From Halorientalis sp. IM1011 (GTDB taxonomy: Archaea; Halobacteriota; Halobacteria; Halobacteriales; Haloarculaceae): DNA of 64,000 nucleotides. Location: assembly GCF_001989615.1 (NCBI RefSeq), contig NZ_CP019067.1, positions 1,302,001 to 1,366,000 on the forward strand, read 5' to 3'. Below, piece after piece: positions 1 through 64,000 of this stretch; position 1 is the stretch's first letter, and each line of letters starts with the position of its first letter. Position numbers and translations under genes: made by a program. Below the pieces are notes generated by a model, which saw nothing but the letters and a program-made list of their open reading frames with translations, searched no databases and was not told the DNA's origin.

Positions 1-264
1 CTCGATGAACGAATCCTCGAAATCCTCCGGTCTGAAGGCTGGTCCGCACCTGGCTATATCGCCCAGAAAGTCTCCCTGTTCGCCTCCATTGGACGGGTCC
101 GTGAGCGCTGTCAGATGCTCGCAGACGTGGAGCTAGTTGAACCACTGACGGAAGAGAAAGAGCACTACGAGATCACGGGAAAAGGACAGCGGTACTTAGA
201 AGGTGATCTTGACGCTACGAATCTATCTACTCCATCTCCCCAGAAAGCACTTCCTCGTTGGTAG
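1..264 (+). CDS. Winged-helix repressor-like protein, C-terminal part
   Basis: This is the last 87 codons of a gene that begins left of the window. The visible protein starts LDERILEILRSEG and has the compact helix pattern of a winged helix-turn-helix followed by a wing ending in YEITGKGQRYLEGDLDA. That ending is characteristic of the haloarchaeal PhiH1-repressor-like family, small DNA-binding proteins common in viruses and integrated elements. It precedes the 363-3303 operon by about 100 bases on the same strand and could regulate it, which is inference. Base composition is intermediate between the island and the core genome. The family call is fairly safe; the target is unknown. Confidence 0.6.
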   Translation, partial: LDERILEILRSEGWSAPGYIAQKVSLFASIGRVRERCQMLADVELVEPLTEEKEHYEITGKGQRYLEGDLDATNLSTPSPQKALPRW

Positions 265-339
265 TCCTTCCTGAGATAATTTATAACCGGTTTCAGTTCC
301 ACTGAGGATGGCATAATTCTTTAAAGAAGGACACAAGAC

Positions 340-345
340 TTTATA
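340..345 (+). promoter_or_regulatory. TATA box of the 363-3303 operon
   Basis: TTTATA is centred about 21 bases before the ATG at 363, close to the archaeal spacing for a transcript starting at or just after the start codon. No Shine-Dalgarno sequence precedes the ATG. This suggests a leaderless or nearly leaderless mRNA for the three-gene operon. Confidence 0.5.
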
Positions 346-362
346 CCAAGGACATCCAACGC

Positions 363-1586
363 ATGCTCTCTAATACCGTCAAGCGCCATATCTCGCGCAT
401 ATTTGAGCAGGCTTTGAGCGAGAAGAGAAAGCGCTTGTACTTCAATAAGTATCACACGGGTAGGAACATTACTGAGGTATCCTTAGCAGAGGAATTTAAA
501 GGAGAGTTGAAGGAAGAGACAATTGAACAGGCTCAGATAGATCTGAAAGATGCACAACTGATTAAAGTGAACGAAGAGCCAGTTCTGTTCATTGCTCATC
601 GTGACGAAGCCTGGATAGTTGTCCATTCAAGTCGCATAGAGGATGACTCTACACGTAGAAAGCTTGGTGATCTATCAAGTACCAAGGGATGGCTTGTAGA
701 AGCATGGATCCCTGGAGACACTCTGGACGAGATCTATGAAGACTATTCCCCGGATGGCGAGAATGTGAACCTGACAAGGAGCTGGGACCCATATTATCTT
801 TATAAAAGAGAATCGAAGGTCCCCGAAGAATATCAGAAATATTACTCCGAGCACCAGAGAGAGTTCTCGCAACAGAATGTAGAGGTCGAGATCACGACCC
901 CAAAATGGCGGCTCGAAGAGACGTTAGATAACGCTATGACCCCATTCTTGGAAGATAAGTCTGAAACGGAGAGTTCTGAGTTTACGATGCAGACGACTCC
1001 GGAAATGGGTGTTAGCAGCGATGGCGGTAGTGTTTCTGCGACCCAATCATCTGTCAAGGTAAAGGAAAGTGGGTCAGTCACCCACCAGTCCGGAGATATC
1101 GGTGCAACATTTAAGTTAGTCGACGAGACGGCTGAGCGTTCCCAGTGGGTCTATGAATTGTTTGATGAAGTAGCGGCCTCGTATGAATACAAAGACAATG
1201 ATGATGGAAGTTTGTCTTTGACTGGTTACAAGCCACCCCAAATAATCTTATTCGAGATCCCTGTTGCGTTCTCCAGAGAGATTAGTATAAAATTATCTAA
1301 CTTCCTCACAGTTGGTCAGAAAGATGTGGATCTCTTTGGTGTCATTGGTAATAGAACAGGGAAAGAGTTCACTGCCGAAACCCACATTCCGTTCAATGAG
1401 GACGAATATGACATATCCATCACCGGGGCTGAAGATGAGGAGAAGACTGCAGTTTATGTTAGACCAACAGAGGGCAGTAAGGCTGGTCTTGTTTACTTCT
1501 ATCACAAACTTCAGCAAAAATTCAATCCGAATATAGAGGTCGAGAAAGTTGATGAAATGCCGGAATCATTCTCTGAGGAGGAATAA
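363..1586 (+). CDS. Unrecognised protein, first gene of clamp-like operon
   Basis: 407 residues, function not recognised. The N-terminal 60 residues are helical and basic (KRHISRIFEQAL, SEKRKRLYF). A mixed alpha/beta region runs to about 200, followed by a Ser/Thr-rich, probably disordered linker at about 200-250. A second beta-rich domain covers about 250-390. No Walker, nuclease or methyltransferase motif is visible. The two-domain layout with a flexible linker would suit an adaptor that joins two partners, which is inference. It overlaps the next gene by one base (TAATG), so the two are probably translated together. Codon use is AT-rich compared with genes right of 5679, pointing to horizontal acquisition. 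Confidence 0.75.
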   Translation: MLSNTVKRHISRIFEQALSEKRKRLYFNKYHTGRNITEVSLAEEFKGELKEETIEQAQIDLKDAQLIKVNEEPVLFIAHRDEAWIVVHSSRIEDDSTRRKLGDLSSTKGWLVEAWIPGDTLDEIYEDYSPDGENVNLTRSWDPYYLYKRESKVPEEYQKYYSEHQREFSQQNVEVEITTPKWRLEETLDNAMTPFLEDKSETESSEFTMQTTPEMGVSSDGGSVSATQSSVKVKESGSVTHQSGDIGATFKLVDETAERSQWVYELFDEVAASYEYKDNDDGSLSLTGYKPPQIILFEIPVAFSREISIKLSNFLTVGQKDVDLFGVIGNRTGKEFTAETHIPFNEDEYDISITGAEDEEKTAVYVRPTEGSKAGLVYFYHKLQQKFNPNIEVEKVDEMPESFSEEE

Positions 1587-2527
1587 TGTCGGCTGAAAGC
1601 AAACTTACGGATATGCACACTGCCTGCGTAAACAGGTTGGTGGGTGCATATGTTCCGAAGGCGTGTAAGGGATTAAGCCTCCACGACAAGGGATATGACT
1701 GGTACATCGACCCTAAATATGAGACTGAATCTAGTTCTATTGAAGCGGACTTTCTCAGTGTAGGAAGGAAAGATGTGCAACACTTCAAGACTGTAGGTGC
1801 GACATCTAACGCCGGAAGAATAGATAATATTGTATCCAATATAAGCGAAATCGAATCAGATCTTGAGGATATACTTGATTTAAAAGATATATCTTCAGAC
1901 ATGGTTAATAATTTCCTGAAGAAAAAAGGCACTTCTGTGAGCCCAGATGTCCAGGAAGTCGTGGCACTACTACCTTCTACTGCATATGAAGAATATAAGT
2001 CAAAAGTCGACAATTTCTGTGAAGAGAACGACATACAAGCATGGAAAGTCGAGTTAAACGGTAGAAACAAGGTGAAAAAGATCGCGGGAAAGCACAACTT
2101 GCCAGAGGTTGATGAACTGATATCAGGTAGGGGGACCCAGGATGGCATTCAACTATGTGATATTGATAGTAGTTTGTCTCCCGTTGTACGCAACAGTGAT
2201 ATGAGCCTAATCAAGTTCCGTTTTGCGTGTAGGCTAATCACGTATGCTCATGGGGAACAAACTACCCTCATTCCGTATGAGGATATTGACGATATCATGC
2301 TAAATGCGGAACGTCCAATATTGGGCCACCTTTCAGAAGATGAGAGAGATAAATATTGGCAGCAATGTATGCTCACACTTCGAAATACTCTCAATGAAAT
2401 CAAACAGAGCCAAGAAGGTGTCAACGTTTTCGAGTGGGAGAAGCAACGCTTCCTCTATGATAACTCAGCTCGATCAAGTTTGATCGAGGAGATCAGGTCC
2501 GGACTGGATCTTGGAGAGGAAGCATGA
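1586..2527 (+). CDS. Unrecognised protein, second gene of clamp-like operon
   Basis: 313 residues, acidic and largely helical, family not recognised. The first ~70 residues (MSAESKLTDMHTACVNRLVG) contain two cysteines. A helical stretch with possible coiled-coil character covers about 75-150, and a long C-terminal helical part includes KYWQQCMLTLRNTLNEI. No catalytic motif, zinc knuckle or membrane segment is evident. I found no convincing PCNA-interacting (PIP) box. The start is fixed by the TAATG overlap with the gene before it, and the end overlaps the clamp-like gene by four bases (ATGA), so the three products are likely made in a coordinated ratio and may form a complex. Confidence 0.75.
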   Translation: MSAESKLTDMHTACVNRLVGAYVPKACKGLSLHDKGYDWYIDPKYETESSSIEADFLSVGRKDVQHFKTVGATSNAGRIDNIVSNISEIESDLEDILDLKDISSDMVNNFLKKKGTSVSPDVQEVVALLPSTAYEEYKSKVDNFCEENDIQAWKVELNGRNKVKKIAGKHNLPEVDELISGRGTQDGIQLCDIDSSLSPVVRNSDMSLIKFRFACRLITYAHGEQTTLIPYEDIDDIMLNAERPILGHLSEDERDKYWQQCMLTLRNTLNEIKQSQEGVNVFEWEKQRFLYDNSARSSLIEEIRSGLDLGEEA

Positions 2528-3303
2528 AGGCGACGTTAAAAATCAGTCGTTCGCATTTATTACAACTTCTAAGATGCATTGATAGGGTAATAGGAGTTCC
2601 CGATGAAGACACTCATTCAGACGTCAATCTAATAGTCAATGACGAATATATCAAACTCTACTCCTTTCTGAACCCAGTATTCATTTCTCACAAAGTGAAA
2701 GATGGGACTGAAATTTCGGTAGATGTGGAATCAGAAGGGAAGATCGCATTTAATACCGATACACTGTATGATATTGTAAAGAACTCAGAAGAGGGCAGTT
2801 TAGAGATAGTGTTTACTGATGAACAATATCTTATTCAGACACCGGGAGGTGATTCACTTTCTCCAGTGAATTTTGAACTCCCTCGCCACACAGACACTTC
2901 ATTTAAGGAACAGCCTACAGACTTGGGAGAGTTATATTCAATTGAGACTGTGTCTCGAACTGAATTGAAAAGCGCACTGGGAACGATGGATGTGATCGGA
3001 GAATTTGTAAATATCTCAGTGACGGAGGATGGCAACTTTTCCATATCTATGGATAATAAGGTCACAGGAAATGCAGAATTGAAAAAAGAGGGGTGTACGA
3101 CAGACATTTCCAAGATGTCACAGCTCTATATGGTTGGTCCGCTGAAAGAGTTTGTCAGTACAATGACTGACGCTTCTGAGGTTGAGATGCTAGTTAGTGA
3201 CAATAACAATATTTGCCTCAGAGCTTCTGTCGATAATTGGACTGCAGAGCTTCACTTGGGCAAGAAAGCCGGAGATATGTTTGACACTTATTTAGATATA
3301 TAA
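2524..3303 (+). CDS. Divergent PCNA/DnaN-like sliding-clamp homologue
   Basis: 259 residues, close to the ~245-250 of archaeal PCNA. Two similar halves are visible. The first runs: strand MKATLKIS, helix RSHLLQLLRCIDRVIG, strands through YIKLYSFLN, then IAFNTDTLYDIVKNSEEGSL and a final strand pair ending NFELP. The second half repeats the order: helix RTELKSALGTMD, strands FVNISVTEDGNFSISMDN, then LYMVGPLKEFVSTM, VEMLVSDNNN and WTAELHLGKK. This strand-helix-strand order is that of a processivity clamp, with the interdomain connector at about 125-140. The call rests on fold pattern, not on a searched alignment. The haloarchaeal housekeeping PCNA is much more acidic and has a different sequence, so this would be a second, specialised clamp. 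It is the last gene of the operon (ATGA overlap). Confidence 0.55.
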   Translation: MKATLKISRSHLLQLLRCIDRVIGVPDEDTHSDVNLIVNDEYIKLYSFLNPVFISHKVKDGTEISVDVESEGKIAFNTDTLYDIVKNSEEGSLEIVFTDEQYLIQTPGGDSLSPVNFELPRHTDTSFKEQPTDLGELYSIETVSRTELKSALGTMDVIGEFVNISVTEDGNFSISMDNKVTGNAELKKEGCTTDISKMSQLYMVGPLKEFVSTMTDASEVEMLVSDNNNICLRASVDNWTAELHLGKKAGDMFDTYLDI

Positions 3304-3308
3304 TCTTC

Positions 3309-4964
3309 TTATAGGCTCTCTTTTATTTCCTCGACCTTTTCAACGAAGTCGTCGGAATAGTCACCTACGGGTAATGGTTTCCAGATATCAACAATCCTGT
3401 CCTCCAAGAATCTGAAATCATCAAATTCCGAAATATCCCTATCATCCTCGACGATCAGATCACAAACCTCCATTGCCAGTCCATCCAACCCGTGTTCCTC
3501 TACTATGCCTGAGATTCGGCTTGAAGCGGATAATCCGATGTCGTGATTTATCTCGGTATACACGACCAATTCCATGTACCTCCTCAAAAGGTGGTACCGG
3601 TGTGCTTCTAATTCGTTTGAATCTGTACTCCCGATAGCCGATTCCCAACACTCATAGATGTGACCCGGAGGACTTTCTTCAACCTCTAGAGAATTCATGA
3701 TTTCCCCCGTAATCTGCATTAATAAATAGGTACAATCCAATAGCATGAAAACTCCATCATCAGTAGACTTCCAAGACGGCTCTTTTTCTTTTTGGCCAAT
3801 AATCGCTCTCTCTTTGTCCTCTTCTTTTTCACATTTTTCTTCCTCTAAAACCAAGTCATTATGTGTATCTACCATACCCTGAAGACATATCTTATACTTC
3901 TCAGAGAGATTGTTACCAGAGATGTCTAAAACCATATTAGAGAACATTGGTGCGATATTCACGAACAGATCTTTATCTTGTGTTGATTTTGAGAACAAAT
4001 CGCTACAACACTGGATTATTGATTGTTGAGTTTTGTCGGAGTATCCATCTGCTTCCTCAAAGAATGAGAACGCCGTTAAGTATGCCTCTTGATACAACTC
4101 TCTGTTATCGGATTTTAATGACTCAGTCCCTATTCCCGTAATTCCATCACAAACAGAGACCACAGCATCATCGAATCCTTTGCTATCAGCTCGATTAATG
4201 ATTGCCTGGCCAAAATCATAAAAAACGGGCTGGTAGGTCTTTTCCAGATCTAGATCTTGTCCAGCGTCTAATTCTGAAATCAAATCTTTCGGAATTCCAA
4301 ATAGAGCATTCGTTGCAGCAACTGCTGCTCCAAAATCCTCTCTTCGAATAGAATTTCGAGCAAAGTCATAGACGGGTTGCATTGGGTGATCCGATATCTT
4401 CTCAGCCTGCCTCGATTCACTCAGATACTGATTCACATTATATTGACGTCGGTATTGAGATAGCATATTTTCCGGCGAAGTTTGTATCAATATCAGGCGG
4501 ATAAAGGGATAAAGAAGACTGAAGAATACAATACTGAGTCCAGCTAAAATACCACCGATTGTCCAGAAAATCATATGTCCAAGAGTTCCGGAAGAGATAT
4601 TGAGTGCCGCGTAAATTTGAGTGGCCGCAGATAGGATTGCGATATTCGATATAACACAGAAAATTCCGAGACCAAAACTCAACTGCACCACAGGATCATT
4701 AACGAATGTACTGGTGAACTTGGGAGAATACCGTTCACTTGCAATCTGGGTAGAAATGAATAATACAGAGAATACAATTGCAAGGACGGAAGCGACAGCG
4801 GTAGTGAGTGTAGTTAGTAATTGAATTATTATATTATTCGATAGTTCTGGGCCGACAGAAATACTAAATACAGTAGTGGCACCCAGTATGAATAGAGATA
4901 TTAGTATCCATACCCAGTGCGAATTTGCTAATTCCTTATAAGTTTCCCCAACGCTGTCAACCAT
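3309..4964 (-). CDS. DUF2254-like membrane protein with helical cytoplasmic domain
   Basis: 551 residues. Four hydrophobic segments lie in the first ~170 residues (about 17-36, 48-70, 93-118, 130-160). Between the second and third is FSVLFISTQIASERYSPKF followed by FVNDPVVQLSFGLGIF, which matches the core signature of DUF2254 predicted membrane proteins. The remaining ~380 residues are soluble, helical and acidic, with a charged stretch EEEKCEKEEDKER, and are not recognised. A TATAAAT box lies at 4999-5005 on the minus strand, giving a short leader. The gene ends five bases from the clamp-like gene, facing it. Like that operon it is AT-rich, so both probably arrived with the same island. A role as membrane effector of the operon is speculation. 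Confidence 0.7.
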   Translation of the reverse strand: MVDSVGETYKELANSHWVWILISLFILGATTVFSISVGPELSNNIIIQLLTTLTTAVASVLAIVFSVLFISTQIASERYSPKFTSTFVNDPVVQLSFGLGIFCVISNIAILSAATQIYAALNISSGTLGHMIFWTIGGILAGLSIVFFSLLYPFIRLILIQTSPENMLSQYRRQYNVNQYLSESRQAEKISDHPMQPVYDFARNSIRREDFGAAVAATNALFGIPKDLISELDAGQDLDLEKTYQPVFYDFGQAIINRADSKGFDDAVVSVCDGITGIGTESLKSDNRELYQEAYLTAFSFFEEADGYSDKTQQSIIQCCSDLFSKSTQDKDLFVNIAPMFSNMVLDISGNNLSEKYKICLQGMVDTHNDLVLEEEKCEKEEDKERAIIGQKEKEPSWKSTDDGVFMLLDCTYLLMQITGEIMNSLEVEESPPGHIYECWESAIGSTDSNELEAHRYHLLRRYMELVVYTEINHDIGLSASSRISGIVEEHGLDGLAMEVCDLIVEDDRDISEFDDFRFLEDRIVDIWKPLPVGDYSDDFVEKVEEIKESL

Positions 4965-5026
4965 TTATCAATATACCTATCACACTATGTATAATCAGTA
5001 TAAATATGCTTTTGGGATTTATTTCT

Positions 5027-5462
5027 TCATATCATCTCAAAGTGGTCGTACTTCCGTTCTGTCGTGAGAATCGTCGCGTGCCGTAGCCGATTCCGTACGT
5101 CGTAGAGACTGTTTCCCTCTTCGGCTCGAAGCATCCGCCACGCGACCGAGTGCCGGAGCGTGTGGGCGCTTACGTCGTTGGGCACGCCACGCCCCGTAGG
5201 CGTAGGGTTCGACGCCCGCGCGCTCTGTCAGCCGCTTGCCCACGTCGTTGATGCCCTTCCCAGTCATCCGGTCGGCCTTCCCCGAGAGAACCAACGCAGA
5301 ACTGCCGTCGTTGCGAGCCGAGAGGGACGCCCGGAGCGTCCGAAGGTCACCGCTCTCGTCCAGCTCGACGGTCACCACGCTCGGAGTGTCGTCGTTGCGG
5401 GAGCCCCTCTGAACCTGGGCAGGAATCCACACCTCCGCGGCGTCGAGAACGGGCAGTGGCAC
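5027..5462 (-). pseudogene. Truncated, frameshifted XerC/D-type integrase
   Basis: The minus strand encodes the C-terminal half of a haloarchaeal tyrosine recombinase. One frame reads WIPAQVQRG and later KADRMTGKGINDVGKRL to GVEPYAYG. Near 5190 the homology moves to another frame, which continues GVPNDVSAHTLRHSVAWRM, NSLYDVRNRLRHATILTT and ERKYDHFEMI before a TGA at 5027-5029. The second frame supplies the catalytic HxxR box (HTLRH), the conserved second His (LRHATI) and the nucleophile Tyr (KYDHF). The N-terminal core-binding domain and first catalytic Arg are absent. This is therefore a broken integrase lying 217 bases from the 3' end of tRNA-Ala, the expected position for the integrase of a tRNA-targeted element. 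Confidence 0.85.
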
Positions 5463-5489
5463 GCTCGCTCAAAACCCGACGTTCGACTC

Positions 5490-5508
5490 TCGAACCGGGA
5501 CGGTTCGA
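5490..5508. repeat. Perfect inverted repeat beside integrase remnant
   Basis: TCGAACCG, a GGA spacer, and CGGTTCGA form an 8-bp perfect palindrome between the integrase remnant and tRNA-Ala. Dyads of this size can be recombinase core or arm sites, or RNA hairpins. Nothing here decides between these. Confidence 0.35.
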
Positions 5509-5594
5509 TACCACATCGGGCGGTGCGGTCGCACCAGCATCCGCGGCGCGAAGCGCCGCGGTTCACTCCGCGCGAACGGAGTGAGCGCGGAGGT

Positions 5595-5677
5595 AGTTTT
5601 TCCCCACGTTTTTGCGAGGAGTGGTTCCCGAAGCGAGCCGAAGGCTCGCGAGGGAACCCGACGAAGTAAAAAGTGGG
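5595..5677 (-). terminator. Terminator-like inverted element after tRNA-Ala
   Basis: Starting two bases after the tRNA 3' end and read on the minus strand, the sequence is CCCACTTTTTAC, then a strong GC hairpin (arms GGTTCCC/GGGAACC around GAGCC/GGCTC), then CAAAAACGTGGGGAAAAACT. The T5 run just after the tRNA is what archaeal RNA polymerase needs for termination. The outer ends form an imperfect inverted repeat (CCCAC-T5 against A5-CGTGGGG). A second copy with the same outer ends and a different hairpin follows the EF-2 gene at 10492-10554. Confidence 0.55.
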
Positions 5678-5678
5678 A

Positions 5679-5750
5679 TGGACTCGCTGGGATTTGAACC
5701 CAGGGCCTCTTCCTTGCGAAGGAAGCGATCTACCGCTGATCTACGAGCCC
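5679..5750 (-). tRNA. tRNA-Ala (anticodon CGC)
   Basis: A 72-nt cloverleaf read on the minus strand. The acceptor stem GGGCTCG pairs with CGAGTCC (one G-U), with discriminator A. The anticodon stem CTTCC/GGAAG encloses loop TTCGCAA, giving anticodon CGC. The T arm contains GGTTCAAATCC. CCA is not encoded. It follows rps10 and marks the boundary between the GC-rich core and the AT-rich island, so it is the likely integration target of the element whose integrase remnant is at 5027-5462. No second copy of its 3' end is seen in 1-5678, so the far attachment site, if present, lies left of the window. Confidence 0.93.
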
Positions 5751-5861
5751 GCAGTCGTGGGTTGTGTATCGACGCCGTAATACCTTCCGATCCTCGAAAG
5801 CGCGAGTGCCTCGCGCGTGAGAGGGTGGGCGATCCACCGGAACAAAACCGGGCGAGCCGGT

Positions 5862-6170
5862 TCAGTCCTCGAGGACGATCTCGATGGACACGTCGTTGGG
5901 CACCTGAATCCGCATCAGCTGCCGCAGCGCGCGTTCGTCGGCGTCGATGTCGATCAGCCGCTTGTGGACGCGCATCTCCCAGTGTTCCCACGTGGCGGTC
6001 CCCTCACCGTCGGGGGACTTCCGCGAGGGCACTTCCAGCGTCTTGGTCGGCAGCGGCACCGGACCGCTGAGCTTGACGCCGGTCTTGTCCGCGATCTCGC
6101 GAACGTCGTCGCAGATGTCGTCCAGATCCTCGGGACTCGTGCCTGCGAGCCTAACGCGTGCCTGTTGCAT
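5862..6170 (-). CDS. rps10: 30S ribosomal protein S10 (uS10)
   Basis: 102 residues, the normal length for archaeal S10. The protein begins [20 protein letters not shown] and contains [20 protein letters not shown] and the RVHKRLIDI segment conserved in the family, ending in the acidic [14 protein letters not shown]10 sits in the head of the small subunit. The start codon lies three bases after the stop of EF-1alpha, so both are read from one mRNA. tRNA-Ala follows on the same strand. This EF-1alpha/S10 order is conserved in haloarchaea. Confidence 0.97.
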
Positions 6171-6173
6171 GCG

Positions 6174-7442
6174 TTAGTTCGGTTCTTCGACACTCAGGAC
6201 CTTGCCTGCCGCGATGGTCTGGCCCATGTCGCGGATGGCGAAGGAACCGAGCTCCTCGATCTCCGAGGAGGGCTCGATGCTGAGGGGCTTCTGGGGTCGG
6301 ACGGTGACGACCGCCGCGTCGCCCGACTGGATGAAGTCCGGCTCTTCCTCGGCCGTCTCGCCGGTCGAGGGGTCGATCTTCTTGTCGATGGACTCGATGG
6401 TACAGGCGACCTGTGCCGTGTGAGCGTGGAAGACCGGGGTGTAGCCCGCGGTGATCACGCTCGGGTGCTGCATCACGACGATCTGTGCCTGGAACGTCTC
6501 GGCGACGCTCGGCGGGTCCGAGGCCGGGCCACAGACGTCGCCACGGCGGATGTCGTCCTTGCCGATGCCGCGGACGTTGAACCCGACGTTGTCACCGGGG
6601 CCAGCCTGGGGCACCTCTTCGTGGTGCATCTCGATGGTCTTGACCTCGCCGCTCACGTCGGAGGGCTGGAAGCTGACGTTGTCGCCCGTGTTGAGCATCC
6701 CCGTCTCGACGCGGCCGACCGGCACGGTACCGATCCCGGAGATCGTGTAGACGTCCTGAATCGGGAGCCGGAGGTCGGCGTCCGTCGGCGGCGACGGCTC
6801 GGGCAGGTCGTTGAGTGCCTCGAGCAGGTTCGGGCCGTCGTACCACGGCGTGTTGTCCGAGTCGTCGGCGACGTTGTCGCCCTCGAACGCCGAGATCGGG
6901 ATGAACTTGGCGTCGTCGGGGTTGAACTGGACCTGCTTGAGCAGTTCCGTGACTTCGTCGACGGCCTCTCGGTAGCGACTCTCCTCGTAGTCGACGAGGT
7001 CCATCTTGTTGACGCCGATGATGAGCTCGTCGATACCCAGGGTGCGCGCCAGGAAGACGTGCTCGCGTGTCTGGGGCTGGACGCCGTCGTCCGCCGCGAC
7101 GACGAGCACAGCGTTGTCGGCCTGGCTCGCGCCCGTGATCATGTTCTTCACGAAGTCACGGTGGCCCGGACAGTCGACGATGGTGAACTCGTACTCGTCC
7201 GTGCTGAACTCCTGGTGGGCGATGTCGATGGTGACCCCGCGCTCACGCTCCTCGGCGAGGTTGTCCATGACGTAGGCGAACTCGAAGCCGCCCTTGCCCT
7301 TCTCTTCTGCTTCTTCCTTGTGCTGTTCGATGACGTGCTCGGGTACGCTCCCCGTCTCGTAGAGGAGGCGTCCGACCAGCGTACTCTTTCCGTGGTCAAC
7401 GTGGCCGATGATGGCCAGGTTCTGGTGGCGTTCTTCGCTCAT
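6174..7442 (-). CDS. tef1a: Translation elongation factor EF-1alpha
   Basis: 422 residues, full length. It delivers aminoacyl-tRNA to the ribosome with GTP hydrolysis. The G1 loop GHVDHGKST is at residues 13-21, the G3 motif DCPGH is near 90 and NKMD is near 147, followed by two beta-barrel domains ([16 protein letters not shown]). The haloarchaeal acidic insertion [13 protein letters not shown] is present. The GATATAGC box about 28 bases before the start suggests a short leader. It is followed after three bases by rps10. In this genome the gene is separated from EF-2 by a homoserine dehydrogenase block. Confidence 0.97.
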
Positions 7443-7603
7443 TGATTATCTCACGCGCAGAGGCGCTATATCGGACTCTTTTGGTGGTGGCAGTTAAAAC
7501 GATTTCGATAGGTGACGGGCGCCGTCCCGTCGCCGTCTTGCGTTTTGGGAGACTGTCACACGACTGGAGGGGAATCGTGCCCCCTGGGACGCCCGCCGAG
7601 CGC

Positions 7604-8557
7604 TCACAGGTCCGGCAGTCGGCCCACGTCCGAGAGGACGGCGGTCGCGGTCTCCGGTCCGCCCGCGCCCCGGCCGCTGAGGTTGAGCCGGCCCGCGTGG
7701 TCGGTCTCCAGCTGGACGATGTTGGTCGTCCCGCCGACCGCGAGATCGCCGTGTTCGGGGACGAGTCGCGGGCCGACGCGCACGCCCTCGTCGCTGACCT
7801 CGCCGACGAGCCGGACGGTCCGGCCGTCCTCGTGAGCCAGTTCCAGCGCGCTCCCGGGCACGTCCGTGATTCCCTCGACCTCGGCGTCTTCCAGCCGGTA
7901 GGTCCGCTCGCCCTGTGCGAGCACGTTCGCGAGGATCACGCACTTCAGCGCCGCGTCGGTCCCCTCCACGTCGAAGGAGGGGTCGGCCTCGGCGACACCC
8001 ATGTCCTGAGCCTCCGCGAGGACGTGTTCGTAGTCCAGCCCCTCGGCGGCCATCCGGGTGAGGACGAAGTTGGCGGTCCCGTTGAGGACCCCGCGCGCGG
8101 CGACGATGTTGTCCGGCCCGAAGTCCTCGACCGTCGAGAGCACGGGAATCGCACCGCCGACGGCCGCCTCGAACCGGATCGAACCCGCACTGTCGGCTTC
8201 GAGGTCGCGAAGCTCGTCGTACCGCTCGGCGAGCGGCCCCTTGTTGGCCAGCACGACGTGGCGATCGCGTTCGAGCGCCGTCCGCACGTGGCCGAACCCG
8301 GGCTGGGCGTCGCCCAGCGTCGTCGGCGTCGCTTCCACCAGCGCGTCGTACTCGCCCTCCAGGGCGTCCTCGGGATCGGCGGTCCCGACGGTCCCCTCGT
8401 CGCGTTTGCGCTCCAGCGCGGCCGCCACGTCGATCCCGTCAGCGTCGACGGCGGCACTCGAGGAGTCCGCCAGCGCGCTGACGGTGTGGCCGTACCCACC
8501 CGCGAGTTCCGCGACCGAGCGCCCCACGGCACCCGCGCCGACGATGGCGAGTCTCAC
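7604..8557 (-). CDS. hom: Homoserine dehydrogenase
   Basis: 317 residues, matching short homoserine dehydrogenases that lack a fused aspartokinase or C-terminal ACT domain. It reduces aspartate semialdehyde to homoserine with NAD(P)H on the way to threonine and methionine. The nucleotide-binding loop is GAGAVGRSVAE (residues 7-17). The family signature appears as VLANKGPLAERY, FEAAVGGAIPVLSTV and GVLNGTANFVLTRM, with the catalytic region EAQDMGVAEADPSFDVEG. The start overlaps the stop of the preceding ACT-domain gene by four bases, so the ACT protein is probably a separate regulatory subunit. The 161 bases after it hold only the EF-1alpha promoter region. Confidence 0.95.
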   Translation of the reverse strand: MRLAIVGAGAVGRSVAELAGGYGHTVSALADSSSAAVDADGIDVAAALERKRDEGTVGTADPEDALEGEYDALVEATPTTLGDAQPGFGHVRTALERDRHVVLANKGPLAERYDELRDLEADSAGSIRFEAAVGGAIPVLSTVEDFGPDNIVAARGVLNGTANFVLTRMAAEGLDYEHVLAEAQDMGVAEADPSFDVEGTDAALKCVILANVLAQGERTYRLEDAEVEGITDVPGSALELAHEDGRTVRLVGEVSDEGVRVGPRLVPEHGDLAVGGTTNIVQLETDHAGRLNLSGRGAGGPETATAVLSDVGRLPDL

Positions 8558-9090
8558 GCTGCATCACCTCCCGTGAGCGGCTCGATGACGCGGAGGTCCT
8601 TCTCGCTCGCCACCGACCGGACCGACGAGAGGACGGTCTCGGTCTCGCCGCTCTGTGTCGCCAGCCGGAGCCGCGCGCTCGCGCCGTTCTCCGTTCCCTC
8701 TGGCGCGGACAGGGACACGTCGGTTACCGAGGCGTCCGTCCCATCCTGAATCGCCGAGAGCGTGTCCGAGAGATCCGTCTGGACGAGCGGACCGACGATT
8801 ATCACCGTGAGTTCCTCGCTGTACTGTTCCGCACCGGCCTGAATGACGTTGACGCCGGCATCCCGCAGCGCCTCGACGATGTCGTCGAACCGTTCGGGCC
8901 TCGCCTCCAGATCGACCTCGACCGGGATGTGCCCCCGCGGCGTCAGGTTCCCCCGCTCGTGGAAGATCGAGAGGAGGTTCCCGCCGTTGTTGGCGATCGG
9001 ACCGAGCGCCCGCAGCAGTTCGCCCGGTTCGTCGACGAGTTCCAGCCGGATGGTGTAGGCGTGGACCTCCTCGGTGTGTCCGTCGTTCAT
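8554..9090 (-). CDS. ACT-domain regulatory protein partnered with Hom
   Basis: 178 residues from the ATG at 9090. The first ~85 residues form an ACT domain (YTIRLELVDEPGELLRALGP, FHERGNLTPRGHIPVEVDL), and the second half (ELTVIIVGPLVQTD to RVIEPL) looks like another small-molecule binding domain. ACT domains bind amino acids, so feedback control of homoserine dehydrogenase by threonine or another end product is a reasonable inference. I chose this start rather than the upstream in-frame codon at 9114 because a short leaderless ORF ends exactly here with a TGA/ATG overlap, and because homology-like sequence begins after MNDGHTEEVHAY. Confidence 0.85.
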   Translation of the reverse strand: MNDGHTEEVHAYTIRLELVDEPGELLRALGPIANNGGNLLSIFHERGNLTPRGHIPVEVDLEARPERFDDIVEALRDAGVNVIQAGAEQYSEELTVIIVGPLVQTDLSDTLSAIQDGTDASVTDVSLSAPEGTENGASARLRLATQSGETETVLSSVRSVASEKDLRVIEPLTGGDAA

Positions 9091-9170
9091 TCCCGAGTCA
9101 CCCCCGCTCCGCAACGGCCGTCGTCTGGCAGATACCGCCGCGACCGGTCTCCGGTCCCGTCACTGGTCAT
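9087..9170 (-). CDS. Possible 27-residue leader peptide of the ACT-hom operon
   Basis: A 27-codon ORF (starts MTSDGTGDRSRRYLPDD, ends GVTRE) whose TGA overlaps the ATG of the ACT gene. The TATA-like TTCTTATG lies 28 bases before its own ATG (complement of 9194-9201), which places the predicted transcript start at this ATG rather than at the ACT ATG 80 bases further on. The short ORF would therefore be read leaderless and could feed ribosomes into the ACT gene. It has three Thr residues but no run of them, so classical attenuation is not obvious. It could also be untranslated leader. Confidence 0.4.
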   Translation of the reverse strand: MTSDGTGDRSRRYLPDDGRCGAGVTRE

Positions 9171-9248
9171 ACCACCATCTGACACACGGACCGACATAAG
9201 AACCACCTTTTTACTGTCGTTCGAGAGAGCGAAACTCTTCCGAGATCG

Positions 9249-9402
9249 CGAAAGAGCGCGCTGTGCTCTTTCGGGCGACGTCGGGTTGCGCGCCAAGCGG
9301 CGCGCAACCACGCCTTGAAAAACGTCTCCAGAAATCAGAGATTTCTGGCGGGCTCGCGAGAGCCTTGCTCTCGCGAACGTGGGCGAAAGAGGCTGAAGCC
9401 TC
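9249..9402. repeat. Array of five consecutive hairpins
   Basis: The 342-base spacer between the ACT-hom operon and the next gene contains five back-to-back palindromes: 9249-9257/9265-9273 (9 bp), 9284-9294/9299-9309 (11 bp, GGTTGCGCGCC), 9328-9335/9341-9348 (8 bp, CCAGAAAT), 9354-9363/9367-9376 (10 bp, TCGCGAGAGC) and 9389-9393/9398-9402 (5 bp). All stems are perfect with loops of 3-7 bases. No credible gene lies in it. Such arrays could protect or terminate transcripts or be decayed mobile repeats. Confidence 0.7.
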
Positions 9403-9512
9403 ACTTCGTTCGGACTCGGTGAACCGCGCTCGCGGAGCGAACGCGGATGCTGGCGCGCTCAGTACAGGAGATTTACCTACTGCCTGCTGACTGATTTCCG
9501 ATGTAGGTTCCC

Positions 9513-9992
9513 CTACTCATGGCTGTGGGTGGAGTCTTCAGATGGCAGTTTGAGTAGCGTCCAGATGTGTTGGCGGATCCAGTTGCGTATCTGTCGTCCG
9601 CAATCCGTGAATATGAGAGCTGCAGCCAAAACAATGGCTGTGGTATGGAGGCCCACTTCTCCCCAAGGCGTCAGCTCAAGACTGAACACGAGGGTGATCC
9701 CGGAGAGTAGTAGCACACTGAAGGCTGCTTCAGAGACGAAGTACCCCGCACTGGCTGGAAGTGAAGGGTGCCACCCGAGTGACCAGAGCAGGACAATCAC
9801 AGCCGTACCAAACAACAGTCCAGCACCCAGTCTTGAGAGGGGGATAACAGCCGGAACTGCATCGAACAATGCCAATCCGAGAGTCCAGAACGACGATCCG
9901 ACAAGAAACCAAACCAGAAGTAAATGGCCAAAAGAGGGCTTCCCTTCGGAGGCAGGGCTAGCTTCTTGGGATTGTTCAATGGATTGTGCCAT
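9513..9992 (-). CDS. Hypothetical four-helix membrane protein
   Basis: 159 residues, not recognised. A short soluble N-terminus (MAQSIEQSQEASPASEG) is followed by four hydrophobic segments at about 21-45, 52-72, 82-104 and 112-130, and a C-terminal tail rich in Trp and basic residues (RQIRNWIRQHIW). The base composition is clearly less GC-rich than its neighbours, and it lies between a hairpin array and small ORFs, so it may be a recent arrival. The minus-strand spacer to the next gene (9993-10133) shows nothing else I can support. Confidence 0.6.
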   Translation of the reverse strand: MAQSIEQSQEASPASEGKPSFGHLLLVWFLVGSSFWTLGLALFDAVPAVIPLSRLGAGLLFGTAVIVLLWSLGWHPSLPASAGYFVSEAAFSVLLLSGITLVFSLELTPWGEVGLHTTAIVLAAALIFTDCGRQIRNWIRQHIWTLLKLPSEDSTHSHE

Positions 9993-10133
9993 TACACCAA
10001 CATCAACCTGAGTTCCAAAAGAGTGTTTGGTCTATCGGGTACCCCTTCGTTCAGCACGCACTCCCTGCTTACCAGATAGTCCGAAGACAGTTCGCTGAAA
10101 GCACTACGGCGGGATTCATCGAAGCCACTCGGC

Positions 10134-10361
10134 TCACGGCAACACTTTGTCGTACATCTTGTCGATGCGCCGGTTCCACCGCCGTCCCTGCTCGCGGCTC
10201 CCACCCCACGGGTTCCGAGAGAAGTAGTACATGCTCGCGAGGATGACGCCGATCGTCACTGGGAGGTTCGGGTCGGCGATGGCGAAACTCAGCATGAAGT
10301 GTGAGAGGCCGGCGATCAGTCCGCCGATGAGGATGTCGAGCACCTGGTGAAGGAACGACAT
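10134..10361 (-). CDS. Small membrane protein
   Basis: 75 residues with two hydrophobic stretches (ILIGGLIAGLSHFML and LPVTIGVILASMYYF) and a basic, Trp-containing tail (GSREQGRRWNRRIDKMYDK). Length, GC-rich codon use and membrane-protein hydropathy support a real gene, but I do not recognise the family. It lies 193 bases after the EF-2 stop on the same strand, beyond the terminator-like element, so it is probably transcribed separately. Confidence 0.5.
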   Translation of the reverse strand: MSFLHQVLDILIGGLIAGLSHFMLSFAIADPNLPVTIGVILASMYYFSRNPWGGSREQGRRWNRRIDKMYDKVLP

Positions 10362-10491
10362 ACGACGGTGTAGGGACCGCTACGGGGTAAAGTTGGTCAA
10401 ACGGAGCGGTCGCGGGGCGGAGCGGTATGGTCGCGGCGCGGTAAAGCGACGAGCGCAGCACCCGCGAGCGCGGCAGTGCCGCGCTCGCGGC

Positions 10492-10554
10492 AGTTTTCCC
10501 CAAGTTTTTGGAAGAGGGGGTGCGCCTCGCGCACCCCCTCTTGTAAAAAGTGGG
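10492..10554 (-). terminator. Terminator-like inverted element after EF-2
   Basis: Directly abutting the EF-2 stop codon, the minus strand reads CCCACTTTTTAC, then a hairpin with arms GAGGGGGTGCGC/GCGCACCCCCTC, then CAAAAACTTGGGGAAAACT. The outer sequences are nearly identical to the element after tRNA-Ala (5595-5677) while the hairpin in the middle is unrelated. The T5 tract immediately after the stop codon fits archaeal transcription termination. Confidence 0.6.
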
Positions 10555-12741
10555 TTAGAAGTAGTTGATCGCTTCCGGAAGCTCAGTCTTCATGCCCTTC
10601 CGCTCCCGAATTTCGGTGATCTGGTCGGGCTGGAGGTTGTCGGCCATGACCTGGAAGCCGGCGTTCTCGGTGTTCCAGGAGGCACGGCCCTCGGTAGCCG
10701 AGCGGATGTCGGAGGAGAAGCCGATCATCTCCTCGACGGGCGCGACGCCCTCGACGACCATCAGGTCGCCTTCCTGGTACATGTCGTCGACGCGGCCACG
10801 GCGGCCCTGGATCTCGCCGGAGGCGGCACCCATGTGGTCGTTTGGCACGTCGATCCGGACTTCCTGGATCGGCTCCAGCAGGCGGATCTCGGCGTCGATC
10901 AGGGCGTTGTGGACGGCCTGGCGAACGGCCGGGATGACCTGTGCCGGACCGCGGTGGATGGCGTCCTCGTGGAGGCGAGCGTCGTGCAGGCGGATGAGTG
11001 CGCCCTGCACGGGTTCGGCGGCCAGCGGCCCGTCGTCGAGTGCCTCTTCGAGGCCCTCGATGACGAGTTCCATCGTCTCGTTGAGGTGCTGGATCCCCTT
11101 CGTGTCGTCGATGAGGATGTTGGTGTTGTGGATCGTCTCGACTTCCTGGGCGGCGTCCTTGTCGAGACCGGCCTCCATCAGGGCCTCACGCCGTTCGAGT
11201 TCGGGCATGTCCATCGAGGCCTCGCCCATCTTGATCGTCTCGACGACATCCTCCTCGAGGGGTTCGATGGAGATGTAGAACCGGTTGTGGCGGTTCGGGG
11301 AGATGCCCTCGACCTCCCGGGACTCCTGCTGGGGCGCTTCGCGGAAGACGACGATCGGTTCACCGGTGTGGACCGGGATCCCCTGGTTGCGCTCGATGCG
11401 CTGGGTGATGACTTCGAGGTGGAGTTCACCCTGCCCGGAGATCAGGTGTTCGCCGGTGTCCTCGTTGATCTCGATCTGGATCGTCGGGTCCTCCTTGGAG
11501 ACCTGCTGGAGCGTCTCGATGAGCTTGGGCAGGTCGTCCATGTTCTGTGCCTCGACGGACTTCGTGATCACCGGCTCGGAGATGTGTTCGATGGACTCGA
11601 ACGGCGTCATCTCGGCCGAGGAGACCGTGGAGCCGGCGATGGCGTCCTTGAGGCCGGTGACGGCGGCGATGTTCCCGGCGGGAACGCGGTCGACCTCCTC
11701 GCGCTCGCCGCCCATGTAGATGCCGACGCTCTGGATGCGGTTCTTGCCGGCGGTGCCGGAGACGTAGAGTTCCTGACCCTTCTCAAGCGTGCCGGAGAAG
11801 ACACGACCGGCGGCGATCTCGCCCGCGTGGGGGTCGACGCCGATGTCGGTGACCATCAGGACGACATCGCCGTTCTCGTCGACGAGTTCCATCTGTTCGG
11901 CCAGTTCGGAGTCTGCGTCGCCGCGCCAGATGCGCGGGATCCGCATCGGCTGGGCGTCGATGGGGTTGGGGAAGTGCTCACAGACCATGTCGAGCACAAC
12001 GTCGGCCAGGGGCGTCCGCTCGTGGAGTTCCTGGCGCTTGTCGGCCCGTTCGAGGTCGATGATGTCGCCGAAGTCCATGCCGGTACGCTGCATCGACGGC
12101 ATGGAGACCCCCCACTTGTAGAGCGCAGAACCGAAGCCAACAGTGCCGTCCTCGACGGAGACGGTCCAGTCCTCGATGTCGTCCATCTCCTCGGTCATGC
12201 CGCGGATGAGGTCGTTCACGTCGCGGATGACCGCGGTCAGCCGTTCCTGCATCTCCTGGGGACCTTCTTCGAGTTCGGAGATGAGGCGGTCGACCTTGTT
12301 GATGAAGAGGGCGGGCTTGACGCCTTCGCGCAGTGCCTGCCGGAGGACCGTCTCGGTCTGGGGCATGGCACCCTCGACGGCGTCGACGACCACCAAGGCC
12401 CCGTCGACGGCGCGCATCGCACGGGTCACGTCGCCCCCGAAGTCGACGTGGCCGGGCGTGTCGATGAGGTTGATGAGGTGGTTGGTGTCCTCGTACTCGT
12501 GGGTCATCGAGACGTTCGCCGCGTCGATGGTGATCCCGCGTTCCTGCTCGTCCTCCTCGGTGTCCATCGCGAGCTGTTCACCGGCGGTCTCGTCGGAGAT
12601 CATCCCCGCACCGGCCAGCAGGTTGTCCGTCAGTGTCGTCTTGCCGTGATCGACGTGGGCGGCGATGGCGATGTTCCGGATGTTCTCCGGCTCGTCCATC
12701 AGCCGTTCGCACTCCTGTACGATCTTTTTGCGTCGGCCCAT
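10555..12741 (-). CDS. fusA: Translation elongation factor EF-2
   Basis: 728 residues from [16 protein letters not shown]-2 is the GTPase that translocates tRNA and mRNA on the ribosome. The P-loop AHVDHGKTT is at 28-36, followed by [12 protein letters not shown] (G3) and NKVDR (G4). Domain IV contains DAIHRGPAQ, whose His596 is the expected diphthamide site modified by DPH enzymes. Upstream in-frame codons would extend the protein by 45 residues of no family similarity, so the ATG at 12741 is the better start. The gene before it in the usual archaeal order, rps7, is 8 kb away here because the surface-protein cluster lies between them. Confidence 0.97.
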
Positions 12742-12874
12742 TATACTCAGGCATATCGGAAGCAGGGTCAAAAGTGAAGTGGTTTGCCCCAGCGGCCGCA
12801 TGATCCGGAAATCGCCCGTGAACGCCCGTCGGCCCGCAAAAGTGATACGCTTCGCTCCCGTATCTGATGCAGAC

Positions 12875-13627
12875 ATGGACGTTCGCGTGCAGGGTACTGG
12901 GTCGACGGAGCCGTTTCTTGGCGCACGTGACCTCTTCGAGACGGAGTACGACCTCGACCGTCCGGTCTCGGTCTACATCCGCGAGGATCCCGACGAGCGC
13001 ACCTGGACGAGCCACGACCCCGACGGCCACACCCTCTCGATCTCCCGACAGGCGGCAAACAGCGCCATGGCCCGCGAACTCGCCCTCCACGAGTTCGCCC
13101 ACATGCACCGCAACGAGCAGGCCCACCCCTCACACACCCAGTCGACCGAGGAAGCGCTCTATCTCGCCCTCTCGGGCCGGAGCGTGGAACGTCGGAAACT
13201 CACCCACTGCTATCAGATCGCCAACCACATGAAAGATATCTACGCCGACGACCTGACGCTATCGGTCGCCCCGGCGGACAAGCTGATCGCCTTCCTCGAG
13301 TCGAGTCTGGCGACGGCACTGGCCGACCACCCCGGCCCGACGAGTGCGAACTGGACCCGGCTGACCCCGGCGGCCGACCCGGAGATCACGGCCGTCAACG
13401 CCGCCTTCGCCCTGGCACTGGTCGAGCGCCACGGTCTCGTCTCCCCCGACCATCGACTGTACGACCTGGCAGACGCCGCGGCGAACGACGCCCCGGGCAT
13501 CCGCTTCGAGCGGTTCAAAGAACGGTTCCGCTCGCTCGCCGACGACCCCGGCGAGAGCGAGTACCGGAAAGCCCTCGTCGACGTGACCCGGGAGTACGCC
13601 ATCGACGAGCCACGAGCGGCCGACTGA
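12875..13627 (+). CDS. HExxH metalloprotease-motif protein (possibly DUF5781)
   Basis: 250 residues from the ATG at 12875. The striking feature is [15 protein letters not shown], with His72, Glu73 and His76 forming an HExxH zinc-protease motif in a helix. A conserved haloarchaeal family of unknown function (I believe DUF5781) has this layout. No signal peptide or membrane segment is visible, so it would act in the cytoplasm. The remainder is helical ([32 protein letters not shown]). Earlier in-frame starts overlap the EF-2 start region and lack family-like sequence. It is divergent from EF-2 with 133 bases between the start codons. Peptidase activity is inferred from the motif only. Confidence 0.8.
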
Positions 13628-13633
13628 CCGGCG

Positions 13634-14041
13634 CTACCGGCCGTCACCGGCCGCATCCGCGTCGGGGCCCGTCCAGGCGAACGCGAGGATCCCGCCGAGT
13701 CCACCGAGTACCGACCCGACGACGAACCCGCCGAGCGCGCCGAACAGCGAGACCGTCGCCACGAGGATGCCCAGCCCGCCGAACACCGACGACAGCGACG
13801 GCACGGCGAACACGAGCAGGCCACAGACGACGAGCGAGCCGCCGAACAGAAGCGCCGGGCCGGTAAAGGAGCCAGCAGCGAAGAGGACGAACTCGTCGTA
13901 CGCCGCCGGCAGGTACGCCGTCAGGAGGCCGGCGACGAGCAACAGCGTCCCACCCCAGAACGGTCGCTGGCGACGCCAGTCGTCGAAGGTCGCCCACCGC
14001 TTTCGGGCCGTCGTGCGTCGGCCGCGGTCCGCGTCGTCCAT
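13634..14041 (-). CDS. DUF6114-like small membrane protein (short form)
   Basis: 135 residues. After a basic N-terminus there is DWRRQRPFWGGTLLLVAGLL, the entry signature of DUF6114-like proteins (aromatic-Arg-x-Pro then first membrane helix). Four membrane helices follow, with the glycine-rich end FGALGGFVVGSVLGGLGGIL and a short tail. The domain resembles those of the proteins at 14045-14704 and 16932-17423. Unlike those it lacks a long tail. It starts three bases after the previous gene stops, so it is co-transcribed with it. Function is unknown; in other genomes such proteins accompany secreted DUF6230 proteins. Confidence 0.75.
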   Translation of the reverse strand: MDDADRGRRTTARKRWATFDDWRRQRPFWGGTLLLVAGLLTAYLPAAYDEFVLFAAGSFTGPALLFGGSLVVCGLLVFAVPSLSSVFGGLGILVATVSLFGALGGFVVGSVLGGLGGILAFAWTGPDADAAGDGR

Positions 14042-14044
14042 CGG

Positions 14045-14704
14045 TCAGAATTTGAATTCCTCGTCCAGATCGCCGGTCTCGATGTCGTCGTCGCCCGCGT
14101 CTGCATCCTCGTTCAGGTCCTGCAGTCCGAGACCGAGGTCGTCGACGCCGTCCTCACTCTCTTCCTCGTCACCGTCCTCGTCGTCTCGCTGCCAGATGAA
14201 CTCCGAGGTTTTGCCCCAGATGAAGCCCGAAGAGCCGCCCCAGATGAAATCGGAGGTCCCGCCCCAGATGAACTCCGACGCCTCGGCGACCGTCTTGACG
14301 TCGACATCGGACTCGGCCGGCGGTTCCCAGGCGTAACAGAGGACGCCACCGGCAGTGGCGACGATCATGCCGAGGAAGAAGCCACCGAGCGCGCCGATCA
14401 GCGACAGTGTGGCGAAGGCGATGCCGAACACGCCGAACACCGAGGTGAATTCTGGCCTGGCCAGCGCCGCGAGCCCACAGAAGGCCACGAGCGACGCGAA
14501 GAACAGCCCGATGACGGTGAACGTCCCCCCGATGAACAGAAGATGAGGGGCGATCTGGATCGGCACCCAGCCGATGATCGCGCCCCCCAGTAACAGCAGG
14601 GAGCTCCCGAGTATGGGCCGTGGCTGTCGCCAGCGGCGAAACTCCCCTCGAGGATCAGCCAGCCAGTCCCGAACCGACGATCCGCCCCCCGTCGACGTTA
14701 CCAT
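14045..14704 (-). CDS. DUF6114-like membrane protein with FIWG repeats
   Basis: 219 residues. The N-terminal half is a four-helix DUF6114-like domain (RRWRQPRPILGSSLLLLGG, IGWVPIQIAP, GGTFTVIGLFFASL, LIGALGGFFLGMIVATAGG). After it, residues ~140-170 carry four tandem copies of an 8-9-residue unit: SEFIWGGT, SDFIWGGS, SGFIWGKT, SEFIWQRD. The tail then becomes very acidic (DDEDGDEEESEDG) and ends DLDEEFKF. The FIW repeats are unlike anything else here except the single FSWQ at the end of the 16932 protein. They may bind a partner or insert at the membrane surface. It lies 70 bases after the PKD-repeat secreted protein and is probably in its operon. Confidence 0.8.
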   Translation of the reverse strand: MVTSTGGGSSVRDWLADPRGEFRRWRQPRPILGSSLLLLGGAIIGWVPIQIAPHLLFIGGTFTVIGLFFASLVAFCGLAALARPEFTSVFGVFGIAFATLSLIGALGGFFLGMIVATAGGVLCYAWEPPAESDVDVKTVAEASEFIWGGTSDFIWGGSSGFIWGKTSEFIWQRDDEDGDEEESEDGVDDLGLGLQDLNEDADAGDDDIETGDLDEEFKF

Positions 14705-14774
14705 TCCAGCGGAACTGTACCCTGGACCCGCTTTTGTCTTTCGGCAAGTTCACACACGAAAACGAAGACAGCTA

Positions 14775-16760
14775 TCAGAGCGTGTTACAGAGCGGGTTGT
14801 ACCACGGACAGGAGGCGGAGACGGTGACGGTGTCGGTCGCGGTCGCACCGTCGTCGTCAGTCACCGTCAGCGTCACCGTGTACTCGCCCTCCGAATCGAA
14901 GGCGTGATCGACCTGCTGACCGGTCGCTTCCACCGACCCGTCACCGTCGAAGTCCCACTCGTAGGACGCGATCGACCCGTCCGGATCGCTCGATCCAGAC
15001 CCGTCGAAGGTGACGGACTCGCCGGGCTCGGGTGACGTGTTACTGACCGACGCGCTCGCGGTCGGTGCGTCGTTCGTATCGACCGAGATCGTGACGTTCG
15101 TCGAGTCGGTCACGCCGTCGTCGTCGGTCACCGTCAGCGTCACCGTATACTCGCCGGGCGAACTGTACGCGTGCGTGGTGAACGCCCCGGTTGCGGTCGC
15201 GCCGTCCCCGAACTCCCACTCGATCGACTCGATCGACCCGTCCGGATCGGTCGAGCCCGATCCGTCGAACGAGATCGACTCGCCGACCTCGACGAGTGTC
15301 GACTCGACTGCGGCGTCGGCAGTCGGCGGCTCGTTGTCGACGACCGTCGTCGTCACGGTGTCGGTCGCGGTGTCGCCGTCGTCGGCGGTCACCGTTAGCG
15401 TCGCCGTGTACTCGCCGGCCGTGTCGTACGTGTGAGAGACCTGCTGGCCCGTGGCGTTCGTCCCGTCACCGAAGTCCCACTCGTAGGACGTGATCGTACC
15501 GTTACTGGCGACCGAGTTCGAGCCGTCGAACGTGACGGTATCACCGGCCATCACCTCGCTCGGACTCCCCGACGCACTGGCGATCAGCGAGTCGCTGCCC
15601 TGGACGGTGACGGTGACCGAGTTCGAGGACGTCGCGCCGTCGTCGTCGGTCACCGAAAGCGTCGCCGCGTAATTTCCGTCCTCACTGTAGGTGTGGGTGA
15701 CCTGCTGGCCCGTGGCGGTCGAGCCGTCCCCGAAGTCCCACTCGTAGGATTCGATCGTCCCGTCCGGGTCGCTCGAACCCGATCCGTCGAACGTGACCGA
15801 CTGCCCCGGCTCGACCGTCGTCGAGGACGCAGTCGGACTCGACATCGGTGGATCGTTGCCCTCGACGACGATCGTCACCGAATCGATCGTCGACGTGCCG
15901 TTGTTGTCAGTCACCGTCAGCCGCGCCGTGTAGGCTCCCGAGTCGTCGTACGTGTGGGTGACCTGCTGGCCCGTGGCGGTCGAGCCGTCACCGAAGTCCC
16001 ACTCGTAAGATTCGATCGACCCGTCCGGATCGATCGATCCCGACCCGTTGAAGGTGACCGTATCGCCGGCACTGACCGTCGTCGAACTGGCATCGGCGTC
16101 GGCCGTCGGTGCAGTATTGGCGCTCCCGCCGGAACTCGTATCGGCACTACACGGCCCCCACTCGAACGTATCGTCGTTATCACTGTCGTAACAGGCGAAG
16201 AATCTGAGGTCCGTGATGGAGATGCTGTCGGCATAGAGGTAATGTGCCCGGATCCGGACGCCGTCACGGTCGGATCCCTGGAGCGTGACCGGTCCGTCCG
16301 ACCGGATCCGCCAGCGGCCGCGAGCGTCCGAGGCGTTCGTGTCGTTGGTCAGAAACTCGTTGAACTCCGCCTGATCGGCACCGAGCGCGGAGGAACGCAC
16401 CAGCACGTCCCCGCCGTCGGTCCCGGCCGGTGACATGAACTTGACCCGTACCGTCCCCGACATCGGGAACGCCGAAAACGACCCCAAATCGAGGTCCTTG
16501 GTCAGCCCGAACTGCTGAATGTCGGTGTTCGAGAGCTGCACGACCGTCTGCGGGAAGTTCTCCTCGGAGTCCGTGTTCCCGACGCCCGGATACAACACCA
16601 TATCGTCCGCGGTGATCTCCGACGCCGTTATGTTGAACCCGCCGACGCCGGCCAGCGGTAGCGCGTACGCGACGCCGGTCGACATTACTAACAGCCCGAT
16701 CAGTGCCCATATCGCAACGGCGGTTCCAGCCCCCCGCGCAATGCGTGTCCGGTTGTACAT
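14775..16760 (-). CDS. Secreted DUF6230-like protein fused to five PKD domains
   Basis: 661 residues from MYNRTRIARGAG. A Sec-type signal or anchor segment (AIWALIGLLVMSTGVAYAL) leads into a ~200-residue DUF6230-like domain (GVGGFNITASEITADDMVLY) that ends with an acidic, Ca-binding-like DSDNDDTFEWGPC. Five PKD domains follow (residues ~215-645), each with the YEWDFGDGS and THTY-type motifs, and a short Cys-containing tail. PKD domains are extracellular beta-sandwiches in surface adhesins and enzymes. The start is chosen by match to the paralogue at 18232 (MYDKSILAK) and leaves a ~100-base leader after the conserved promoter at 16861-16889. DUF6230 is otherwise best known from actinobacteria. 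Confidence 0.85.
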   Translation of the reverse strand: MYNRTRIARGAGTAVAIWALIGLLVMSTGVAYALPLAGVGGFNITASEITADDMVLYPGVGNTDSEENFPQTVVQLSNTDIQQFGLTKDLDLGSFSAFPMSGTVRVKFMSPAGTDGGDVLVRSSALGADQAEFNEFLTNDTNASDARGRWRIRSDGPVTLQGSDRDGVRIRAHYLYADSISITDLRFFACYDSDNDDTFEWGPCSADTSSGGSANTAPTADADASSTTVSAGDTVTFNGSGSIDPDGSIESYEWDFGDGSTATGQQVTHTYDDSGAYTARLTVTDNNGTSTIDSVTIVVEGNDPPMSSPTASSTTVEPGQSVTFDGSGSSDPDGTIESYEWDFGDGSTATGQQVTHTYSEDGNYAATLSVTDDDGATSSNSVTVTVQGSDSLIASASGSPSEVMAGDTVTFDGSNSVASNGTITSYEWDFGDGTNATGQQVSHTYDTAGEYTATLTVTADDGDTATDTVTTTVVDNEPPTADAAVESTLVEVGESISFDGSGSTDPDGSIESIEWEFGDGATATGAFTTHAYSSPGEYTVTLTVTDDDGVTDSTNVTISVDTNDAPTASASVSNTSPEPGESVTFDGSGSSDPDGSIASYEWDFDGDGSVEATGQQVDHAFDSEGEYTVTLTVTDDDGATATDTVTVSASCPWYNPLCNTL

Positions 16761-16860
16761 AGTTAACAATCGCTCGTTGTGTGCCGTCCCACGGGCAGTC
16801 CCCATCCCCCTCGCCCGCTCAACGTGTTGATGCAATCAATACGAGATTCCATGCTGAACC

Positions 16861-16889
16861 TTACCCCGGATATGGACGGTCATTAATAA
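16861..16889 (-). promoter_or_regulatory. Conserved 29-bp promoter motif, copy 1
   Basis: Upstream of the DUF6230-PKD gene. Read on the plus strand, TTACCCCGGATATGGACGGT is followed by an AT-rich TTAATAA block that is the TATA box of the minus-strand gene. The conserved GC-rich part lies between TATA and the expected transcript start (near 16859). Copies 2 (18455-18483) and 3 (20825-20853) precede the other secreted-protein genes of the cluster. Confidence 0.75.
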
Positions 16890-16931
16890 TAACCCCAGTG
16901 GTGGATCCGGAGTCTGGTCGGCGCGTTCGAT

Positions 16932-17423
16932 TTACTGGTCGCCCTGCCAGCTGAACTGTACGTCTTCGTTGGCACCGGTGTCCGGACTGCCAGTGGTACC
17001 GGCACTGGTACTCGGGTCCGGATCGGGGTGTCGCCAGGCAACACAGAGGTTCCCGCCGATGATACCGATCAACATTCCGACGAAGAGCCCCCCGAGTGCA
17101 CCGATGAGCGAGAGGATCGAGAGCGCGATCCCGATGACGCCGAAGATCGTCGATAGCTCCGGTCTGGCCATGACGAACGCGCCGGTCAGAAAGACCATCG
17201 CGGCGAACACCAGTCCGATGACGGTGAACGAGCCACCGATGATGGCGAGTTCGGTCGCGAACTGGATCGGCACCCAGCCGATCACAGCACCGCCGATCAT
17301 CAACAGGAGTGCACCGAGGAACGGACGCCCCTGTTTCCACTCATCGAACCGGCTACGCCGGTCGTCGACGCGTCGGCGGATCGGCCCCGGAACAGTATGC
17401 CAGAGTTTTGCTCGAACGGACAT
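16932..17423 (-). CDS. DUF6114-like membrane protein
   Basis: 163 residues. A basic N-terminus and DEWKQGRPFLGALLLMIGG lead into four membrane helices closely resembling those of the 14045 protein (both contain IGWVPIQ and GGxFTVIGL). After GGNLCVAWRHPDPDP comes a ~35-residue disordered Thr/Gly/Asp tail ending VQFSWQGDQ. The start is 83 bases after the stop of the secreted DUF6230-like protein at 17507-18232, so the two probably share the promoter at 18455-18483. Pairing of one DUF6230-like and one DUF6114-like gene suggests a membrane component serving a secreted partner; the function is not known. Confidence 0.8.
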   Translation of the reverse strand: MSVRAKLWHTVPGPIRRRVDDRRSRFDEWKQGRPFLGALLLMIGGAVIGWVPIQFATELAIIGGSFTVIGLVFAAMVFLTGAFVMARPELSTIFGVIGIALSILSLIGALGGLFVGMLIGIIGGNLCVAWRHPDPDPSTSAGTTGSPDTGANEDVQFSWQGDQ

Positions 17424-17506
17424 TGTTTCTCTCTTTTTCGCGTTGTCGCACTAAAATCTCGCGGCTACCCTGTATAAAAAACGGTTGGTCGGTTAGCTGG
17501 CTGTCG

Positions 17507-18232
17507 TTAGCTGGCCCACTCGTAGGTGCCGTCGTTGTCGTTGTCGTACTGCACCTCGAGCTGCATGCCGGGGATCGTGATGGTGTCGGTGGCCAGGTAG
17601 GTCGCACGGATGTACGGGTCCTTCATGACCATGCCAGTCTGGTTAGCGCCACCGGTGTAGTTCTTGTTCCGCTCACCAGCGATGGTATCCGGAACACCAC
17701 CGATCGGGTTCTCCGGATCCTGGTTGGTGCGGAGTTCGAGCCAGCTGGAGATGTCGCGGGCACTGTCGACCCGGTTCTCGTCGATCTCCATGCCGGAGAA
17801 CACCGCTTCGTCGGCGGACAGCTGCGGCGTCTTCATCATGAGCGTGCCAGACGACACGTTGCCGCTAGCCGCGATCACGATCCGAGCCTTCCCAGGCATG
17901 ACACCGCCACTGTAATTCTGAAGGTCGAACACCTTCTTCAGTTGCATGCCTTCGATCTCGGTGCTATCGAGCTCGACGACACCAACCGGGTACTGGTTGT
18001 TGACGTCGGCGTTACTTCCACTGGAAACGTCCGTGGAATTCTCGGCATCAGACGAACCGGGGTAGAGGATCATGCCCTCGCCCTCGATCGTATCAGCCGA
18101 AATCGTGAAGCCACCGATACCTGCGACAGGCATCGCGAACGCCGTGCCCGTGCTCACGAAGAGCAGGCCGACGATCGCGACCACCCCAAGCGATGCACCC
18201 GTACTTTTTGCGAGTATGCTTTTGTCGTACAT
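17507..18232 (-). CDS. Secreted DUF6230-like protein
   Basis: 241 residues. The N-terminus MYDKSILAKSTGASLG is followed by a hydrophobic signal or anchor (VVAIVGLLFVSTGTAFAM) and then GIGGFTISADTIEGEGMILY, which aligns with the same region of the PKD fusion protein at 14775-16760. The body is beta-rich and polar and ends in NDNDGTYEWAS, an acidic ending like that before the PKD repeats of its paralogue. It is expected at the outer face of the membrane. The leader from the conserved promoter at 18455-18483 is about 220 bases, long for a haloarchaeal gene, and contains a small hairpin (ACACC/GGTGT near 18306-18320). Confidence 0.8.
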   Translation of the reverse strand: MYDKSILAKSTGASLGVVAIVGLLFVSTGTAFAMPVAGIGGFTISADTIEGEGMILYPGSSDAENSTDVSSGSNADVNNQYPVGVVELDSTEIEGMQLKKVFDLQNYSGGVMPGKARIVIAASGNVSSGTLMMKTPQLSADEAVFSGMEIDENRVDSARDISSWLELRTNQDPENPIGGVPDTIAGERNKNYTGGANQTGMVMKDPYIRATYLATDTITIPGMQLEVQYDNDNDGTYEWAS

Positions 18233-18454
18233 TGATTTCTCACTCTCGTTCGTGCGCTATGCACGCGTGGCATGCGACGTTCCGTCGATCTCCCCCTCTC
18301 GCCCGACACCAGACCGGTGTCAGGCCCCAACACCACGGGAGTACGGTGACCGTGATTCTCCCCACGAGAGCACGGTCGCCGTTACGGGAGAGTTCCAATC
18401 GTCTCGTCCGCTTACCACGTCATTGAAACACACATACTGACTCATCCCTGAGTG

Positions 18455-18483
18455 TTACCCCGGACATAGACGGTCATTTATAA
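18455..18483 (-). promoter_or_regulatory. Conserved 29-bp promoter motif, copy 2
   Basis: Upstream of the 17507-18232 secreted protein gene. The plus strand reads TTACCCCGGACATAGACGGT followed by CATTTATAA, of which the last part is the TATA box of the minus-strand gene. It differs from copy 1 at three of 29 positions. Predicted transcript start is near 18453. The rest of the 464-base spacer 18233-18696 holds no gene I can support. Confidence 0.75.
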
Positions 18484-18696
18484 CCAATATACTAAATGGC
18501 GGCTTTCGCTCCGAGATACCGTATCTGAAACTGCACGACTCCGTGGGTATTCGGACCGATCGTCGGCGGAACGAATCGGTTCTGTTACCGAGTGGTACCG
18601 TTCACAGTTCGTTCCGCCCGGTCGAGCACAGCTATCGCTCGCCCAGTTGCGAAAAAAGAACACGAATCGCTGGTCGATCGAACCCCGTCGGTTCGA

Positions 18697-20610
18697 TCAG
18701 TTGCCGCTCGTGACCTCGCTAACCGGTTCCTCGTGGAACACGATGTAGAGGTTCTGGACGATCTCGTTCTCGCCGGATCCGGCAGGCAGGCCGACGTCGC
18801 TGTTAATGGTGCTGTTCCACGAGCCACAGACCTCCGAGGTCGTCTTGGGGATACTGAAGGTCCCGTCGACCACCGTCGCGCGGGCCGTGCCATTCGGCTG
18901 AAGCGCACCCGGATCACCGGTGAGGTCGCCGCTCGTCCCGGTCGTCCCCTGGACGTTGACGTCGAGAGCGCAAGTGTCAGCGAACAATGGGTCTTCGAGG
19001 TACGACTTGATCGGCGCGCTGAACGACCCAGTACCGCTTTCGATGTCGATGTTCCCGGTGATAGTGTCCGCTGCAGTGTTGTTCGCCATGACGGTCCCCA
19101 GCGTGGTATCGTCGAACGGAATCGGCGGGAAGTGGAAGTTCTCCGGTTGGACCGTGTAGTCGCCCGTATCGGGGTCCAGGTCTGCCGTGAACTTCACACA
19201 GCCCTTGGACTCGTTCTCGGGCTCACCGTTCGGACAGTCGGGCAGTTCCGAACGCAGGTCGTTCGTCCCGACCTGCAGGTAGCCGCTCTCGGTGTAGGCC
19301 GTGAACGACTGGTACTGCGGCGTTCCCGAGTCGGTCGATTCCAAATTGAAGTTGGCCGTCGTCGTCTCGCCGGCGGTCACAGTGACATCCTGCGAGGACG
19401 TGTTGTAGCCCTCGGCAGTGGCCTCGACCGTGTAGTCGCCCGCGTCGAGCGTCAGGGTGTAGCTCCCGTCGGCCGACGTGGTCGTGGACTGACTGCCAGC
19501 CGAGACAGTCGCCCCGTCGATTCCGTTTCCGCTGCTAACGTTGACGACGGTCCCTTCGACCGTCCCCGTCGTGACGCTCTCACTCAGCGTGAAGTCGGCG
19601 GTCGTCGTCTCGCCGGCGGTCACAGTGACATCCTGCGAGGACGTGTTGTAGCCCTGGGCGCTGGCCTCGACCGTGTAGTCGCCCGCGTCGAGCGTCAGGG
19701 TGTAACTCCCGTCGGCCGACGTGGTCGTAGACTGGCTGCCAGCAGAGACCGTCGCGCCGTCGATCGCACTGCCACTGGCGTCGGAGACGGTCCCTTCGAC
19801 CGTCCCCGTCGTGTCCGGTGCGTTCACCGTCACCGAGGTAGACGCGTCGCCGTCTTCCGTACTGACGGTGGCGGTGTGGTCGCCGGCGTCACCGGACGTG
19901 GTCGCCCAGGAGAGGGAGACCGATCCGGTCTCGCCGGCGTTCAGGTTGACATCCTGACTGTCTGCTTCACTGCCGTCGATGAGGAGCTGGACAGTCTGGG
20001 TCCCGGACTCGTCACCGGTGTTCTCGACCGTCGCGTCGACGGTCAGCGTCTCGCCTTCCGTCACCGGCGAGTTGGTGCTGTCAACCGAGACCTGGAAATT
20101 GGCCGGGGCGGTTTCGTTACCGTCACCGCCGTTCTGTCCGTCGTCACCGTCGTCGCCGTCATCGCCACCGATGCCGCCGAAGTCCGGTGCTTCTCCGTTG
20201 TCACCGATGCCGCCGAAGTCCGGTGCATCGCCGTTGTCGCCGATACCGCTGAAGTCCGGTGCTTCTCCGTTGTCACCGATACCGCCGAAGTCCGGCGCAT
20301 CGCCGTTGTCACCGATACCGCTGAAGTCCGGCGCATCGCCGTTGTCGCCGATGCCGCCGAAGTCGAACGACGATTCGTCACTGACGTCGCCGAAGTCGAA
20401 GGTCGGTTCGTCCGCTGAACTGTTGTCCCCGTCGAACCCGAAGTTCGCTCCGTCGTCGATGTTGAAGTCGAACTCGGGTGGCCCGTCGTCGGTGGTCTCG
20501 TTAGCCAGTGCGGCTGCCGGTGTGGCACCCACTAGCAGTAACCCGACGATGGCGAGCAGGGAGATCGTTACGACCGTTCCGTTAGTTATCGTTCCCTTGT
20601 CGAATCCCAT
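18697..20610 (-). CDS. Secreted multi-repeat surface protein
   Basis: 637 residues from MGFDKGTITNG (an alternative ATG lies 12 bases upstream). A signal or anchor segment (VTISLLAIVGLLLVGATPAAA) is followed by five to six tandem copies of a 12-residue unit (GIGDNGDAPDFS/G) at about 82-148, a Gly/Asp linker, a CARDB-like domain (~165-255), two nearly identical carboxypeptidase-regulatory-like domains (each with DGSYTLTLDAGDYTVEA, ~260-345 and ~350-440) and a unique C-terminal domain of about 190 residues containing four cysteines (for example DCPNGEPENESKGC). The C-terminal part is not recognised. It is driven by promoter copy 3 with a ~210-base leader. It is expected on the cell surface; ligand unknown. 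Confidence 0.85.
   Translation of the reverse strand: MGFDKGTITNGTVVTISLLAIVGLLLVGATPAAALANETTDDGPPEFDFNIDDGANFGFDGDNSSADEPTFDFGDVSDESSFDFGGIGDNGDAPDFSGIGDNGDAPDFGGIGDNGEAPDFSGIGDNGDAPDFGGIGDNGEAPDFGGIGGDDGDDGDDGQNGGDGNETAPANFQVSVDSTNSPVTEGETLTVDATVENTGDESGTQTVQLLIDGSEADSQDVNLNAGETGSVSLSWATTSGDAGDHTATVSTEDGDASTSVTVNAPDTTGTVEGTVSDASGSAIDGATVSAGSQSTTTSADGSYTLTLDAGDYTVEASAQGYNTSSQDVTVTAGETTTADFTLSESVTTGTVEGTVVNVSSGNGIDGATVSAGSQSTTTSADGSYTLTLDAGDYTVEATAEGYNTSSQDVTVTAGETTTANFNLESTDSGTPQYQSFTAYTESGYLQVGTNDLRSELPDCPNGEPENESKGCVKFTADLDPDTGDYTVQPENFHFPPIPFDDTTLGTVMANNTAADTITGNIDIESGTGSFSAPIKSYLEDPLFADTCALDVNVQGTTGTSGDLTGDPGALQPNGTARATVVDGTFSIPKTTSEVCGSWNSTINSDVGLPAGSGENEIVQNLYIVFHEEPVSEVTSGN
20165..20365 (-). 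repeat. 36-bp tandem coding repeats
   Basis: Within the 18697-20610 gene, five to six copies of a 36-bp unit encode GIGDNG[D/E]APDF[G/S]. The third bases vary between copies (TCTCCGTTGTCACC versus TCGCCGTTGTCGCC), so the protein repeat is kept while DNA drifts, which argues for selection on the peptide. It is not a CRISPR array: there are no spacers. Confidence 0.8.
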
Positions 20611-20824
20611 AGTTTGCTCCATCTGATACACGCTGACCGCTGTCAGCGCCGTGGCACGACCCCCCAACACCGGGACTGGAGGCGTCCCGTCCGCAGGCCC
20701 CACTACCTGCGGGTCGTCTCTCGTTCCCTCGTTGCACGCTCGAACGCGTGCGCGTGACACACCACATGTCGTCCTGGCGTCGTTGCCACTACGGGGATAC
20801 TGGACAGGGACATCATGCTTAGGA

Positions 20825-20853
20825 TTGCCCCGGATATGGACGGTTATTTATTA
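20825..20853 (-). promoter_or_regulatory. Conserved 29-bp promoter motif, copy 3
   Basis: Upstream of the 18697-20610 surface protein. The plus strand reads TTGCCCCGGATATGGACGGT followed by TATTTATTA, the TATA region of the minus-strand gene. It differs from copy 1 at about four positions. Predicted start near 20823. The 337-base spacer 20611-20947 otherwise holds only the leader. Confidence 0.75.
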
Positions 20854-20947
20854 CCAACAGGTTCGAGGTGATAGAATTTGCGTGCGGGAACACACAGCCT
20901 TGGCTATCGAAGTGGATGCGAGATAAATCGAAAACGCAGCGTGAGAA

Positions 20948-21562
20948 TTAGCGAGCGGCTGCCGCGACGCGTTCTTTCTCTTCTTTCTGGTTGACGGCGT
21001 AGGTGCTCACGTCGTCGTTAGCCGCGCCGACGAGCTGGCTGGCCAGCGCTTCCTCGACGTCCGTCGGCGTCTTGAACGAGTCCTGGTAGACGCCCTCGGC
21101 GAGGAACTTCAGCGCCTGGTCGACCCGGCGCTGGGGCGCGACGTCGACGGCCTTCGGGACCGAGATGCCACCGTACTTCAGGCGGACGGTCTCCTCCCGG
21201 GGGGCGCTGTTCTCGACGGCCTGGACGAGGACCTGGACCGGGTTCTCGTCGGTCCGCTCGTTGACGATCTCGAAGGCTTCCCGGGCGATCCGGGTCGCCT
21301 GCTGTTTCTTGCCCGTGTTCTCCTCGGTCTGCATCAGCCGGTTGATCAGCCGCTCCACGATGGAGATCTCGCTTTTCTTGAACTGCTTGCCGGCGTGGCG
21401 ACCCATCGTGTGCGCGATGGGTGTGACCGTGATGTAACGTTCGGTGGAGGGGTCGTAGTACTCGATGTCCGTGACCTCCCACTGCCCGAACAGCTTCGCG
21501 GGCGCGCTCTCCTCCTCGTCGGTGCCGGCAGGGGACTCCGGCTCGGGTGCGTCGCTGCTCAT
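20948..21562 (-). CDS. rps7: 30S ribosomal protein S7 (uS7)
   Basis: 204 residues, archaeal length. After an acidic haloarchaeal N-terminal extension (MSSDAPEPESPAGTDEEES) the conserved body includes TPIAHTMGRHAGKQF, VERLINRLM, NPVQVLVQAVENSAPREET and VPKAVDVAPQRRVDQALK. S7 nucleates assembly of the small-subunit head. It starts two bases after the stop of rps12 and is in one operon with it. The usual downstream gene, EF-2, is displaced by the surface-protein cluster. Confidence 0.97.
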   Translation of the reverse strand: MSSDAPEPESPAGTDEEESAPAKLFGQWEVTDIEYYDPSTERYITVTPIAHTMGRHAGKQFKKSEISIVERLINRLMQTEENTGKKQQATRIAREAFEIVNERTDENPVQVLVQAVENSAPREETVRLKYGGISVPKAVDVAPQRRVDQALKFLAEGVYQDSFKTPTDVEEALASQLVGAANDDVSTYAVNQKEEKERVAAAAR

Positions 21563-21564
21563 GA

Positions 21565-21993
21565 TTAGCGGACCGGCTTCTCGGCGTTCCCGCGGACGAG
21601 TTCGATCAGCGAGACGCCGTTGACCTTCTCGACCTTGTAGTTGACACCGGAGAGGTCGCCCATCGCGCGACCCTTCGCGCCGCCGATCCCGGCGATGGTG
21701 ACCTCGTCGTGTTCGTCGATAAAGGAGATAGCACCGTCACCCGGACAGAAGGCAGTCACCTGTTTGCCGTTCTTGATCAGCTGGACGCGGACACACTTCC
21801 GGACCGCGGAGTTGGGCTGTTTGGCCTCGACAGCTGTCTTTTCGAGCACGATACCGCGACCCTGAGGTGCACCCTCGAGGGGGTCGGACTTCTCCCGAAG
21901 TCCCCGCTCTCGGCGCGCGTACTTCGAGTCGGACCACCGATGCTTCTGGCGGTCCTTCCGGAGCTTGCGCGCGGCGTATTTGCCGTTCGCCAT
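21565..21993 (-). CDS. rps12: 30S ribosomal protein S12 (uS12)
   Basis: 142 residues, normal for archaea. [20 protein letters not shown] begins the basic N-terminus, and [20 protein letters not shown] and [15 protein letters not shown] are the decoding-centre segments conserved in all S12 proteins. A CTTAAG box about 29 bases before the ATG suggests a nearly leaderless mRNA with its own promoter. In many archaea nusA precedes this gene directly; here the molybdoenzyme block lies between. Confidence 0.97.
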
Positions 21994-22158
21994 AGTACCC
22001 GTCCGTACCCAACCGAGCTACTTAAGCGTCCTCTTTCGAACCAGCGACGACCCCGCCGCGTCTCACGGGATGGGACGCCGTACCAACCGTTCGCGACGCT
22101 GGCCCCAACAGGCGACAGTCGTGCGACAGACCCCGGAGAATGTGGTGTCGCCGACGAG

Positions 22159-22899
22159 TCAGTCACCGTCGCAGGGGATGCCGTCGCGGGCGTCCCAGGC
22201 GACGAACGTGCGTGCGAGGCGAGTCAGCGCGGCGAAGGTCCCCTCGACGGTGTCTTCCTCGGCGACGGCATCGTCGAACGCGTCGAGCCAGCCGAGTTCG
22301 GTCACCACCGTCCGCTGGAGGTCACGGAGTGTCTCGATCTCGCTTCCGTCGCCGTCGCGCTCTCGAAGCGTCGCCTCTCGGGAACAGAGGGCAGACATGA
22401 ACTCCAGTTCGGCGGCGACGTGGTCCGGGATCCCGTCACCTCGGTCGGGTTCGAAGCCGACCTGGGCGTACAGCCGAGCCATCGTCGCCGCGGGGTCGCC
22501 GAGCAACTCGCCGGCGGCACCCTCGTCGTGGTACGGCGAGTCCGATTCGAAGGACTCGCTGGGGTCGTCGGCGTGAGCCGACGCGAACGGCGGGACGTAG
22601 TGGGGCCCCGGAACGACGAACAGGTTGTCGTAGCCGACCCGGAGCGCCTCGGCGTCGAGGTCGGCGCGGGTGAGCGCATCGGTCGGTATCTCGGCCGGGA
22701 GTTCGGCCCCGAGTCGGGCGAACGTCCCGTCTTCGAGTGCGGTCGCCAGCGTCTCGGCCTCGCCGTCGAAGGCCGCCGCCAACAGTCCGTAGACGCTCGC
22801 TCTCGCCCGGGCGACCGAGCCGTCCGCGGCGGGCGTCGGGGGCGCGGTGTCGTCGGGCCGTTCGTCCCGGCCCTGGGTGTGTCCTCCCATCGGAATCAC
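22159..22899 (-). CDS. TorD/DmsD-family molybdoenzyme chaperone
   Basis: 246 residues from GTG at 22899, which overlaps the TGA of the catalytic subunit (GTGA); an ATG at 22890 is an alternative start. The helical core ARARASVYGLLAAAF, GYDNLFVVPGPHYVPPF and YAQVGFEPDRGDGIPDHVA-ELEFMS matches the TorD/NarJ chaperone family, whose members bind the Tat signal of a molybdoenzyme and hold it until the cofactor is inserted. Its place as last gene of the operon supports a dedicated role for the 22896-26168 enzyme. Confidence 0.9.
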   Translation of the reverse strand: MIPMGGHTQGRDERPDDTAPPTPAADGSVARARASVYGLLAAAFDGEAETLATALEDGTFARLGAELPAEIPTDALTRADLDAEALRVGYDNLFVVPGPHYVPPFASAHADDPSESFESDSPYHDEGAAGELLGDPAATMARLYAQVGFEPDRGDGIPDHVAAELEFMSALCSREATLRERDGDGSEIETLRDLQRTVVTELGWLDAFDDAVAEEDTVEGTFAALTRLARTFVAWDARDGIPCDGD

Positions 22900-25800
22900 C
22901 GCCGTTCGATCTCGACGAAGGCGTCGTACTGTGCGTTGCTCCCGCCGACGAGATCCGACAGGCCGGTGTCACCCAGTTCCGCGTCGAGGGGTTGGAGGTG
23001 GTTGATGGCGAACCCGGCGTCCCGGCCCTTCGCCAGCCCCGCCTCCTCGGTCATCGGTTCGTCGAACCGGTAGGGGGTGTGCCCGTCGGCCTCGACCGGG
23101 CCGCGGGTGGCACCGTCGATCGTCTCCGCGGTCGCGCCGTCGCCGCTCCGGCCCCAGCCCCACATCGCGCCGACCACGCCCGGACGGATACCGCCAGTGA
23201 CCATCGCGATCCCTTCGACCTCGCGGCGGCCGGCGTCGATACTGATCTCGTCGCCGTTCTCGATCCCGCGTTCCTCGGCGTCGCGGGGATTGATCCACAC
23301 CGGGTTCTCCGGGCGGGTCTCCCGCAGCCACGGGCTGTTGGTGGTCCGGTGCATCCCCTGGGTCCGAGGCTTCCAGTTGATGAGCCGCAGGGGCCGGTCG
23401 GGGTCGCCGTCGCCCGTGACCGACGCCTGCACCTCGCCGCTGTAGTGTTCCACGTCGTCGACGCGCGGGAGCGGGTCGAAGCGCTCGCCGGTGTAGGCGT
23501 GTTTGCCGTTCGGGACGACCTCGCTGTAGAAGTCCACACGCGAGCCGAGTTTGTAGCGCATCTTCTCGCCGTCGTAGGCGTTCGAATCCGGGAAGCGCTC
23601 GGCGTAGTCGTACTCGTGGCCGTACTCGGCGAAGCGGTCGCCGTAGTCCTCGACCGGTTCCTCGAAGCGCCCGCCGCGGTTGAGCACGGTGACGACCTTC
23701 GGCCACTCCGCGGCCGTGACGGCCTGTTTCCAGCGGTCGAGGTCGAAGGCGTCGCCAAGTCCCTTCTCGTGGCTCTCGCGGAAGACCCGCAACTCGTCTT
23801 CGCCGGCGTCGGGAACCGGCTCCCGGGAGTAGGCGATGTTCGCGGCGAGTTTCAGGTAGAAGTCCTCCGCCTGGTGGAGCGGCCACAGCTCCCCGTCGCT
23901 GTCGGGGATCGCACCCTCGCCGACGCCGGGGAGGTCGAGTTCCTTCCAGAGGTCGATCAACACCTCCTCGAACGGACGCGCGTCCGGGACGACGCTGACC
24001 GCGGGCTGGCTGATCTTCTCGTCGGCCAGTCGCTTGTTCGGGTAGGTGCCGAAGTTCTCCCAGCGTTCGAGGTAGGTCGGCTCCGGCAGGATGTAGTCGG
24101 CGTACTTGCTGGTCTCCCCGATCACCGTGTCCGAGGCGACGACCAGCGGGATGGTGTCGGGGTCGCCCAGAATGTCCGGGATCTGGTCGCCGCCAGCGAT
24201 CGCCATCACGTGGTTGTTCGAGTACGGCCGGATGAACAGCGCCTCGATGCCGTAGGGGTACTCGTCGGCGGCGCTCCCGTACAGTTCCTGGGTGGCCTGT
24301 GGCGGCGCGACGGGGAACCACGGCCGCTTCGCCGGGTAGCCGTCGTCGCGCTCGAAGAGTGAGGTGTCCTCGTAGTTGACACCGCCACGCAGGAGCGGGA
24401 TGCCCCACGGCGAGTGGCCGTCGGGGACCTGCCCGAGCTGGTAGCGGCCCGACATCGTGTCGTAGCCGGCGTAGGGCGTGATCTGGCCCCCTTTCCAGTC
24501 GTAGTTCCCGATGAGGTGCTGGAGGGTGGCGATGGCGCGGGTGTTGTAGAACCCGTTGGTGTGTTTGGCCGGGCCGCGGTAGGCCATGATCGCCGCCTGC
24601 TTGCCGTGACTGGTGAACTCGTCGGCGATCTCGGTGAGTCGGTCGACCGAGACGCCAGCCATCTCGGCGTACTCGGCGACGGTGTGCTCGAAGACGCGGT
24701 CGCGGTACTGGCTCCAGACGCTCTCGACGGCGGCCCCGTCGACGGTCATCGACACGTCGAGGACGGCGGTCTCGATCTCGCTGACCGGCCCCAACTCGCC
24801 GGTGTCGGCGTCGACAGCGACGAAGTCCTCGGCCAAATCGTGGTCCTCGGCGACCAGCCCAAGCTCCGACGCGCGGGCTTTCGGACCGGCGTCCTCGTCG
24901 ACGAGGACGAGGTGGGTCGCGTCGCTCCAGGTCGGTTCGCCGTCGGTCTCGGCGGCACTCTCCGAGGGATTGCGGAGGTACTCGCGGTCGTGGCGGTCGT
25001 GGTCGATGATCCAGCGGGCCATCCCGAGCGCGAGCGCGCCGTCCGCGCCGGGTTCGACCGGGACCCACGTGTCCGCCTTCTCGGCGGTCTTCGAGAGCCG
25101 CGGGTCGACCACGTCCATCCGCATCCCGTCCGCGATGGCGTTGGTCAGTTTCGGGGCGAGCCAGGTCGGCCCCTTGTTGGCGACCATCGGGTTGGTCCCC
25201 CACACGAGGAGGTACTCGCAGTTCTCGATGTCGGGGTACTGGCGTTTCTTCGGGGCGTCGTGGGAGCGGACGTTCCCGAGGACGCTGGAGAACCCGCAGG
25301 TCCCGGCGTGGTGGACGCTGTTGATCGAGCCCAGCCCCTGGTGCCAGAGCCGGGTCCGGATGAAGTTGCGGCGGAATCCGCCCACGTCGACGATCTGGTT
25401 GGCCTTCGGTCCCAGATCGGGGTGGTCGGTGTCGATCAGGTCGTCGCCCCACTTCTCGTCGAAAGTCGCCTTGTCCATCTCGTCGTTCTGGACCGCCTCC
25501 CAGTCGGCCATCACCGCCTCCTGGGGAGCGTACCCCCACAGGTCGCGAAGTCCGGGGTGGCCGAGTTCCTCGTCGCCTTCGACGATGTCCGTGATGGCCT
25601 GCTCCCAGGAGACGGTCTTCCACTCGCCGGAGCCCCGGGGGCCGACCCGTTTCATCGGCTTGCGGACCCGGTAGCTGTCGAAGGCCGTCTGGATGCCGGC
25701 CTGGCCCTTCAGGCAGATCCGCCCGCCCGACAGCGACCAGCGGTCGGTGTCGACGTCGCCGGTGCCCTCGAGGTCGCCCGTCGCCACGTCCGCGGGGTCG

Positions 25801-26168
25801 CTCCCGTAGGGGACCTGCGAGAACGGCTGGGTGTTGAGAAAGGAGTACGGGTTGCCGGCGAGTTTGCGGACGAGCGAACTGTACTGGCCGCTGTCGGCCC
25901 CGTCGTCGGCGATACGGACCTTGATCGGGCAGAAGGTATTACACTGCCCGCAGGTGGTGTGGATCACGTCGCTCGCGCCGTACTCGCCGTAGTCCTCGCC
26001 CACGTAGTGGGGGTCGTCACTCCAGAGGTCGTCGAGGTCGACGTTCACGGTCGCGGCGCTCGCGCCGGCCACGAGGCCGACGCTCCCGACCGCTTTCACG
26101 AGGTCGCGTCTGGTGAGCGATGCGCCGCCGGAGTCGGTACGCTCGTCGTCGTCAGGTTCGGTGGACAT
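22896..26168 (-). CDS. Tat-exported molybdopterin oxidoreductase, catalytic subunit
   Basis: 1090 residues. A twin-arginine signal (SLTRRDLVKAVGS) leads into a [4Fe-4S] motif with Cys73, Cys76, Cys80 and Cys152 (CGQCNTFCPIKVRI ... GRICLKG). The bis-MGD body includes WGTNPMVANKGPTW, VDPRLSKTAEKADTWVPVEP and the C-terminal INPRDAEERGIENGDEISI. The region that carries the Mo ligand appears to be HHAGTCGFSSVLGN, where Cys291 is the candidate; true DMSO reductases use Ser. That and the length favour the polysulfide/tetrathionate/thiosulfate or arsenate type over DMSO, but the substrate is undecided. The enzyme would act outside the membrane with the Fe-S and NrfD-like subunits encoded before it. 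ATG overlaps the anchor gene stop by one base. Confidence 0.9.
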   Translation of the reverse strand: MSTEPDDDERTDSGGASLTRRDLVKAVGSVGLVAGASAATVNVDLDDLWSDDPHYVGEDYGEYGASDVIHTTCGQCNTFCPIKVRIADDGADSGQYSSLVRKLAGNPYSFLNTQPFSQVPYGSDPADVATGDLEGTGDVDTDRWSLSGGRICLKGQAGIQTAFDSYRVRKPMKRVGPRGSGEWKTVSWEQAITDIVEGDEELGHPGLRDLWGYAPQEAVMADWEAVQNDEMDKATFDEKWGDDLIDTDHPDLGPKANQIVDVGGFRRNFIRTRLWHQGLGSINSVHHAGTCGFSSVLGNVRSHDAPKKRQYPDIENCEYLLVWGTNPMVANKGPTWLAPKLTNAIADGMRMDVVDPRLSKTAEKADTWVPVEPGADGALALGMARWIIDHDRHDREYLRNPSESAAETDGEPTWSDATHLVLVDEDAGPKARASELGLVAEDHDLAEDFVAVDADTGELGPVSEIETAVLDVSMTVDGAAVESVWSQYRDRVFEHTVAEYAEMAGVSVDRLTEIADEFTSHGKQAAIMAYRGPAKHTNGFYNTRAIATLQHLIGNYDWKGGQITPYAGYDTMSGRYQLGQVPDGHSPWGIPLLRGGVNYEDTSLFERDDGYPAKRPWFPVAPPQATQELYGSAADEYPYGIEALFIRPYSNNHVMAIAGGDQIPDILGDPDTIPLVVASDTVIGETSKYADYILPEPTYLERWENFGTYPNKRLADEKISQPAVSVVPDARPFEEVLIDLWKELDLPGVGEGAIPDSDGELWPLHQAEDFYLKLAANIAYSREPVPDAGEDELRVFRESHEKGLGDAFDLDRWKQAVTAAEWPKVVTVLNRGGRFEEPVEDYGDRFAEYGHEYDYAERFPDSNAYDGEKMRYKLGSRVDFYSEVVPNGKHAYTGERFDPLPRVDDVEHYSGEVQASVTGDGDPDRPLRLINWKPRTQGMHRTTNSPWLRETRPENPVWINPRDAEERGIENGDEISIDAGRREVEGIAMVTGGIRPGVVGAMWGWGRSGDGATAETIDGATRGPVEADGHTPYRFDEPMTEEAGLAKGRDAGFAINHLQPLDAELGDTGLSDLVGGSNAQYDAFVEIERR

Positions 26169-27430
26169 CAGTGATCACCTCCGTCGAGTGGCGTCAGTGG
26201 CAGCAGTTCCGCGCCGATCGTGTACAGCAGCAGGCCGACCGCGATCATCCCGATGCTGGTCCCCCACTCCACGGCCGAGGGGAAGTACGAGCCGTGGGGC
26301 AGTCCCTCCATGACGGGACGGATCTGGGGTGGGACGACGATGTTGAACCGGACGGCGATGATCCCGATCACGACGCTGAGGCCGGCCACCGCCATCAGCC
26401 ACGGGGTGCGCCGCCAGTCGCGTTTCGAGAGCATGACCAGCGGGAACACCCAGCCCATGCCGACCATGAACCACCAGAACGACCACGACATCTCCCCGAA
26501 GAGGATGAGACGCCAGGTCTCGACCTCGTGGGGATGGAGGCTGACGATCGCGATCAACGCCTCGATGGCAGTCAGCGCCACGTCGACGATGACGAACGCG
26601 GCCAGTAGGGTCGCGAGGCGTTCGAGGATGTCCCGGTCGACCCGCTCGCCGTCGAACAGTCGCGTCCGCAGGACGTACAGCAGCATCACCAGCGCCGTCC
26701 CCGAGAGGACCGCCGAGACGATGAAGATCACCGGGAAGAGTCCGCTGTTCCAGTACGGGCGGGCCTTCGAGACGGCGAAGAGGACGCCGGTCCCGCCGTG
26801 GACCATGAAGATGGCCAGCGGGATGCCGAGGATGCCGGCCCGCTTCAGCCACGTGCGGTCTCTCGTTCTGGACTCCTCGGTGAGCTGTCGGCGGCCCAGC
26901 GTGAGCAGTCCGGCGAGTCGCGCCCGCAGGCCCGACCCGCGCTCGGCGACGCGGGCGAGGTCGTACCGCATCGAGAAGTACAGTTCGGTCATCAATACGA
27001 AGATGTAGGCCACGTAGGCGTGGACCTCCCAGGAGAGCGCGGACGTGACCTGTCGCCAGGCGAAGGGGTGCCACATCCGGTCCATCCGGCCGAGGTCGGT
27101 CCAGACGAACAGCAGGGCGACGGCCATGCTGATGATCGCCGCGAACAGCGCGTCGCGGTCGACGCGGTGCAGTCGCTCGATGCCGAAGACGTTCGCCAGC
27201 GTGCTCACGAGGAAGGCCCCCGCCGAGAGGCCGACGAAGTAGATGTAGAAGGCGACCCACGCGCCCCACGGCGTGATGCTCGTGAGGTTGGTACTCCGCA
27301 TACCGCCCTGGAGGCGCAGCCACATCGCGTACCCGCCGATCAGCAGCAAGACGGCGAGCAGGGCGTACCAGGCCACGCGGAGCCGGCCGTTCCGGAATCC
27401 GAAGTCGAATTGTTTGCTATCAGTTGCCAT
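26168..27430 (-). CDS. NrfD/PsrC-like quinone-interacting membrane subunit
   Basis: 420 residues from MATDSKQFDFGF. About nine to ten membrane helices are visible, with NrfD-family features: ITPWGAWVAFYIYFVGLSAGAF, FVWTDLGRMDRMW, LSWEVHAYVAYIFV and VHGGTGVLFAV. NrfD/PsrC proteins oxidise or reduce membrane quinones and pass electrons through a four-cluster ferredoxin to the catalytic subunit. The upstream in-frame extension is Arg-rich and would overlap the Fe-S gene, so the ATG at 27430, five bases after that gene, is preferred. Confidence 0.9.
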   Translation of the reverse strand: MATDSKQFDFGFRNGRLRVAWYALLAVLLLIGGYAMWLRLQGGMRSTNLTSITPWGAWVAFYIYFVGLSAGAFLVSTLANVFGIERLHRVDRDALFAAIISMAVALLFVWTDLGRMDRMWHPFAWRQVTSALSWEVHAYVAYIFVLMTELYFSMRYDLARVAERGSGLRARLAGLLTLGRRQLTEESRTRDRTWLKRAGILGIPLAIFMVHGGTGVLFAVSKARPYWNSGLFPVIFIVSAVLSGTALVMLLYVLRTRLFDGERVDRDILERLATLLAAFVIVDVALTAIEALIAIVSLHPHEVETWRLILFGEMSWSFWWFMVGMGWVFPLVMLSKRDWRRTPWLMAVAGLSVVIGIIAVRFNIVVPPQIRPVMEGLPHGSYFPSAVEWGTSIGMIAVGLLLYTIGAELLPLTPLDGGDH

Positions 27431-27435
27431 GGTGA

Positions 27436-28470
27436 TCACTCCAGGTAGTAGACGTTCGGGTCGGTGCCCTCGTCTTCTTTCAACTGCATCGCACGCGTGG
27501 ACTCGGCCATCTGAGCGACCTCGCTGTCGGGGTCGTCCAGATCGCCCATGTTGCGGGCGTCGCCCACGCAGGTCTCGACGCAGGCCGGTTCCTCGCCGCG
27601 GTTCAGCCGGTGATGACAGAAGTGACACTTCCGGACGTTGCCGACCGGCGACTTCTTCGGTTCGCGCTCGCCGCGGTCGACGCCGTACTCGGGGCTGGTA
27701 ATCTCGCCGGCTTCATCGACCTCGTCGTCGTAGTTCTCGCCGAAGTCGAAGTAGCGTGCGCCGTAGGGACACGCGATCATGCAGTACCGGCAGCCGATAC
27801 AGCGATCGTAGTCGATGTTGACGACCCCGTTGTCCATCTTGTAGGTCGCGCTCACCGGACAGACCTGCACGCAGGGCGGGTTCTCACACTGCATGCAGGG
27901 CCGGGGCACGTTCGTCCGCTGGACGTTCGGGAACTCCCCGTGTTCTTCCTCCATGACGACGTTGTAGGAGACGCCCGGTGGCGTGCGGTTCTCGGCCTTG
28001 CACGCGACCGAACAGGAGTCACAGCCGACGCACTTCTGGAGGTCGATCACCATGCCCCAGCGGTGATCGTCCTCGTCGTCACCGTCGCCCTCGTCGTCTC
28101 CGTCGGTCGGTTCCTCGAGGCTCTCGGCGATCGAGGCCATCGAGCCGACGGTACAGGAGAGCGACTCGGCCACGTCGTCCTCGATGGTCTGGTCGGCACC
28201 ATGATCGACGGCGGGATTCGGCGTCTCGCGGTAGACTTCACCGAACTCCTCGGCCGCGAGGTCGTCGTAGCGCTGCCAGTACTCCTCGCTCGATATCTCG
28301 CCGCGCGAGACCGCCTTGGCGTCTTCGGCCATCGCCACGCCCAGCTCCGTCGAGAAGTCGACCTCCTCGAGTTCTGCGCGGGGGTCGGCCTGCTCGTCGT
28401 CGACCATGGCGTCGAGCTGGGCCCGGTCGGGCGTGTCCGGGACGCCCGGCATCGCGTCGTTGGAACTCAT
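27436..28470 (-). CDS. Four-cluster ferredoxin subunit (PsrB/TtrB/DmsB type)
   Basis: 344 residues from MSSNDAMPG. The C-terminal ~210 residues hold 16 cysteines in the standard order for four [4Fe-4S] clusters: CVGCDSCSVACKAE, CMQCENPPCVQVCP, CIGCRYCMIACPYGARYFDF and CHFCHHRLNRGEEPACVETC. It carries electrons between the membrane anchor and the catalytic subunit. The first ~135 residues are an acidic extension without cysteines apart from one, longer than usual for the family, with a segment that resembles a small regulatory or chaperone-binding region (SREGISSEEYWQRY-like). No Tat signal is seen, so it is probably exported with the catalytic subunit. First gene of the operon. Confidence 0.92.
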   Translation of the reverse strand: MSSNDAMPGVPDTPDRAQLDAMVDDEQADPRAELEEVDFSTELGVAMAEDAKAVSRGEISSEEYWQRYDDLAAEEFGEVYRETPNPAVDHGADQTIEDDVAESLSCTVGSMASIAESLEEPTDGDDEGDGDDEDDHRWGMVIDLQKCVGCDSCSVACKAENRTPPGVSYNVVMEEEHGEFPNVQRTNVPRPCMQCENPPCVQVCPVSATYKMDNGVVNIDYDRCIGCRYCMIACPYGARYFDFGENYDDEVDEAGEITSPEYGVDRGEREPKKSPVGNVRKCHFCHHRLNRGEEPACVETCVGDARNMGDLDDPDSEVAQMAESTRAMQLKEDEGTDPNVYYLE

Positions 28471-28567
28471 CGACACCACCTCCGTCGCGGCCACGCGTCG
28501 TGGCTGGGCTGGTTCGGCGTCATACAGTGTGACCTACACGGGGTAGCCGGGAGAGGATGCAACCCAT

Positions 28568-28631
28568 ACTGTTTGGTGGTGTCCGCGGACGCGATTCCCC
28601 GGGTAACGGGGACACCAATATAGTTTGGTCC
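28568..28631. promoter_or_regulatory. Repeats between molybdoenzyme operon and its regulator
   Basis: The 298-base divergent spacer contains two direct repeats, ATACTGTTTGGT (28567-28578 region) and ATATAGTTTGGT (28618-28629 region), about 51 bases apart, and an 8-bp inverted repeat TGGTGTCC (28577-28584) / GGACACCA (28610-28617). They lie upstream of both start codons and are plausible binding sites for the HTH_10 protein encoded at 28769. No experimental consensus is known to me. Confidence 0.4.
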
Positions 28632-28768
28632 CGGGTCTGGGCCCCCGAACCGGCCGAATCCCACGCACTCGGAATACGAGCGTGGTTTTTGTGTCGGATC
28701 GACCTATCCCCGAATATGTTCCACGTCGCGACGACACGCGCCGATCCCACTGATGGGGGTGAGTCGCG

Positions 28769-30622
28769 GTGAACGCCGTTCTCGCGGTCTCGATCCTCCT
28801 GCGGCTGTTCGGGACCTCTTACTCGCTGGTCTTGCTCTACCGGAGCCGGGACCGTCGCTTCGCCTTCCTGACGGCGATGCTCGCGTTGATGACGACCCGA
28901 CAGCTCTGGACGGCCCAGACGACCCGGACCGGACTCGAAGAGCTGCCGGGCCTGGTCGTGAGCGGCCTCGCCGTGCTGACGGTGTTTTACCTCTCGCAGT
29001 ACGTCGAAGAGGAAGACCGGGTCACGACCTCCCTCCAGCGGGCCAACGAGCGATTGCGCAGTTTCCGGAAGGCCGTCGAACACGCCGGGCACGCGATCTT
29101 CCTGACCGACCCCGACGGGACGATCACCTACGCCAACCCGGCCATCGAGGACGTGACCGGGTACACTCCCGCGGAGGTCGTCGGCGAGAACCCGCGGCTC
29201 TGGAAGTCCGGCGAACACGACGCGGACTTCTACGCGGAGATGTGGGGCGAGATCACCGCGGGCAACGTCTGGGACGGCGAGATCGTCAACGAGCGAAAGG
29301 ACGGCGAACAGTGCTGGGTCGACATGACCATCGCGCCGATCAGCGACGACGAGGGCGACATCGAGCGCTACGTCGCCGTCGACACCGACGTGACCGACCG
29401 CAAGCGTCGCGAACTCCAGATCTGTGAGCAAAACGCCGAGTTGGTCCTCCTGAACAACACGAACGAGGTGTTACGCGACGTTACCCGCCGCCTCGTGGAG
29501 GCGACCACCCGCGAGGAGATCGAACGCGCAGTCTGTGAGACGTTCGCCTCACCGCCGTTCTCGTTCGCCTGGATCGGCTCGGTGAACATGGTCAACGACA
29601 GCCTCGAAGTCCGGGACTGGGAGGGCGCCGACGCCACCCGCGTCAGAGCCCTCGCCGACGCGTTCACCGAAACCCCGGACGCGACCCCGATCGACCGGGC
29701 ACACCACGAGGGGACCGCCGTCACGACGGCAGGGAGCGACGCCGACTGGTGTCCCGACTGCGAGCGAACGGCACTGGCCGCCATCCCGCTCGTCCACCGG
29801 GGCGTCTCGTACGGCGTCCTCGTCGTCCACGCCACGGACGCGGATACCCTGGAAGCCGTCGACACGGACGTGCTGGCGGAACTCGGCAGGACGATCGGCT
29901 ACGCACTCAACGCGACCGCGAGCAGGCAGGCACTGGTGAGCGACGACGTGACCGAACTCGAGTTCCGGGTCAGCGACACCGACGATCCGCTGGTCGAACT
30001 GGCGCGGTCGCTGGCCTGTGATCTGGAACTCCAGCGTGTCTCGCCCGACGGGGACGAACTCGTCGAGTACTTCAGCATCACCGGTGCGACCGCCGACGAC
30101 GTGACGGCCCACGTCGCGTCGACCGACCGGATCACCGACGGTGAGGTGCTGCGAGCCCACGACGACGGCTGTGTCGTCCGCTTCGTCGTCGACGAGACCG
30201 CCATCGTCTCGACGCTCACCGATCACGGCGGTGCCGCCATCCGCTCGTTCTCGCTCTCGGCCGACGACTGCCGACTCCGTGTCGAACTGCCCAGCCACGC
30301 GGACCCACGCGCCCTCGTCGACGCACTCCAGCGCCACCACCCGGGGATCGACCTGACCGCACGCCGGGAACGCGAGCAGCCACAGGACCCCGGGGAGACA
30401 CTCCGCGAGTCGATCACTGCGTCACTCACGGACCGCCAGCAAGAGGCGCTCCGGACGGCTTACGACAGCGGCTTCTTCGCGTGGCCGCGTGACAGCAGCG
30501 GCGAGGACGTAGCCGCGACGATGGATATCAACCAGTCGACGTTCCACCAGCATCTCCGGGCAGCAGAACGAAAAGTGTTCGACGAACTGTTCGACCGGAC
30601 GGAGATACGGACACCCGCCTGA
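28769..30622 (+). CDS. Membrane-bound PAS/GAF sensor with HTH_10 (bat/DmsR-like) domain
   Basis: 617 residues from a GTG at 28769 preceded by GGGGGTGAG, a usable ribosome-binding site. Two hydrophobic N-terminal segments (residues 1-25 and ~55-77) are followed by a PAS domain (FRKAVEHAGHAIFLTDPDG ... TYANPAIEDVTGYTPAEVVGE, ~95-215), a GAF-like domain (~235-385), a bat-type linker domain and a C-terminal HTH_10 (SLTDRQQEALRTAYDSGFF ... DINQSTFHQHLRAAERKV, ~545-605). Bat, which activates bacterioopsin in Halobacterium, has the same architecture, and DmsR next to the Halobacterium dms operon is of this class. Divergent placement from the molybdoenzyme operon makes it the likely oxygen- or redox-responsive activator. 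Confidence 0.9.
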   Translation: MNAVLAVSILLRLFGTSYSLVLLYRSRDRRFAFLTAMLALMTTRQLWTAQTTRTGLEELPGLVVSGLAVLTVFYLSQYVEEEDRVTTSLQRANERLRSFRKAVEHAGHAIFLTDPDGTITYANPAIEDVTGYTPAEVVGENPRLWKSGEHDADFYAEMWGEITAGNVWDGEIVNERKDGEQCWVDMTIAPISDDEGDIERYVAVDTDVTDRKRRELQICEQNAELVLLNNTNEVLRDVTRRLVEATTREEIERAVCETFASPPFSFAWIGSVNMVNDSLEVRDWEGADATRVRALADAFTETPDATPIDRAHHEGTAVTTAGSDADWCPDCERTALAAIPLVHRGVSYGVLVVHATDADTLEAVDTDVLAELGRTIGYALNATASRQALVSDDVTELEFRVSDTDDPLVELARSLACDLELQRVSPDGDELVEYFSITGATADDVTAHVASTDRITDGEVLRAHDDGCVVRFVVDETAIVSTLTDHGGAAIRSFSLSADDCRLRVELPSHADPRALVDALQRHHPGIDLTARREREQPQDPGETLRESITASLTDRQQEALRTAYDSGFFAWPRDSSGEDVAATMDINQSTFHQHLRAAERKVFDELFDRTEIRTPA

Positions 30623-30639
30623 CACCGGTGGCCGGACGA

Positions 30640-31065
30640 CTAGGTCAGCTGGATGTCGTCCACGTCGAAGTGGCGTTTCGCCAGCCGCCGGGCGGCCTCG
30701 ATGTTTTTCCCGTCCCTGCCGATGGCGACGCCGGTGTCGTCGTGGTCGACTTCGGCGTAGGCCACGGTATCGTCGTTCTCGCTGATCGTGACGTTGTACA
30801 CCGCCGCCGGCGCGAGCGCGTTGGCCACGAACGTCTCGGCGGTGTCGGCGTCCTCGATCAACTCGACGCTCCAGCCCAGATCCTCCTCGATGCGCTCGAC
30901 GTTGTGCCCACCCGGACCGATGGCCTCGGCCATCTCCCCGGCTTCGACGACGAAGAGGACGCGGTCGTAGTCCTCGTCGACCACGCAGTCCCGGACGGTG
31001 ACGCCGATCTCGTCCTCGAAACGGGCGAGAAACTGGCGTTCACGGTCCGAGAGCGAGATGGTCAT
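30640..31065 (-). CDS. nusA: NusA-like KH-domain transcription factor
   Basis: 141 residues, the short archaeal form with two KH domains and without the bacterial N-terminal and S1 regions. GPGGHNVERIEEDLGW and GRDGKNIEAARRLAKRHF are the two GxxG-type RNA-binding loops. It lies six bases after rpoA'' and closes the RNA polymerase operon. In most archaea rps12 would follow; here the HTH_10 gene lies on the opposite strand, ending 17 bases away. Confidence 0.95.
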   Translation of the reverse strand: MTISLSDRERQFLARFEDEIGVTVRDCVVDEDYDRVLFVVEAGEMAEAIGPGGHNVERIEEDLGWSVELIEDADTAETFVANALAPAAVYNVTISENDDTVAYAEVDHDDTGVAIGRDGKNIEAARRLAKRHFDVDDIQLT

Positions 31066-31071
31066 CGGGGG

Positions 31072-32316
31072 TCAGTCGGCTCCTTCGCCGTCGCGGGCCG
31101 GTTCCGACCCCATCCGGAGGTTCACGTCGCCCGTCCCGAGCTTGATCGGCTTGCCGACGATGACGTTCTCCGTGACGCCGTTGAGGTCGTCGACCTCGCC
31201 GTGGATCGCCGCGTCGAGCAGGTGGTTGACCGTCACCTCGAACGCCGCCCGCGCGAGCACGGAGTCCTTCGAGCCGGAGATGCCGTGGCGGCCGATGGAC
31301 TCGATCGTGCCGTCGTTGGTCATGATGTCCGCGACCAGCATGAGGTGGCGGATGTTCACGTCGTCGAGCCCCTGCTCTTCGAGCGTGTTCATCGTCTCCT
31401 CGATGATCGACTCCCGGGCGGCCTCGATCCCGAGGTTCCGGTGGATCTCGTGGATGTTGTTACAGGTCGTCCGGCTGGCGTCGACGCCCTCGATCCCGAG
31501 GACGTTGCCCAGTTCCGAGCCCTCCGTGTAGAGGACGAACTCGCCGTCCTCGCTCTCCTCGGTCTCTTCACGGCGGATGACGACGCGGTCGATGTCCTCG
31601 ATCCCCTTGAAGACGATTTCCCGCAGGTCCTCCACCAGCTGGAGGAGCTCCCGATAGCTGGGCTCGTCGGGACCGAACTCGATGACCGTCTCGTCGAGCT
31701 GGACCACGTCGACGCCCAGTTTGGACTCGATGGTCTCGGAGATCTCGCCGACGATCTCCGCGAGGTTGTCCACCGTCGGCCAGCGCTCCTGGAGCGTGTC
31801 CGGGTTGAGGTCGACGCGGACGAGCATGTCGGCCACGTCCGTCGAGATGTCACCCAGCGCGAGGATGCGCGTGGCCTCGATCTTCCAGACGACCTCGTGG
31901 GCGCGCTCGCGGTTCTCCGCGAACTCGTCTTCGAGGTGGACCGTCATCATCGGCGTGTCCGGTTCCTTCCGGGCGTCCACCAGCTCGATGAGCCGGGGCA
32001 GGCCCTGTGTCACGTCGATCTCCGCGACGCCCGCGTAGTGGAACGTGTTCATCGTCATCTGCGTCCCGGGCTCACCGATGGACTGGGCCGAGACGGTCCC
32101 GACGGGATCGAGCGGGTCGACGCGCGTGTCCATGTAGCGGCTCTCGACGGCCTTGGCGATCTGGTCGGCCGCCTCGACGGTGACGTCACCGCGTTCGTCG
32201 ACCGTCTCGTAGACCTTCGTCTTCAGCCGTCGGGGCAGTTCCGTGTCCTCGACGACGGCCTCGATGTCGTCGTCGACGCCGTCGAACTTCTGCTGTGGGT
32301 CGTAGTTTTCACTCAT
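31072..32316 (-). CDS. rpoA2: DNA-directed RNA polymerase subunit A''
   Basis: 414 residues, the C-terminal portion of the largest subunit encoded as a separate gene, as in most archaea. The conserved trigger-loop region reads [23 protein letters not shown], followed by [15 protein letters not shown] and the late motif [15 protein letters not shown]. It starts three bases after the stop of rpoA1 and is co-transcribed. Confidence 0.97.
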
Positions 32317-32319
32317 GGT

Positions 32320-35238
32320 TTAGTCGTCACTCTGGGCCATCCACCAGTCGTCGGCGTGTTCCGAGAGGTTCGTCGGCGAGCGCTCCTTGCCGAGGAACTC
32401 CTGTTTGGCCTCGTCGCTGTCGAATTCGGTGTCGAGCACGCGGTCTGCGATCCGGTCGACGTCGATGTCGTTGTCCTCGGAGGAGGACACCTTCACCGGA
32501 CTCGTGCCGTCCTCGCCGAACTCGAACTGGACGATGGTATCCGAGGTGTCCCGGACGGTGCCGTCGTACTGGGTCTCTAGCTCGGAGAGGGCGTTGATGA
32601 GCCGACGCTGGAGGTAACCGGACTTCGAGGTACGAACGGCCGTGTCGACCAGCCCCTCGCGGCCACCCATCGCGTGGAAGAAGAACTCCCGCGGGTTCAG
32701 GCCGCCCCGGTAAGAGTGTTCCACGAAGCCGTGGGCCTCCGCCGAGAGGTCGTCGGGCTTGTAGTGGCTGAGGGTGCGGTCCTCGTAGCCACGGTTGATC
32801 CGCTCGCCACGGACCGCCTGCTGGCCGACACAGCCGGCCATCTGGGTCAGGTTCAGCATCGACCCACGCGCACCGGACTCGGCCATGACCACGGCGGGGT
32901 TGTCGTCGTCGAAGTGCTCTTCGGCGATGTCACCCGCACTGTCACGGGCCTTCCCCAGCGTCTGCATGATCTTCATCTCCAGGGTCTCGTCGACGGTGCG
33001 GCCGGGCAGCGATTCGAGTTCGCCCCGATCGTAGGTGTCGATGAGTTCCTGGACGCGGGCGTAGGCGTTCTCGATCGCCTCGTCGATCTGCTCTTCGGCC
33101 GCCGGCGAGATCGATTCGTCGTCGATCCCGATCGAGAACCCGAAGTGCATGATCGAGCGCATCGCCAGGGAGGCGACCTCGTTGACGAAGATCCGTGCGC
33201 GGGTCTTCGAGTACACCTTGGCGATGGTGTCGACGATCTCCCCGCCGAACGCGCCGACCGCGTCCTCGTCGATCGTCCCCTCGACGAGCTGGCCCTCCTC
33301 GATGACGACGTCGTCGCCGGCCGAGGAGACGAACTCCAGATTGAGTTCGTCGGGCAGCAGCTCCGAGAACACCGTCCGGCCGGTCCAGTACTCGTTGCCG
33401 GCCTCGTCGGTACCGTCGGGTTCGGGCAGTTCGTCGATCCGGGTCGCCCGGAGCAGGTCCAGCGCCTGGGTCTCGTTGAACTGCGGGTTCTGGTTGGTCA
33501 GCAGGTAGGTCCCGCTGATGTGGTCCTGGATCGCCCCGATGATGTTCTCACCGAACCGCGGCGAGAGCATCTGTTCCTGCACGCGCATCAGGACGCGGGC
33601 CTCCGCACGGGCCTCCTCGTTCTGGAGGGCGTGCATGTTCATCTCGTCGCCGTCGAAGTCCGCGTTGTACGGCGGGCACACCGTCGTGTTCAGCCGGAAC
33701 GTCTTGTACGGCATCACGACGACCTCGTGTGCCATGATCGACATCCGGTGCAGCGACGGCTGCCGGTTGAAGATGATGATGTCCCCGTCGACCAGGTGTC
33801 GGGAGACTTCCCACTCGGGTTCGACCTTCTCCGCCAGTTCCTCGCAGTTCTTCTCGGTCACCTTGAGGCGACGGCCGTCCGGCCGTTTGACGTAGTTCGC
33901 GCCCGGATGGGCTTCCGGTCCGTTGGAGACGTAGCGCCGTGCCTCCTCCAGGTTGCGCTCGTTGACGTTCATCGTCTGGGTCATCTCGGTCGCGACCCGG
34001 TCGGGCACACCGACCTCGTTCAGTGAGAGGGTCGGGTCCGGCGAGATCACCGTACGAGCCGAGAAGTTGACCCGCTTCCCGGACAGCGAGCCGCGGAAGC
34101 GACCCTCCTTGCCCTTCAGCCGCTGGGAGAGGGTCTTGAGCGGCCGGCCGGAACGGTGTCGGGCCGGCGGCGTCCCGCTGATCTCGTTGTCCATGAAGGT
34201 GGTGACGTGGTACTGGAGCAGTTCCCAGAGGTCCTCGATGATCAGCTGGGGGGCACCGGCCTCGCGGTTCTCCATGAACCGCTGGTTGATCCGGATGATG
34301 TCGACCAGCTTGTGCGTGAGGTCGTCCTCGGAGCGCTGGCCGTTGTCCAGCGTGATCGAGGGCCGGGCCGTGACCGGCGGTACCGGCAACACGGTGAGGA
34401 TCATCCACTCGGGCCGGGAGCGCTCGGCGTTGATGCCGAGCACCTCGATGTCCTCGTCCGGGATGGCCTCGAACCAGTCCCGGATGTCGGAGGGCATCAG
34501 CTTGTTCATGTCCTCCTCGGTGAGGTCCACGTCCAGCGCGCGCTCGATTGCCTTGCGGTCCTCCTCGCGCGGGCGGAACTCGCCGGAGAGGATCTCCTGG
34601 ATCCGGCTCTGGTCGATCCCGGTGTCGTCGGCGAGTTCGACCGGGGAGGTCCCGCGGTCGTCCTCGTCGTCGGGATCCGGTTCCATCGCTTCCGCGATCA
34701 GGTCCGGGTACTCGGCGGAGAGGACCTGCTGGACCTCGTAGTAGGTCGTCGGCTTCTCGTGGTTGATGTCGTACTGCTGTTCGCCGCAGAACGGGCAGTG
34801 GTCCTTCTTGCGGGCCTGCCGGATGGCGGCCTTGGTCACGTCGTTGAGGTCGTTTCCGAGTTCGCGAGTGCGGCGGAGTCGGCTCGTGAACTCCTCGCGT
34901 TCCTCGTCGTTGAGACAGAGCCGCGAACACTCACGACAGGTCCCGCGCAGGAGCCGCCGGATGAGCTTCGCGAAGCCCACGTGGATGACGGGGGCCGCGA
35001 GTTCGATGTGGCCGAAGTGGCCGTTACAGGACCCGGAGTGTTTCCCGCAGGTCTTACACTCCAGTCCGGGGTCGATCACGCCGAGTCGCGGGTCCATCAG
35101 GCCCATGTCGATGGGGAACCCGTCGTCGTCGTAGGTGTCGGCCGTGATGACCTTCGTGGCGCTCATGTCCCGATACTCCTCGGGGTCCATCAGCCCGAAG
35201 CTGAGTTCGCCGATCTCTTTGGGTGCGTGCTGGCTCAT
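32320..35238 (-). CDS. rpoA1: DNA-directed RNA polymerase subunit A'
   Basis: 972 residues. The absolutely conserved active-site loop NADFDGDEMNMH binds the catalytic Mg. The N-terminal zinc sites CKTCGKHSGSCNGHFGH and the CRECSRLC / CPFCGEQQ region are present. A ~50-residue acidic stretch DPDDEDDRGTSPVELADDTG in the clamp region is typical of haloarchaea. Its start codon shares one base with the stop of rpoB1 (TAATG). Subunit A' with A'' forms the full bacterial beta' equivalent. Confidence 0.98.
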   Translation of the reverse strand: MSQHAPKEIGELSFGLMDPEEYRDMSATKVITADTYDDDGFPIDMGLMDPRLGVIDPGLECKTCGKHSGSCNGHFGHIELAAPVIHVGFAKLIRRLLRGTCRECSRLCLNDEEREEFTSRLRRTRELGNDLNDVTKAAIRQARKKDHCPFCGEQQYDINHEKPTTYYEVQQVLSAEYPDLIAEAMEPDPDDEDDRGTSPVELADDTGIDQSRIQEILSGEFRPREEDRKAIERALDVDLTEEDMNKLMPSDIRDWFEAIPDEDIEVLGINAERSRPEWMILTVLPVPPVTARPSITLDNGQRSEDDLTHKLVDIIRINQRFMENREAGAPQLIIEDLWELLQYHVTTFMDNEISGTPPARHRSGRPLKTLSQRLKGKEGRFRGSLSGKRVNFSARTVISPDPTLSLNEVGVPDRVATEMTQTMNVNERNLEEARRYVSNGPEAHPGANYVKRPDGRRLKVTEKNCEELAEKVEPEWEVSRHLVDGDIIIFNRQPSLHRMSIMAHEVVVMPYKTFRLNTTVCPPYNADFDGDEMNMHALQNEEARAEARVLMRVQEQMLSPRFGENIIGAIQDHISGTYLLTNQNPQFNETQALDLLRATRIDELPEPDGTDEAGNEYWTGRTVFSELLPDELNLEFVSSAGDDVVIEEGQLVEGTIDEDAVGAFGGEIVDTIAKVYSKTRARIFVNEVASLAMRSIMHFGFSIGIDDESISPAAEEQIDEAIENAYARVQELIDTYDRGELESLPGRTVDETLEMKIMQTLGKARDSAGDIAEEHFDDDNPAVVMAESGARGSMLNLTQMAGCVGQQAVRGERINRGYEDRTLSHYKPDDLSAEAHGFVEHSYRGGLNPREFFFHAMGGREGLVDTAVRTSKSGYLQRRLINALSELETQYDGTVRDTSDTIVQFEFGEDGTSPVKVSSSEDNDIDVDRIADRVLDTEFDSDEAKQEFLGKERSPTNLSEHADDWWMAQSDD

Positions 35239-37064
35239 TAGACTGCGTCCTCCAGTTCGATCCGGGGTGCGATCCCGAGCGCTTTCATCTCGTCGAGCAG
35301 GAGCTTGAACGCGTAGGACATCTCGATCTCGTGGATGTCCGTCTCCTCCTCACAGTTGGGACAGTAGACGCGGCGTTGCTCGACGTTCTCGACCGCGGCC
35401 ATGCCACACTCGGCACAGACGTAGATCCACTCGCGGTCGGACTCGTCGAGCAGGCGCTCCTTCAGCGTCATGGCCGCGCCGTGCCCGATGAACACGTCCC
35501 GTTCCATCTCACCGATACGCAGGCCACCCTCGCGGGCACGCCCTTCGGTGGGCTGGCGGGTCAGCACCTGCACCGGCCCGCGCGAACGGGCGTGCAGCTT
35601 GTTCGAGACCATGTGGTAGAGCTTCTGGTAGAAGATCGTCCCGACGAAGATGTCGGCCTCGATCTGTTCCCCGGTGACGCCCGAATACATGATCTCCTTG
35701 CCGCTGGACTGGAAGCCGTGCTCCTCCAGCGAGTCGCGGAGTTCCTCCTCGTCCTCGCCGGTGAAGGGCGTCCCGTCGACGCGGCGTCCTTCGAGGGAGC
35801 CGACCTTGCCGCCCAGCATCTCCAGCACGTGGCCCACCGTCATCCGCGAGGGCAGGGCGTGCGGGTTGAGGATCAGGTCCGGCACGACGCCCTCCTCGGT
35901 GAAGGGCATGTCCTCCTGGGGTGCGATGTGGCCCACCACACCCTTCTGGCCGTGGCGGCTGGCGAACTTGTCCCCGAGTTCGGGGATCCGCTCGTCGCGC
36001 ACCTTGACCTTCGAGAGCTTCGAGCCGTCCTCACCTTCCATGAGCGTGACGGTGTCGACCACACCACTTTCGCCGGAGCGCATCGTGACAGAGGTCTCCC
36101 GGCGTTTCTGGGGTGAGAGGCCGCCCATGTCGTCCGGTTCTTCCAAAAATCGGGGTGGGGAGGTCTTCCCCAGCAGGACGTCGTTCTCGCCGACCTCGGT
36201 CTCGGGGTTGACGAGACCGTCCTCGTCGAGGTGGGTGTACGCTTCCTCGCCGCGGGCCCCGCGCACGTCGTCGTCGGGGACCTCGAAGCGGTCCTCCTGG
36301 CCGCCGGGGTAGCGGCGTTCCTCGCCCTCGTAGGTCCGGAAGAAATGGGAGCGCGCGAGCGCCCGATCGACCGAGCCACCGTTGAGCACGAGTGCGTCCT
36401 CGATGTTGAACCCCTCGTAGCTCATCACGGCGACGACGAAGTTCTGGGCCGCCGGTCGGTCGTCGTACCCGATCTGCTCGGTGGTCTGGGTCTTGACCAT
36501 CGAGAGCTGCGGGTAGTGCAGGAGGTGCTGGCGCGTGTCCGGGCGAATCCGGTAGTTCGCGCTCGGCAGTCCCAGCGACTGCTTGATCATCCCCGACCCC
36601 ATCGTAATCCGGGGACTGGCGTTGTGTTCCGGGTACGGGATCATCCCCGCACCGATCCCGAAGATCAGCTGCGGGTCGACTTCGAGGTGCGTGTGGTCCT
36701 CGGTCACGTCGTCCTCGTCGACGGCGACGAGGATGTCCTCTTCCTCCTCGGCGTCGATGAACTCGACGTAGCCCCGGTCGACCAGTTCGTCGAACTCCAG
36801 TTCGCCGGCCTTGACCGCGGCGACCTCCTCCTCGGAGATGAGGGGCTCACCGTCCTCGACGACGATCAGCGGGCGGCGCGCCCGGCCGGCGTCGGCGTTG
36901 ACGATGACCTCGTCGGTGCGATCCTTCACCGAGACGTTGACCATCTCGCTGACGTCGCCCCGTCGTCGGGCCTGTCGGATGTCTTCTGCGAGCTTCTCCG
37001 GTTCGGGATGTGTCCCGACCAGACTGCCGTTGACGTATACTTTGGCGTCTCTTCCCTGACTCAT
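35238..37064 (-). CDS. rpoB1: DNA-directed RNA polymerase subunit B'
   Basis: 608 residues, the C-terminal half of the second-largest subunit. Key segments are [37 protein letters not shown] (switch region) and [21 protein letters not shown] zinc-binding [22 protein letters not shown] lies near the C-terminus. It begins three bases after the stop of rpoB2. Splitting of B into B' and B'' is normal for haloarchaea and methanogens. Confidence 0.98.
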
Positions 37065-37067
37065 GTG

Positions 37068-38636
37068 TTAGTCGTCCGCTGGCTGCTGCTGATCGATGGA
37101 CTCGATGCCCGGGATTCCGGAGACGCCCATCGACGCGAGTTCGTGTTTCAGTTCCTGTTCGTCCTCGATGTTCTGTGACAGCTCCATCGCCTGCGCGAAG
37201 TTCTTCACCAGCCCACAGTTGGGGCCCTCCGGCGTCTCGGAGGGACAGATCCGCCCCCACTGGGTCGCGTGCAGGTCACGCGCCTCGAAGTGGGGCTGAC
37301 TGCGCGAGAGCGGCGAGCGGAGACGGCGCAGGTGGGAGAGAACCCCCATGTAGTCCGTCCGGTCCACGAGCTGGGACACACCGGAGCGGCCGCCCACCCA
37401 GTTGCCCGTCGCGATCGGGTGTTCCAGCCGCTCGGTCAGCACGTCCGAGCGCACGACCGTCGACACCGACAGCTGCCGGTTGCGCATGTTCGCGCGTTCG
37501 AGCTGGTACTTCACGTCCCGTGCCAGCTTGTTCAGCGCCGTCCGGAACAGGTCCTTCATCAGGTCGCCGCTGACCTTGAGGCGCTTGTTGGCGTAGTGGT
37601 CCTTGTCGTCGGATTCACGGCGGCCCAGCGCAAGCTCGAAGCAGGCCTCGGCCATCCGGCAGAGGTAGTACGCCTTGTTGATCCGGACCTCCTCCTCGTC
37701 GACCCCGTCCTCGTGGAGGTGCGGGAGCAGGTACCGGTCGATGACGTAGTTCGCGCGCTTGAGCTGGTAGTTCTTGCCCTGGCCGGAGGCGACGCGTTTC
37801 CCGAGCGTCTCGATTGCCTCCTCGGTCGTCTGGACCTCGGCGGCCTCCAGATTTTCGAGCATGAACTTCACGATCTCGGGGTCGTCGCTGACCCGGTGGA
37901 CGATCTCCTCGTCAGACTCCAGGCCGAGCGCGCGCACGAGCGTGACGAAGTTGATGCTCCCCGAGACCGACGGGAACGAGACTTCGAGGATGCCGTCGCG
38001 GGTCCGCTCACAGAGCACGAGGGCGCGGTAGCCACGGCGCTGGGAGAAGGTCTTGGCGACCTGGATCTCGTCGCCGTACTTGGTGTCGTACTCCGCGAGG
38101 ATCTTGTTGGGTGCGAGGTCCTCGCTGGTCATCAGGACTCGCTCGGACCCGTTGACACAGAAGTAGCCACCGGGGTCGGCGGGGTCCTCGCCGATGTCGA
38201 TCAGTTCGTTGTCGGTGAACCCGGAGATGTTACACTTGTTCGACCCGACCATGATCGGCATGCGGCCGATCTTGGTCTCGGTCTGGTCGACGACGTGTTC
38301 CTCTTCTTCCTTCCCGCCCTTGATGATCCGCATCTCCATGAACACCGGCGCAGCGTAGGTGATGTTCCGGAGGCGGGCTTCCTGCGGGTAGAGCAGTTCC
38401 TCGGAGCCGTCGGCCTCCCGAACGCGGGGCGTGACGACGCGCACGTCGCCGAGTTCGACGTAGACGGGCTCTTCGCCCTCCTTGTCGCCGATGTCGGTCT
38501 CGATCGTCTCTTTCTCGTCGACCACTTCCTGCATTCCCCGGTCGAGGAACGCGTTGAACGAGCGGAAGTGGTGTTCTGCGAGCCGTTCCCTCGAAAAGTA
38601 CTCGCGCGAAATCGCGCGTCTGTCGTCCATCCTCAT
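37068..38636 (-). CDS. rpoB2: DNA-directed RNA polymerase subunit B''
   Basis: 522 residues, N-terminal half of the second-largest subunit. DRRAISREYFSRERLAEHHF begins the protein; later come SERVLMTSEDLAPNKIL, the fork-loop region SHLRRLRSPLSRSQPHFEARDLH and GRICPSETPEGPNCGLVKN. The ATG at 38636 directly abuts the rpoH stop codon. A second ATG at 38630 is possible, so the first two residues are uncertain. Confidence 0.98.
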   Translation of the reverse strand: MRMDDRRAISREYFSRERLAEHHFRSFNAFLDRGMQEVVDEKETIETDIGDKEGEEPVYVELGDVRVVTPRVREADGSEELLYPQEARLRNITYAAPVFMEMRIIKGGKEEEEHVVDQTETKIGRMPIMVGSNKCNISGFTDNELIDIGEDPADPGGYFCVNGSERVLMTSEDLAPNKILAEYDTKYGDEIQVAKTFSQRRGYRALVLCERTRDGILEVSFPSVSGSINFVTLVRALGLESDEEIVHRVSDDPEIVKFMLENLEAAEVQTTEEAIETLGKRVASGQGKNYQLKRANYVIDRYLLPHLHEDGVDEEEVRINKAYYLCRMAEACFELALGRRESDDKDHYANKRLKVSGDLMKDLFRTALNKLARDVKYQLERANMRNRQLSVSTVVRSDVLTERLEHPIATGNWVGGRSGVSQLVDRTDYMGVLSHLRRLRSPLSRSQPHFEARDLHATQWGRICPSETPEGPNCGLVKNFAQAMELSQNIEDEQELKHELASMGVSGIPGIESIDQQQPADD

Positions 38637-38864
38637 TTATTCCACCACGAGCCGGTATACGACCGCCTGATCCGTCGTGCGGGAGTCGCGGACGATCTCG
38701 ATGACGTCGCCCACGTCGGCCTCGTCGGGGAGGGCCGGATCCGCACGCTTGATCTTCGGCAGGTCTGTTCGATCGATGTTGTACTCCTGAAGCACGTCCT
38801 CGAGGTCCTCGTCGTCGAGAACGTTGTGTTCCGGTACGAGTTCGTGTTCGCTTACGTCTACCAT
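38637..38864 (-). CDS. rpoH: DNA-directed RNA polymerase subunit H
   Basis: 75 residues, the usual archaeal length, equivalent to the C-terminal domain of eukaryotic Rpb5. Motifs include [24 protein letters not shown] and the end [11 protein letters not shown]. It is the first gene of the polymerase operon. A CTTAAAT box at about 38930-38936 on the minus strand would give a leader of about 40 bases. Confidence 0.96.
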
Positions 38865-39181
38865 GTGTGGCCTGGCTGGCTGGAGAAGGTTGCTGTCACG
38901 AGATACTACAGCGTCCTTGCGCCGCAGGCCATTTAAGACTTGTCAAAACCCGCCGAGCGGCGCTACGCGACCCCCGTTGCCGGGGACGAGACAGGCGTGT
39001 TCACCAGACAGTACGAGAACTGCGCACATAGGAGTTTGGGTTACTGGGTCCCATTGACACGCCCGACGGTCGCGTCGGCGGGTCGAAATCGGCGGGGGAC
39101 AGTGGGTCGTGGGAACGGGTGACGACGCGGGTCGCATTGGAAAGTCTTAATACTGCCACCCGGATACGATGAGATGCGTTC
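38865..39181. other. Divergent promoter region between rpoH and tRNA-Asp
   Basis: 317 bases without a gene. It contains the rpoH TATA box near 38933 and, at the other end, TCTTAATA at about 39146-39153, about 30 bases before the tRNA-Asp 5' end. A perfect CCGACG/CGTCGG dyad lies around 39063-39078. Nothing else is recognisable. Confidence 0.6.
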
Positions 39182-39254
39182 GCCCGGATGGTGTAGTGGC
39201 CCATCATACGACCCTGTCACGGTCGTGACGCGGGTTCAAATCCCGCTCCGGGCG
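39182..39254 (+). tRNA. tRNA-Asp (anticodon GTC)
   Basis: A 73-nt cloverleaf. The acceptor stem GCCCGGA pairs with TCCGGGC, discriminator G. The anticodon stem CGACC/GGTCG encloses CTGTCAC with anticodon GTC, and the T arm contains GGGTTCAAATCCC. CCA is not encoded. The last 23 bases of the gene together with the three following bases are repeated exactly at 39361-39386, a sign of past integration into this gene. Confidence 0.95.
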
Positions 39255-39386
39255 CTTTCTGCCGACGCCAATTCGTGAGCGACCGCGTTAGCGGTCCGAA
39301 CATCGGCGTCGGCGAAAGGTCCAACGAGATTTGAAGCAGGGAACAGCTTTGCTGTGACCGGGGTTCAAATCCCGCTCCGGGCGCTT
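39232..39386. repeat. Duplicated 3' end of tRNA-Asp flanking a 103-base remnant
   Basis: The 26-bp sequence beginning GGGTTCAAATCCCGCT and ending GGGCGCTT occurs at 39232-39257 (end of the tRNA gene) and again at 39361-39386. Such direct repeats arise when a tyrosine-integrase element inserts into a tRNA gene (attL/attR). Only 103 bases, with a GCCGACGCC/GGCGTCGGC dyad, remain between them, so this looks like the scar of a deleted element or a site reused several times. Confidence 0.65.
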
Positions 39387-39461
39387 CTACTGCGAACAAC
39401 TCGCCGAGAACCGCGCAGCGGTACGAGAATTGAAATCGGAGACCGAAGCAACCGCTACCGG

Positions 39462-39875
39462 ATGGGGAACACGAAAGACACGGGAGACACGACAGAGGCG
39501 AGAATCATCCACGCGCTGATCGCTCGGGGATACAGCGTCTCGATCCCGTTCGGGGACAACGACAGCTACGACCTGATCGTAGATGCGGAGTCGACGCTCT
39601 ACCGAGTCCAGTGCAAAACGGGGTGGCGCGAAGACGGCCGCGTTCGGTTCAAAACGGCCAGCAAGACGACCGTCGACGGTGACACTGTGGCGAGGGACTA
39701 CGGCGATTCCGTCGACGCGTTCGCCGTCCGATGTAAGGACACCAACCAGCTGTACTGGGTACCGGAATCGAAAGCGGGGCGAAAGAACACCTATCTCAGA
39801 GTCGAGGAAGCGGATATCGATCATCCGAGCGTCAACGATGCCGCGTCGTTCAGGTTCGAGTCCGCGCTCCCGTGA
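39462..39875 (+). CDS. PD-(D/E)XK nuclease-like protein (PDDEXK_5 type)
   Basis: 137 residues from the ATG at 39462. The nuclease core is visible: Glu in GDTTEARIIHALIARGYSV, then DNDSYDLIVD with the metal-binding Asp, and YRVQCKTGW with the QxK version of the (D/E)xK motif. The fold matches group-I-intron-associated PD-(D/E)XK endonucleases and related archaeal proteins. It lies 75 bases after the duplicated tRNA-Asp 3' end, so it is probably cargo left by an integrated element. Whether it cuts DNA alone, repairs, or defends is not shown by the sequence. Confidence 0.75.
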   Translation: MGNTKDTGDTTEARIIHALIARGYSVSIPFGDNDSYDLIVDAESTLYRVQCKTGWREDGRVRFKTASKTTVDGDTVARDYGDSVDAFAVRCKDTNQLYWVPESKAGRKNTYLRVEEADIDHPSVNDAASFRFESALP

Positions 39876-39970
39876 CGGAGAGAAGGCAGCCGTCGTCGAG
39901 CACCTACCACGGTTCCCACGACTGAGAACGCGGGCCAAAGGGTATTGTGGCGGGGGCTGCTACTGCGGGT

Positions 39971-40627
39971 ATGAGCAGCCGAGACGACGCGCCCCGGGAG
40001 ATGCCCAAGGCGCTGGTCGAGGACTACCTCGAACAGGAGGCGGGGACGCGTGCGTTTCTCGACGATCTGCAGAAACTGGCCGCCGAGGGGCGACGGGCGA
40101 CGGTCCGCGATCGGTTGCGGGAGTTCGCCGAGCACTCCCAGGGAGCCTTCTTCGCCGTCGCGTTGAGCCTGGGTGGGTCGGCGCAGTTCTTCGCGGACGT
40201 GGAGGCCCAGATGGACGTCGAGACAGGTGGGAAGCTCCGGGATCTGAAGGAGACCTACGGGAACCTGGCCGACGAGTTCAGCATCGTCCGCTCGGAGCAG
40301 ACCAAGGACCGACACAACCCGGTGACGAGCCTGAGCACCGCGACGACCTACCAGAGCGACGAGGAGGTGCCGCTGGTCGAGTACACGCCGCTGTCGGGGG
40401 AGATGGAACTGTACGAGGGCCGGGAGTCGCCGGAGGAGATTTTGCAGGTCGCTCACTTCATGGTGCGGGCGACGACCGACGCGCTGGACGTGGCGCTGGA
40501 GAACGATCAACCCGTGAACACCGAGGAGTTGAGTGCGCTGATCGACCGCCGTGAGGAGTTGGAGTCGGAGCTGGGGGCACTCAGGGATCAGATCGACGAG
40601 TTACGGCGGACGCCGGTGGACGAGTAG
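39971..40627 (+). CDS. Conserved-looking helical protein with C-terminal coiled coil
   Basis: 218 residues from MSSRDDAPREMP at 39971. Family not recognised. It is acidic and mostly helical, begins with a short amphipathic region (MPKALVEDYLEQEAGTRAFL), and ends with a clear heptad coiled coil (LSALIDRREELESELGALRD, QIDELRR). No membrane segment, metal site or enzyme motif is seen. GC-rich codon use fits the core genome. It lies upstream of the hairpin-rich repeat region at 40631-40969. Confidence 0.7.
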   Translation: MSSRDDAPREMPKALVEDYLEQEAGTRAFLDDLQKLAAEGRRATVRDRLREFAEHSQGAFFAVALSLGGSAQFFADVEAQMDVETGGKLRDLKETYGNLADEFSIVRSEQTKDRHNPVTSLSTATTYQSDEEVPLVEYTPLSGEMELYEGRESPEEILQVAHFMVRATTDALDVALENDQPVNTEELSALIDRREELESELGALRDQIDELRRTPVDE

Positions 40628-40630
40628 CGG

Positions 40631-40969
40631 GCGATCCGAACGGAGTGAGGATCGCCGACTGAGCGAGCGGTGACGAATGGAGCCGCGAGTAGGGAGATTC
40701 GAGCGGAGCGACGAATCTCCGGACGTGCGAACGGGCGCTCCGCGCCCGTGAGCAGCGGGCGGTCGAGCGAAGCGAGGACGACCGAAGGGAGTCCTCGAAA
40801 CGCGAACGGACGGAGTCCGTGAGCGGTACGAAGTGAGCCGTGAGCAGGGAGATTCGACCGAAGGGAGAATCTCCGAACGAGCGAACGGCGAGAGCGAGAC
40901 TCGACTGGAAGGAGAGTCTCGAAACGCGAACGGACGGAGTCCGTGAGCGGTACGAAGTGAGCCGTGAGC
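40631..40969. repeat. Hairpin-rich spacer with an exact 52-bp direct repeat
   Basis: The 444-base spacer 40628-41071 has no gene. It contains hairpins with a shared loop type GAnCGnAGnGA: 40631-40637/40649-40655, 40693-40701/40712-40720, 40848-40855/40867-40874 and 40896-40902/40914-40920. Stems differ in sequence but are perfect. A 52-bp block beginning CTCGAAACGCGAACGG and ending GAGCCGTGAGC is exactly duplicated at 40794-40845 and 40918-40969. The structure suggests repeats spread by copying of loop motifs, not a coding remnant. Confidence 0.75.
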
Positions 40970-41071
40970 GTCGGGGTCGACCGGCGTCGTATCAGGCGGC
41001 CACGGTCCGGAGTCGAGGGAGATACAAGAGTTATATGTCGCGGGTGGGTACCACTGTGGAGACACCCCAGT

Positions 41072-41371
41072 ATGGACGAGCGACTCAGGAACCAAGTGGA
41101 GAAGGAGCGCCGGGATCTAACGATTCTGCGGGCGGTCATCGCGGAGGGGCCCATCGGGATCGTCAAGCTATCGGATCGGACGGACGTGCCGGAACACAAG
41201 GTGCGGTACTCGTTGCGGATGCTGGAAAACGACGAATTCATCGAGCCGACGCCGGAGGGGGCGGTGCCGGCCGACGACATCGGGGAGCGACTGGCGCAGG
41301 TCAACGAGGGGATCGACGACCTGATCGGTCGACTGGAACGGGTCCGTGACGACGACGTCGAGATGCCCTGA
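41072..41371 (+). CDS. Small winged-helix DNA-binding protein
   Basis: 99 residues from MDERLRNQVEKERRDL. A winged helix is visible in LTILRAVIAEGPIGIVKLSD and VPEHKVRYSLRMLENDEFIEP, followed by a C-terminal helix for dimerisation. This is a common haloarchaeal predicted transcription regulator. AGTTATATG about 40 bases before the ATG is a likely TATA box. It lies directly upstream of moxR on the same strand, but with its own likely promoter; regulation of the MoxR cluster is possible. Confidence 0.8.
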   Translation: MDERLRNQVEKERRDLTILRAVIAEGPIGIVKLSDRTDVPEHKVRYSLRMLENDEFIEPTPEGAVPADDIGERLAQVNEGIDDLIGRLERVRDDDVEMP

Positions 41372-41427
41372 CCCACGGGGACGGACCGAGCACGAACTTT
41401 CATGGGAGGGAGGTTACACGTATAGGC

Positions 41428-42381
41428 ATGGACGTGACGGACGCGGCCGAGGAGTGCACGGCGGTACTCGACGAGGTACAGTCGGCGGTCATCACGGACC
41501 GGCGCTTTCTGGAGCGGGTGTTGACGGGGATTCTGGCGCGCGGACACGTCCTGTTCGAGGACGTGCCGGGCGTGGGAAAGACGCTCACCGCGCGCAGTCT
41601 GGCGACGGCGCTGGGGCTGGAGTTCTCCCGGGTCCAGTTCACCCCCGATCTCCTCCCCTCGGACGTGACGGGCACGAACGTCTACGACGAGGGCGATGGC
41701 AGCTTCGAGTTCGCCGAGGGACCGATCTTCGCGAACGTCGTGCTGGCCGACGAGATCAACCGCGCGCCGCCGAAGACCCAGGCCGCGCTGCTGGAGGCTA
41801 TGGAAGAGCGACAGGTCACCGTCGACGGCGTGACCCACCAGCTTCCGGAGCCCTTTTTCGTGATGGCGACCCAGAACCCCGTCGAGCAGGAGGGGACGTT
41901 CGCGCTGCCGGAGGCCCAGCGCGACCGGTTCATGATCAAGAGTTCGATGGGCTACCCCGAACGGGACGGCGAACTCGAGCTGCTGGAGCGGCGGGCGAGT
42001 CGCACCGCGCAGGCTCCCAGTGTCGGGTCGGTCGTCGATCCGGAGACGGTGCGGGACCTGCAGGCGGTGCCCGAGTCGGTGACCGTCGAGCGCAAGGTCC
42101 GCGAGTACGTCGTCGACCTCGGGCGAGCGACGCGGCGGGACGAGCGCGTCGAGGTCGGCGTCTCACCGCGGGGTATCCAGCGGTTGTTCGAGGCCGGTCG
42201 CGCGTACGCGGCCATCGCCGGCCGTGACTACGTCGTTCCCGACGACGTGAAGCAGGTGGCCGACGCGGTCTTTGCCCACCGGCTCGTCCTGACGGCCGAG
42301 TCGAGCGTTCGGTCCGTCTCGAAGCGGAGAGTACTGGAGGACGTGCTCGACAGGGTGGAAGTGCCGACCGTCGACGAGTAG
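41428..42381 (+). CDS. moxR: MoxR-family AAA+ ATPase
   Basis: 317 residues. The Walker A loop is EDVPGVGKTLTARSLA (about 46-60), Walker B is ANVVLADEINRAPPKTQAALLEAM, and the sensor 1 region FFVMATQNPVEQEGTF is diagnostic for MoxR. The C-terminal lid contains GVSPRGIQRLFEAGRAYA. MoxR proteins act as chaperones that mature or insert metal cofactors, usually with a DUF58 partner. The GGAGGT before the ATG may be a ribosome-binding site. Here the partner genes (DUF58, transglutaminase) are on the opposite strand and converge on it, one base apart, instead of following it. Confidence 0.93.
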   Translation: MDVTDAAEECTAVLDEVQSAVITDRRFLERVLTGILARGHVLFEDVPGVGKTLTARSLATALGLEFSRVQFTPDLLPSDVTGTNVYDEGDGSFEFAEGPIFANVVLADEINRAPPKTQAALLEAMEERQVTVDGVTHQLPEPFFVMATQNPVEQEGTFALPEAQRDRFMIKSSMGYPERDGELELLERRASRTAQAPSVGSVVDPETVRDLQAVPESVTVERKVREYVVDLGRATRRDERVEVGVSPRGIQRLFEAGRAYAAIAGRDYVVPDDVKQVADAVFAHRLVLTAESSVRSVSKRRVLEDVLDRVEVPTVDE

Positions 42382-42382
42382 A

Positions 42383-44041
42383 TTACTCCCGGAGCGAGGA
42401 CAGCAGTACCATCGTCGTTCCGAACGCGAGTACGACCGCACCGGCCGCGAGCGTCGTGTCCGGGACCGACGGGACGAGCAAATCGCTGGCGATCAGCAGT
42501 GCCAGCAGGACGGCCCCGACGACTGCCAGCAGGCCGACGGCCAGACTCGCGCCGACGTGGACGAGTTCGGCCCGCGTCGTCACCGCGCCGTCGGGCAGTT
42601 CCTCGCGGAGGCCGGTCGCGTACTCGCCGGTGTCCCAGACGACCAGTGCGGCCGCGACGGCGAGGAAGGCCACGAGCGACGACCCGCCGAAGAGGACGAG
42701 CAGGAGGGCGAGTGCGAACACGGCGGCGCTGGCGAGCGTAGGGCCGAGCGCTTGCTCGGGGAGGATCGGCGAGCTCACCAGCACGGAGAGGGAGACGAAG
42801 GCGATACCGGCGAGGATGAGCGCGCCGAACGCGACCACCAGCACGGCCGTGACGACGCCCCCGCCCAGCAGCGACTCGACGGTGGGGCGGACGGTGGCCG
42901 GGACGCGTGCGAGGAGTTCGTCGCTCCCGATCAGCAGGTCGGCAATGACGCCGAACAGGAGTGCGGTCGCGAACGCGCCCAGCGGCGGGGTTCCCTGCCG
43001 CAGCAGGTCGGCTTCGGAGAGGCGGCGCACGCGCCGCCGGAGCCGTTCGCTGGCGAGGATGGCCGCCATCGTGCCGATCGCGAGCACGAACAGGATACGG
43101 ACCCAGAGGGTCGTCAGCACCCAGACGACGGGCGCGGCGACGACCCCGAAGCGAGCCGACAGGGCTGCGGGCGTGCTCAGACCGGCGACGAGGGCAGCGA
43201 TGAACAGGACGATAGCACCCCCGACGGCCAGGAACAAGACTCGTCCGAGACGGCCCACGAGTCGGTCGAGTCGGGCCGTCACCATGGGACGCTGGCGTGG
43301 CGGGAACAGTTTCACCAGCGGGATCGCCCGAAGGACCAACCGGAACAGAAAGAGCAGGAGGAGGACGTACAGCAGGAAGGAAAGCAGTGCCGCGCTGCCG
43401 GTCGGGGCCAGAAGCGAGCGCCCCAGCGCGAGCAACGGATCGGGGCTGTCGACGACCAGTCGGGCCAACGAGACGACCAGCGAGTCCCAGGCGGCGATGG
43501 CGACGACGATCGCCTGTGCCACGGTCAGCGGGACGAGCATACCGACGAACCGCATGAACGAGCCGGCCAGGACCTCGCCCTCGTCGAGCGGGACGGCGGT
43601 CAGCACCGCACCGAACCCGCTCCCGACGAGCAGGCAGACGGTCACGCTCGCGAGGTGGCCCGTGGCCTGCCCGACGTCGAGTCCGAACGCGACGCCGACG
43701 CCGAGCGCGATGGCCAGCCCGATCGACGCCGGAGTCAGGAGTGCGCCGGCGGCGAACAGCACCGCCACGCGGTCGCTCCGGAGCGCGTACAGGCCGGCCG
43801 CCAGCAGGACGCCGGACACCGACGACACCAGTGTGAGCCGAACGCCGAGCAACTGCCAGCCGACGAGCGAGGCGGCCACGAGGGCGACGAGGCCGCCGGA
43901 CAGCGCCGAGAGCTGTACGTCCGCGGCGGTCTCCACGAGGGTCGCGACCACACCGTCGCCGGATCCGAGTCGGGGCACTACCGGTTCGTCGCGGGCGTGC
44001 GAGCCCCCGTCGGTCGCACCGTCGTCCGTCATCGGTCCCAC
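42383..44041 (-). CDS. Multi-pass membrane protein of the MoxR/DUF58 cluster
   Basis: 552 residues with a short acidic N-terminus and about fourteen hydrophobic segments, rich in Ala, Val and Leu. There is no clear catalytic motif. Haloarchaeal MoxR/DUF58/transglutaminase clusters usually contain a protein of this kind as last gene. The start overlaps the DUF58 gene by 13 bases, and its stop lies one base from the moxR stop on the other strand. The function is unknown; a membrane platform for the cluster is a plausible reading. Confidence 0.75.
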   Translation of the reverse strand: MGPMTDDGATDGGSHARDEPVVPRLGSGDGVVATLVETAADVQLSALSGGLVALVAASLVGWQLLGVRLTLVSSVSGVLLAAGLYALRSDRVAVLFAAGALLTPASIGLAIALGVGVAFGLDVGQATGHLASVTVCLLVGSGFGAVLTAVPLDEGEVLAGSFMRFVGMLVPLTVAQAIVVAIAAWDSLVVSLARLVVDSPDPLLALGRSLLAPTGSAALLSFLLYVLLLLFLFRLVLRAIPLVKLFPPRQRPMVTARLDRLVGRLGRVLFLAVGGAIVLFIAALVAGLSTPAALSARFGVVAAPVVWVLTTLWVRILFVLAIGTMAAILASERLRRRVRRLSEADLLRQGTPPLGAFATALLFGVIADLLIGSDELLARVPATVRPTVESLLGGGVVTAVLVVAFGALILAGIAFVSLSVLVSSPILPEQALGPTLASAAVFALALLLVLFGGSSLVAFLAVAAALVVWDTGEYATGLREELPDGAVTTRAELVHVGASLAVGLLAVVGAVLLALLIASDLLVPSVPDTTLAAGAVVLAFGTTMVLLSSLRE

Positions 44042-45426
44042 CCTCGTTTGGTCGTGAGCACGTCCGCGAGCGCGACCTGCAGCGGCGTTCCGGGTTGCCA
44101 GTCGGTCGCGGAAACGCCCAGCCGTTCGAGGTCGGTCAGCCTGAGCCGACGCTGCACGTCGGCCACCGCCTGGCCCGGCGTGGGGTGAGTGCCGTCACCG
44201 GCCCCGGTGACGTTCGGGCTGAGAACGGTCACGGTGTGGCGATTCGACAGCAGCGTCTCGACGACGTCGACCGGCACGTCGTCGACGAGCGGGGTACAGA
44301 AGACCACCTGCGCGTGCGCGGGCAACCACCCGGCGAGGCGCAAGCCCAGCGCAGTCCCGTCGGGGTCGGACCCGTCCGCGGTCCCTACGGCGGCCCCGAT
44401 CCCCTCGTCGCTCCCGTCCGACCCGGCACCGTCGGTCGCGACGGGGGTGATCGCGGGGTCGGTCGCGGCGGGCGCGGTCGCCGCCGGGTCGGCATCGTCG
44501 CCCTGTACCCGGTCGAAGAGGTCGGAGGCGGCCGACTCGGTGGTGCTACCCCGGCCCGGCGAGACCCAGTCGCGATCCGTCCCGGTCGAGAGGGTCGTGA
44601 CGCCGACCCGGTGGCCGGCGTCGGTGAGGGTCACCAGCCCACGCGAGGCCGCGTAGACGACGTAATCCAGCGACGACGGGCCGCCCGAAGGCGGCTGAAA
44701 GCGGGCTGCAGGGCGGTCGTCGATAACGAACACGACCGCGGCGGCCCGCTCCTGGCGGTAGGTGACGGTCGCGAGGTCACCCGTGCGGGCCAGGCGCCGC
44801 CAGTCGACGTGTGAGAGCGGGTCGCCGCGCCGGTACTCCCGGACGGAGTGGAACTCGATCCCGTCGCCGCCGGTGTCGGTCGGTGCCTGACCGGCGAAGG
44901 GGGTCGTCAGGTCCTGCAACGGGAACTCGTCGAGTAGCGTCGTACAGCGCAACGTGTCGTCCCCGGCCGGATCGATCGTCGTCGTGCCCGTGACGGTGCC
45001 GGCGAGACTGCGCCCACGGACCGCGACGGTCCCGAACTCGTGGGCCCCGCGTGGCGGGAACACCTCGTACGTGACGGTCGCGGACTCCTCGGGCCGAAGC
45101 GCGACCGCACCGGCGGGCGAGCCGTCGGCGACCGTCACCGCCTCGGGGACGCCGTCGACCAGCCGGAGGTCGGGAATCGGGCGGTCGCCGGTGTTCTCGA
45201 CGGTCAGCGTCACCGTCACCCTCTCGCCGGGGTCCACGCGGTCGTCCTCGAACGTCCGCTCGACGGAAAGCGAGGGCGGTCCGAGCCCGGTGACGTGGCC
45301 GTAGACGACGTACGCCAGCGGGATCGTCGCCACCAGGAAGAAGACGTGATCGCCGACGTACAGCCCGAGGGCGCTGGCGAACAGCGCGCCGACCAGCGCA
45401 CCGTGCCAGCGGGCGACTCGCATCAC
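44029..45426 (-). CDS. DUF58 domain protein
   Basis: 465 residues (start 45426 or the adjacent ATG at 45423). Two N-terminal membrane helices (ALVGALFASALGLYV, VFFLVATIPLAYVVYG) are followed by a beta-sandwich domain (~55-165) and the DUF58 core DGIEFHSVREYRRGDPLSHVDWRRLARTGDLA, whose Arg-Tyr-Gly-Asp-x-x-x-x-Ile/Val-Asp-Trp signature defines the family. A von Willebrand-like fold with AVVFVIDDRPAAR follows; the MIDAS motif is imperfect. A Ser/Thr/Asp-rich insertion lies near 305-365. DUF58 proteins work with MoxR ATPases. It overlaps the next upstream gene by four bases. Confidence 0.9.
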   Translation of the reverse strand: MMRVARWHGALVGALFASALGLYVGDHVFFLVATIPLAYVVYGHVTGLGPPSLSVERTFEDDRVDPGERVTVTLTVENTGDRPIPDLRLVDGVPEAVTVADGSPAGAVALRPEESATVTYEVFPPRGAHEFGTVAVRGRSLAGTVTGTTTIDPAGDDTLRCTTLLDEFPLQDLTTPFAGQAPTDTGGDGIEFHSVREYRRGDPLSHVDWRRLARTGDLATVTYRQERAAAVVFVIDDRPAARFQPPSGGPSSLDYVVYAASRGLVTLTDAGHRVGVTTLSTGTDRDWVSPGRGSTTESAASDLFDRVQGDDADPAATAPAATDPAITPVATDGAGSDGSDEGIGAAVGTADGSDPDGTALGLRLAGWLPAHAQVVFCTPLVDDVPVDVVETLLSNRHTVTVLSPNVTGAGDGTHPTPGQAVADVQRRLRLTDLERLGVSATDWQPGTPLQVALADVLTTKRGWDR

Positions 45427-46148
45427 GCGTCGGTCACCTCCTCGTTCGGGCCGTCAGAGCCGTCGGGGGCAGCGGGAGTGGCGGACTCGCGGGACCGTTC
45501 CCCGTCGGCCGTCCAGGTCCGTTCGGTCGCCCGCTCGGCGTCGTCGCCGGCTTCGAGCGCGTAGATGGCCCGGAGCGTGCGGATCGTCTGGCGGTGGAAG
45601 GCCCCGTGTTCGCTGAGCATGTCCTCGAACCAGAGCCGGAGCGGTACGTCCGGGGCGTCTGCGCCGCCGACGAAAGCCGCGGCGGCCGGATCGTCGGTCC
45701 AGGCCCCCGTCTCGACGGCGCGGGCGGCCGTCTCCCAGTCACACCGGTGGGTGCGCTGGTAGGTGTCGGTCGCCAGCCGCCGGAGGTCCTCGCGGACGAC
45801 CGCCTCGCCCTCCGGCGATCGGCTGTCGACCCGCTGGACCGCCGCCAGTCGCTCGTCGAACGTCCCGCCGACGACGGGCCCCGTTACGTCACGCTCCGTG
45901 GGGTCGCCGTCCACGGGAAGGGGCGGGGGCCGCGAGGGCGTCGTCGAGGACCAGAGCCCCTGCACGACGGCGGTCAGTCCGGCGATAACCGCGAGGCCGG
46001 CCAGTCCGACCGTCCCGGTCAGCGCGTCCATCGCGGCCATCAGTTGCGAGCGCGGGATGGGTACGAGCCCGGGCGCGAGGGCCAGCCCGGCAGCGGTGAG
46101 CAACGTGACTCCCGCGACGCCCACCAGCAGCCGCGTCCGGGAGGTCAC
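45423..46148 (-). CDS. Membrane-anchored protein of the MoxR/DUF58 cluster
   Basis: 241 residues. Two hydrophobic helices near the N-terminus (LLVGVAGVTLLTAAGLAL and VGLAGLAVIAGLTAVVQGL) anchor a soluble helical domain (TDTYQRTHRCDWETAARAVETG, MLSEHGAFHRQTIRTLRAIY). No motif is recognised, but small two-helix proteins of this kind regularly sit between the DUF58 and transglutaminase genes in haloarchaea. It overlaps both neighbours by four bases, so its expression is locked to theirs. Confidence 0.78.
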   Translation of the reverse strand: MTSRTRLLVGVAGVTLLTAAGLALAPGLVPIPRSQLMAAMDALTGTVGLAGLAVIAGLTAVVQGLWSSTTPSRPPPLPVDGDPTERDVTGPVVGGTFDERLAAVQRVDSRSPEGEAVVREDLRRLATDTYQRTHRCDWETAARAVETGAWTDDPAAAAFVGGADAPDVPLRLWFEDMLSEHGAFHRQTIRTLRAIYALEAGDDAERATERTWTADGERSRESATPAAPDGSDGPNEEVTDA

Positions 46149-49100
46149 GACCGGTCACCTCCGTCGGGGTCACCCGCCGCGGTCGCATCCCCGCCGTCGG
46201 TCGCGTGTGGGGTCGAATCGGGGGCGTCTGCTGTCTCCTCACCGCCGTCGGTGCCGGGTGTGAGTTCTCGCCGGGCGTCGTCCACGTCGTCGACGTACTC
46301 GGCAGGGTCGCGCCGGCCGTACTCCACGTCCCGGATGGCGTCCCGGAGCGTCCGGACGGCCGATCGAGGGAAGCCGGCGTCGACGCCCTCGCGAGCGAGT
46401 TCGCCGGGCGTTTTCGTCCGGTGGTCGGCGACGGGCACCTGCGCGCGGAACTCCCGCCAGGCGCGCCGGACCCGTTCGCGCGCGTCCGGCGTGTCTGGTG
46501 TCGTGTCCGCAGTCGTCGCCATCGAACCGTCGGGCTCGGCCACTCCATCGCTGCCGGGGAACGAGTCGCGAACACCGGCGAACAGCCCCGCGAGTGCGCT
46601 CAGCAGTCGGGCGAGGAGGGCTCGCGGCCCGGGAAGTCTGTCGAGGTCGAGCTGCCGGGCGCGGACGGCGGCGGCGAGTTCCCGCGCCAGCGAGACCAGA
46701 GCCGCGCGCACCCGTCGCAGGTGCTCGGGCAATGCGGCGAGCACCGCCTCGCCGCGGACGGCCAGTGCGACCAGCGTCGCGACGAACGCGCCCGAGAGCC
46801 AGTGGAGGGCGACCCGGACCTGTTCGCGTAGCGACCGGCCGGCCTGGACCGCTCGCCGGCGGAGCAGGTACGCCCCGGCGAGGACGGCCAGCGCGAGGCC
46901 GGCGAGGACGCCGGCCGTCAGGAACTGCATCTGTACCGGCTCGGTCTCGGTGAGGCCGGCGGCCGTCTCGACGGTGACCGTGGCCCCGGCCGCGAGCGGG
47001 AGCGGGACGGTGGCCGTCCCGTCCGAGCCGGTGGTCGCCGTCGCGTCGCCGACCCCGACCGTCGCGCCCTCGACCGGTTCACCGTCGTCGGTGACCGAGA
47101 CAGTGACCGACAGCCCGGGGAGGGCGAAACCGGACACGTCGACGCTGAGATTTGCGAGTTCGAGCGTCCGGTTGCCCACGGCCTCGCCGCGTTCGACCCG
47201 AACCACCGCGTGTTCGCTGGCGGGGAGCGACACGTCGAGGCGGCCGTCGGCGTCGGTGCTCCCCGCCGCGGTCCCGTTGACCGAGACGTTGGCCCCGGGG
47301 ACGGGTCGGCCGGCGATGGTCGCGTTGACCGTCACTGTTCCGCCGGGGGCGGGTTCGTCCTCGATCCCGACCGCGACGTTCGTCGGCACGTCGAACGATC
47401 TGGTGGTGTTGGTCCCGTTGGCTGCGGCCCGTGGGAGACCCGACCCCGTCATACTCGGGAGTGCGAGCGCCGCGCTGCCCGCGGGCGCGTCGGAGCCGTC
47501 GGGGACCGTGACGGTCACGTCGAGTGTGGCCGAGAAGGGAACTTCGCCGGTGACCTTCCCGGAGGCGTTCGTGGTCCCGATCCGCCGGCCGTCGAACGCG
47601 ACCACCGCGCCGGCGAGCGGGTCGCCGCCACGCTCGACGCGGACGGTGACGGGCTGGCCCGGGACGGGATCGGACACGAGCGACACCTCGGCGCTCCCCT
47701 CGCCGTCCACGTCGAAGGTCTCGCCGGGGCTGCCCGACTCGGTGTGGTTGTATCGCTCGGCGATCTCGGAGGCGTTGCCGTCGGTTCCGTTGCCTCCGTC
47801 GCCGGATCCGTCGCCTGACTGCCCGTCTGACGAGGACTGGTCGCCGGTCGATTCACCGCCCTCGTTCGGCTGGAAGGGGTTGCCGCCGTCCTCGCGGCTG
47901 GCGGATTCGAGGAAGCGGCGGGCGGCGGCCTCGGCGTTGCCGTTCTCGGCGGCGCGCTGGTAGGCGCGGAACTCGCTGTCGAGTCGGCTCTGACCGGGCG
48001 TCGGATCGAAGCGCACCCAGCCCGTGTCGGGGACGTACACCTCGACCCACGCGTGGGCGTTCATCGCGCGCACGAGGTACGTCCCGTTGGCGCGCGGTTC
48101 GCCCGTCGAATAGCCGACGGCGTAGCGTGCAGGGATGTCCTGAGTCCGGAGCATGACTGCCATCGTGCTGGCGAAGTACTCACAGTAGCCCTGCTCCATC
48201 TCGAAGACGAACTCGTCGGCCACGGTCCCGCCCTCGTGGCTGGCGTTCAGGGAGTAGCCCTTGTTCGACTCCAGCCAGGACTCGATGGCGACGGCCGTAT
48301 CGTATGGCGTCTCCGAATCGCTCGTCAGGTCGTCGGTGAAGGAGGTGAGACGGTCGGACGTCGAGTCGGGGAGCGCGGTGTATCGCTCCTCGATTCCGTC
48401 TGGGTAGTCGGTCCCGGCCCCGCGTAATCGGGCTGGATCCCGGGGCGGTGCTGCGCTGGTCACCGTGTACGTGGCGTTCGCCGGAAGTCGCCCCTCACCG
48501 TACCGCAGGCCGCCCTCGCCGGTCACCTGCACGTTCTCCGCCTGCGGGCCGTTCACGTCGATCGGTTTCCAGGCCGCAGGCAGCGCCGAGGCGGGCTGGA
48601 GCAGCCGGTACTCCTGGGTGATCGTCCGGCGGTCCCCGCCGGCGACACCCGGATTCCGTGGCCAGCCGCGCTGACGTGTCTCGCCCTGTCCAGTCCAGCC
48701 GCTCCCGGTGTAGTCCGCGTACGCGCCGGTCCGCCAGTAGGTCGCGGCCGAACTCCGGACGACGAAGTGCGGTTCCGCGGACTGGCTCCGGAGGCTCTCC
48801 GAAAGCGGCGACCCCTGTGAGCCGACGCCGGTTCGCTGGCCGGGGTCGAGCGCACCGAAGCCACTTCCATCGCCCGTTCCGGTCCCTTGCGCCCCCTGTG
48901 TCCCCGACCCGGACGACGCGCCGGATCCCGAGAGCGAGCCCATCAGGCCGTCGACCAGCGACGACTGGCCGGCGCTGCCCTCGCCGGCACTGGCTCCGTC
49001 TCCCGACCGGCCCGAGAGGACCTCGCCGAGTGCGCCGCTCCCGTCGGTCGACGCCCCGTCGCTCGACCCGTTACCGGGCAGTAACGACCGCCCGGGCGCG

Positions 49101-49213
49101 TCGGCCCCCACCGCCGGCAGGACGACGGCTACCAGAACGAATCCGGCGATCGCAAGGAGCGCGACCGCAGTGCGTGCCCGCTCGCGTGAATCCGTCCCCG
49201 CATCGGTTGCCAT
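46145..49213 (-). CDS. Transglutaminase-like (TgpA/DUF4129) membrane protein
   Basis: 1022 residues from MATDAGTDSRERAR. A signal/anchor helix opens the protein, followed by a Gly/Ser-rich region. The transglutaminase core carries the triad Cys344 (EQGYCEYFASTM), His387 (NAHAWVEVYV) and Asp403 (VRFDPTP). Next come a disordered spacer with DGQSGDGSGDGG, four Ig-like or CARDB-like domains (~480-770), a second membrane helix (LAGLALAVLAGAYLLRR), and a C-terminal DUF4129-type domain (WREFRAQVPVADHRTKTPGE). It probably cleaves or modifies surface proteins. BRE/TATA-like CCGAA-TGTTTAAT near 49290-49305 gives a leader of ~60 bases. First gene of the operon that runs to 42383. Confidence 0.9.
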   Translation of the reverse strand: MATDAGTDSRERARTAVALLAIAGFVLVAVVLPAVGADAPGRSLLPGNGSSDGASTDGSGALGEVLSGRSGDGASAGEGSAGQSSLVDGLMGSLSGSGASSGSGTQGAQGTGTGDGSGFGALDPGQRTGVGSQGSPLSESLRSQSAEPHFVVRSSAATYWRTGAYADYTGSGWTGQGETRQRGWPRNPGVAGGDRRTITQEYRLLQPASALPAAWKPIDVNGPQAENVQVTGEGGLRYGEGRLPANATYTVTSAAPPRDPARLRGAGTDYPDGIEERYTALPDSTSDRLTSFTDDLTSDSETPYDTAVAIESWLESNKGYSLNASHEGGTVADEFVFEMEQGYCEYFASTMAVMLRTQDIPARYAVGYSTGEPRANGTYLVRAMNAHAWVEVYVPDTGWVRFDPTPGQSRLDSEFRAYQRAAENGNAEAAARRFLESASREDGGNPFQPNEGGESTGDQSSSDGQSGDGSGDGGNGTDGNASEIAERYNHTESGSPGETFDVDGEGSAEVSLVSDPVPGQPVTVRVERGGDPLAGAVVAFDGRRIGTTNASGKVTGEVPFSATLDVTVTVPDGSDAPAGSAALALPSMTGSGLPRAAANGTNTTRSFDVPTNVAVGIEDEPAPGGTVTVNATIAGRPVPGANVSVNGTAAGSTDADGRLDVSLPASEHAVVRVERGEAVGNRTLELANLSVDVSGFALPGLSVTVSVTDDGEPVEGATVGVGDATATTGSDGTATVPLPLAAGATVTVETAAGLTETEPVQMQFLTAGVLAGLALAVLAGAYLLRRRAVQAGRSLREQVRVALHWLSGAFVATLVALAVRGEAVLAALPEHLRRVRAALVSLARELAAAVRARQLDLDRLPGPRALLARLLSALAGLFAGVRDSFPGSDGVAEPDGSMATTADTTPDTPDARERVRRAWREFRAQVPVADHRTKTPGELAREGVDAGFPRSAVRTLRDAIRDVEYGRRDPAEYVDDVDDARRELTPGTDGGEETADAPDSTPHATDGGDATAAGDPDGGDRS

Positions 49214-49331
49214 AGTGAATGTCGGTCCCGGCGAGTACACCCCCGCGAGTCGCTCGCCGGTAAGCTCTACCTAGTCCAGCGTCAGGAGGGAATTAAACAT
49301 TCGGTACGAATTATCAGTTCCGATCGAGCGG

Positions 49332-50432
49332 TCAGAGCGCCCGGAGAAGCCGATCCACGTCGTCGGCCGTGTTGAAGACGTGGATCGACGCCCGGACGGT
49401 CCCGTCGGGTAACGACCGGATAACGACCCCGTCCTCGCCAAGTTGGTCGACCAGTTCCTCGGGGTCGTCGGCGCGGAAGGTCACGAGGCCGGACTCGTAC
49501 TCACGTGGTGAGAGGAGCCGGTCGCCCAGCCCGGATTTGAGCCGGTCGGTGAGCCGCTCGATCCGCTTCTGTACGGTGTCGAGACCCACAGCCAGGATCC
49601 GGTCGATTGCGGTCGCCGCCGCGACGTGTGGCGCGGGCGAGACGGTCCCGATCTCCAGTTTGTGCGCGCCGGCCGAGAGGTCACAGCCGGCCGCGCTCGG
49701 GTCGTCGACGCTCCGGTAGCTGGCCCGTCGCGGCTCCAGTTCGGCGGCGAAGTCGGGATCGACGTGCAGGAAGCCCGCGCCCCAGAGCCCGAGTAGCCAC
49801 TTGTGGCCGGCGGCCGCGACCGCGTCGGCCCCCCACTCGGCCACGTCGACGGGGTGCTGGCCGGGCGACTGGACCGCGTCGACGACCACTCGTGTCCCGG
49901 CGTCGTGGGCCACGTCGACGATCTCGGCGACCGGCAGACGGGTCCCGTAGTTCCAGGAGAGCGAACTCAGACAGAGCAGGCGAGCGTCGTCGACGACCTC
50001 CTTCACCGCGTCCATCTCGACGCGGCCGCGCTCGGTATCGAGGACGCGCGTGTCGATGTCGGCCACGTCGGCGGCCCGCTCCCACGGGAGGATCCCCGCG
50101 GGGTGTTCGAGGTCGGTGTAGACCACCGTGTCACCGGGTTCCCAGTCGACGGCGGCGGCGATCCGGGAGATGCCGTCGGCCGTGCTGTTGGTCAGTGCGA
50201 GGTCGTCGGGATCGGCTCCGACGAACGCGGCGATATGCTCGCGGGCCGCCCCGAGTTCGTCGTAGGCCATCGAGTAGGGGTCGCCGGCAGCGTGGGCCTC
50301 GTACTCGTGGCGCTCAAGAAAGTCGGTCGCGGCTTCGACCACCGGGCGCGGGCTCGGACCGCTCGCACCGGTGTTCAGGTAGACGGTGTCGTCGACGGCG
50401 GGAATCTCGTCGCGGAGGTCCTCCGGGTCCAT
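49332..50432 (-). CDS. Class V aminotransferase (cysteine desulfurase-like)
   Basis: 366 residues. The PLP lysine is Lys211 in AAGHKWLLGLWG, and DAVQSPGQHPVDV and NSTADGISRIAAA are typical of class V enzymes. The absence of an obvious catalytic Cys loop like that of IscS/SufS makes a specific desulfurase role uncertain; related proteins include isopenicillin-epimerase-like and cysteine-desulfurase-like members. It stands alone, with 118 bases after it that hold the promoter of the transglutaminase operon. Confidence 0.88.
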   Translation of the reverse strand: MDPEDLRDEIPAVDDTVYLNTGASGPSPRPVVEAATDFLERHEYEAHAAGDPYSMAYDELGAAREHIAAFVGADPDDLALTNSTADGISRIAAAVDWEPGDTVVYTDLEHPAGILPWERAADVADIDTRVLDTERGRVEMDAVKEVVDDARLLCLSSLSWNYGTRLPVAEIVDVAHDAGTRVVVDAVQSPGQHPVDVAEWGADAVAAAGHKWLLGLWGAGFLHVDPDFAAELEPRRASYRSVDDPSAAGCDLSAGAHKLEIGTVSPAPHVAAATAIDRILAVGLDTVQKRIERLTDRLKSGLGDRLLSPREYESGLVTFRADDPEELVDQLGEDGVVIRSLPDGTVRASIHVFNTADDVDRLLRAL

Positions 50433-50486
50433 GGCGGCCGTTCGGATGCCAGCCGTTTGAATCCTCAGATGGCGGTCGACGGGTAG

Positions 50487-51464
50487 TCAAGACTCGACCA
50501 CGGTGTTGGTCAGCGTGCCCAGCCCCTCGATCGAGATGGCGACGGTGTCGCCGTCGTTCAGGAATTTCCCGAGTTCGAGGCCACAGCCGGTGCCGACCGT
50601 GCCGCTCCCGAGCACGTCGCCGGGATAGAGGGTCTCGGCTTCCGAGGTGTGTTCGAGGATCTCGCCCCAGGAGTGTTCCATCTCGCCGACGGTCCCCTCC
50701 GACCAGGTTTCCGTGTCGCCCTCGTCGTCGGTGACCTCGACGGAAAAGTCGGCGTTCGGGAGGTCCAGTTCGTCGGGCGTCACCAGATAGGGGCCGAAGG
50801 CGTTGGCGAAGTCCTTCCCGCGGGCGGGGCCGAGTCGGGCGTCCATCTCCTCGCCCTGCTCGTCGCGGGCCGAGAAGTCGTTGAAGAGGGTGTAGCCGGC
50901 GACGTACTCCTCGGTCTCGTCGGCGTCGATCGCGGACCCCCGTTTCCCGATCACCGCACCGATCTCCAGTTCCAGATCCCAGAGGTTCGAGTAGGGCGGC
51001 CACTCCACCACGTCGCCGTCACCGACCACCTGATCGGCGTTGCCCTTGTAGCACACCGGTCGGTCGTACCACACGTCCGGGATATCGCCCATCGTGTTCG
51101 CGACGTGTTCCTCGAAGGCCATGTAGTCCCGCAGGGAGTTCGGGCGCGGCACGGGAGCCAGCAGATCGACCTCTGCCGGGTCGTACCGGAGACGCGCGCC
51201 GCCGGGGCCGGTGTCGGCGTCGGCGTCGGGGACCCACTCCAGCACCTCTTCGACGGCGTCGAACGCGCGCTGACCGCGCCGGAGGAACGAAATCATGTCC
51301 GCGGGCGCGATGCTCTCGGCGAGGTCGACCGGCGAGGCCTCGCCGTCCATCGCGAGGACGTACGCGTAGCCGGCGGTCACGTCGAGCAGTTCCCCCTCGT
51401 GGTCGACACCGACCCGTCGAACGGGGCCGACCGGCGTCTCGACCGCGAAACTGGCGAGTCGCAT
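50487..51464 (-). CDS. Fumarylacetoacetate hydrolase family protein
   Basis: 325 residues. The C-terminal FAH fold contains YMAFEEHVAN, the metal-binding DLELEIGAVIGKRG (Glu-x-Glu), FNDFSARDEQ with the conserved Asp, and GDVLGSGTVGTGCGLELG. Members cleave carbon-carbon bonds in acylpyruvates or related products of aromatic breakdown. The exact substrate cannot be read from sequence. The N-terminal ~80 residues (MRLASFAVETPVGPVRRVGV) match the usual FAH leader domain. It is a single gene 54 bases upstream of the aminotransferase start. Confidence 0.9.
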   Translation of the reverse strand: MRLASFAVETPVGPVRRVGVDHEGELLDVTAGYAYVLAMDGEASPVDLAESIAPADMISFLRRGQRAFDAVEEVLEWVPDADADTGPGGARLRYDPAEVDLLAPVPRPNSLRDYMAFEEHVANTMGDIPDVWYDRPVCYKGNADQVVGDGDVVEWPPYSNLWDLELEIGAVIGKRGSAIDADETEEYVAGYTLFNDFSARDEQGEEMDARLGPARGKDFANAFGPYLVTPDELDLPNADFSVEVTDDEGDTETWSEGTVGEMEHSWGEILEHTSEAETLYPGDVLGSGTVGTGCGLELGKFLNDGDTVAISIEGLGTLTNTVVES

Positions 51465-51505
51465 ACTCGCATCCGGGTGCGGCGGTCAGGTATAGCTTTG
51501 GCCTC

Positions 51506-51853
51506 TCAGAGAAGGCCCGCGACGACGGCCCCGAACGCGACCGCGGCCAGCGCCCCGACGAGATTCAGTACCGCCGTCGCCACCGCTCGCCGGCGCTCGC
51601 CGGTCTCGAACAGCCGCACCGTCTCGAAGGCGAACGTCGAGAAGGTGGTGAACGCGCCACAGAACCCCGTCCCGAACACCAGGAGGAGGGAATCGTCGAC
51701 CGGTACGGCCACGAGCAGGCCCAGCACGAAACTCCCCAGAACGTTCACCGCGAGCGTGTCGGCAGTCCGGGTGTCGATGCGCTCGCCCAGCAGGTACCGC
51801 GCCAGTGCGCCGAGGACGCCCCCGACGCCAACGAGCAGGGTCGGGTCGGTCAT
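51506..51853 (-). CDS. crcB: CrcB/Fluc-type fluoride channel subunit 2
   Basis: 115 residues from MTDPTLLVGVGGVLGALARY. Four membrane helices, the GGVLGALARYLLGE entry and NVLGSFVLGL plus GFCGAFTTFSTFAFE are the fluoride-channel signature (Asn and the Phe-box). It overlaps the preceding crcB by four bases. Two different subunits made from one mRNA indicate a heterodimeric channel, the arrangement known for several Fluc pairs. An in-frame extension further upstream lies inside the other crcB gene and is not family-like. Confidence 0.93.
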   Translation of the reverse strand: MTDPTLLVGVGGVLGALARYLLGERIDTRTADTLAVNVLGSFVLGLLVAVPVDDSLLLVFGTGFCGAFTTFSTFAFETVRLFETGERRRAVATAVLNLVGALAAVAFGAVVAGLL

Positions 51854-52263
51854 CTGGAGATCACCCGGGCGACGGAACGCCCGCCGATGACGGCCAGAAA
51901 GCCGAGGGCGTAGTTGGCCGCGACGTTTGCGACCAGAAGCAGGGGGTCCAGCCCCGCGGTCTCGACGGCGAAGGTGCTGTAGGTCGTGAAGGAGGAGAGA
52001 AATCCCGTCCCCAGCACCAGTCGCGTCTCGGCGCTCAGCGCGTCCGCGAGGTGGGCCTCGTACAGCAGGACGCCCAGTGCGAAACTCCCCGCGACGTTGG
52101 CGGCGAGCGTCCCCCACGGCAGCGGGCCCGCGGGGAGTGCGAGCGCGACGGCGTGACGGAGGACCGCCCCGACGAACCCCCCGACGGCGATCAGGGCCAG
52201 CGGTTCGAGGCGGGCCAGCGCGTGTGTCGACCCGTCGGCGTCGGCGGCCGTCCCGTCGCTCAT
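51850..52263 (-). CDS. crcB: CrcB/Fluc-type fluoride channel subunit 1
   Basis: 137 residues with a short acidic N-terminus and four membrane helices. Signature regions GGFVGAVLRHAVALAL, NVAGSFALGVLL and GFLSSFTTYSTFAVE are all present. It exports fluoride passively across the cell membrane together with its partner encoded at 51506-51853. It starts 22 bases before the acyl-CoA dehydrogenase gene on the same strand (which ends at 52286), so the three may share a transcript. Confidence 0.93.
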   Translation of the reverse strand: MSDGTAADADGSTHALARLEPLALIAVGGFVGAVLRHAVALALPAGPLPWGTLAANVAGSFALGVLLYEAHLADALSAETRLVLGTGFLSSFTTYSTFAVETAGLDPLLLVANVAANYALGFLAVIGGRSVARVISR

Positions 52264-52285
52264 CAGCCGGAGCGACTCGGAGCGG

Positions 52286-53434
52286 CTACTCGGTGGTTTC
52301 GGTTTCGCGGTCGACGACGGCGTCGGCCAGCGCGTCCCGGTGGCCCTCGTTGGGGCCGCCGGCGATGGTCAGGAGCCGCGCGTCCCGGAGGTACCGTTCC
52401 ACGTCGTGTTCGCGCGTGTACCCGACACCGCCGTGGAGCTGCATCGCTTCGTTGGCGTTCTCGACGGCGGCCTCCGTGGCGTGGACCTTCGCCATCGGGA
52501 ACGCGCGGTCGACGGACAGTCCGCGGTCGGCGCGGTCGGCCGCCCGGAGGGTGAGCAGACGACTCGTGTCGACCCGCTCGGCCATCTCGCCCAGTCGCCA
52601 GCGAACACCTTGAAAGTCGCCGATGGCGCGGTCGAACTGTTCGCGTTCAGTGGTGTAGGCCACTGCGTCCTCCAGTGCAGCGCGGGCGATGCCGACCGCT
52701 CGCGCCGGGACGTTCACGCCGGTGTGGACGGTCCCGCGCTGGACGTACGCCTCGCCCCGCTCGCCGACCATCGCGTCGTCGGGCACACGCACGTCCGAGA
52801 GCGTCACGCGCGGCGACTTCACGCTGTTGGCACCCAGCGTGTCCCAGTCGCGGTCGACCTCGAACGCCTCGGCCGGGACGAGGAACGCACTGATGTTGTG
52901 GGGCGCGTCTGCCTCGGGGCCGGTCTTCGCGTAGGTGAGCACCACGTCGGCGTTGGGGAAGTTCGTCACCCACTGCTTGTGGCCGTTCAGGACCCACTCC
53001 TCGCCCTCGCGCTCGGCGGTCGTCTCCATCGCCAGCTTGTCGCTTCCGGCGTCGGCCTCGCTGAGTCCGAGCGCGCCGACGGTCTCGAACCGCGCCATCT
53101 CCGGGACCCATCGCTCGCGCTGGCGGTCGGAGCCGAACCGCTCGATCACGGTCGCGACGCCGAGGTTGAGCCCCACCGCGCTCGCGAGCGCCATCTGGTT
53201 CGCCGCCAGTTCCTCGATCACGACGACGAGTTCGACGAGCCCCTCACCGCGACCGCCCCGTTTCTCGGGCAGGGTCAGGCCGGTGATACCGCGCTCGCCG
53301 AGGGCGGCGAGGATCTCCTCGGGATACGTCTCGGTTCGGTCGAGGTCTGCGGCGACGGGTTCGATCTCGGTCGCTGCGAGCTCCCGAATCTCGTCGCGCA
53401 GCGTGCGCTGTGACTCGGTCAACTGGAAGCGCAT
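52286..53434 (-). CDS. Acyl-CoA dehydrogenase
   Basis: 382 residues, full family length. LGLSEADAGSDKLAMETTA is the FAD/substrate-binding region, and the C-terminal QLHGGVGYTREHDVERYLRDARLLTIAGG-type ending is diagnostic. The catalytic base expected after LHGGVGY is within the normal spacing: NEGHRDALAD follows. It oxidises an acyl-CoA at the alpha-beta bond with electrons passing to an electron-transfer flavoprotein. No other fatty-acid gene is adjacent, so the substrate chain length is open. Confidence 0.93.
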   Translation of the reverse strand: MRFQLTESQRTLRDEIRELAATEIEPVAADLDRTETYPEEILAALGERGITGLTLPEKRGGRGEGLVELVVVIEELAANQMALASAVGLNLGVATVIERFGSDRQRERWVPEMARFETVGALGLSEADAGSDKLAMETTAEREGEEWVLNGHKQWVTNFPNADVVLTYAKTGPEADAPHNISAFLVPAEAFEVDRDWDTLGANSVKSPRVTLSDVRVPDDAMVGERGEAYVQRGTVHTGVNVPARAVGIARAALEDAVAYTTEREQFDRAIGDFQGVRWRLGEMAERVDTSRLLTLRAADRADRGLSVDRAFPMAKVHATEAAVENANEAMQLHGGVGYTREHDVERYLRDARLLTIAGGPNEGHRDALADAVVDRETETTE

Positions 53435-53541
53435 ACGCGCCCATCGCGGCGGATCCCGATAAGTTTCGGGCGAACACGTCCCACACCGTCGGGCCCACTT
53501 CTGCCGAGCGTTTATATCCCAGACCGGGACCAGCCTGACCC

Positions 53542-53994
53542 ATGTTCGAGCGCTTCACGAGCGACGAACGGGCGATCGAAGGACTGCCGGTGCGACTCGT
53601 CATCGCCCTCGTAGTTGGGATCGCGAGCCTCAGCGTCATGATGAACACGATCGGGGGCCTCACCGCGCTGGGCGTCACCGAACTCGACGTGAAACCACAG
53701 CCGGAGGTGATCCCCGAGGGCGACGGCGAGGTGACGGTCACAGTGGTCACACCGGAGGGCGAGGCGGTATCGAACGCCACCGTCGTCGCGAAGGACGGCA
53801 CCGCGACGCTGTCGGAGATCCGCCCCGCGAAGACCGGCCCGAACGGGACGGCGACGCTGCAGCTCTCGCCGAGTCTCGGCCCGAACCAGAAGGAGGGAAC
53901 GGTCACGCTGGACGTGAAACCGCCCGCGGGTGGGGGGTACACCGACGACCGGGAGAACACGAAGGTGCTCGTGGTCGCGGATCAGTCCTCGTAG
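53542..53994 (+). CDS. Membrane-anchored carboxypeptidase-regulatory-like protein
   Basis: 150 residues. One N-terminal membrane helix (VRLVIALVVGIASLSVMM) is followed by an extracellular beta-sandwich (GDGEVTVTVVTPEGEAVSNATVVAKDG ... TGPNGTATLQLSPSLGPNQ) of the carboxypeptidase-regulatory/CarboxypepD_reg type. TTTATAT lies 28 bases before the ATG, giving a leaderless mRNA. The reading frame overlaps the 3' end of the opposite-strand methyltransferase paralogue by 13 bases (53982-53994). Role unknown. Confidence 0.8.
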   Translation: MFERFTSDERAIEGLPVRLVIALVVGIASLSVMMNTIGGLTALGVTELDVKPQPEVIPEGDGEVTVTVVTPEGEAVSNATVVAKDGTATLSEIRPAKTGPNGTATLQLSPSLGPNQKEGTVTLDVKPPAGGGYTDDRENTKVLVVADQSS

Positions 53995-54746
53995 GAGCGG
54001 GTGGCGTCGGTGCCCTCGCCCCAGTCGATCCAGGACTGCTCCCAGCCGCGGCGACGGCGGGCGTCCCGGCGCTCGTACTCGCGGTCCTCTCGGCGCATCC
54101 GGTTGCGCTCGGGTGTGTCGGCCTGCTCGCCCTCGACGAGCATGGGGGCGAAGGCGACGCCGCCGAGCCGTTCGGCGACCTCGCCGCCCTCGACGACGGC
54201 GAGATGCTGTTCGTGGGCCCCCAGCGGCATGACGAGTCGGCCGTCCTCGGCGAGCTGGTCGACCAGCGCCCGCGGCGGCGAGACGGCGGCGGCCTCCAGC
54301 AGGATGCGGTCGTATGGCGCGTACTCGGGGAGGCCGTCGGCCCCGTCCCGGCAGTCGACGAGGACGCCGCCGTAGCCGGCGCTGGCGAGGTTCTCGCGGG
54401 CCTCGTAGACGACCCGGCGAGTGATGTCGATAGCGTGGACATTTCGATCGCCGACGATCTCGGCGATCACGGCGGCGGTGTAGCCGACGCCAGCGCCGAC
54501 GACGAGCACGGAGTCGTCGGGGTCGGGTGCGAGGGCTTCGAGCAGTCGTGCGGCGGTGCTGGGGGCGAGCACGCGGGTGCCGAACCGCTCGAAGGGGCGG
54601 TCGGCGTAGGCACCGCGCTCGTCGGCGACGAACTCGTGGCGGGGAACCGCCCGCATGGCGACGCTGACGGCGTCGCTGTGGACACAGCCCTTGCTCTCGT
54701 GTTCGAGGCTGTCGACCATGTCGTCGCGCAGTACCGCGGGGTCCAT
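53982..54746 (-). CDS. Divergent isoaspartyl methyltransferase paralogue
   Basis: 254 residues from MDPAVLRDDMVDSL. The Rossmann SAM-binding loop VLVVGAGVGYTAAVIAEIVG and AVPRHEFVADE align with PCMT. However, the active-site SAPHM segment found in the neighbouring paralogue (54825-55451) is replaced by VLAPSTAAR, so the catalytic Ser and His of isoaspartate repair are missing. It keeps a methyltransferase fold but may act on another substrate or none. It carries a basic, Arg-rich C-terminal tail (RRDARRRRGWEQSW). It lies 78 bases after the true PCMT. Confidence 0.88.
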   Translation of the reverse strand: MDPAVLRDDMVDSLEHESKGCVHSDAVSVAMRAVPRHEFVADERGAYADRPFERFGTRVLAPSTAARLLEALAPDPDDSVLVVGAGVGYTAAVIAEIVGDRNVHAIDITRRVVYEARENLASAGYGGVLVDCRDGADGLPEYAPYDRILLEAAAVSPPRALVDQLAEDGRLVMPLGAHEQHLAVVEGGEVAERLGGVAFAPMLVEGEQADTPERNRMRREDREYERRDARRRRGWEQSWIDWGEGTDATRSYED

Positions 54747-54824
54747 TGTAGGGAGGTTCGCGTGGAGGCTCTTGAATGACGCGCCTGTCGAACGGACGGC
54801 AGGTAGGTTCGCCAACCAGTCGAG

Positions 54825-55451
54825 TCACTGCATCTCGACGAACCGCACGCCGCCGTGGTCCCCGCGGTCGAGCGACCCGTCCTCGCGCTTGCGAGCGCGA
54901 ACGAGCGTCTGCCGGGCGGTCCCGAGCGGCGCGAGCAGCACCCCGCCCGGACGGACCTGGTCAACGACGGCCTCGGGGAAGTCGGGGGCGGCACAGGTGA
55001 GATACGCCCGGTTGTAGGGAGCGTACTCGGACCAGCCCCGTTTGCCGTCGCCGGCCCGGATCGAGACCGCGCCGTAACCCAGTCGATCGAGTCGCTCGCG
55101 GGCCTGCTCGGCCAGCGAGTCGTGGTATTCGACGGAGAAGACGTGCTCGGGGCCGACGATCTCGGCGGTGACGGCGGCGTGGTAGCCACAGCCCGTCCCG
55201 ATTTCCAGTACTTCGTCGCCCGGCGACAGATCCAGCAGGTCGGTCATGATCGCGACCATGTGTGGCGCGCTGATGGTCTGGCCGTCGCCGATGGGCAGCG
55301 GCGTGTCGGCGTAGGCCGAGTCGCGCTTGTGCTCGGGGACGAACTCGTGGCGCGGGACCGCCCGCATCGCGTCGAGCGTGGCCGGATCGTCGACGCGGCC
55401 CTCGGATTCGAGCCGGTCGACCATCGACTCGCGTCGGGCCGCCCAGTCCAT
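54825..55451 (-). CDS. pcm: Protein-L-isoaspartate O-methyltransferase
   Basis: 208 residues, standard length. It methylates isoaspartyl residues with S-adenosylmethionine so that damaged proteins can be repaired. The motifs GQTISAPHMVAIMTDLL (active-site Ser and His), VLEIGTGCGYHAAVTAEIVG (SAM loop) and GDGKRGWSEYAPYNRAY are intact. It begins one base after the stop of the zinc-finger gene and is co-transcribed with it and with the divergent paralogue. Confidence 0.95.
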   Translation of the reverse strand: MDWAARRESMVDRLESEGRVDDPATLDAMRAVPRHEFVPEHKRDSAYADTPLPIGDGQTISAPHMVAIMTDLLDLSPGDEVLEIGTGCGYHAAVTAEIVGPEHVFSVEYHDSLAEQARERLDRLGYGAVSIRAGDGKRGWSEYAPYNRAYLTCAAPDFPEAVVDQVRPGGVLLAPLGTARQTLVRARKREDGSLDRGDHGGVRFVEMQ

Positions 55452-55452
55452 G

Positions 55453-56106
55453 CTACCAGGCCGACCAGGCGGTCGACGTTTCGTCGCGCGCGTACAGCCG
55501 TTTGATGTCCTTTGCCGCGACCGTGTCGCCGTCGTAGTCCAGTTTGTCGAACTCGTAGCCTGCGGCGTCGTCGCGGACGAGGATGCTTTCGACCGTGAAT
55601 TCGAGGTCGCCGAACTCCTCGGTCTCGCCGACGACGAACTCGTGGTCGCCGGGCACCTGCACCTTCGTGGACTCGGTGGCCTCCCGGCGGCCGTCCTTTG
55701 GGTGTTTGGTCACGTTGACGGAGACGTTCCCGACCGCGCGGGTCCAGACGGTATCGACGTCGGTGACCGGTGCCGACTCGACCCGGCCGCCGTCGATCTC
55801 CAGACTCGTGATCCGGACGGTCATCACCGCAGCATCGGTCTCGGCGACGAACTCCTCGCCGGTGGCGAGGTCGGCGTCGGCAGGCGCTTCGACCTGCGCG
55901 GAGAAGGATTCCCCGTCCTGGGAGATCACCACGTCGAGCTGGGCGGTCTGCTCCTCGGGCAGGCTCTCCTTGTGGACGTGTTCGCACTCGGTACATCGCA
56001 ACGTCGCGTCGCCGCCGCCCGTCGACAGGACCTCGTGGACCGTCTCGAACTGCGGCGAACAGGCCGGACAGGCGATACCGACCCTGTCCCCGGCTTCCGT
56101 AGTCAT
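55453..56106 (-). CDS. HVO_0476-type zinc-finger protein
   Basis: 217 residues. A C-terminal-like zinc site is at the N-terminus here: CPAC in IACPACSPQF and CTEC in ATLRCTECEHVH form a four-cysteine zinc finger within the first 45 residues. The rest is a beta-rich domain (VRITSLEIDGGRVESAP, RAVGNVSVNVTKHPKDGRRE). The family is conserved in haloarchaea with unknown function. Co-transcription with pcm hints at protein maintenance. Confidence 0.85.
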   Translation of the reverse strand: MTTEAGDRVGIACPACSPQFETVHEVLSTGGGDATLRCTECEHVHKESLPEEQTAQLDVVISQDGESFSAQVEAPADADLATGEEFVAETDAAVMTVRITSLEIDGGRVESAPVTDVDTVWTRAVGNVSVNVTKHPKDGRREATESTKVQVPGDHEFVVGETEEFGDLEFTVESILVRDDAAGYEFDKLDYDGDTVAAKDIKRLYARDETSTAWSAW

Positions 56107-56212
56107 ACCCGGCCGTACTCGGTGCGCACGTAAAAGGTCGCTGACCGGCGTATCCGGCGGTCAGTGTTGCCCCGACCCCGAACAATTCATTTCGGTGACC
56201 GGTAGGTTCGGT

Positions 56213-56503
56213 ATGGACCTCCGCTACGTCTACGGAGCCGGATTCGGACTCATGGCGTTCGGTTCCGGACTGCAGGTCGCCGAGGCGGCCCTGTCGAGCA
56301 CCGATTTGCTCTCGATGGGGCTCGACGGCGTGTTGCTCGTCTGCTTCGGTATCCTGGCGTGGCAGTCGCTGGCCGGCAAACTGGACGGGGTGAACGAACC
56401 GGCGTCGAGTGGATTTTTCACTGGGCTCGGGTACGCACTACTGGGTATGGGGGTACTGTTGACGGCGCTTGGGGGATATGGGCTCGCCAACACCCTGCTC
56501 TGA
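56213..56503 (+). CDS. Small three-helix membrane protein
   Basis: 96 residues from MDLRYVYGAGFGLMAFG. Three hydrophobic segments (AGFGLMAFGSGLQVAEAAL, GLDGVLLVCFGILAWQSLAG, TGLGYALLGMGVLLTALGGYGL) and a short polar loop are seen. No family is recognised. Codon use fits the core genome. It is divergent from the zinc-finger/pcm operon (106 bases apart) and converges with the aminopeptidase gene. Confidence 0.7.
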   Translation: MDLRYVYGAGFGLMAFGSGLQVAEAALSSTDLLSMGLDGVLLVCFGILAWQSLAGKLDGVNEPASSGFFTGLGYALLGMGVLLTALGGYGLANTLL

Positions 56504-56521
56504 TGGGACCAGGGATGCCAG

Positions 56522-57478
56522 TTACACGCCCGACGGCAGGTCGATCTCGTCGCCGTCAATGTACACTTTCGGCTCCCGAACGATCCCGTCCAGGTGGATC
56601 GGCGCCTCCACGTCGCCGCCGATGGCGTGGTCGTCGCCGATGGCGATGTGGACGGTACCGGCGGCCTTCTCGTCCAGGAGGACGGAGCCGATCAACTCGG
56701 TGACGCCGACGTTGGTGCCGATTCCGAGTTCCGCGAGGTTGTAGGCGTCCTCGCCTACCTCCTCGGCAGCGGCCTCCAGTTCCTCGCGCACGCCGTCGTC
56801 TGAGACCTCGGTGACGTACCCGTCCTCGACCTCGAACTCGAGGACGTGGCCGTCTTCCAGCAGGCCGTGGGGCATCATCGTCCCGTCGACGACGAAGGTG
56901 CCGTCGGCAGTCTCGGGACTCATGAACACCTCGCCGGCCGGGAGGTTGGACATCGCACCGGGGTCGTGGACGATGCCGGTGTCCTGTCGCCACTCCCGGT
57001 CGCCGGGGCGGAACACGATGTCGGTGCCGCGTTCGGTCGTGACGCGGACGGTCTCGGCCCCGGAGACTTCGGCGTACAGCTCCTTGCAGTGTTGCTTGAT
57101 GTCGGCGTAATCGGCGTCGAGACCGGTGACGAACACCTCCTCGGTGATCCCGGGGAGGGTGGCGACGCGAGCGCCGGCCGCGGTGGCGTCCGAGCGGGCC
57201 TTGGTGTGGGTGAGGCTCTTCTTGGTCGGCGCGAGCACCACGTCGGCGTTGCGCATGGCGGCGGCGACGGCCGCGGGCGGTTCCTCGCCGTGCTGGTCGC
57301 CGGGCGGGTAGCGGACGATGCTCGCGTCGTCGGTGCGCTCGTTGGCCACCTCGTAGAGGGCTTCGCCGATGGGCTGGCGCTCGTGGTCGGTGACGATCAG
57401 ACAGGACTCGGTCGACTGGAGGCGCATGCACTTCCGGACGGCCGTCTCGGCCGGATTCCGGAGCCGCTCGTGTTTCAT
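56522..57478 (-). CDS. M29-like (thermophilic-type) aminopeptidase
   Basis: 318 residues from [16 protein letters not shown]. The body contains [12 protein letters not shown]-like and GEVFMSPE, and the metal-site region [10 protein letters not shown] ... [15 protein letters not shown], which match the M29 aminopeptidase family (AmpS/AmpT-like, leucyl aminopeptidase of archaea). His, Glu and Asp ligands lie in HIAIGDDH and [10 protein letters not shown]. It removes N-terminal residues from peptides in the cytoplasm. The upstream in-frame extension is not homologous-looking and overlaps the GAPDH promoter region. Confidence 0.88.
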
Positions 57479-57608
57479 ACCCGAGTCTGGGTGGCCCGCC
57501 GGATTAGTCGTTGTGCCTCCACCGCGGGCGAACGGTGACTCGCTCCCGAGTGAATTCCCACCGTGGAACCTCGAAACGGTTATCCGCGTCGCTACGGCAT
57601 CCCCGTAT

Positions 57609-58634
57609 ATGACAATCGAAGTCGGCATCAACGGATACGGGACCATCGGGAAGCGGGTCGCGGACGCCGTCCGGGCCCAGCCGGACATGGCGGTCGTCGG
57701 CGTCGCCAAGACGCGGCCGAACTTCGAGGCCGAGCAGGCCGTCGCCAACGACTACCCGCTGTACGCCGCCGTCCCCGAGCGGGTCGACCAGTTCGACGAG
57801 GCCGGCATCGAACTGGCCGGCGAGGTCGAGGAACTGGTCCAGGCGAGCGACATCGTCGTCGACACGACGCCGTCGGGCATCGGCGCGGAGAACAAGGCGA
57901 TGTACGAGGAGTACGACACGCCCGCGCTCTACCAGGGCGGGGAGGACGCCGACCTGGTCGACGTGAGCTTCAACGCCCGCGCGAACTTCGCGGAGGCCGA
58001 AGGGGCCGATCACACCCGCGTCGTCTCCTGTAACACGACCGGTCTCTCCCGACTCATCGCGGCGCTGGAAGACGAGTACGGCGTCGAGAAGGTGCGCGCG
58101 ACGCTGGTCCGTCGCGGTGGCGACCCCGCCCAGTCCTCGCGCGGCCCGATCAACGACACGCTGCCGGACCCGGTGACGATCCCCTCCCACCACGGCCCGG
58201 ACGTGAACACCATCTTCCCGGACCTGGACATCGACACGCTCGGGATGAAGGTGCCGGCGACGCTGACCCACACTCACAGCGTCAACGTCGAGTTGACCTA
58301 CGACACCGACACCGAGGAAGTTCGGGAGCTTCTGGAGGGCGAGTCGCGACTGTTCGTCATCCCCGACCACATGGGTATCGACGGCTCGGGCAAACTCAAG
58401 GAGTTCGCGCTCGATTCGGGGCGGCCCCGCGGCGACGTGTGGGAGAACGCCATCTGGGGCGAGTCGATCACCGTCGAAGGCGGCGACGAACTCTACCTCT
58501 TCCAGGCGATCCATCAGGAGTCCGACGTGGTGCCGGAGAACGTCGACGCCATCCGTGCGGTGCTGGGGACCGCCGACCGCCGCGAGAGCATCGAACGGAC
58601 GAACGAGGCGCTCGGGATGGGCCTCGGTCGCTGA
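57609..58634 (+). CDS. gap: Type II glyceraldehyde-3-phosphate dehydrogenase
   Basis: 341 residues, matching archaeal type II GAPDH, which works in gluconeogenesis with NADP(H). [14 protein letters not shown] (residues 8-21) binds the cofactor, and Cys141 in [12 protein letters not shown] is the catalytic cysteine, with [10 protein letters not shown] holding the conserved His. CGAAAC followed by GGTTATCC about 30 bases before the ATG resembles a haloarchaeal BRE/TATA pair, giving a leaderless mRNA. Some haloarchaea carry both type I and type II forms; only this one is in the window. Confidence 0.96.
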
Positions 58635-58706
58635 GCCGAACCCCTCGGGAATCGAGGAGTAACAGGGGCAGAAACCTTTTCCCGGGACCACCTCTTACCG
58701 GCAGGT

Positions 58707-59093
58707 ATGAACGACGACCGCGACGACCACGATCCCATCGACGATATTCTCCGGGAGATCGAGCGGGTGATGAACGAGATGATGGGCGACGACGTTCACA
58801 TCGATCGCGGCGGGAACGCGGGCTTCGGATCGGACCTCCACCTGGACGTGTTCGAGGAAGACGATCAGTTGCGCGTCGTCGCGGACCTCCCCGGCGTCGA
58901 GAAAGACGCCATCGACCTCAAGTGCGACGGCGAGGTGTTGACGGTCGCCGCCGCCTCCGACCGCCGGGACTACGAGGAACGGATCCGCCTCCCCGCCACC
59001 GTCGACGAACACTCCGCCAGCGCCACCTACAACAACGGCGTCCTCGAGGTCACCTTCGACCGCGCCGACGATTCCGCGGACATCGACCTTTAA
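58707..59093 (+). CDS. hsp20: Hsp20/alpha-crystallin small heat-shock protein
   Basis: 128 residues. An acidic N-terminus (MNDDRDDHDPIDDILREI) precedes the alpha-crystallin domain: VVADLPGVEKDAIDLKCDGEV and RIRLPATVDEHSASATYNNGVLEVTF, which contains the A-x-x-x-N-G-V-L-E-V motif of the family. It holds unfolding proteins without ATP. It lacks the usual I-x-I C-terminal anchor, ending DDSADIDL. It overlaps the 3' end of the gene on the other strand by four bases. Confidence 0.94.
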   Translation: MNDDRDDHDPIDDILREIERVMNEMMGDDVHIDRGGNAGFGSDLHLDVFEEDDQLRVVADLPGVEKDAIDLKCDGEVLTVAAASDRRDYEERIRLPATVDEHSASATYNNGVLEVTFDRADDSADIDL

Positions 59094-59455
59094 GAGATCT
59101 GGCTCCGCCGCGGATCGTCGTCACCGAGGCGGTAGAGCTGGTAGGAAAAGGCCGCAAGCGCCAGCGCGAACAGGCCGAAGGGGAGCAGGGGGCCGCGGCT
59201 CCCGCGAAGGTAGAAAAACGTCGCGAACAGCATGACGAACAGCGAACTCACCAGCCGACCGTACACCGACTCCCGGAGCGGCCGGTAGCTGTAGGTCAGG
59301 GTAAAGGCGACGAGTAACCACCCGAAGGCGAGCGTCTCCGCCTGCTGGAGCGACGACGTCGCGTACCAGACCGTCCCGGCCGCCACGCCACCGGCGAGGA
59401 CGAGCCCGAGTGCCAGAAACGGACGGCTCAGGTCGTTCCGCTGGGCTTTGGCCAT
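59090..59455 (-). CDS. Hypothetical four-helix membrane protein
   Basis: 121 residues. Four hydrophobic segments (FLALGLVLAGGVAAGTVWY, TLAFGWLLVAFTLTY, RLVSSLFVMLFATFFYL, LPFGLFALALAAFSYQLY) with a short basic N-terminus (MAKAQRNDLSR) and tail. TATATTA at about 29 bases before the ATG suggests a leaderless mRNA. The spacer between TATA and ATG contains CCCCGGACAT, which also occurs in the promoters of the surface-protein cluster. Function unknown. Confidence 0.75.
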   Translation of the reverse strand: MAKAQRNDLSRPFLALGLVLAGGVAAGTVWYATSSLQQAETLAFGWLLVAFTLTYSYRPLRESVYGRLVSSLFVMLFATFFYLRGSRGPLLPFGLFALALAAFSYQLYRLGDDDPRRSQIS

Positions 59456-59523
59456 GTTTCCCGGTGATTACATGTCCGGGGTAATATACGTTGGTGTCGT
59501 GTCGAACGGTCGTGTGCCCTGCG

Positions 59524-60393
59524 TCAGACGGTTTCGCGGATCAGCGCGGCCAGATCGTCGAAGAATCCGGGTTCGTACTTCGTCGCGCTGTCGACGGTCG
59601 GGCGAGCGTTGGTCTCGGTGACGACGGCGCGGTCGTCGGTGACCAGCAGGTCGACGCCGAGCCACGGGATGTCGAGCGTCTCGGCGACGCGTTCGGCCAG
59701 TTCTCGGAGTTCCACGGGGAGGTCGACGCCGGTGGCTTCGGCCCCGCGGTGGACGTTGTGTTTCCACTGGCCGGATTCGAGGGCGTCTTCGGGGAGGCGA
59801 CGCTCGACCGCGCCGACGTACTCGCCGTCGACGAGCATGACCCGGTAGTCCCGTGCGTCCGGGAGGTACTCCTGAAGCAGAAAGGACTGATCGCCCGTCG
59901 CGCGGTAGTCGTGGACCAGATCGAGGTAGTCGGCGATGCCGAGGAAGGAATCGAGATCGGCGGCCTTCGCGACGCCGACGCCGCGGGTCGCGGAGTTGGG
60001 TTTGACCACGACCGGGGGATCGAACCGCTCGAAAGCCGCCACGAGGTCTGCGCGGTCGACCGGGTTCGAGACGGCGACGGTCTCGGGCACCGGGACGCCG
60101 GCCCGGTCGAGTCGGGCGATCACGTCGGCCTTGTTTCTGGACGTGAGGATCGCCTCGCGGTCGTTGACCCACGGCACGTCGAGCATGGCGTCGGCGACCC
60201 CGCCCTCCATGATCCGGGGCGGATAGACGAACCCGGCGTCGAAGTCGTCGAACTCGGCGGTCGCGTCGGCGTCGGTCAGCGCCAGTGTGCGTTCGGACGT
60301 GGCGACAGCGTGGACCGCGATCCCCCGCTCTTCGAGGGGATCCCGGATCCGCTCGTAGGTTTCCGCCTCGGTCGCGACCGCCAGCCGGAGCAT
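59524..60393 (-). CDS. RimK-like ATP-grasp ligase
   Basis: 289 residues from MLRLAVATEAETYERI (an upstream ATG at 60399 would add two residues). ATP-grasp features are VVVKPNSATRGVGVAKA (P-loop-like, ~135-150), LLQEYLPDARDYRVMLVDGEYVGAVERRL and the metal-binding VVTETNARP near the C-terminus. RimK-like ligases join glutamate or other amino acids to a peptide, protein or small molecule. Without a partner gene the substrate cannot be named. It stands as a single gene. Confidence 0.9.
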   Translation of the reverse strand: MLRLAVATEAETYERIRDPLEERGIAVHAVATSERTLALTDADATAEFDDFDAGFVYPPRIMEGGVADAMLDVPWVNDREAILTSRNKADVIARLDRAGVPVPETVAVSNPVDRADLVAAFERFDPPVVVKPNSATRGVGVAKAADLDSFLGIADYLDLVHDYRATGDQSFLLQEYLPDARDYRVMLVDGEYVGAVERRLPEDALESGQWKHNVHRGAEATGVDLPVELRELAERVAETLDIPWLGVDLLVTDDRAVVTETNARPTVDSATKYEPGFFDDLAALIRETV

Positions 60394-60506
60394 ACCCACG
60401 CTCTCGGCCCGACCGGACTAAAAGCCGCCGTTCACCGCGTGCGGACCGAGGGACGACCGTGACCCGCGTCGCGATATATGTGCCTGTAGTGAATTTTTAA
60501 ATATTA

Positions 60507-60523
60507 TTGGAATGTATCCAATC
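60507..60523. promoter_or_regulatory. Operator-like palindrome below a TATA box
   Basis: ATTGGA-ATGTA-TCCAAT is a perfect 6-bp dyad with a 5-bp spacer, located just after TTTTTAAAT (60494-60502). In archaea a dyad at this place, across the transcription start, typically binds a repressor. The first possible ATG of the following gene (60512) lies inside it. Confidence 0.4.
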
Positions 60524-61243
60524 CTGTATGATCGGATATTCGACCATATCGTGCCGGTGGGGCCGGCAGAGCGCGAGCGGGGAATGGGAGGCAGGGACGT
60601 GTGGCGACAGTGGGGGTCGACGCTAGCGATGCGGGGGCAGACGGGAAGTCGGGAGTCGGTGACCGAACGCGCCGAGTTCCTCGCCGAGCGGGTCTGGGAC
60701 GGGTTCGTCGCGCACGACGAGCGCGACCGGATGGCGGCGGTGAAGGCGTTCGCGGCGGTCGACAGCGCCCAGTTCCAGCACGTCGACGACGCGACGGCGC
60801 GACGGGCCGCGGTGGCCTTCGTCAACGCCCTCTGGAAGAAAGACGAGGTCGAAGCCGCCCACGAGACGGACGGCGAGTTCGACCGCGAGGCCCTCGACGC
60901 GGCCGACTGGAGTCCGGTCCGGGAGAACTTCGCCGAGCGCGCGCGGTTGCTCGGCATCGACGAAGACTACGCAGACCTGTCGACGACCGCCTGGCGACGG
61001 CACAAGACCGGCGGGGACTACTGGACGCCGATCATGCGCGCCCAGTTGCTGGAACTCCGGGTCGCGATGGGTGACGCGGCGTATCCAGCCAAGCCCCGGT
61101 ACGGCCAGTCAGGATTCGGCCCGGAGCCGACCCGGTACGCGCTCGCGGTCGAACTGCACGATTACCGCTCGGAAGAGCGCATCGAACAGGGGAAATCGGT
61201 GATGGTCCCCTACTACGAGGCGATACTGCGAGCCCACGAGTAG
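60512..61243 (+). CDS. Hypothetical soluble protein
   Basis: Up to 243 residues; the true start may be the ATG at 60584 (MGGRDVWRQWGS), which would give 219 residues, because the ATG at 60512 lies within a palindrome next to the TATA box. The protein is acidic and helical, with the segments WDGFVAHDERDRMAAVKAFA, DYADLSTTAWRRHKTGGDYW and a C-terminal domain YGQSGFGPEPTRYALAVELH. No family or catalytic motif is recognised. The palindrome suggests regulated expression. Confidence 0.7.
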   Translation: MYPILYDRIFDHIVPVGPAERERGMGGRDVWRQWGSTLAMRGQTGSRESVTERAEFLAERVWDGFVAHDERDRMAAVKAFAAVDSAQFQHVDDATARRAAVAFVNALWKKDEVEAAHETDGEFDREALDAADWSPVRENFAERARLLGIDEDYADLSTTAWRRHKTGGDYWTPIMRAQLLELRVAMGDAAYPAKPRYGQSGFGPEPTRYALAVELHDYRSEERIEQGKSVMVPYYEAILRAHE

Positions 61244-61317
61244 ACCGGCAGTTCTCCGGTTCTCGGTACCCGGGAGGTCGGCGCAACATTAAGTGGACGG
61301 CGGCGGGATTGTAGAAC

Positions 61318-61749
61318 GTGTACGACGAGATACTCTTCCCGACGGACGGGAGCGAGGGGGCGGCAGTCGCACTGGAACACGCGATCGAGCAGGCCGAGGC
61401 ACACGGGGCAGGGATCCACGTCCTGTTCGTGGCCAACACGACGTACGCCGGCGGCGGTGCAGTCGAGGGGACGGCCATCGAGTCGCTCCGGTCGACCGGG
61501 CGACAGGCCGTCGACGACGCAGTCGACCGCGTCGTCGACGCCGGTATCGCCGCGGAGGGAGAGGTCCGCGACGGCGACCCCTACAGCGAGATTCTCGACT
61601 ACGCCGACGAGGTGGCCGCCGACATGATCGTCATGGGCACCCACGGCCGGCGCGGACTGGACCGGTACCTGCTGGGCAGCGTCACGGAGAAAATCGTTCG
61701 GTCGTCGGACGTGCCCGTGCTGACCGTCAGAGTCGCCGACGAGGAGTGA
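61318..61749 (+). CDS. Universal stress protein (UspA family)
   Basis: 143 residues beginning with GTG at 61318. The ATP-binding pattern is MIVMGTHGRRGLDRYLLGSVTEKIVRSSDVPVLTV, including the G-x2-G-x9-G(S/T) signature (GRRGLDRYLLGSVTE). The N-terminal FPTDGSEGAAVALEHAI is also typical. An ACATTAAG box about 28 bases before the GTG gives a leaderless transcript starting on the GTG codon. Confidence 0.95.
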   Translation: MYDEILFPTDGSEGAAVALEHAIEQAEAHGAGIHVLFVANTTYAGGGAVEGTAIESLRSTGRQAVDDAVDRVVDAGIAAEGEVRDGDPYSEILDYADEVAADMIVMGTHGRRGLDRYLLGSVTEKIVRSSDVPVLTVRVADEE

Positions 61750-61846
61750 GGGCAGTGACGCGGACAGCCTGCAAGAGCCGACACTTCCCTGTTACCGGTC
61801 CAGCGGCTCAGCGATAGTGAAAAGCGGCGGCGAATACCGCCGGGAA

Positions 61847-62377
61847 TCAGGCGATGAGCAGTTCTTCGCCGCGTTCGACCTTGATCCGGCAGGGCGGCGA
61901 GATCTTGTTGTAGGCGCGGCGGAACGCTTCCTTGACCTCTTCGGCCTGGTCCACGTCGCAGTAGGCGGTGAACAGGCGCTCGCCCTTGTCGATGCGGGCG
62001 GCGGTGCCGACGATCTTCCCGAAGGCCTGGCGCATCCCGTCGGAGACACGGTCCGCACCGGCCCCGGTCGCCTGTTTGTTCTCCCGGATGACCTGGTGGG
62101 GGAACTTCCGGAGGATCATCTTGTAGTTGTTCTCGCCGAGTTCCTGGATCAGGTAGCGGTTGGCCGACAGGCGGGAGGCCTCCAGCGAGCCGTGGCGGAT
62201 CTGGACCTCTTCCTCGAGGATGAGGCTGATCTGGACGGGGTAGTCCTCTGCGTCGGTCGTCTTGTCCCCCATCTTGTGCTGTGCGACCTTCGAGCCGGGG
62301 ATTCCGGTGATGTACTCGCGTCGGGTGTACGACGGCTTGTCGATTTTCCGGTACATCGAGGCAGGCTTGTCCGACAT
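61847..62377 (-). CDS. rpl10e: 50S ribosomal protein L16 (uL16, L10e)
   Basis: 176 residues from [19 protein letters not shown]. Conserved segments are [64 protein letters not shown] and the C-terminal [16 protein letters not shown]. The protein helps to form the tRNA-binding cleft of the large subunit. Start chosen over an upstream in-frame codon at 62455 because family similarity begins at MSDKPAS. It is a monocistronic gene in this window. Confidence 0.97.
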
Positions 62378-62672
62378 AGGTATCTCTTGGCGGAATCGAA
62401 GCCAAGCGCGTACAAAAACCCGTCGAACTGGAGTAGCGGCCGAGCCGTCCCCCACCGTCGACGACGGGAGATTCGGCCGACAGGGAGAGTCTCCCGCGTC
62501 GCGACCGGGCGCGATGTTCCCGTGAGCAGGGCGAACACGACCGGTCCCGCGATTACGGCCAGGAGCCGGGACTCGATGGGCGCTCTCCCGGCCACGGCCA
62601 CGACGGTCGTCGCTCGCGGACGTTCTGTTCGAACGGTTCGTTTAAGAAATGAAGGCGAGACCGGACAGGTGT
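62378..62672. other. Spacer with two promoters, no supported gene
   Basis: 295 bases between the divergent rpl10e and the small secreted protein. GTTTAAG at 62640-62646 is the TATA box of the 62673 gene. A hydrophobic but unsupported reading frame is visible on the minus strand here ([18 protein letters not shown]); codon periodicity is not convincing. Confidence 0.4.
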
Positions 62673-62882
62673 ATGACACTGAGAGACGTGACGTTCGACG
62701 TCGTCGCACAGCACTCACGGACGATCCTGCTCGCGGCCACGCTCGTCGTGCTCCTGACGGTCGGAGCGGCAGGGGAAGCCGTCGCGCACAACCCGGCGGG
62801 CCAGCCCGTGCCGGGCTGTGAGAACGGGGCCGACGTGGTCGCCGAGAAAAACCCCAACTGTCACACGCCGACCACCAAATAA
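62673..62882 (+). CDS. Small secreted or membrane-anchored protein
   Basis: 69 residues from MTLRDVTFDVVAQHSRT. The GTTTAAG box 30 bases before this ATG favours it over the in-frame ATG at 62649. The helix TILLAATLVVLLTVGAAGEAVA is a signal peptide or anchor, followed by a short polar region with two cysteines (PVPGCENGADVV ... NPNCHTPTTK). No family is recognised. Secreted two-Cys peptides could form one disulfide outside the cell. Confidence 0.65.
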   Translation: MTLRDVTFDVVAQHSRTILLAATLVVLLTVGAAGEAVAHNPAGQPVPGCENGADVVAEKNPNCHTPTTK

Positions 62883-62960
62883 CGGTGTGCGTCGGGTGGC
62901 GAGTTCCGGTTACACCGACTACACTACCCTGTTTTTACGCCCGGAGACCCAATCGGAGGT

Positions 62961-63962
62961 ATGAATCAACTCGTCGACGGCGAGTGGCGCACGGACACGT
63001 ACGAGACGACCAACGAGGACGGCGAGTTCGAACGCCAGACCACGACGTTCCGGGACGAGATCGAAAACGATCCCGACGCGCAGTTCCCCGCCGAGGCCGG
63101 CCGGTACCACCTCTACGTCTCCTACGCCTGCCCGTGGGCCCACCGGACGCTGCTGGTGCGGGCGCTGAAGGGCCTCGAGGACGCGATCACCGTCGACGTG
63201 GTCGATCCCTACCGCGACGAGGGCGGCTGGCAGTTCACCCCCGAGAAGGAGGGCTGCACCCCGGACACGGTCAACGGGTTCGACTACCTCCGGGAGGCCT
63301 ACGTCGAGGCCGACCCCGACGCGACCTGTCGCGTGACGGTGCCCGTGCTGTGGGACAAGGAGGAGGAGGAGACCATCGTCAACAACGAGTCCGAGGAGAT
63401 CCTCAGGATGCTCGACACCGAGATGGAGGACGTGGCCGAGCGAGACGTGGACCTCTATCCCGAGGGATATCGGGACGAGGTCGACCGGATCATCGACGAG
63501 ATCTACGACCCGATCAACAACGGCGTCTACCGGGCCGGCTTCGCGAGCAGTCAGGCGGCCTACGACGACGCGGTCGGGGAACTGTTCGAGGCGCTCGATC
63601 ACTGGGACGAGGTGCTCGGCGACCAGCGGTACCTCGCCGGCGACCGGTTGACCGAGGCCGACATCTGCATGTTCACGACCCTCGTCCGGTTCGATCAGGT
63701 GTACCACACCCACTTCATGTGCAACCGCCAGCACATCCACGAGTACGACAACCTCTGGCCGTACCTGCAGGACCTGTACCAGACTCCAGGTGTGGCGAAG
63801 ACGGTGAACATGGACCACATCAAGGAACACTACTACACGACCCACCCGGACGTGAACCCCTCGGGAATCGTCGCGACCGGGCCAGAGCTGGATTTCGACG
63901 GCGACCACGACCGCGACGAGTTGCCCGGGAGCCCGCCCGAGGACCTGCTACCGCTCGCGTAG
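62961..63962 (+). CDS. Glutathionyl-hydroquinone reductase-like GST-fold protein
   Basis: 333 residues, typical of the Xi class of the glutathione S-transferase fold. The thioredoxin-like domain has the active Cys57 in YVSYACPWAHRTLLVRALKG, with WQFTPEKEGCTPDTVNGF, VTVPVLWDKEEEETIVNNES and the C-terminal helical domain LYPEGYRDEVDRIIDEIYDP and LAGDRLTEADICMFTTLVRFD. Bacterial members reduce glutathionyl-hydroquinones with glutathione. Haloarchaea use gamma-glutamylcysteine instead, so the natural thiol is probably different. A GGAGGT touches the ATG and a TTTTTA box lies about 28 bases before it. Confidence 0.92.
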   Translation: MNQLVDGEWRTDTYETTNEDGEFERQTTTFRDEIENDPDAQFPAEAGRYHLYVSYACPWAHRTLLVRALKGLEDAITVDVVDPYRDEGGWQFTPEKEGCTPDTVNGFDYLREAYVEADPDATCRVTVPVLWDKEEEETIVNNESEEILRMLDTEMEDVAERDVDLYPEGYRDEVDRIIDEIYDPINNGVYRAGFASSQAAYDDAVGELFEALDHWDEVLGDQRYLAGDRLTEADICMFTTLVRFDQVYHTHFMCNRQHIHEYDNLWPYLQDLYQTPGVAKTVNMDHIKEHYYTTHPDVNPSGIVATGPELDFDGDHDRDELPGSPPEDLLPLA

Positions 63963-64000
63963 AGACAGCGGCGCGGTCCCGCGGTCGCCCGACCCGACGC

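Follow-up and report, generated by a model that had tools for sequence, protein, structure and literature searches.

The window analysed here is a stretch of 64,000 nucleotides from a haloarchaeal genome of 3.78 Mb (G000:C1:1302001-1366000), and near its left end lie three adjoining genes, A, B and C, all on the plus strand. Gene A (363..1586) encodes a protein of 407 residues that belongs to no known family and has relatives in five other haloarchaea. Gene B (1586..2527) encodes 313 residues, modelled as a PD-(D/E)XK nuclease fold followed by a C-terminal winged helix, and gene C (2524..3303) encodes a 259-residue homologue of sliding clamps with a predicted PCNA fold. A and B overlap by one base (the TAA stop of A occupies 1584-1586 and the ATG of B begins at 1586, giving TAATG), and B and C by four (ATGA, with the TGA stop of B at 2525-2527 and the ATG of C at 2524). 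A preliminary description of this DNA had proposed a three-gene unit with these overlaps, which is borne out with its coordinates exact; co-transcription of A, B and C is inferred.

Gene D (3309..4964, minus strand), which encodes a DUF2254 membrane protein of 551 residues and is a candidate effector, points towards C, from which it is separated by 5 bases. Upstream of A, positions 1..264 (plus strand) hold a gene for a winged-helix (HTH) regulator resembling the PhiH1 repressor; this gene starts outside the window, 26 bases beyond its left end (about G000:C1:1301974). It is 54% identical to the HTH gene found directly upstream of A in Natronomonas gomsonensis (locus L009), and also matches L010. 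An upstream HTH gene is present in three of the six known loci, and the conserved unit extends to the HTH gene and the convergent membrane gene. A frameshifted remnant of a tyrosine recombinase (5017..5460, minus strand), recognized by frame translation, lies at the right edge of a low-GC mobile island. This island was delimited to 1..5120 by its GC profile and by comparison of its flanks with four congeners, and its left edge lies about 179 bases outside the window.

Cassettes with A, B and C in identical order were found in five other haloarchaea, making six loci in distantly related hosts, with 21-32% identity between the relatives and the cassette proteins of the window. Since the relatives are full-length and keep the same order in all five species, A, B and C are considered real genes, and the alternative that they are chance open reading frames was rejected. 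A search for C in 148 genomes of the family matched the window genome and three others, and a search for A in a collection of 84,980 species matched Natrialba hulunbeirensis, Natronomonas gomsonensis and Halohasta litorea, together with Natronomonas sp. CBA1123 and Halobacteriales archaeon QS_1_69_70. Profiles of A and of C, searched separately against 394 haloarchaeal genomes, each retrieved only G000, G127, G133 and G336, a coincidence with a chance of about 1e-9 if the two were independent. The one-base A/B overlap recurs in the loci of three relatives and the four-base B/C overlap in two. The association of the three genes described from the window alone therefore holds outside this genome. 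Six members are known, with metagenomes outside the scope of the search.

In a concatenated six-taxon tree, Natronomonas sp. CBA1123 groups with Natrialba and not with N. gomsonensis (0.97). As far as sequence comparison alone can tell, this grouping would fit horizontal transfer of the unit; the six-taxon trees are weakly resolved.

Mobility and insertion site

The cassette is mobile. It had been placed on an integrated element in the preliminary description, and the island indeed has a GC content of 0.39-0.48 against 0.61-0.72 outside, and the cassette is absent from the corresponding site in all four congeners examined. In congener G079 the left flank (up to window position -179) and the right flank (from 5121) are separated by only 33 bases, which means that this genome lacks the island; a site that was never occupied and one that lost the island by deletion would look alike. 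The site holds about 1.2 kb in congener G083 and 4.6 kb of other genes in congener G076, including a match to PADLOC PDC-M30A (E = 1.6e-35). PDC-M30 is unrelated to the cassette proteins and shows only that the site takes candidate defence cargo. In congener G081, an HTH gene of the window type and an integrase enclose different cargo, and the integrase remnant of the window has an intact relative in this genome (L120:7857-8495, 85% identical DNA).

In the two Natronomonas species, the integrase/HTH flanks on both sides are 88% identical in DNA, whereas the cassette proteins are only 33-48% identical and the cassette DNA cannot be aligned except over 235 bases, indicating that it is the cassette, and not the site, that has been exchanged or diverges fast. 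Integration at a tRNA-Ala gene with a direct att repeat was also considered, but no repeat is suitable: a single exact repeat of at least 14 bases exists (5172/5890), and it does not bracket the island.

Predicted folds of the cassette proteins

Sliding clamps are hubs of replication and repair. C is strongly modelled as having the full two-domain fold of PCNA and other sliding clamps. By sequence, its N-terminal half matches the N-terminal domain of Pfam DNA_pol3_beta (PF00712, 25.3 bits against a cut-off of 24.4), and the NCBIfam dnaN and PCNA models give E-values of 2e-4 to 7e-4, far under their cut-offs. None of the six members matches the Pfam models PCNA_N and PCNA_C (PF00705/PF02747). 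A profile built from the six family members retrieved 17 matches from all PDB sequences, every one of them a sliding clamp (best E = 2.4e-4). The AlphaFold2 model computed from the same alignment (pLDDT 79.6, pTM 0.81) contains four beta-alpha-beta-beta-beta units in the PCNA pattern. When this model was compared with the PDB using Foldseek, the best 50 matches listed were all PCNAs aligned over the full length (E = 3e-13, probability 1.00, TM 0.76; TM 0.70-0.81 for PCNA matches), and the Sulfolobus PCNA1-2-3 heterotrimer was among the best. The third product had been called clamp-like beforehand, with structure prediction of the 2524-3303 protein named as a check; the predicted fold is that of a clamp, and the Pfam match, the PDB profile matches and the AlphaFold2/Foldseek results agree.

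Like the archaeal and eukaryotic PCNAs (PDB 5hac, 2nti and others), C has two domains and a length of about 250 residues, but in the genomes searched it is encoded only in A-B-C cassettes and not with replication genes. Bacterial DnaN, whose PF00712 cut-off is passed by the N-terminal half of C, has three domains and about 370 residues, and C with its two domains is closer to PCNA than to DnaN by fold. The canonical PCNA of the genome is encoded separately (G000:C1:1936662). In a joint alignment C is only 14% identical to it, in keeping with the earlier view that C is far from the normal haloarchaeal PCNA, and 10-15% identical to host and haloviral PCNAs in general. Profile-profile comparison with haloarchaeal PCNA using hhalign gave a weak match (E = 0.0055, listed probability 6.6). 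The low identity and the weak profile match together indicate a remote branch of the clamps rather than a recent copy, and at this distance from both, a recent duplicate of the host PCNA and a captured viral PCNA were both rejected as explanations.

A search of a viral structure library with the C model returned viral PCNAs and DnaNs, and also the poxvirus late transcription factor 1 (VLTF-1). Because of this last match the fold by itself is no proof of a DNA clamp, and the loading of C on DNA is inferred. The clamp fold might instead have been reused as a scaffold that does not encircle DNA, as may hold for VLTF-1. Such a reading could draw also on the ring-lining helices of C, which carry no consistent positive charge, although those of haloarchaeal PCNA likewise do not; against it, the best matches of C are all true PCNAs over their whole length, and the fold of B is of a DNA-binding type. 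We regard a mere scaffold as distinctly improbable.

C could alternatively serve as the processivity clamp of the element, or as a competitor of the host clamp, in a module for the replication, stability or copy control of the element. Tyrosine recombinases and repressor-like HTH genes adjoin the cassette, and clamps are typical replication genes, extra PCNAs being encoded by haloviruses and also by some haloarchaea (PMC3404096). However, none of the six cassettes contains a polymerase, initiator, helicase or clamp loader, which makes a role in replication of the element less likely; the lack of a polymerase or loader beside the clamp, first remarked on for the window, is thus common to all six. 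Known haloviral PCNAs are ordinary members of the PCNA family, 33-63% identical to host PCNA among the matches listed; C is only 10-15% identical to these viral proteins, and the cassette proteins were not found in the viral-contig, phage and plasmid collections searched (the phage search did not include B, and no profile of C was used as a query). On balance, an element-borne replication module seems unlikely. Replacement of the host clamp, one of the options raised in the preliminary description, is also unlikely, since the cassette contains no polymerase, loader or PIP-box partner.

It is also conceivable that the cassette is a toxin-like or regulatory module directed at the host clamp, in which C would mix into or imitate host PCNA and A and B would exert control. 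Clamp heteromers do exist, as in Sulfolobus PCNA1-2-3, and the overlap of the genes suggests balanced expression. Yet the likeness of C to PCNA is confined to the fold and to an L-A-x-R-like motif at the end of several members, which aligns with the PCNA terminus L-A-P-R; toxin-antitoxin pairs usually consist of two genes, and the membrane gene would not be needed. We consider this explanation very unlikely.

B remained unclassified by sequence in Pfam, NCBIfam, PDB profile and the other sequence libraries searched. Its AlphaFold2 model, based on six sequences (pLDDT 83.9, pTM 0.83), is assigned with confidence to a PD-(D/E)XK nuclease fold at about residues 10-180, satisfying the core alpha-beta-beta-beta-alpha-beta arrangement, and a winged helix at about residues 206-306. 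The two partners of the clamp had been described as lacking a recognizable family, which remains true by sequence for A and B but not for the fold of B, as found by structure prediction. The best Foldseek matches of B are XisH, an FdxN-element excision factor and AF2093, and further matches include AF1548, the R2 retrotransposon endonuclease, Can2 and N.BspD6I, all of which we take to be PD-(D/E)XK proteins. Of the PDB matches, the first two alone pass E = 0.001. These two (2inb and 2okf, E = 4.9e-4 and 8.3e-4) share the fold of the N-terminal domain at 12-13% identity, but B has an extra winged helix, and five of its six copies are without the catalytic D-x-K. The C-terminal third of B, of winged-helix topology, gave weak matches to domains of Cdt1 and TAF1.

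Residues D42, D55, D63 and Q65 of B are invariant in all six copies. The catalytic D/E-x-K is retained in one copy only (D-V-K in L008, which also has the upstream D); the position reads K-T-V (K-x-V) in the window and E-I-V, G-V-C, T-V-E or S-I-I elsewhere, and the window protein does not meet the criterion for an active PD-(D/E)XK nuclease, D...(D/E)-x-K. With these residues missing in five of the six copies, most are unlikely to be ordinary nucleases, and the probable role of B is to sense or hold DNA, not to cut it. These observations bear on the possibility of a clamp-guided DNA cutter, in which C would hold B on foreign DNA and B would cleave it in a restriction-like manner without a membrane effector. 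The nuclease fold itself is in favour of a cutter, as is L008, where the catalytic residues are kept and a membrane gene is lacking, but loss of the catalytic lysine position from the other five copies, including that of the window, and a convergent membrane gene that would then have no role leave it with little likelihood. In PADLOC, a single member of B matched PtuA (E = 0.013). A B-like match in G641 from a phylum-wide search (E = 4e-4, three internal stops) was judged to be due to chance.

Among the three proteins A shows the strongest conservation, with 31-49% identity among members and 31-32% between the window protein and its relatives in the five other haloarchaea, and it contains two invariant motifs, W-D-P-Y and L-S-N-x-L-T-V-G-Q-x-D. 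Searches of Pfam, NCBIfam, PHROGs, PADLOC and PDB profiles returned nothing consistent for the A family. A likeness to SpbK in one of the six members (spbK, E = 0.003) was discarded, as the other five give no support, and A as a hidden copy of the clamp or the nuclease was rejected after negative profile comparisons with C and B. Neither A nor B contains a canonical PIP-box motif; no direct link of either protein to PCNA is therefore visible, and a tie through this motif was rejected. The absence of the motif counts against the antiviral reading set out below, as does the lining of C, which is not consistently basic, although that of haloarchaeal PCNA is not either.

The convergent membrane gene and a possible role in defence

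D matches the DUF2254 model PF10011 (38.2 bits against a cut-off of 28.8) and has 4-5 transmembrane helices predicted from hydropathy, all within residues 20-160. In five of the six loci a membrane gene lies convergent with C, and this gene belongs to one of two unrelated families. The second family, D', occurs in L009, L010, L016 and L018, where it either overlaps C or lies at most 14 bases from the stop codon of C; its members are 35-44% identical, with 1-4 transmembrane helices predicted close to the N terminus. D and D' show no detectable similarity to each other, and homology between them was rejected. Outside the cassette close relatives of D' are rare, with two weak partial matches in 196 genomes. 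That one membrane family has taken the place of another in this slot suggests a functional link to the cassette and an exchangeable effector; this is an inference. At L008, neither D nor D' is found beside C, and DUF2254 relatives are present in 12 other genomes of the family that yielded no cassette when searched with C; both observations count against the reading of the cassette as a defence unit with a membrane effector.

We hypothesize that A, B and C form a clamp complex that recognizes replicating foreign DNA, with the membrane protein as effector, and that together they constitute a new antiviral system; on the present evidence, this proposal is evenly poised between belief and doubt. 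C would build a ring on DNA, become part of one, or bind to the invader's replication clamp, and the A-B-C complex would thereby recognize foreign DNA in the course of replication. B would supply the DNA-binding PD-(D/E)XK fold and the winged helix and may sense or hold DNA, and a signal passing via the membrane protein (D' or, in the window, DUF2254) would stop the infected cell. The formation of the complex, the sensing of DNA, the role of the effector and defence itself are all inferred. That the dedicated clamp is the sensor, with the PCNA-fold ring, a mostly catalytically dead B and A recognizing viral forks or viral PCNA and triggering interchangeable membrane effectors, is put forward only as a possibility, and with rather more doubt than conviction. 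A PCNA gene is carried by many haloviruses (22 records), and a viral PCNA could by inference offer a trigger.

The rare, patchy, mobile, low-GC and fast-diverging character of this cargo, together with the candidate defence gene at its site and its defence-gene neighbours, points to conflict with viruses or plasmids. An McrB-like AAA gene directly adjoins A in Halohasta (L018), and a type IV HNH restriction gene lies near the cassette in N. gomsonensis (L009). Neighbouring defence genes are few and differ from locus to locus, which is an observation counter to defence. No match identifying a known defence system was obtained for A, B, C or D' in PADLOC (PADLOC-DB version 2023), C being tested for the window member only; D' matched DruC (E = 0.001) and PDC-M22B (E = 2.6e-5) with one member each. 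Participation in a defence system, also among the options raised in the preliminary description, has thus gained support, but of a circumstantial kind only, from the site held in common with a candidate defence gene and from the swappable membrane gene.

Among abortive-infection proteins that act as membrane effectors is staphylococcal Pdp-Sau, with which phage DNA replication is halted and membrane permeability changes (PMC10127798). Pdp-Sau has a membrane-anchored N-terminal part and a cytoplasmic C terminus, and D and D' resemble it by topology only. The combination of A, B and C is undescribed in the libraries searched and in the open-access literature, and in limited searches of PADLOC and of that literature no system of defence or conflict came to light that has a clamp dedicated to it. 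Because the comparison relied on PADLOC-DB 2023 and on open-access literature only, the cassette could be included in a later catalogue.

The proposal of an antiviral clamp complex is directly testable, as it involves four genes in about 5 kb, haloarchaea are genetically tractable, and PCNA-encoding viruses have been sequenced. Should the cassette serve in defence, it would be an example of cells recognizing an invader via its replication fork by using their own clamp. Otherwise, it still represents a branch of the sliding clamps, and one without a linked polymerase in any of the loci seen.

Flanks and cassettes in Natronomonas

The integrase and HTH flanks of the cassette locus of Natronomonas gomsonensis (L009:4459-6785 and 11553-12227) share 88% DNA identity with those of another Natronomonas species (L010:8497-10823 and 14746-15420), whereas the cassette proteins between them are only 33-48% identical. 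This disparity in sequence suggests that the cassette has either been replaced or has diverged very fast between the two species. The membrane-protein gene D', convergent with the clamp gene C, gave a weak PADLOC match to PDC-M22B in L010 (13914-14609, minus strand; E 2.6e-5) and a match to DruC in L009 (E 0.001), which may reflect composition or distant relatedness to effectors already described.

Genes upstream of A and additional PCNA homologues

In Halohasta litorea, a McrB-like AAA (AAA_5) gene (product 1188 aa) and an adjoining McrC-like gene (449 aa, weak DUF2357 match) lie directly upstream of A and divergent from it (L018:4679-9587). A small gene of OB-fold (SSB-like) appearance just upstream of A was seen only in the QS_1_69_70 locus (L008:6604-6948). 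Several haloarchaea (genomes G078, G079, G080 and G152) carry two or three PF00705 PCNA homologues each, the additional ones probably being viral or plasmid copies.

The island site in a congener

At the chromosomal site of the window island, a congener (G076) carries genes for two proteins resembling the Gp37/Gp68 family and a TcmP-like protein (L119:882-4812), the last matching PDC-M30A (PADLOC, E 1.6e-35). This site, flanked by a cytochrome P450 gene and tRNA-Ala, looks like a hot spot for defence cargo.
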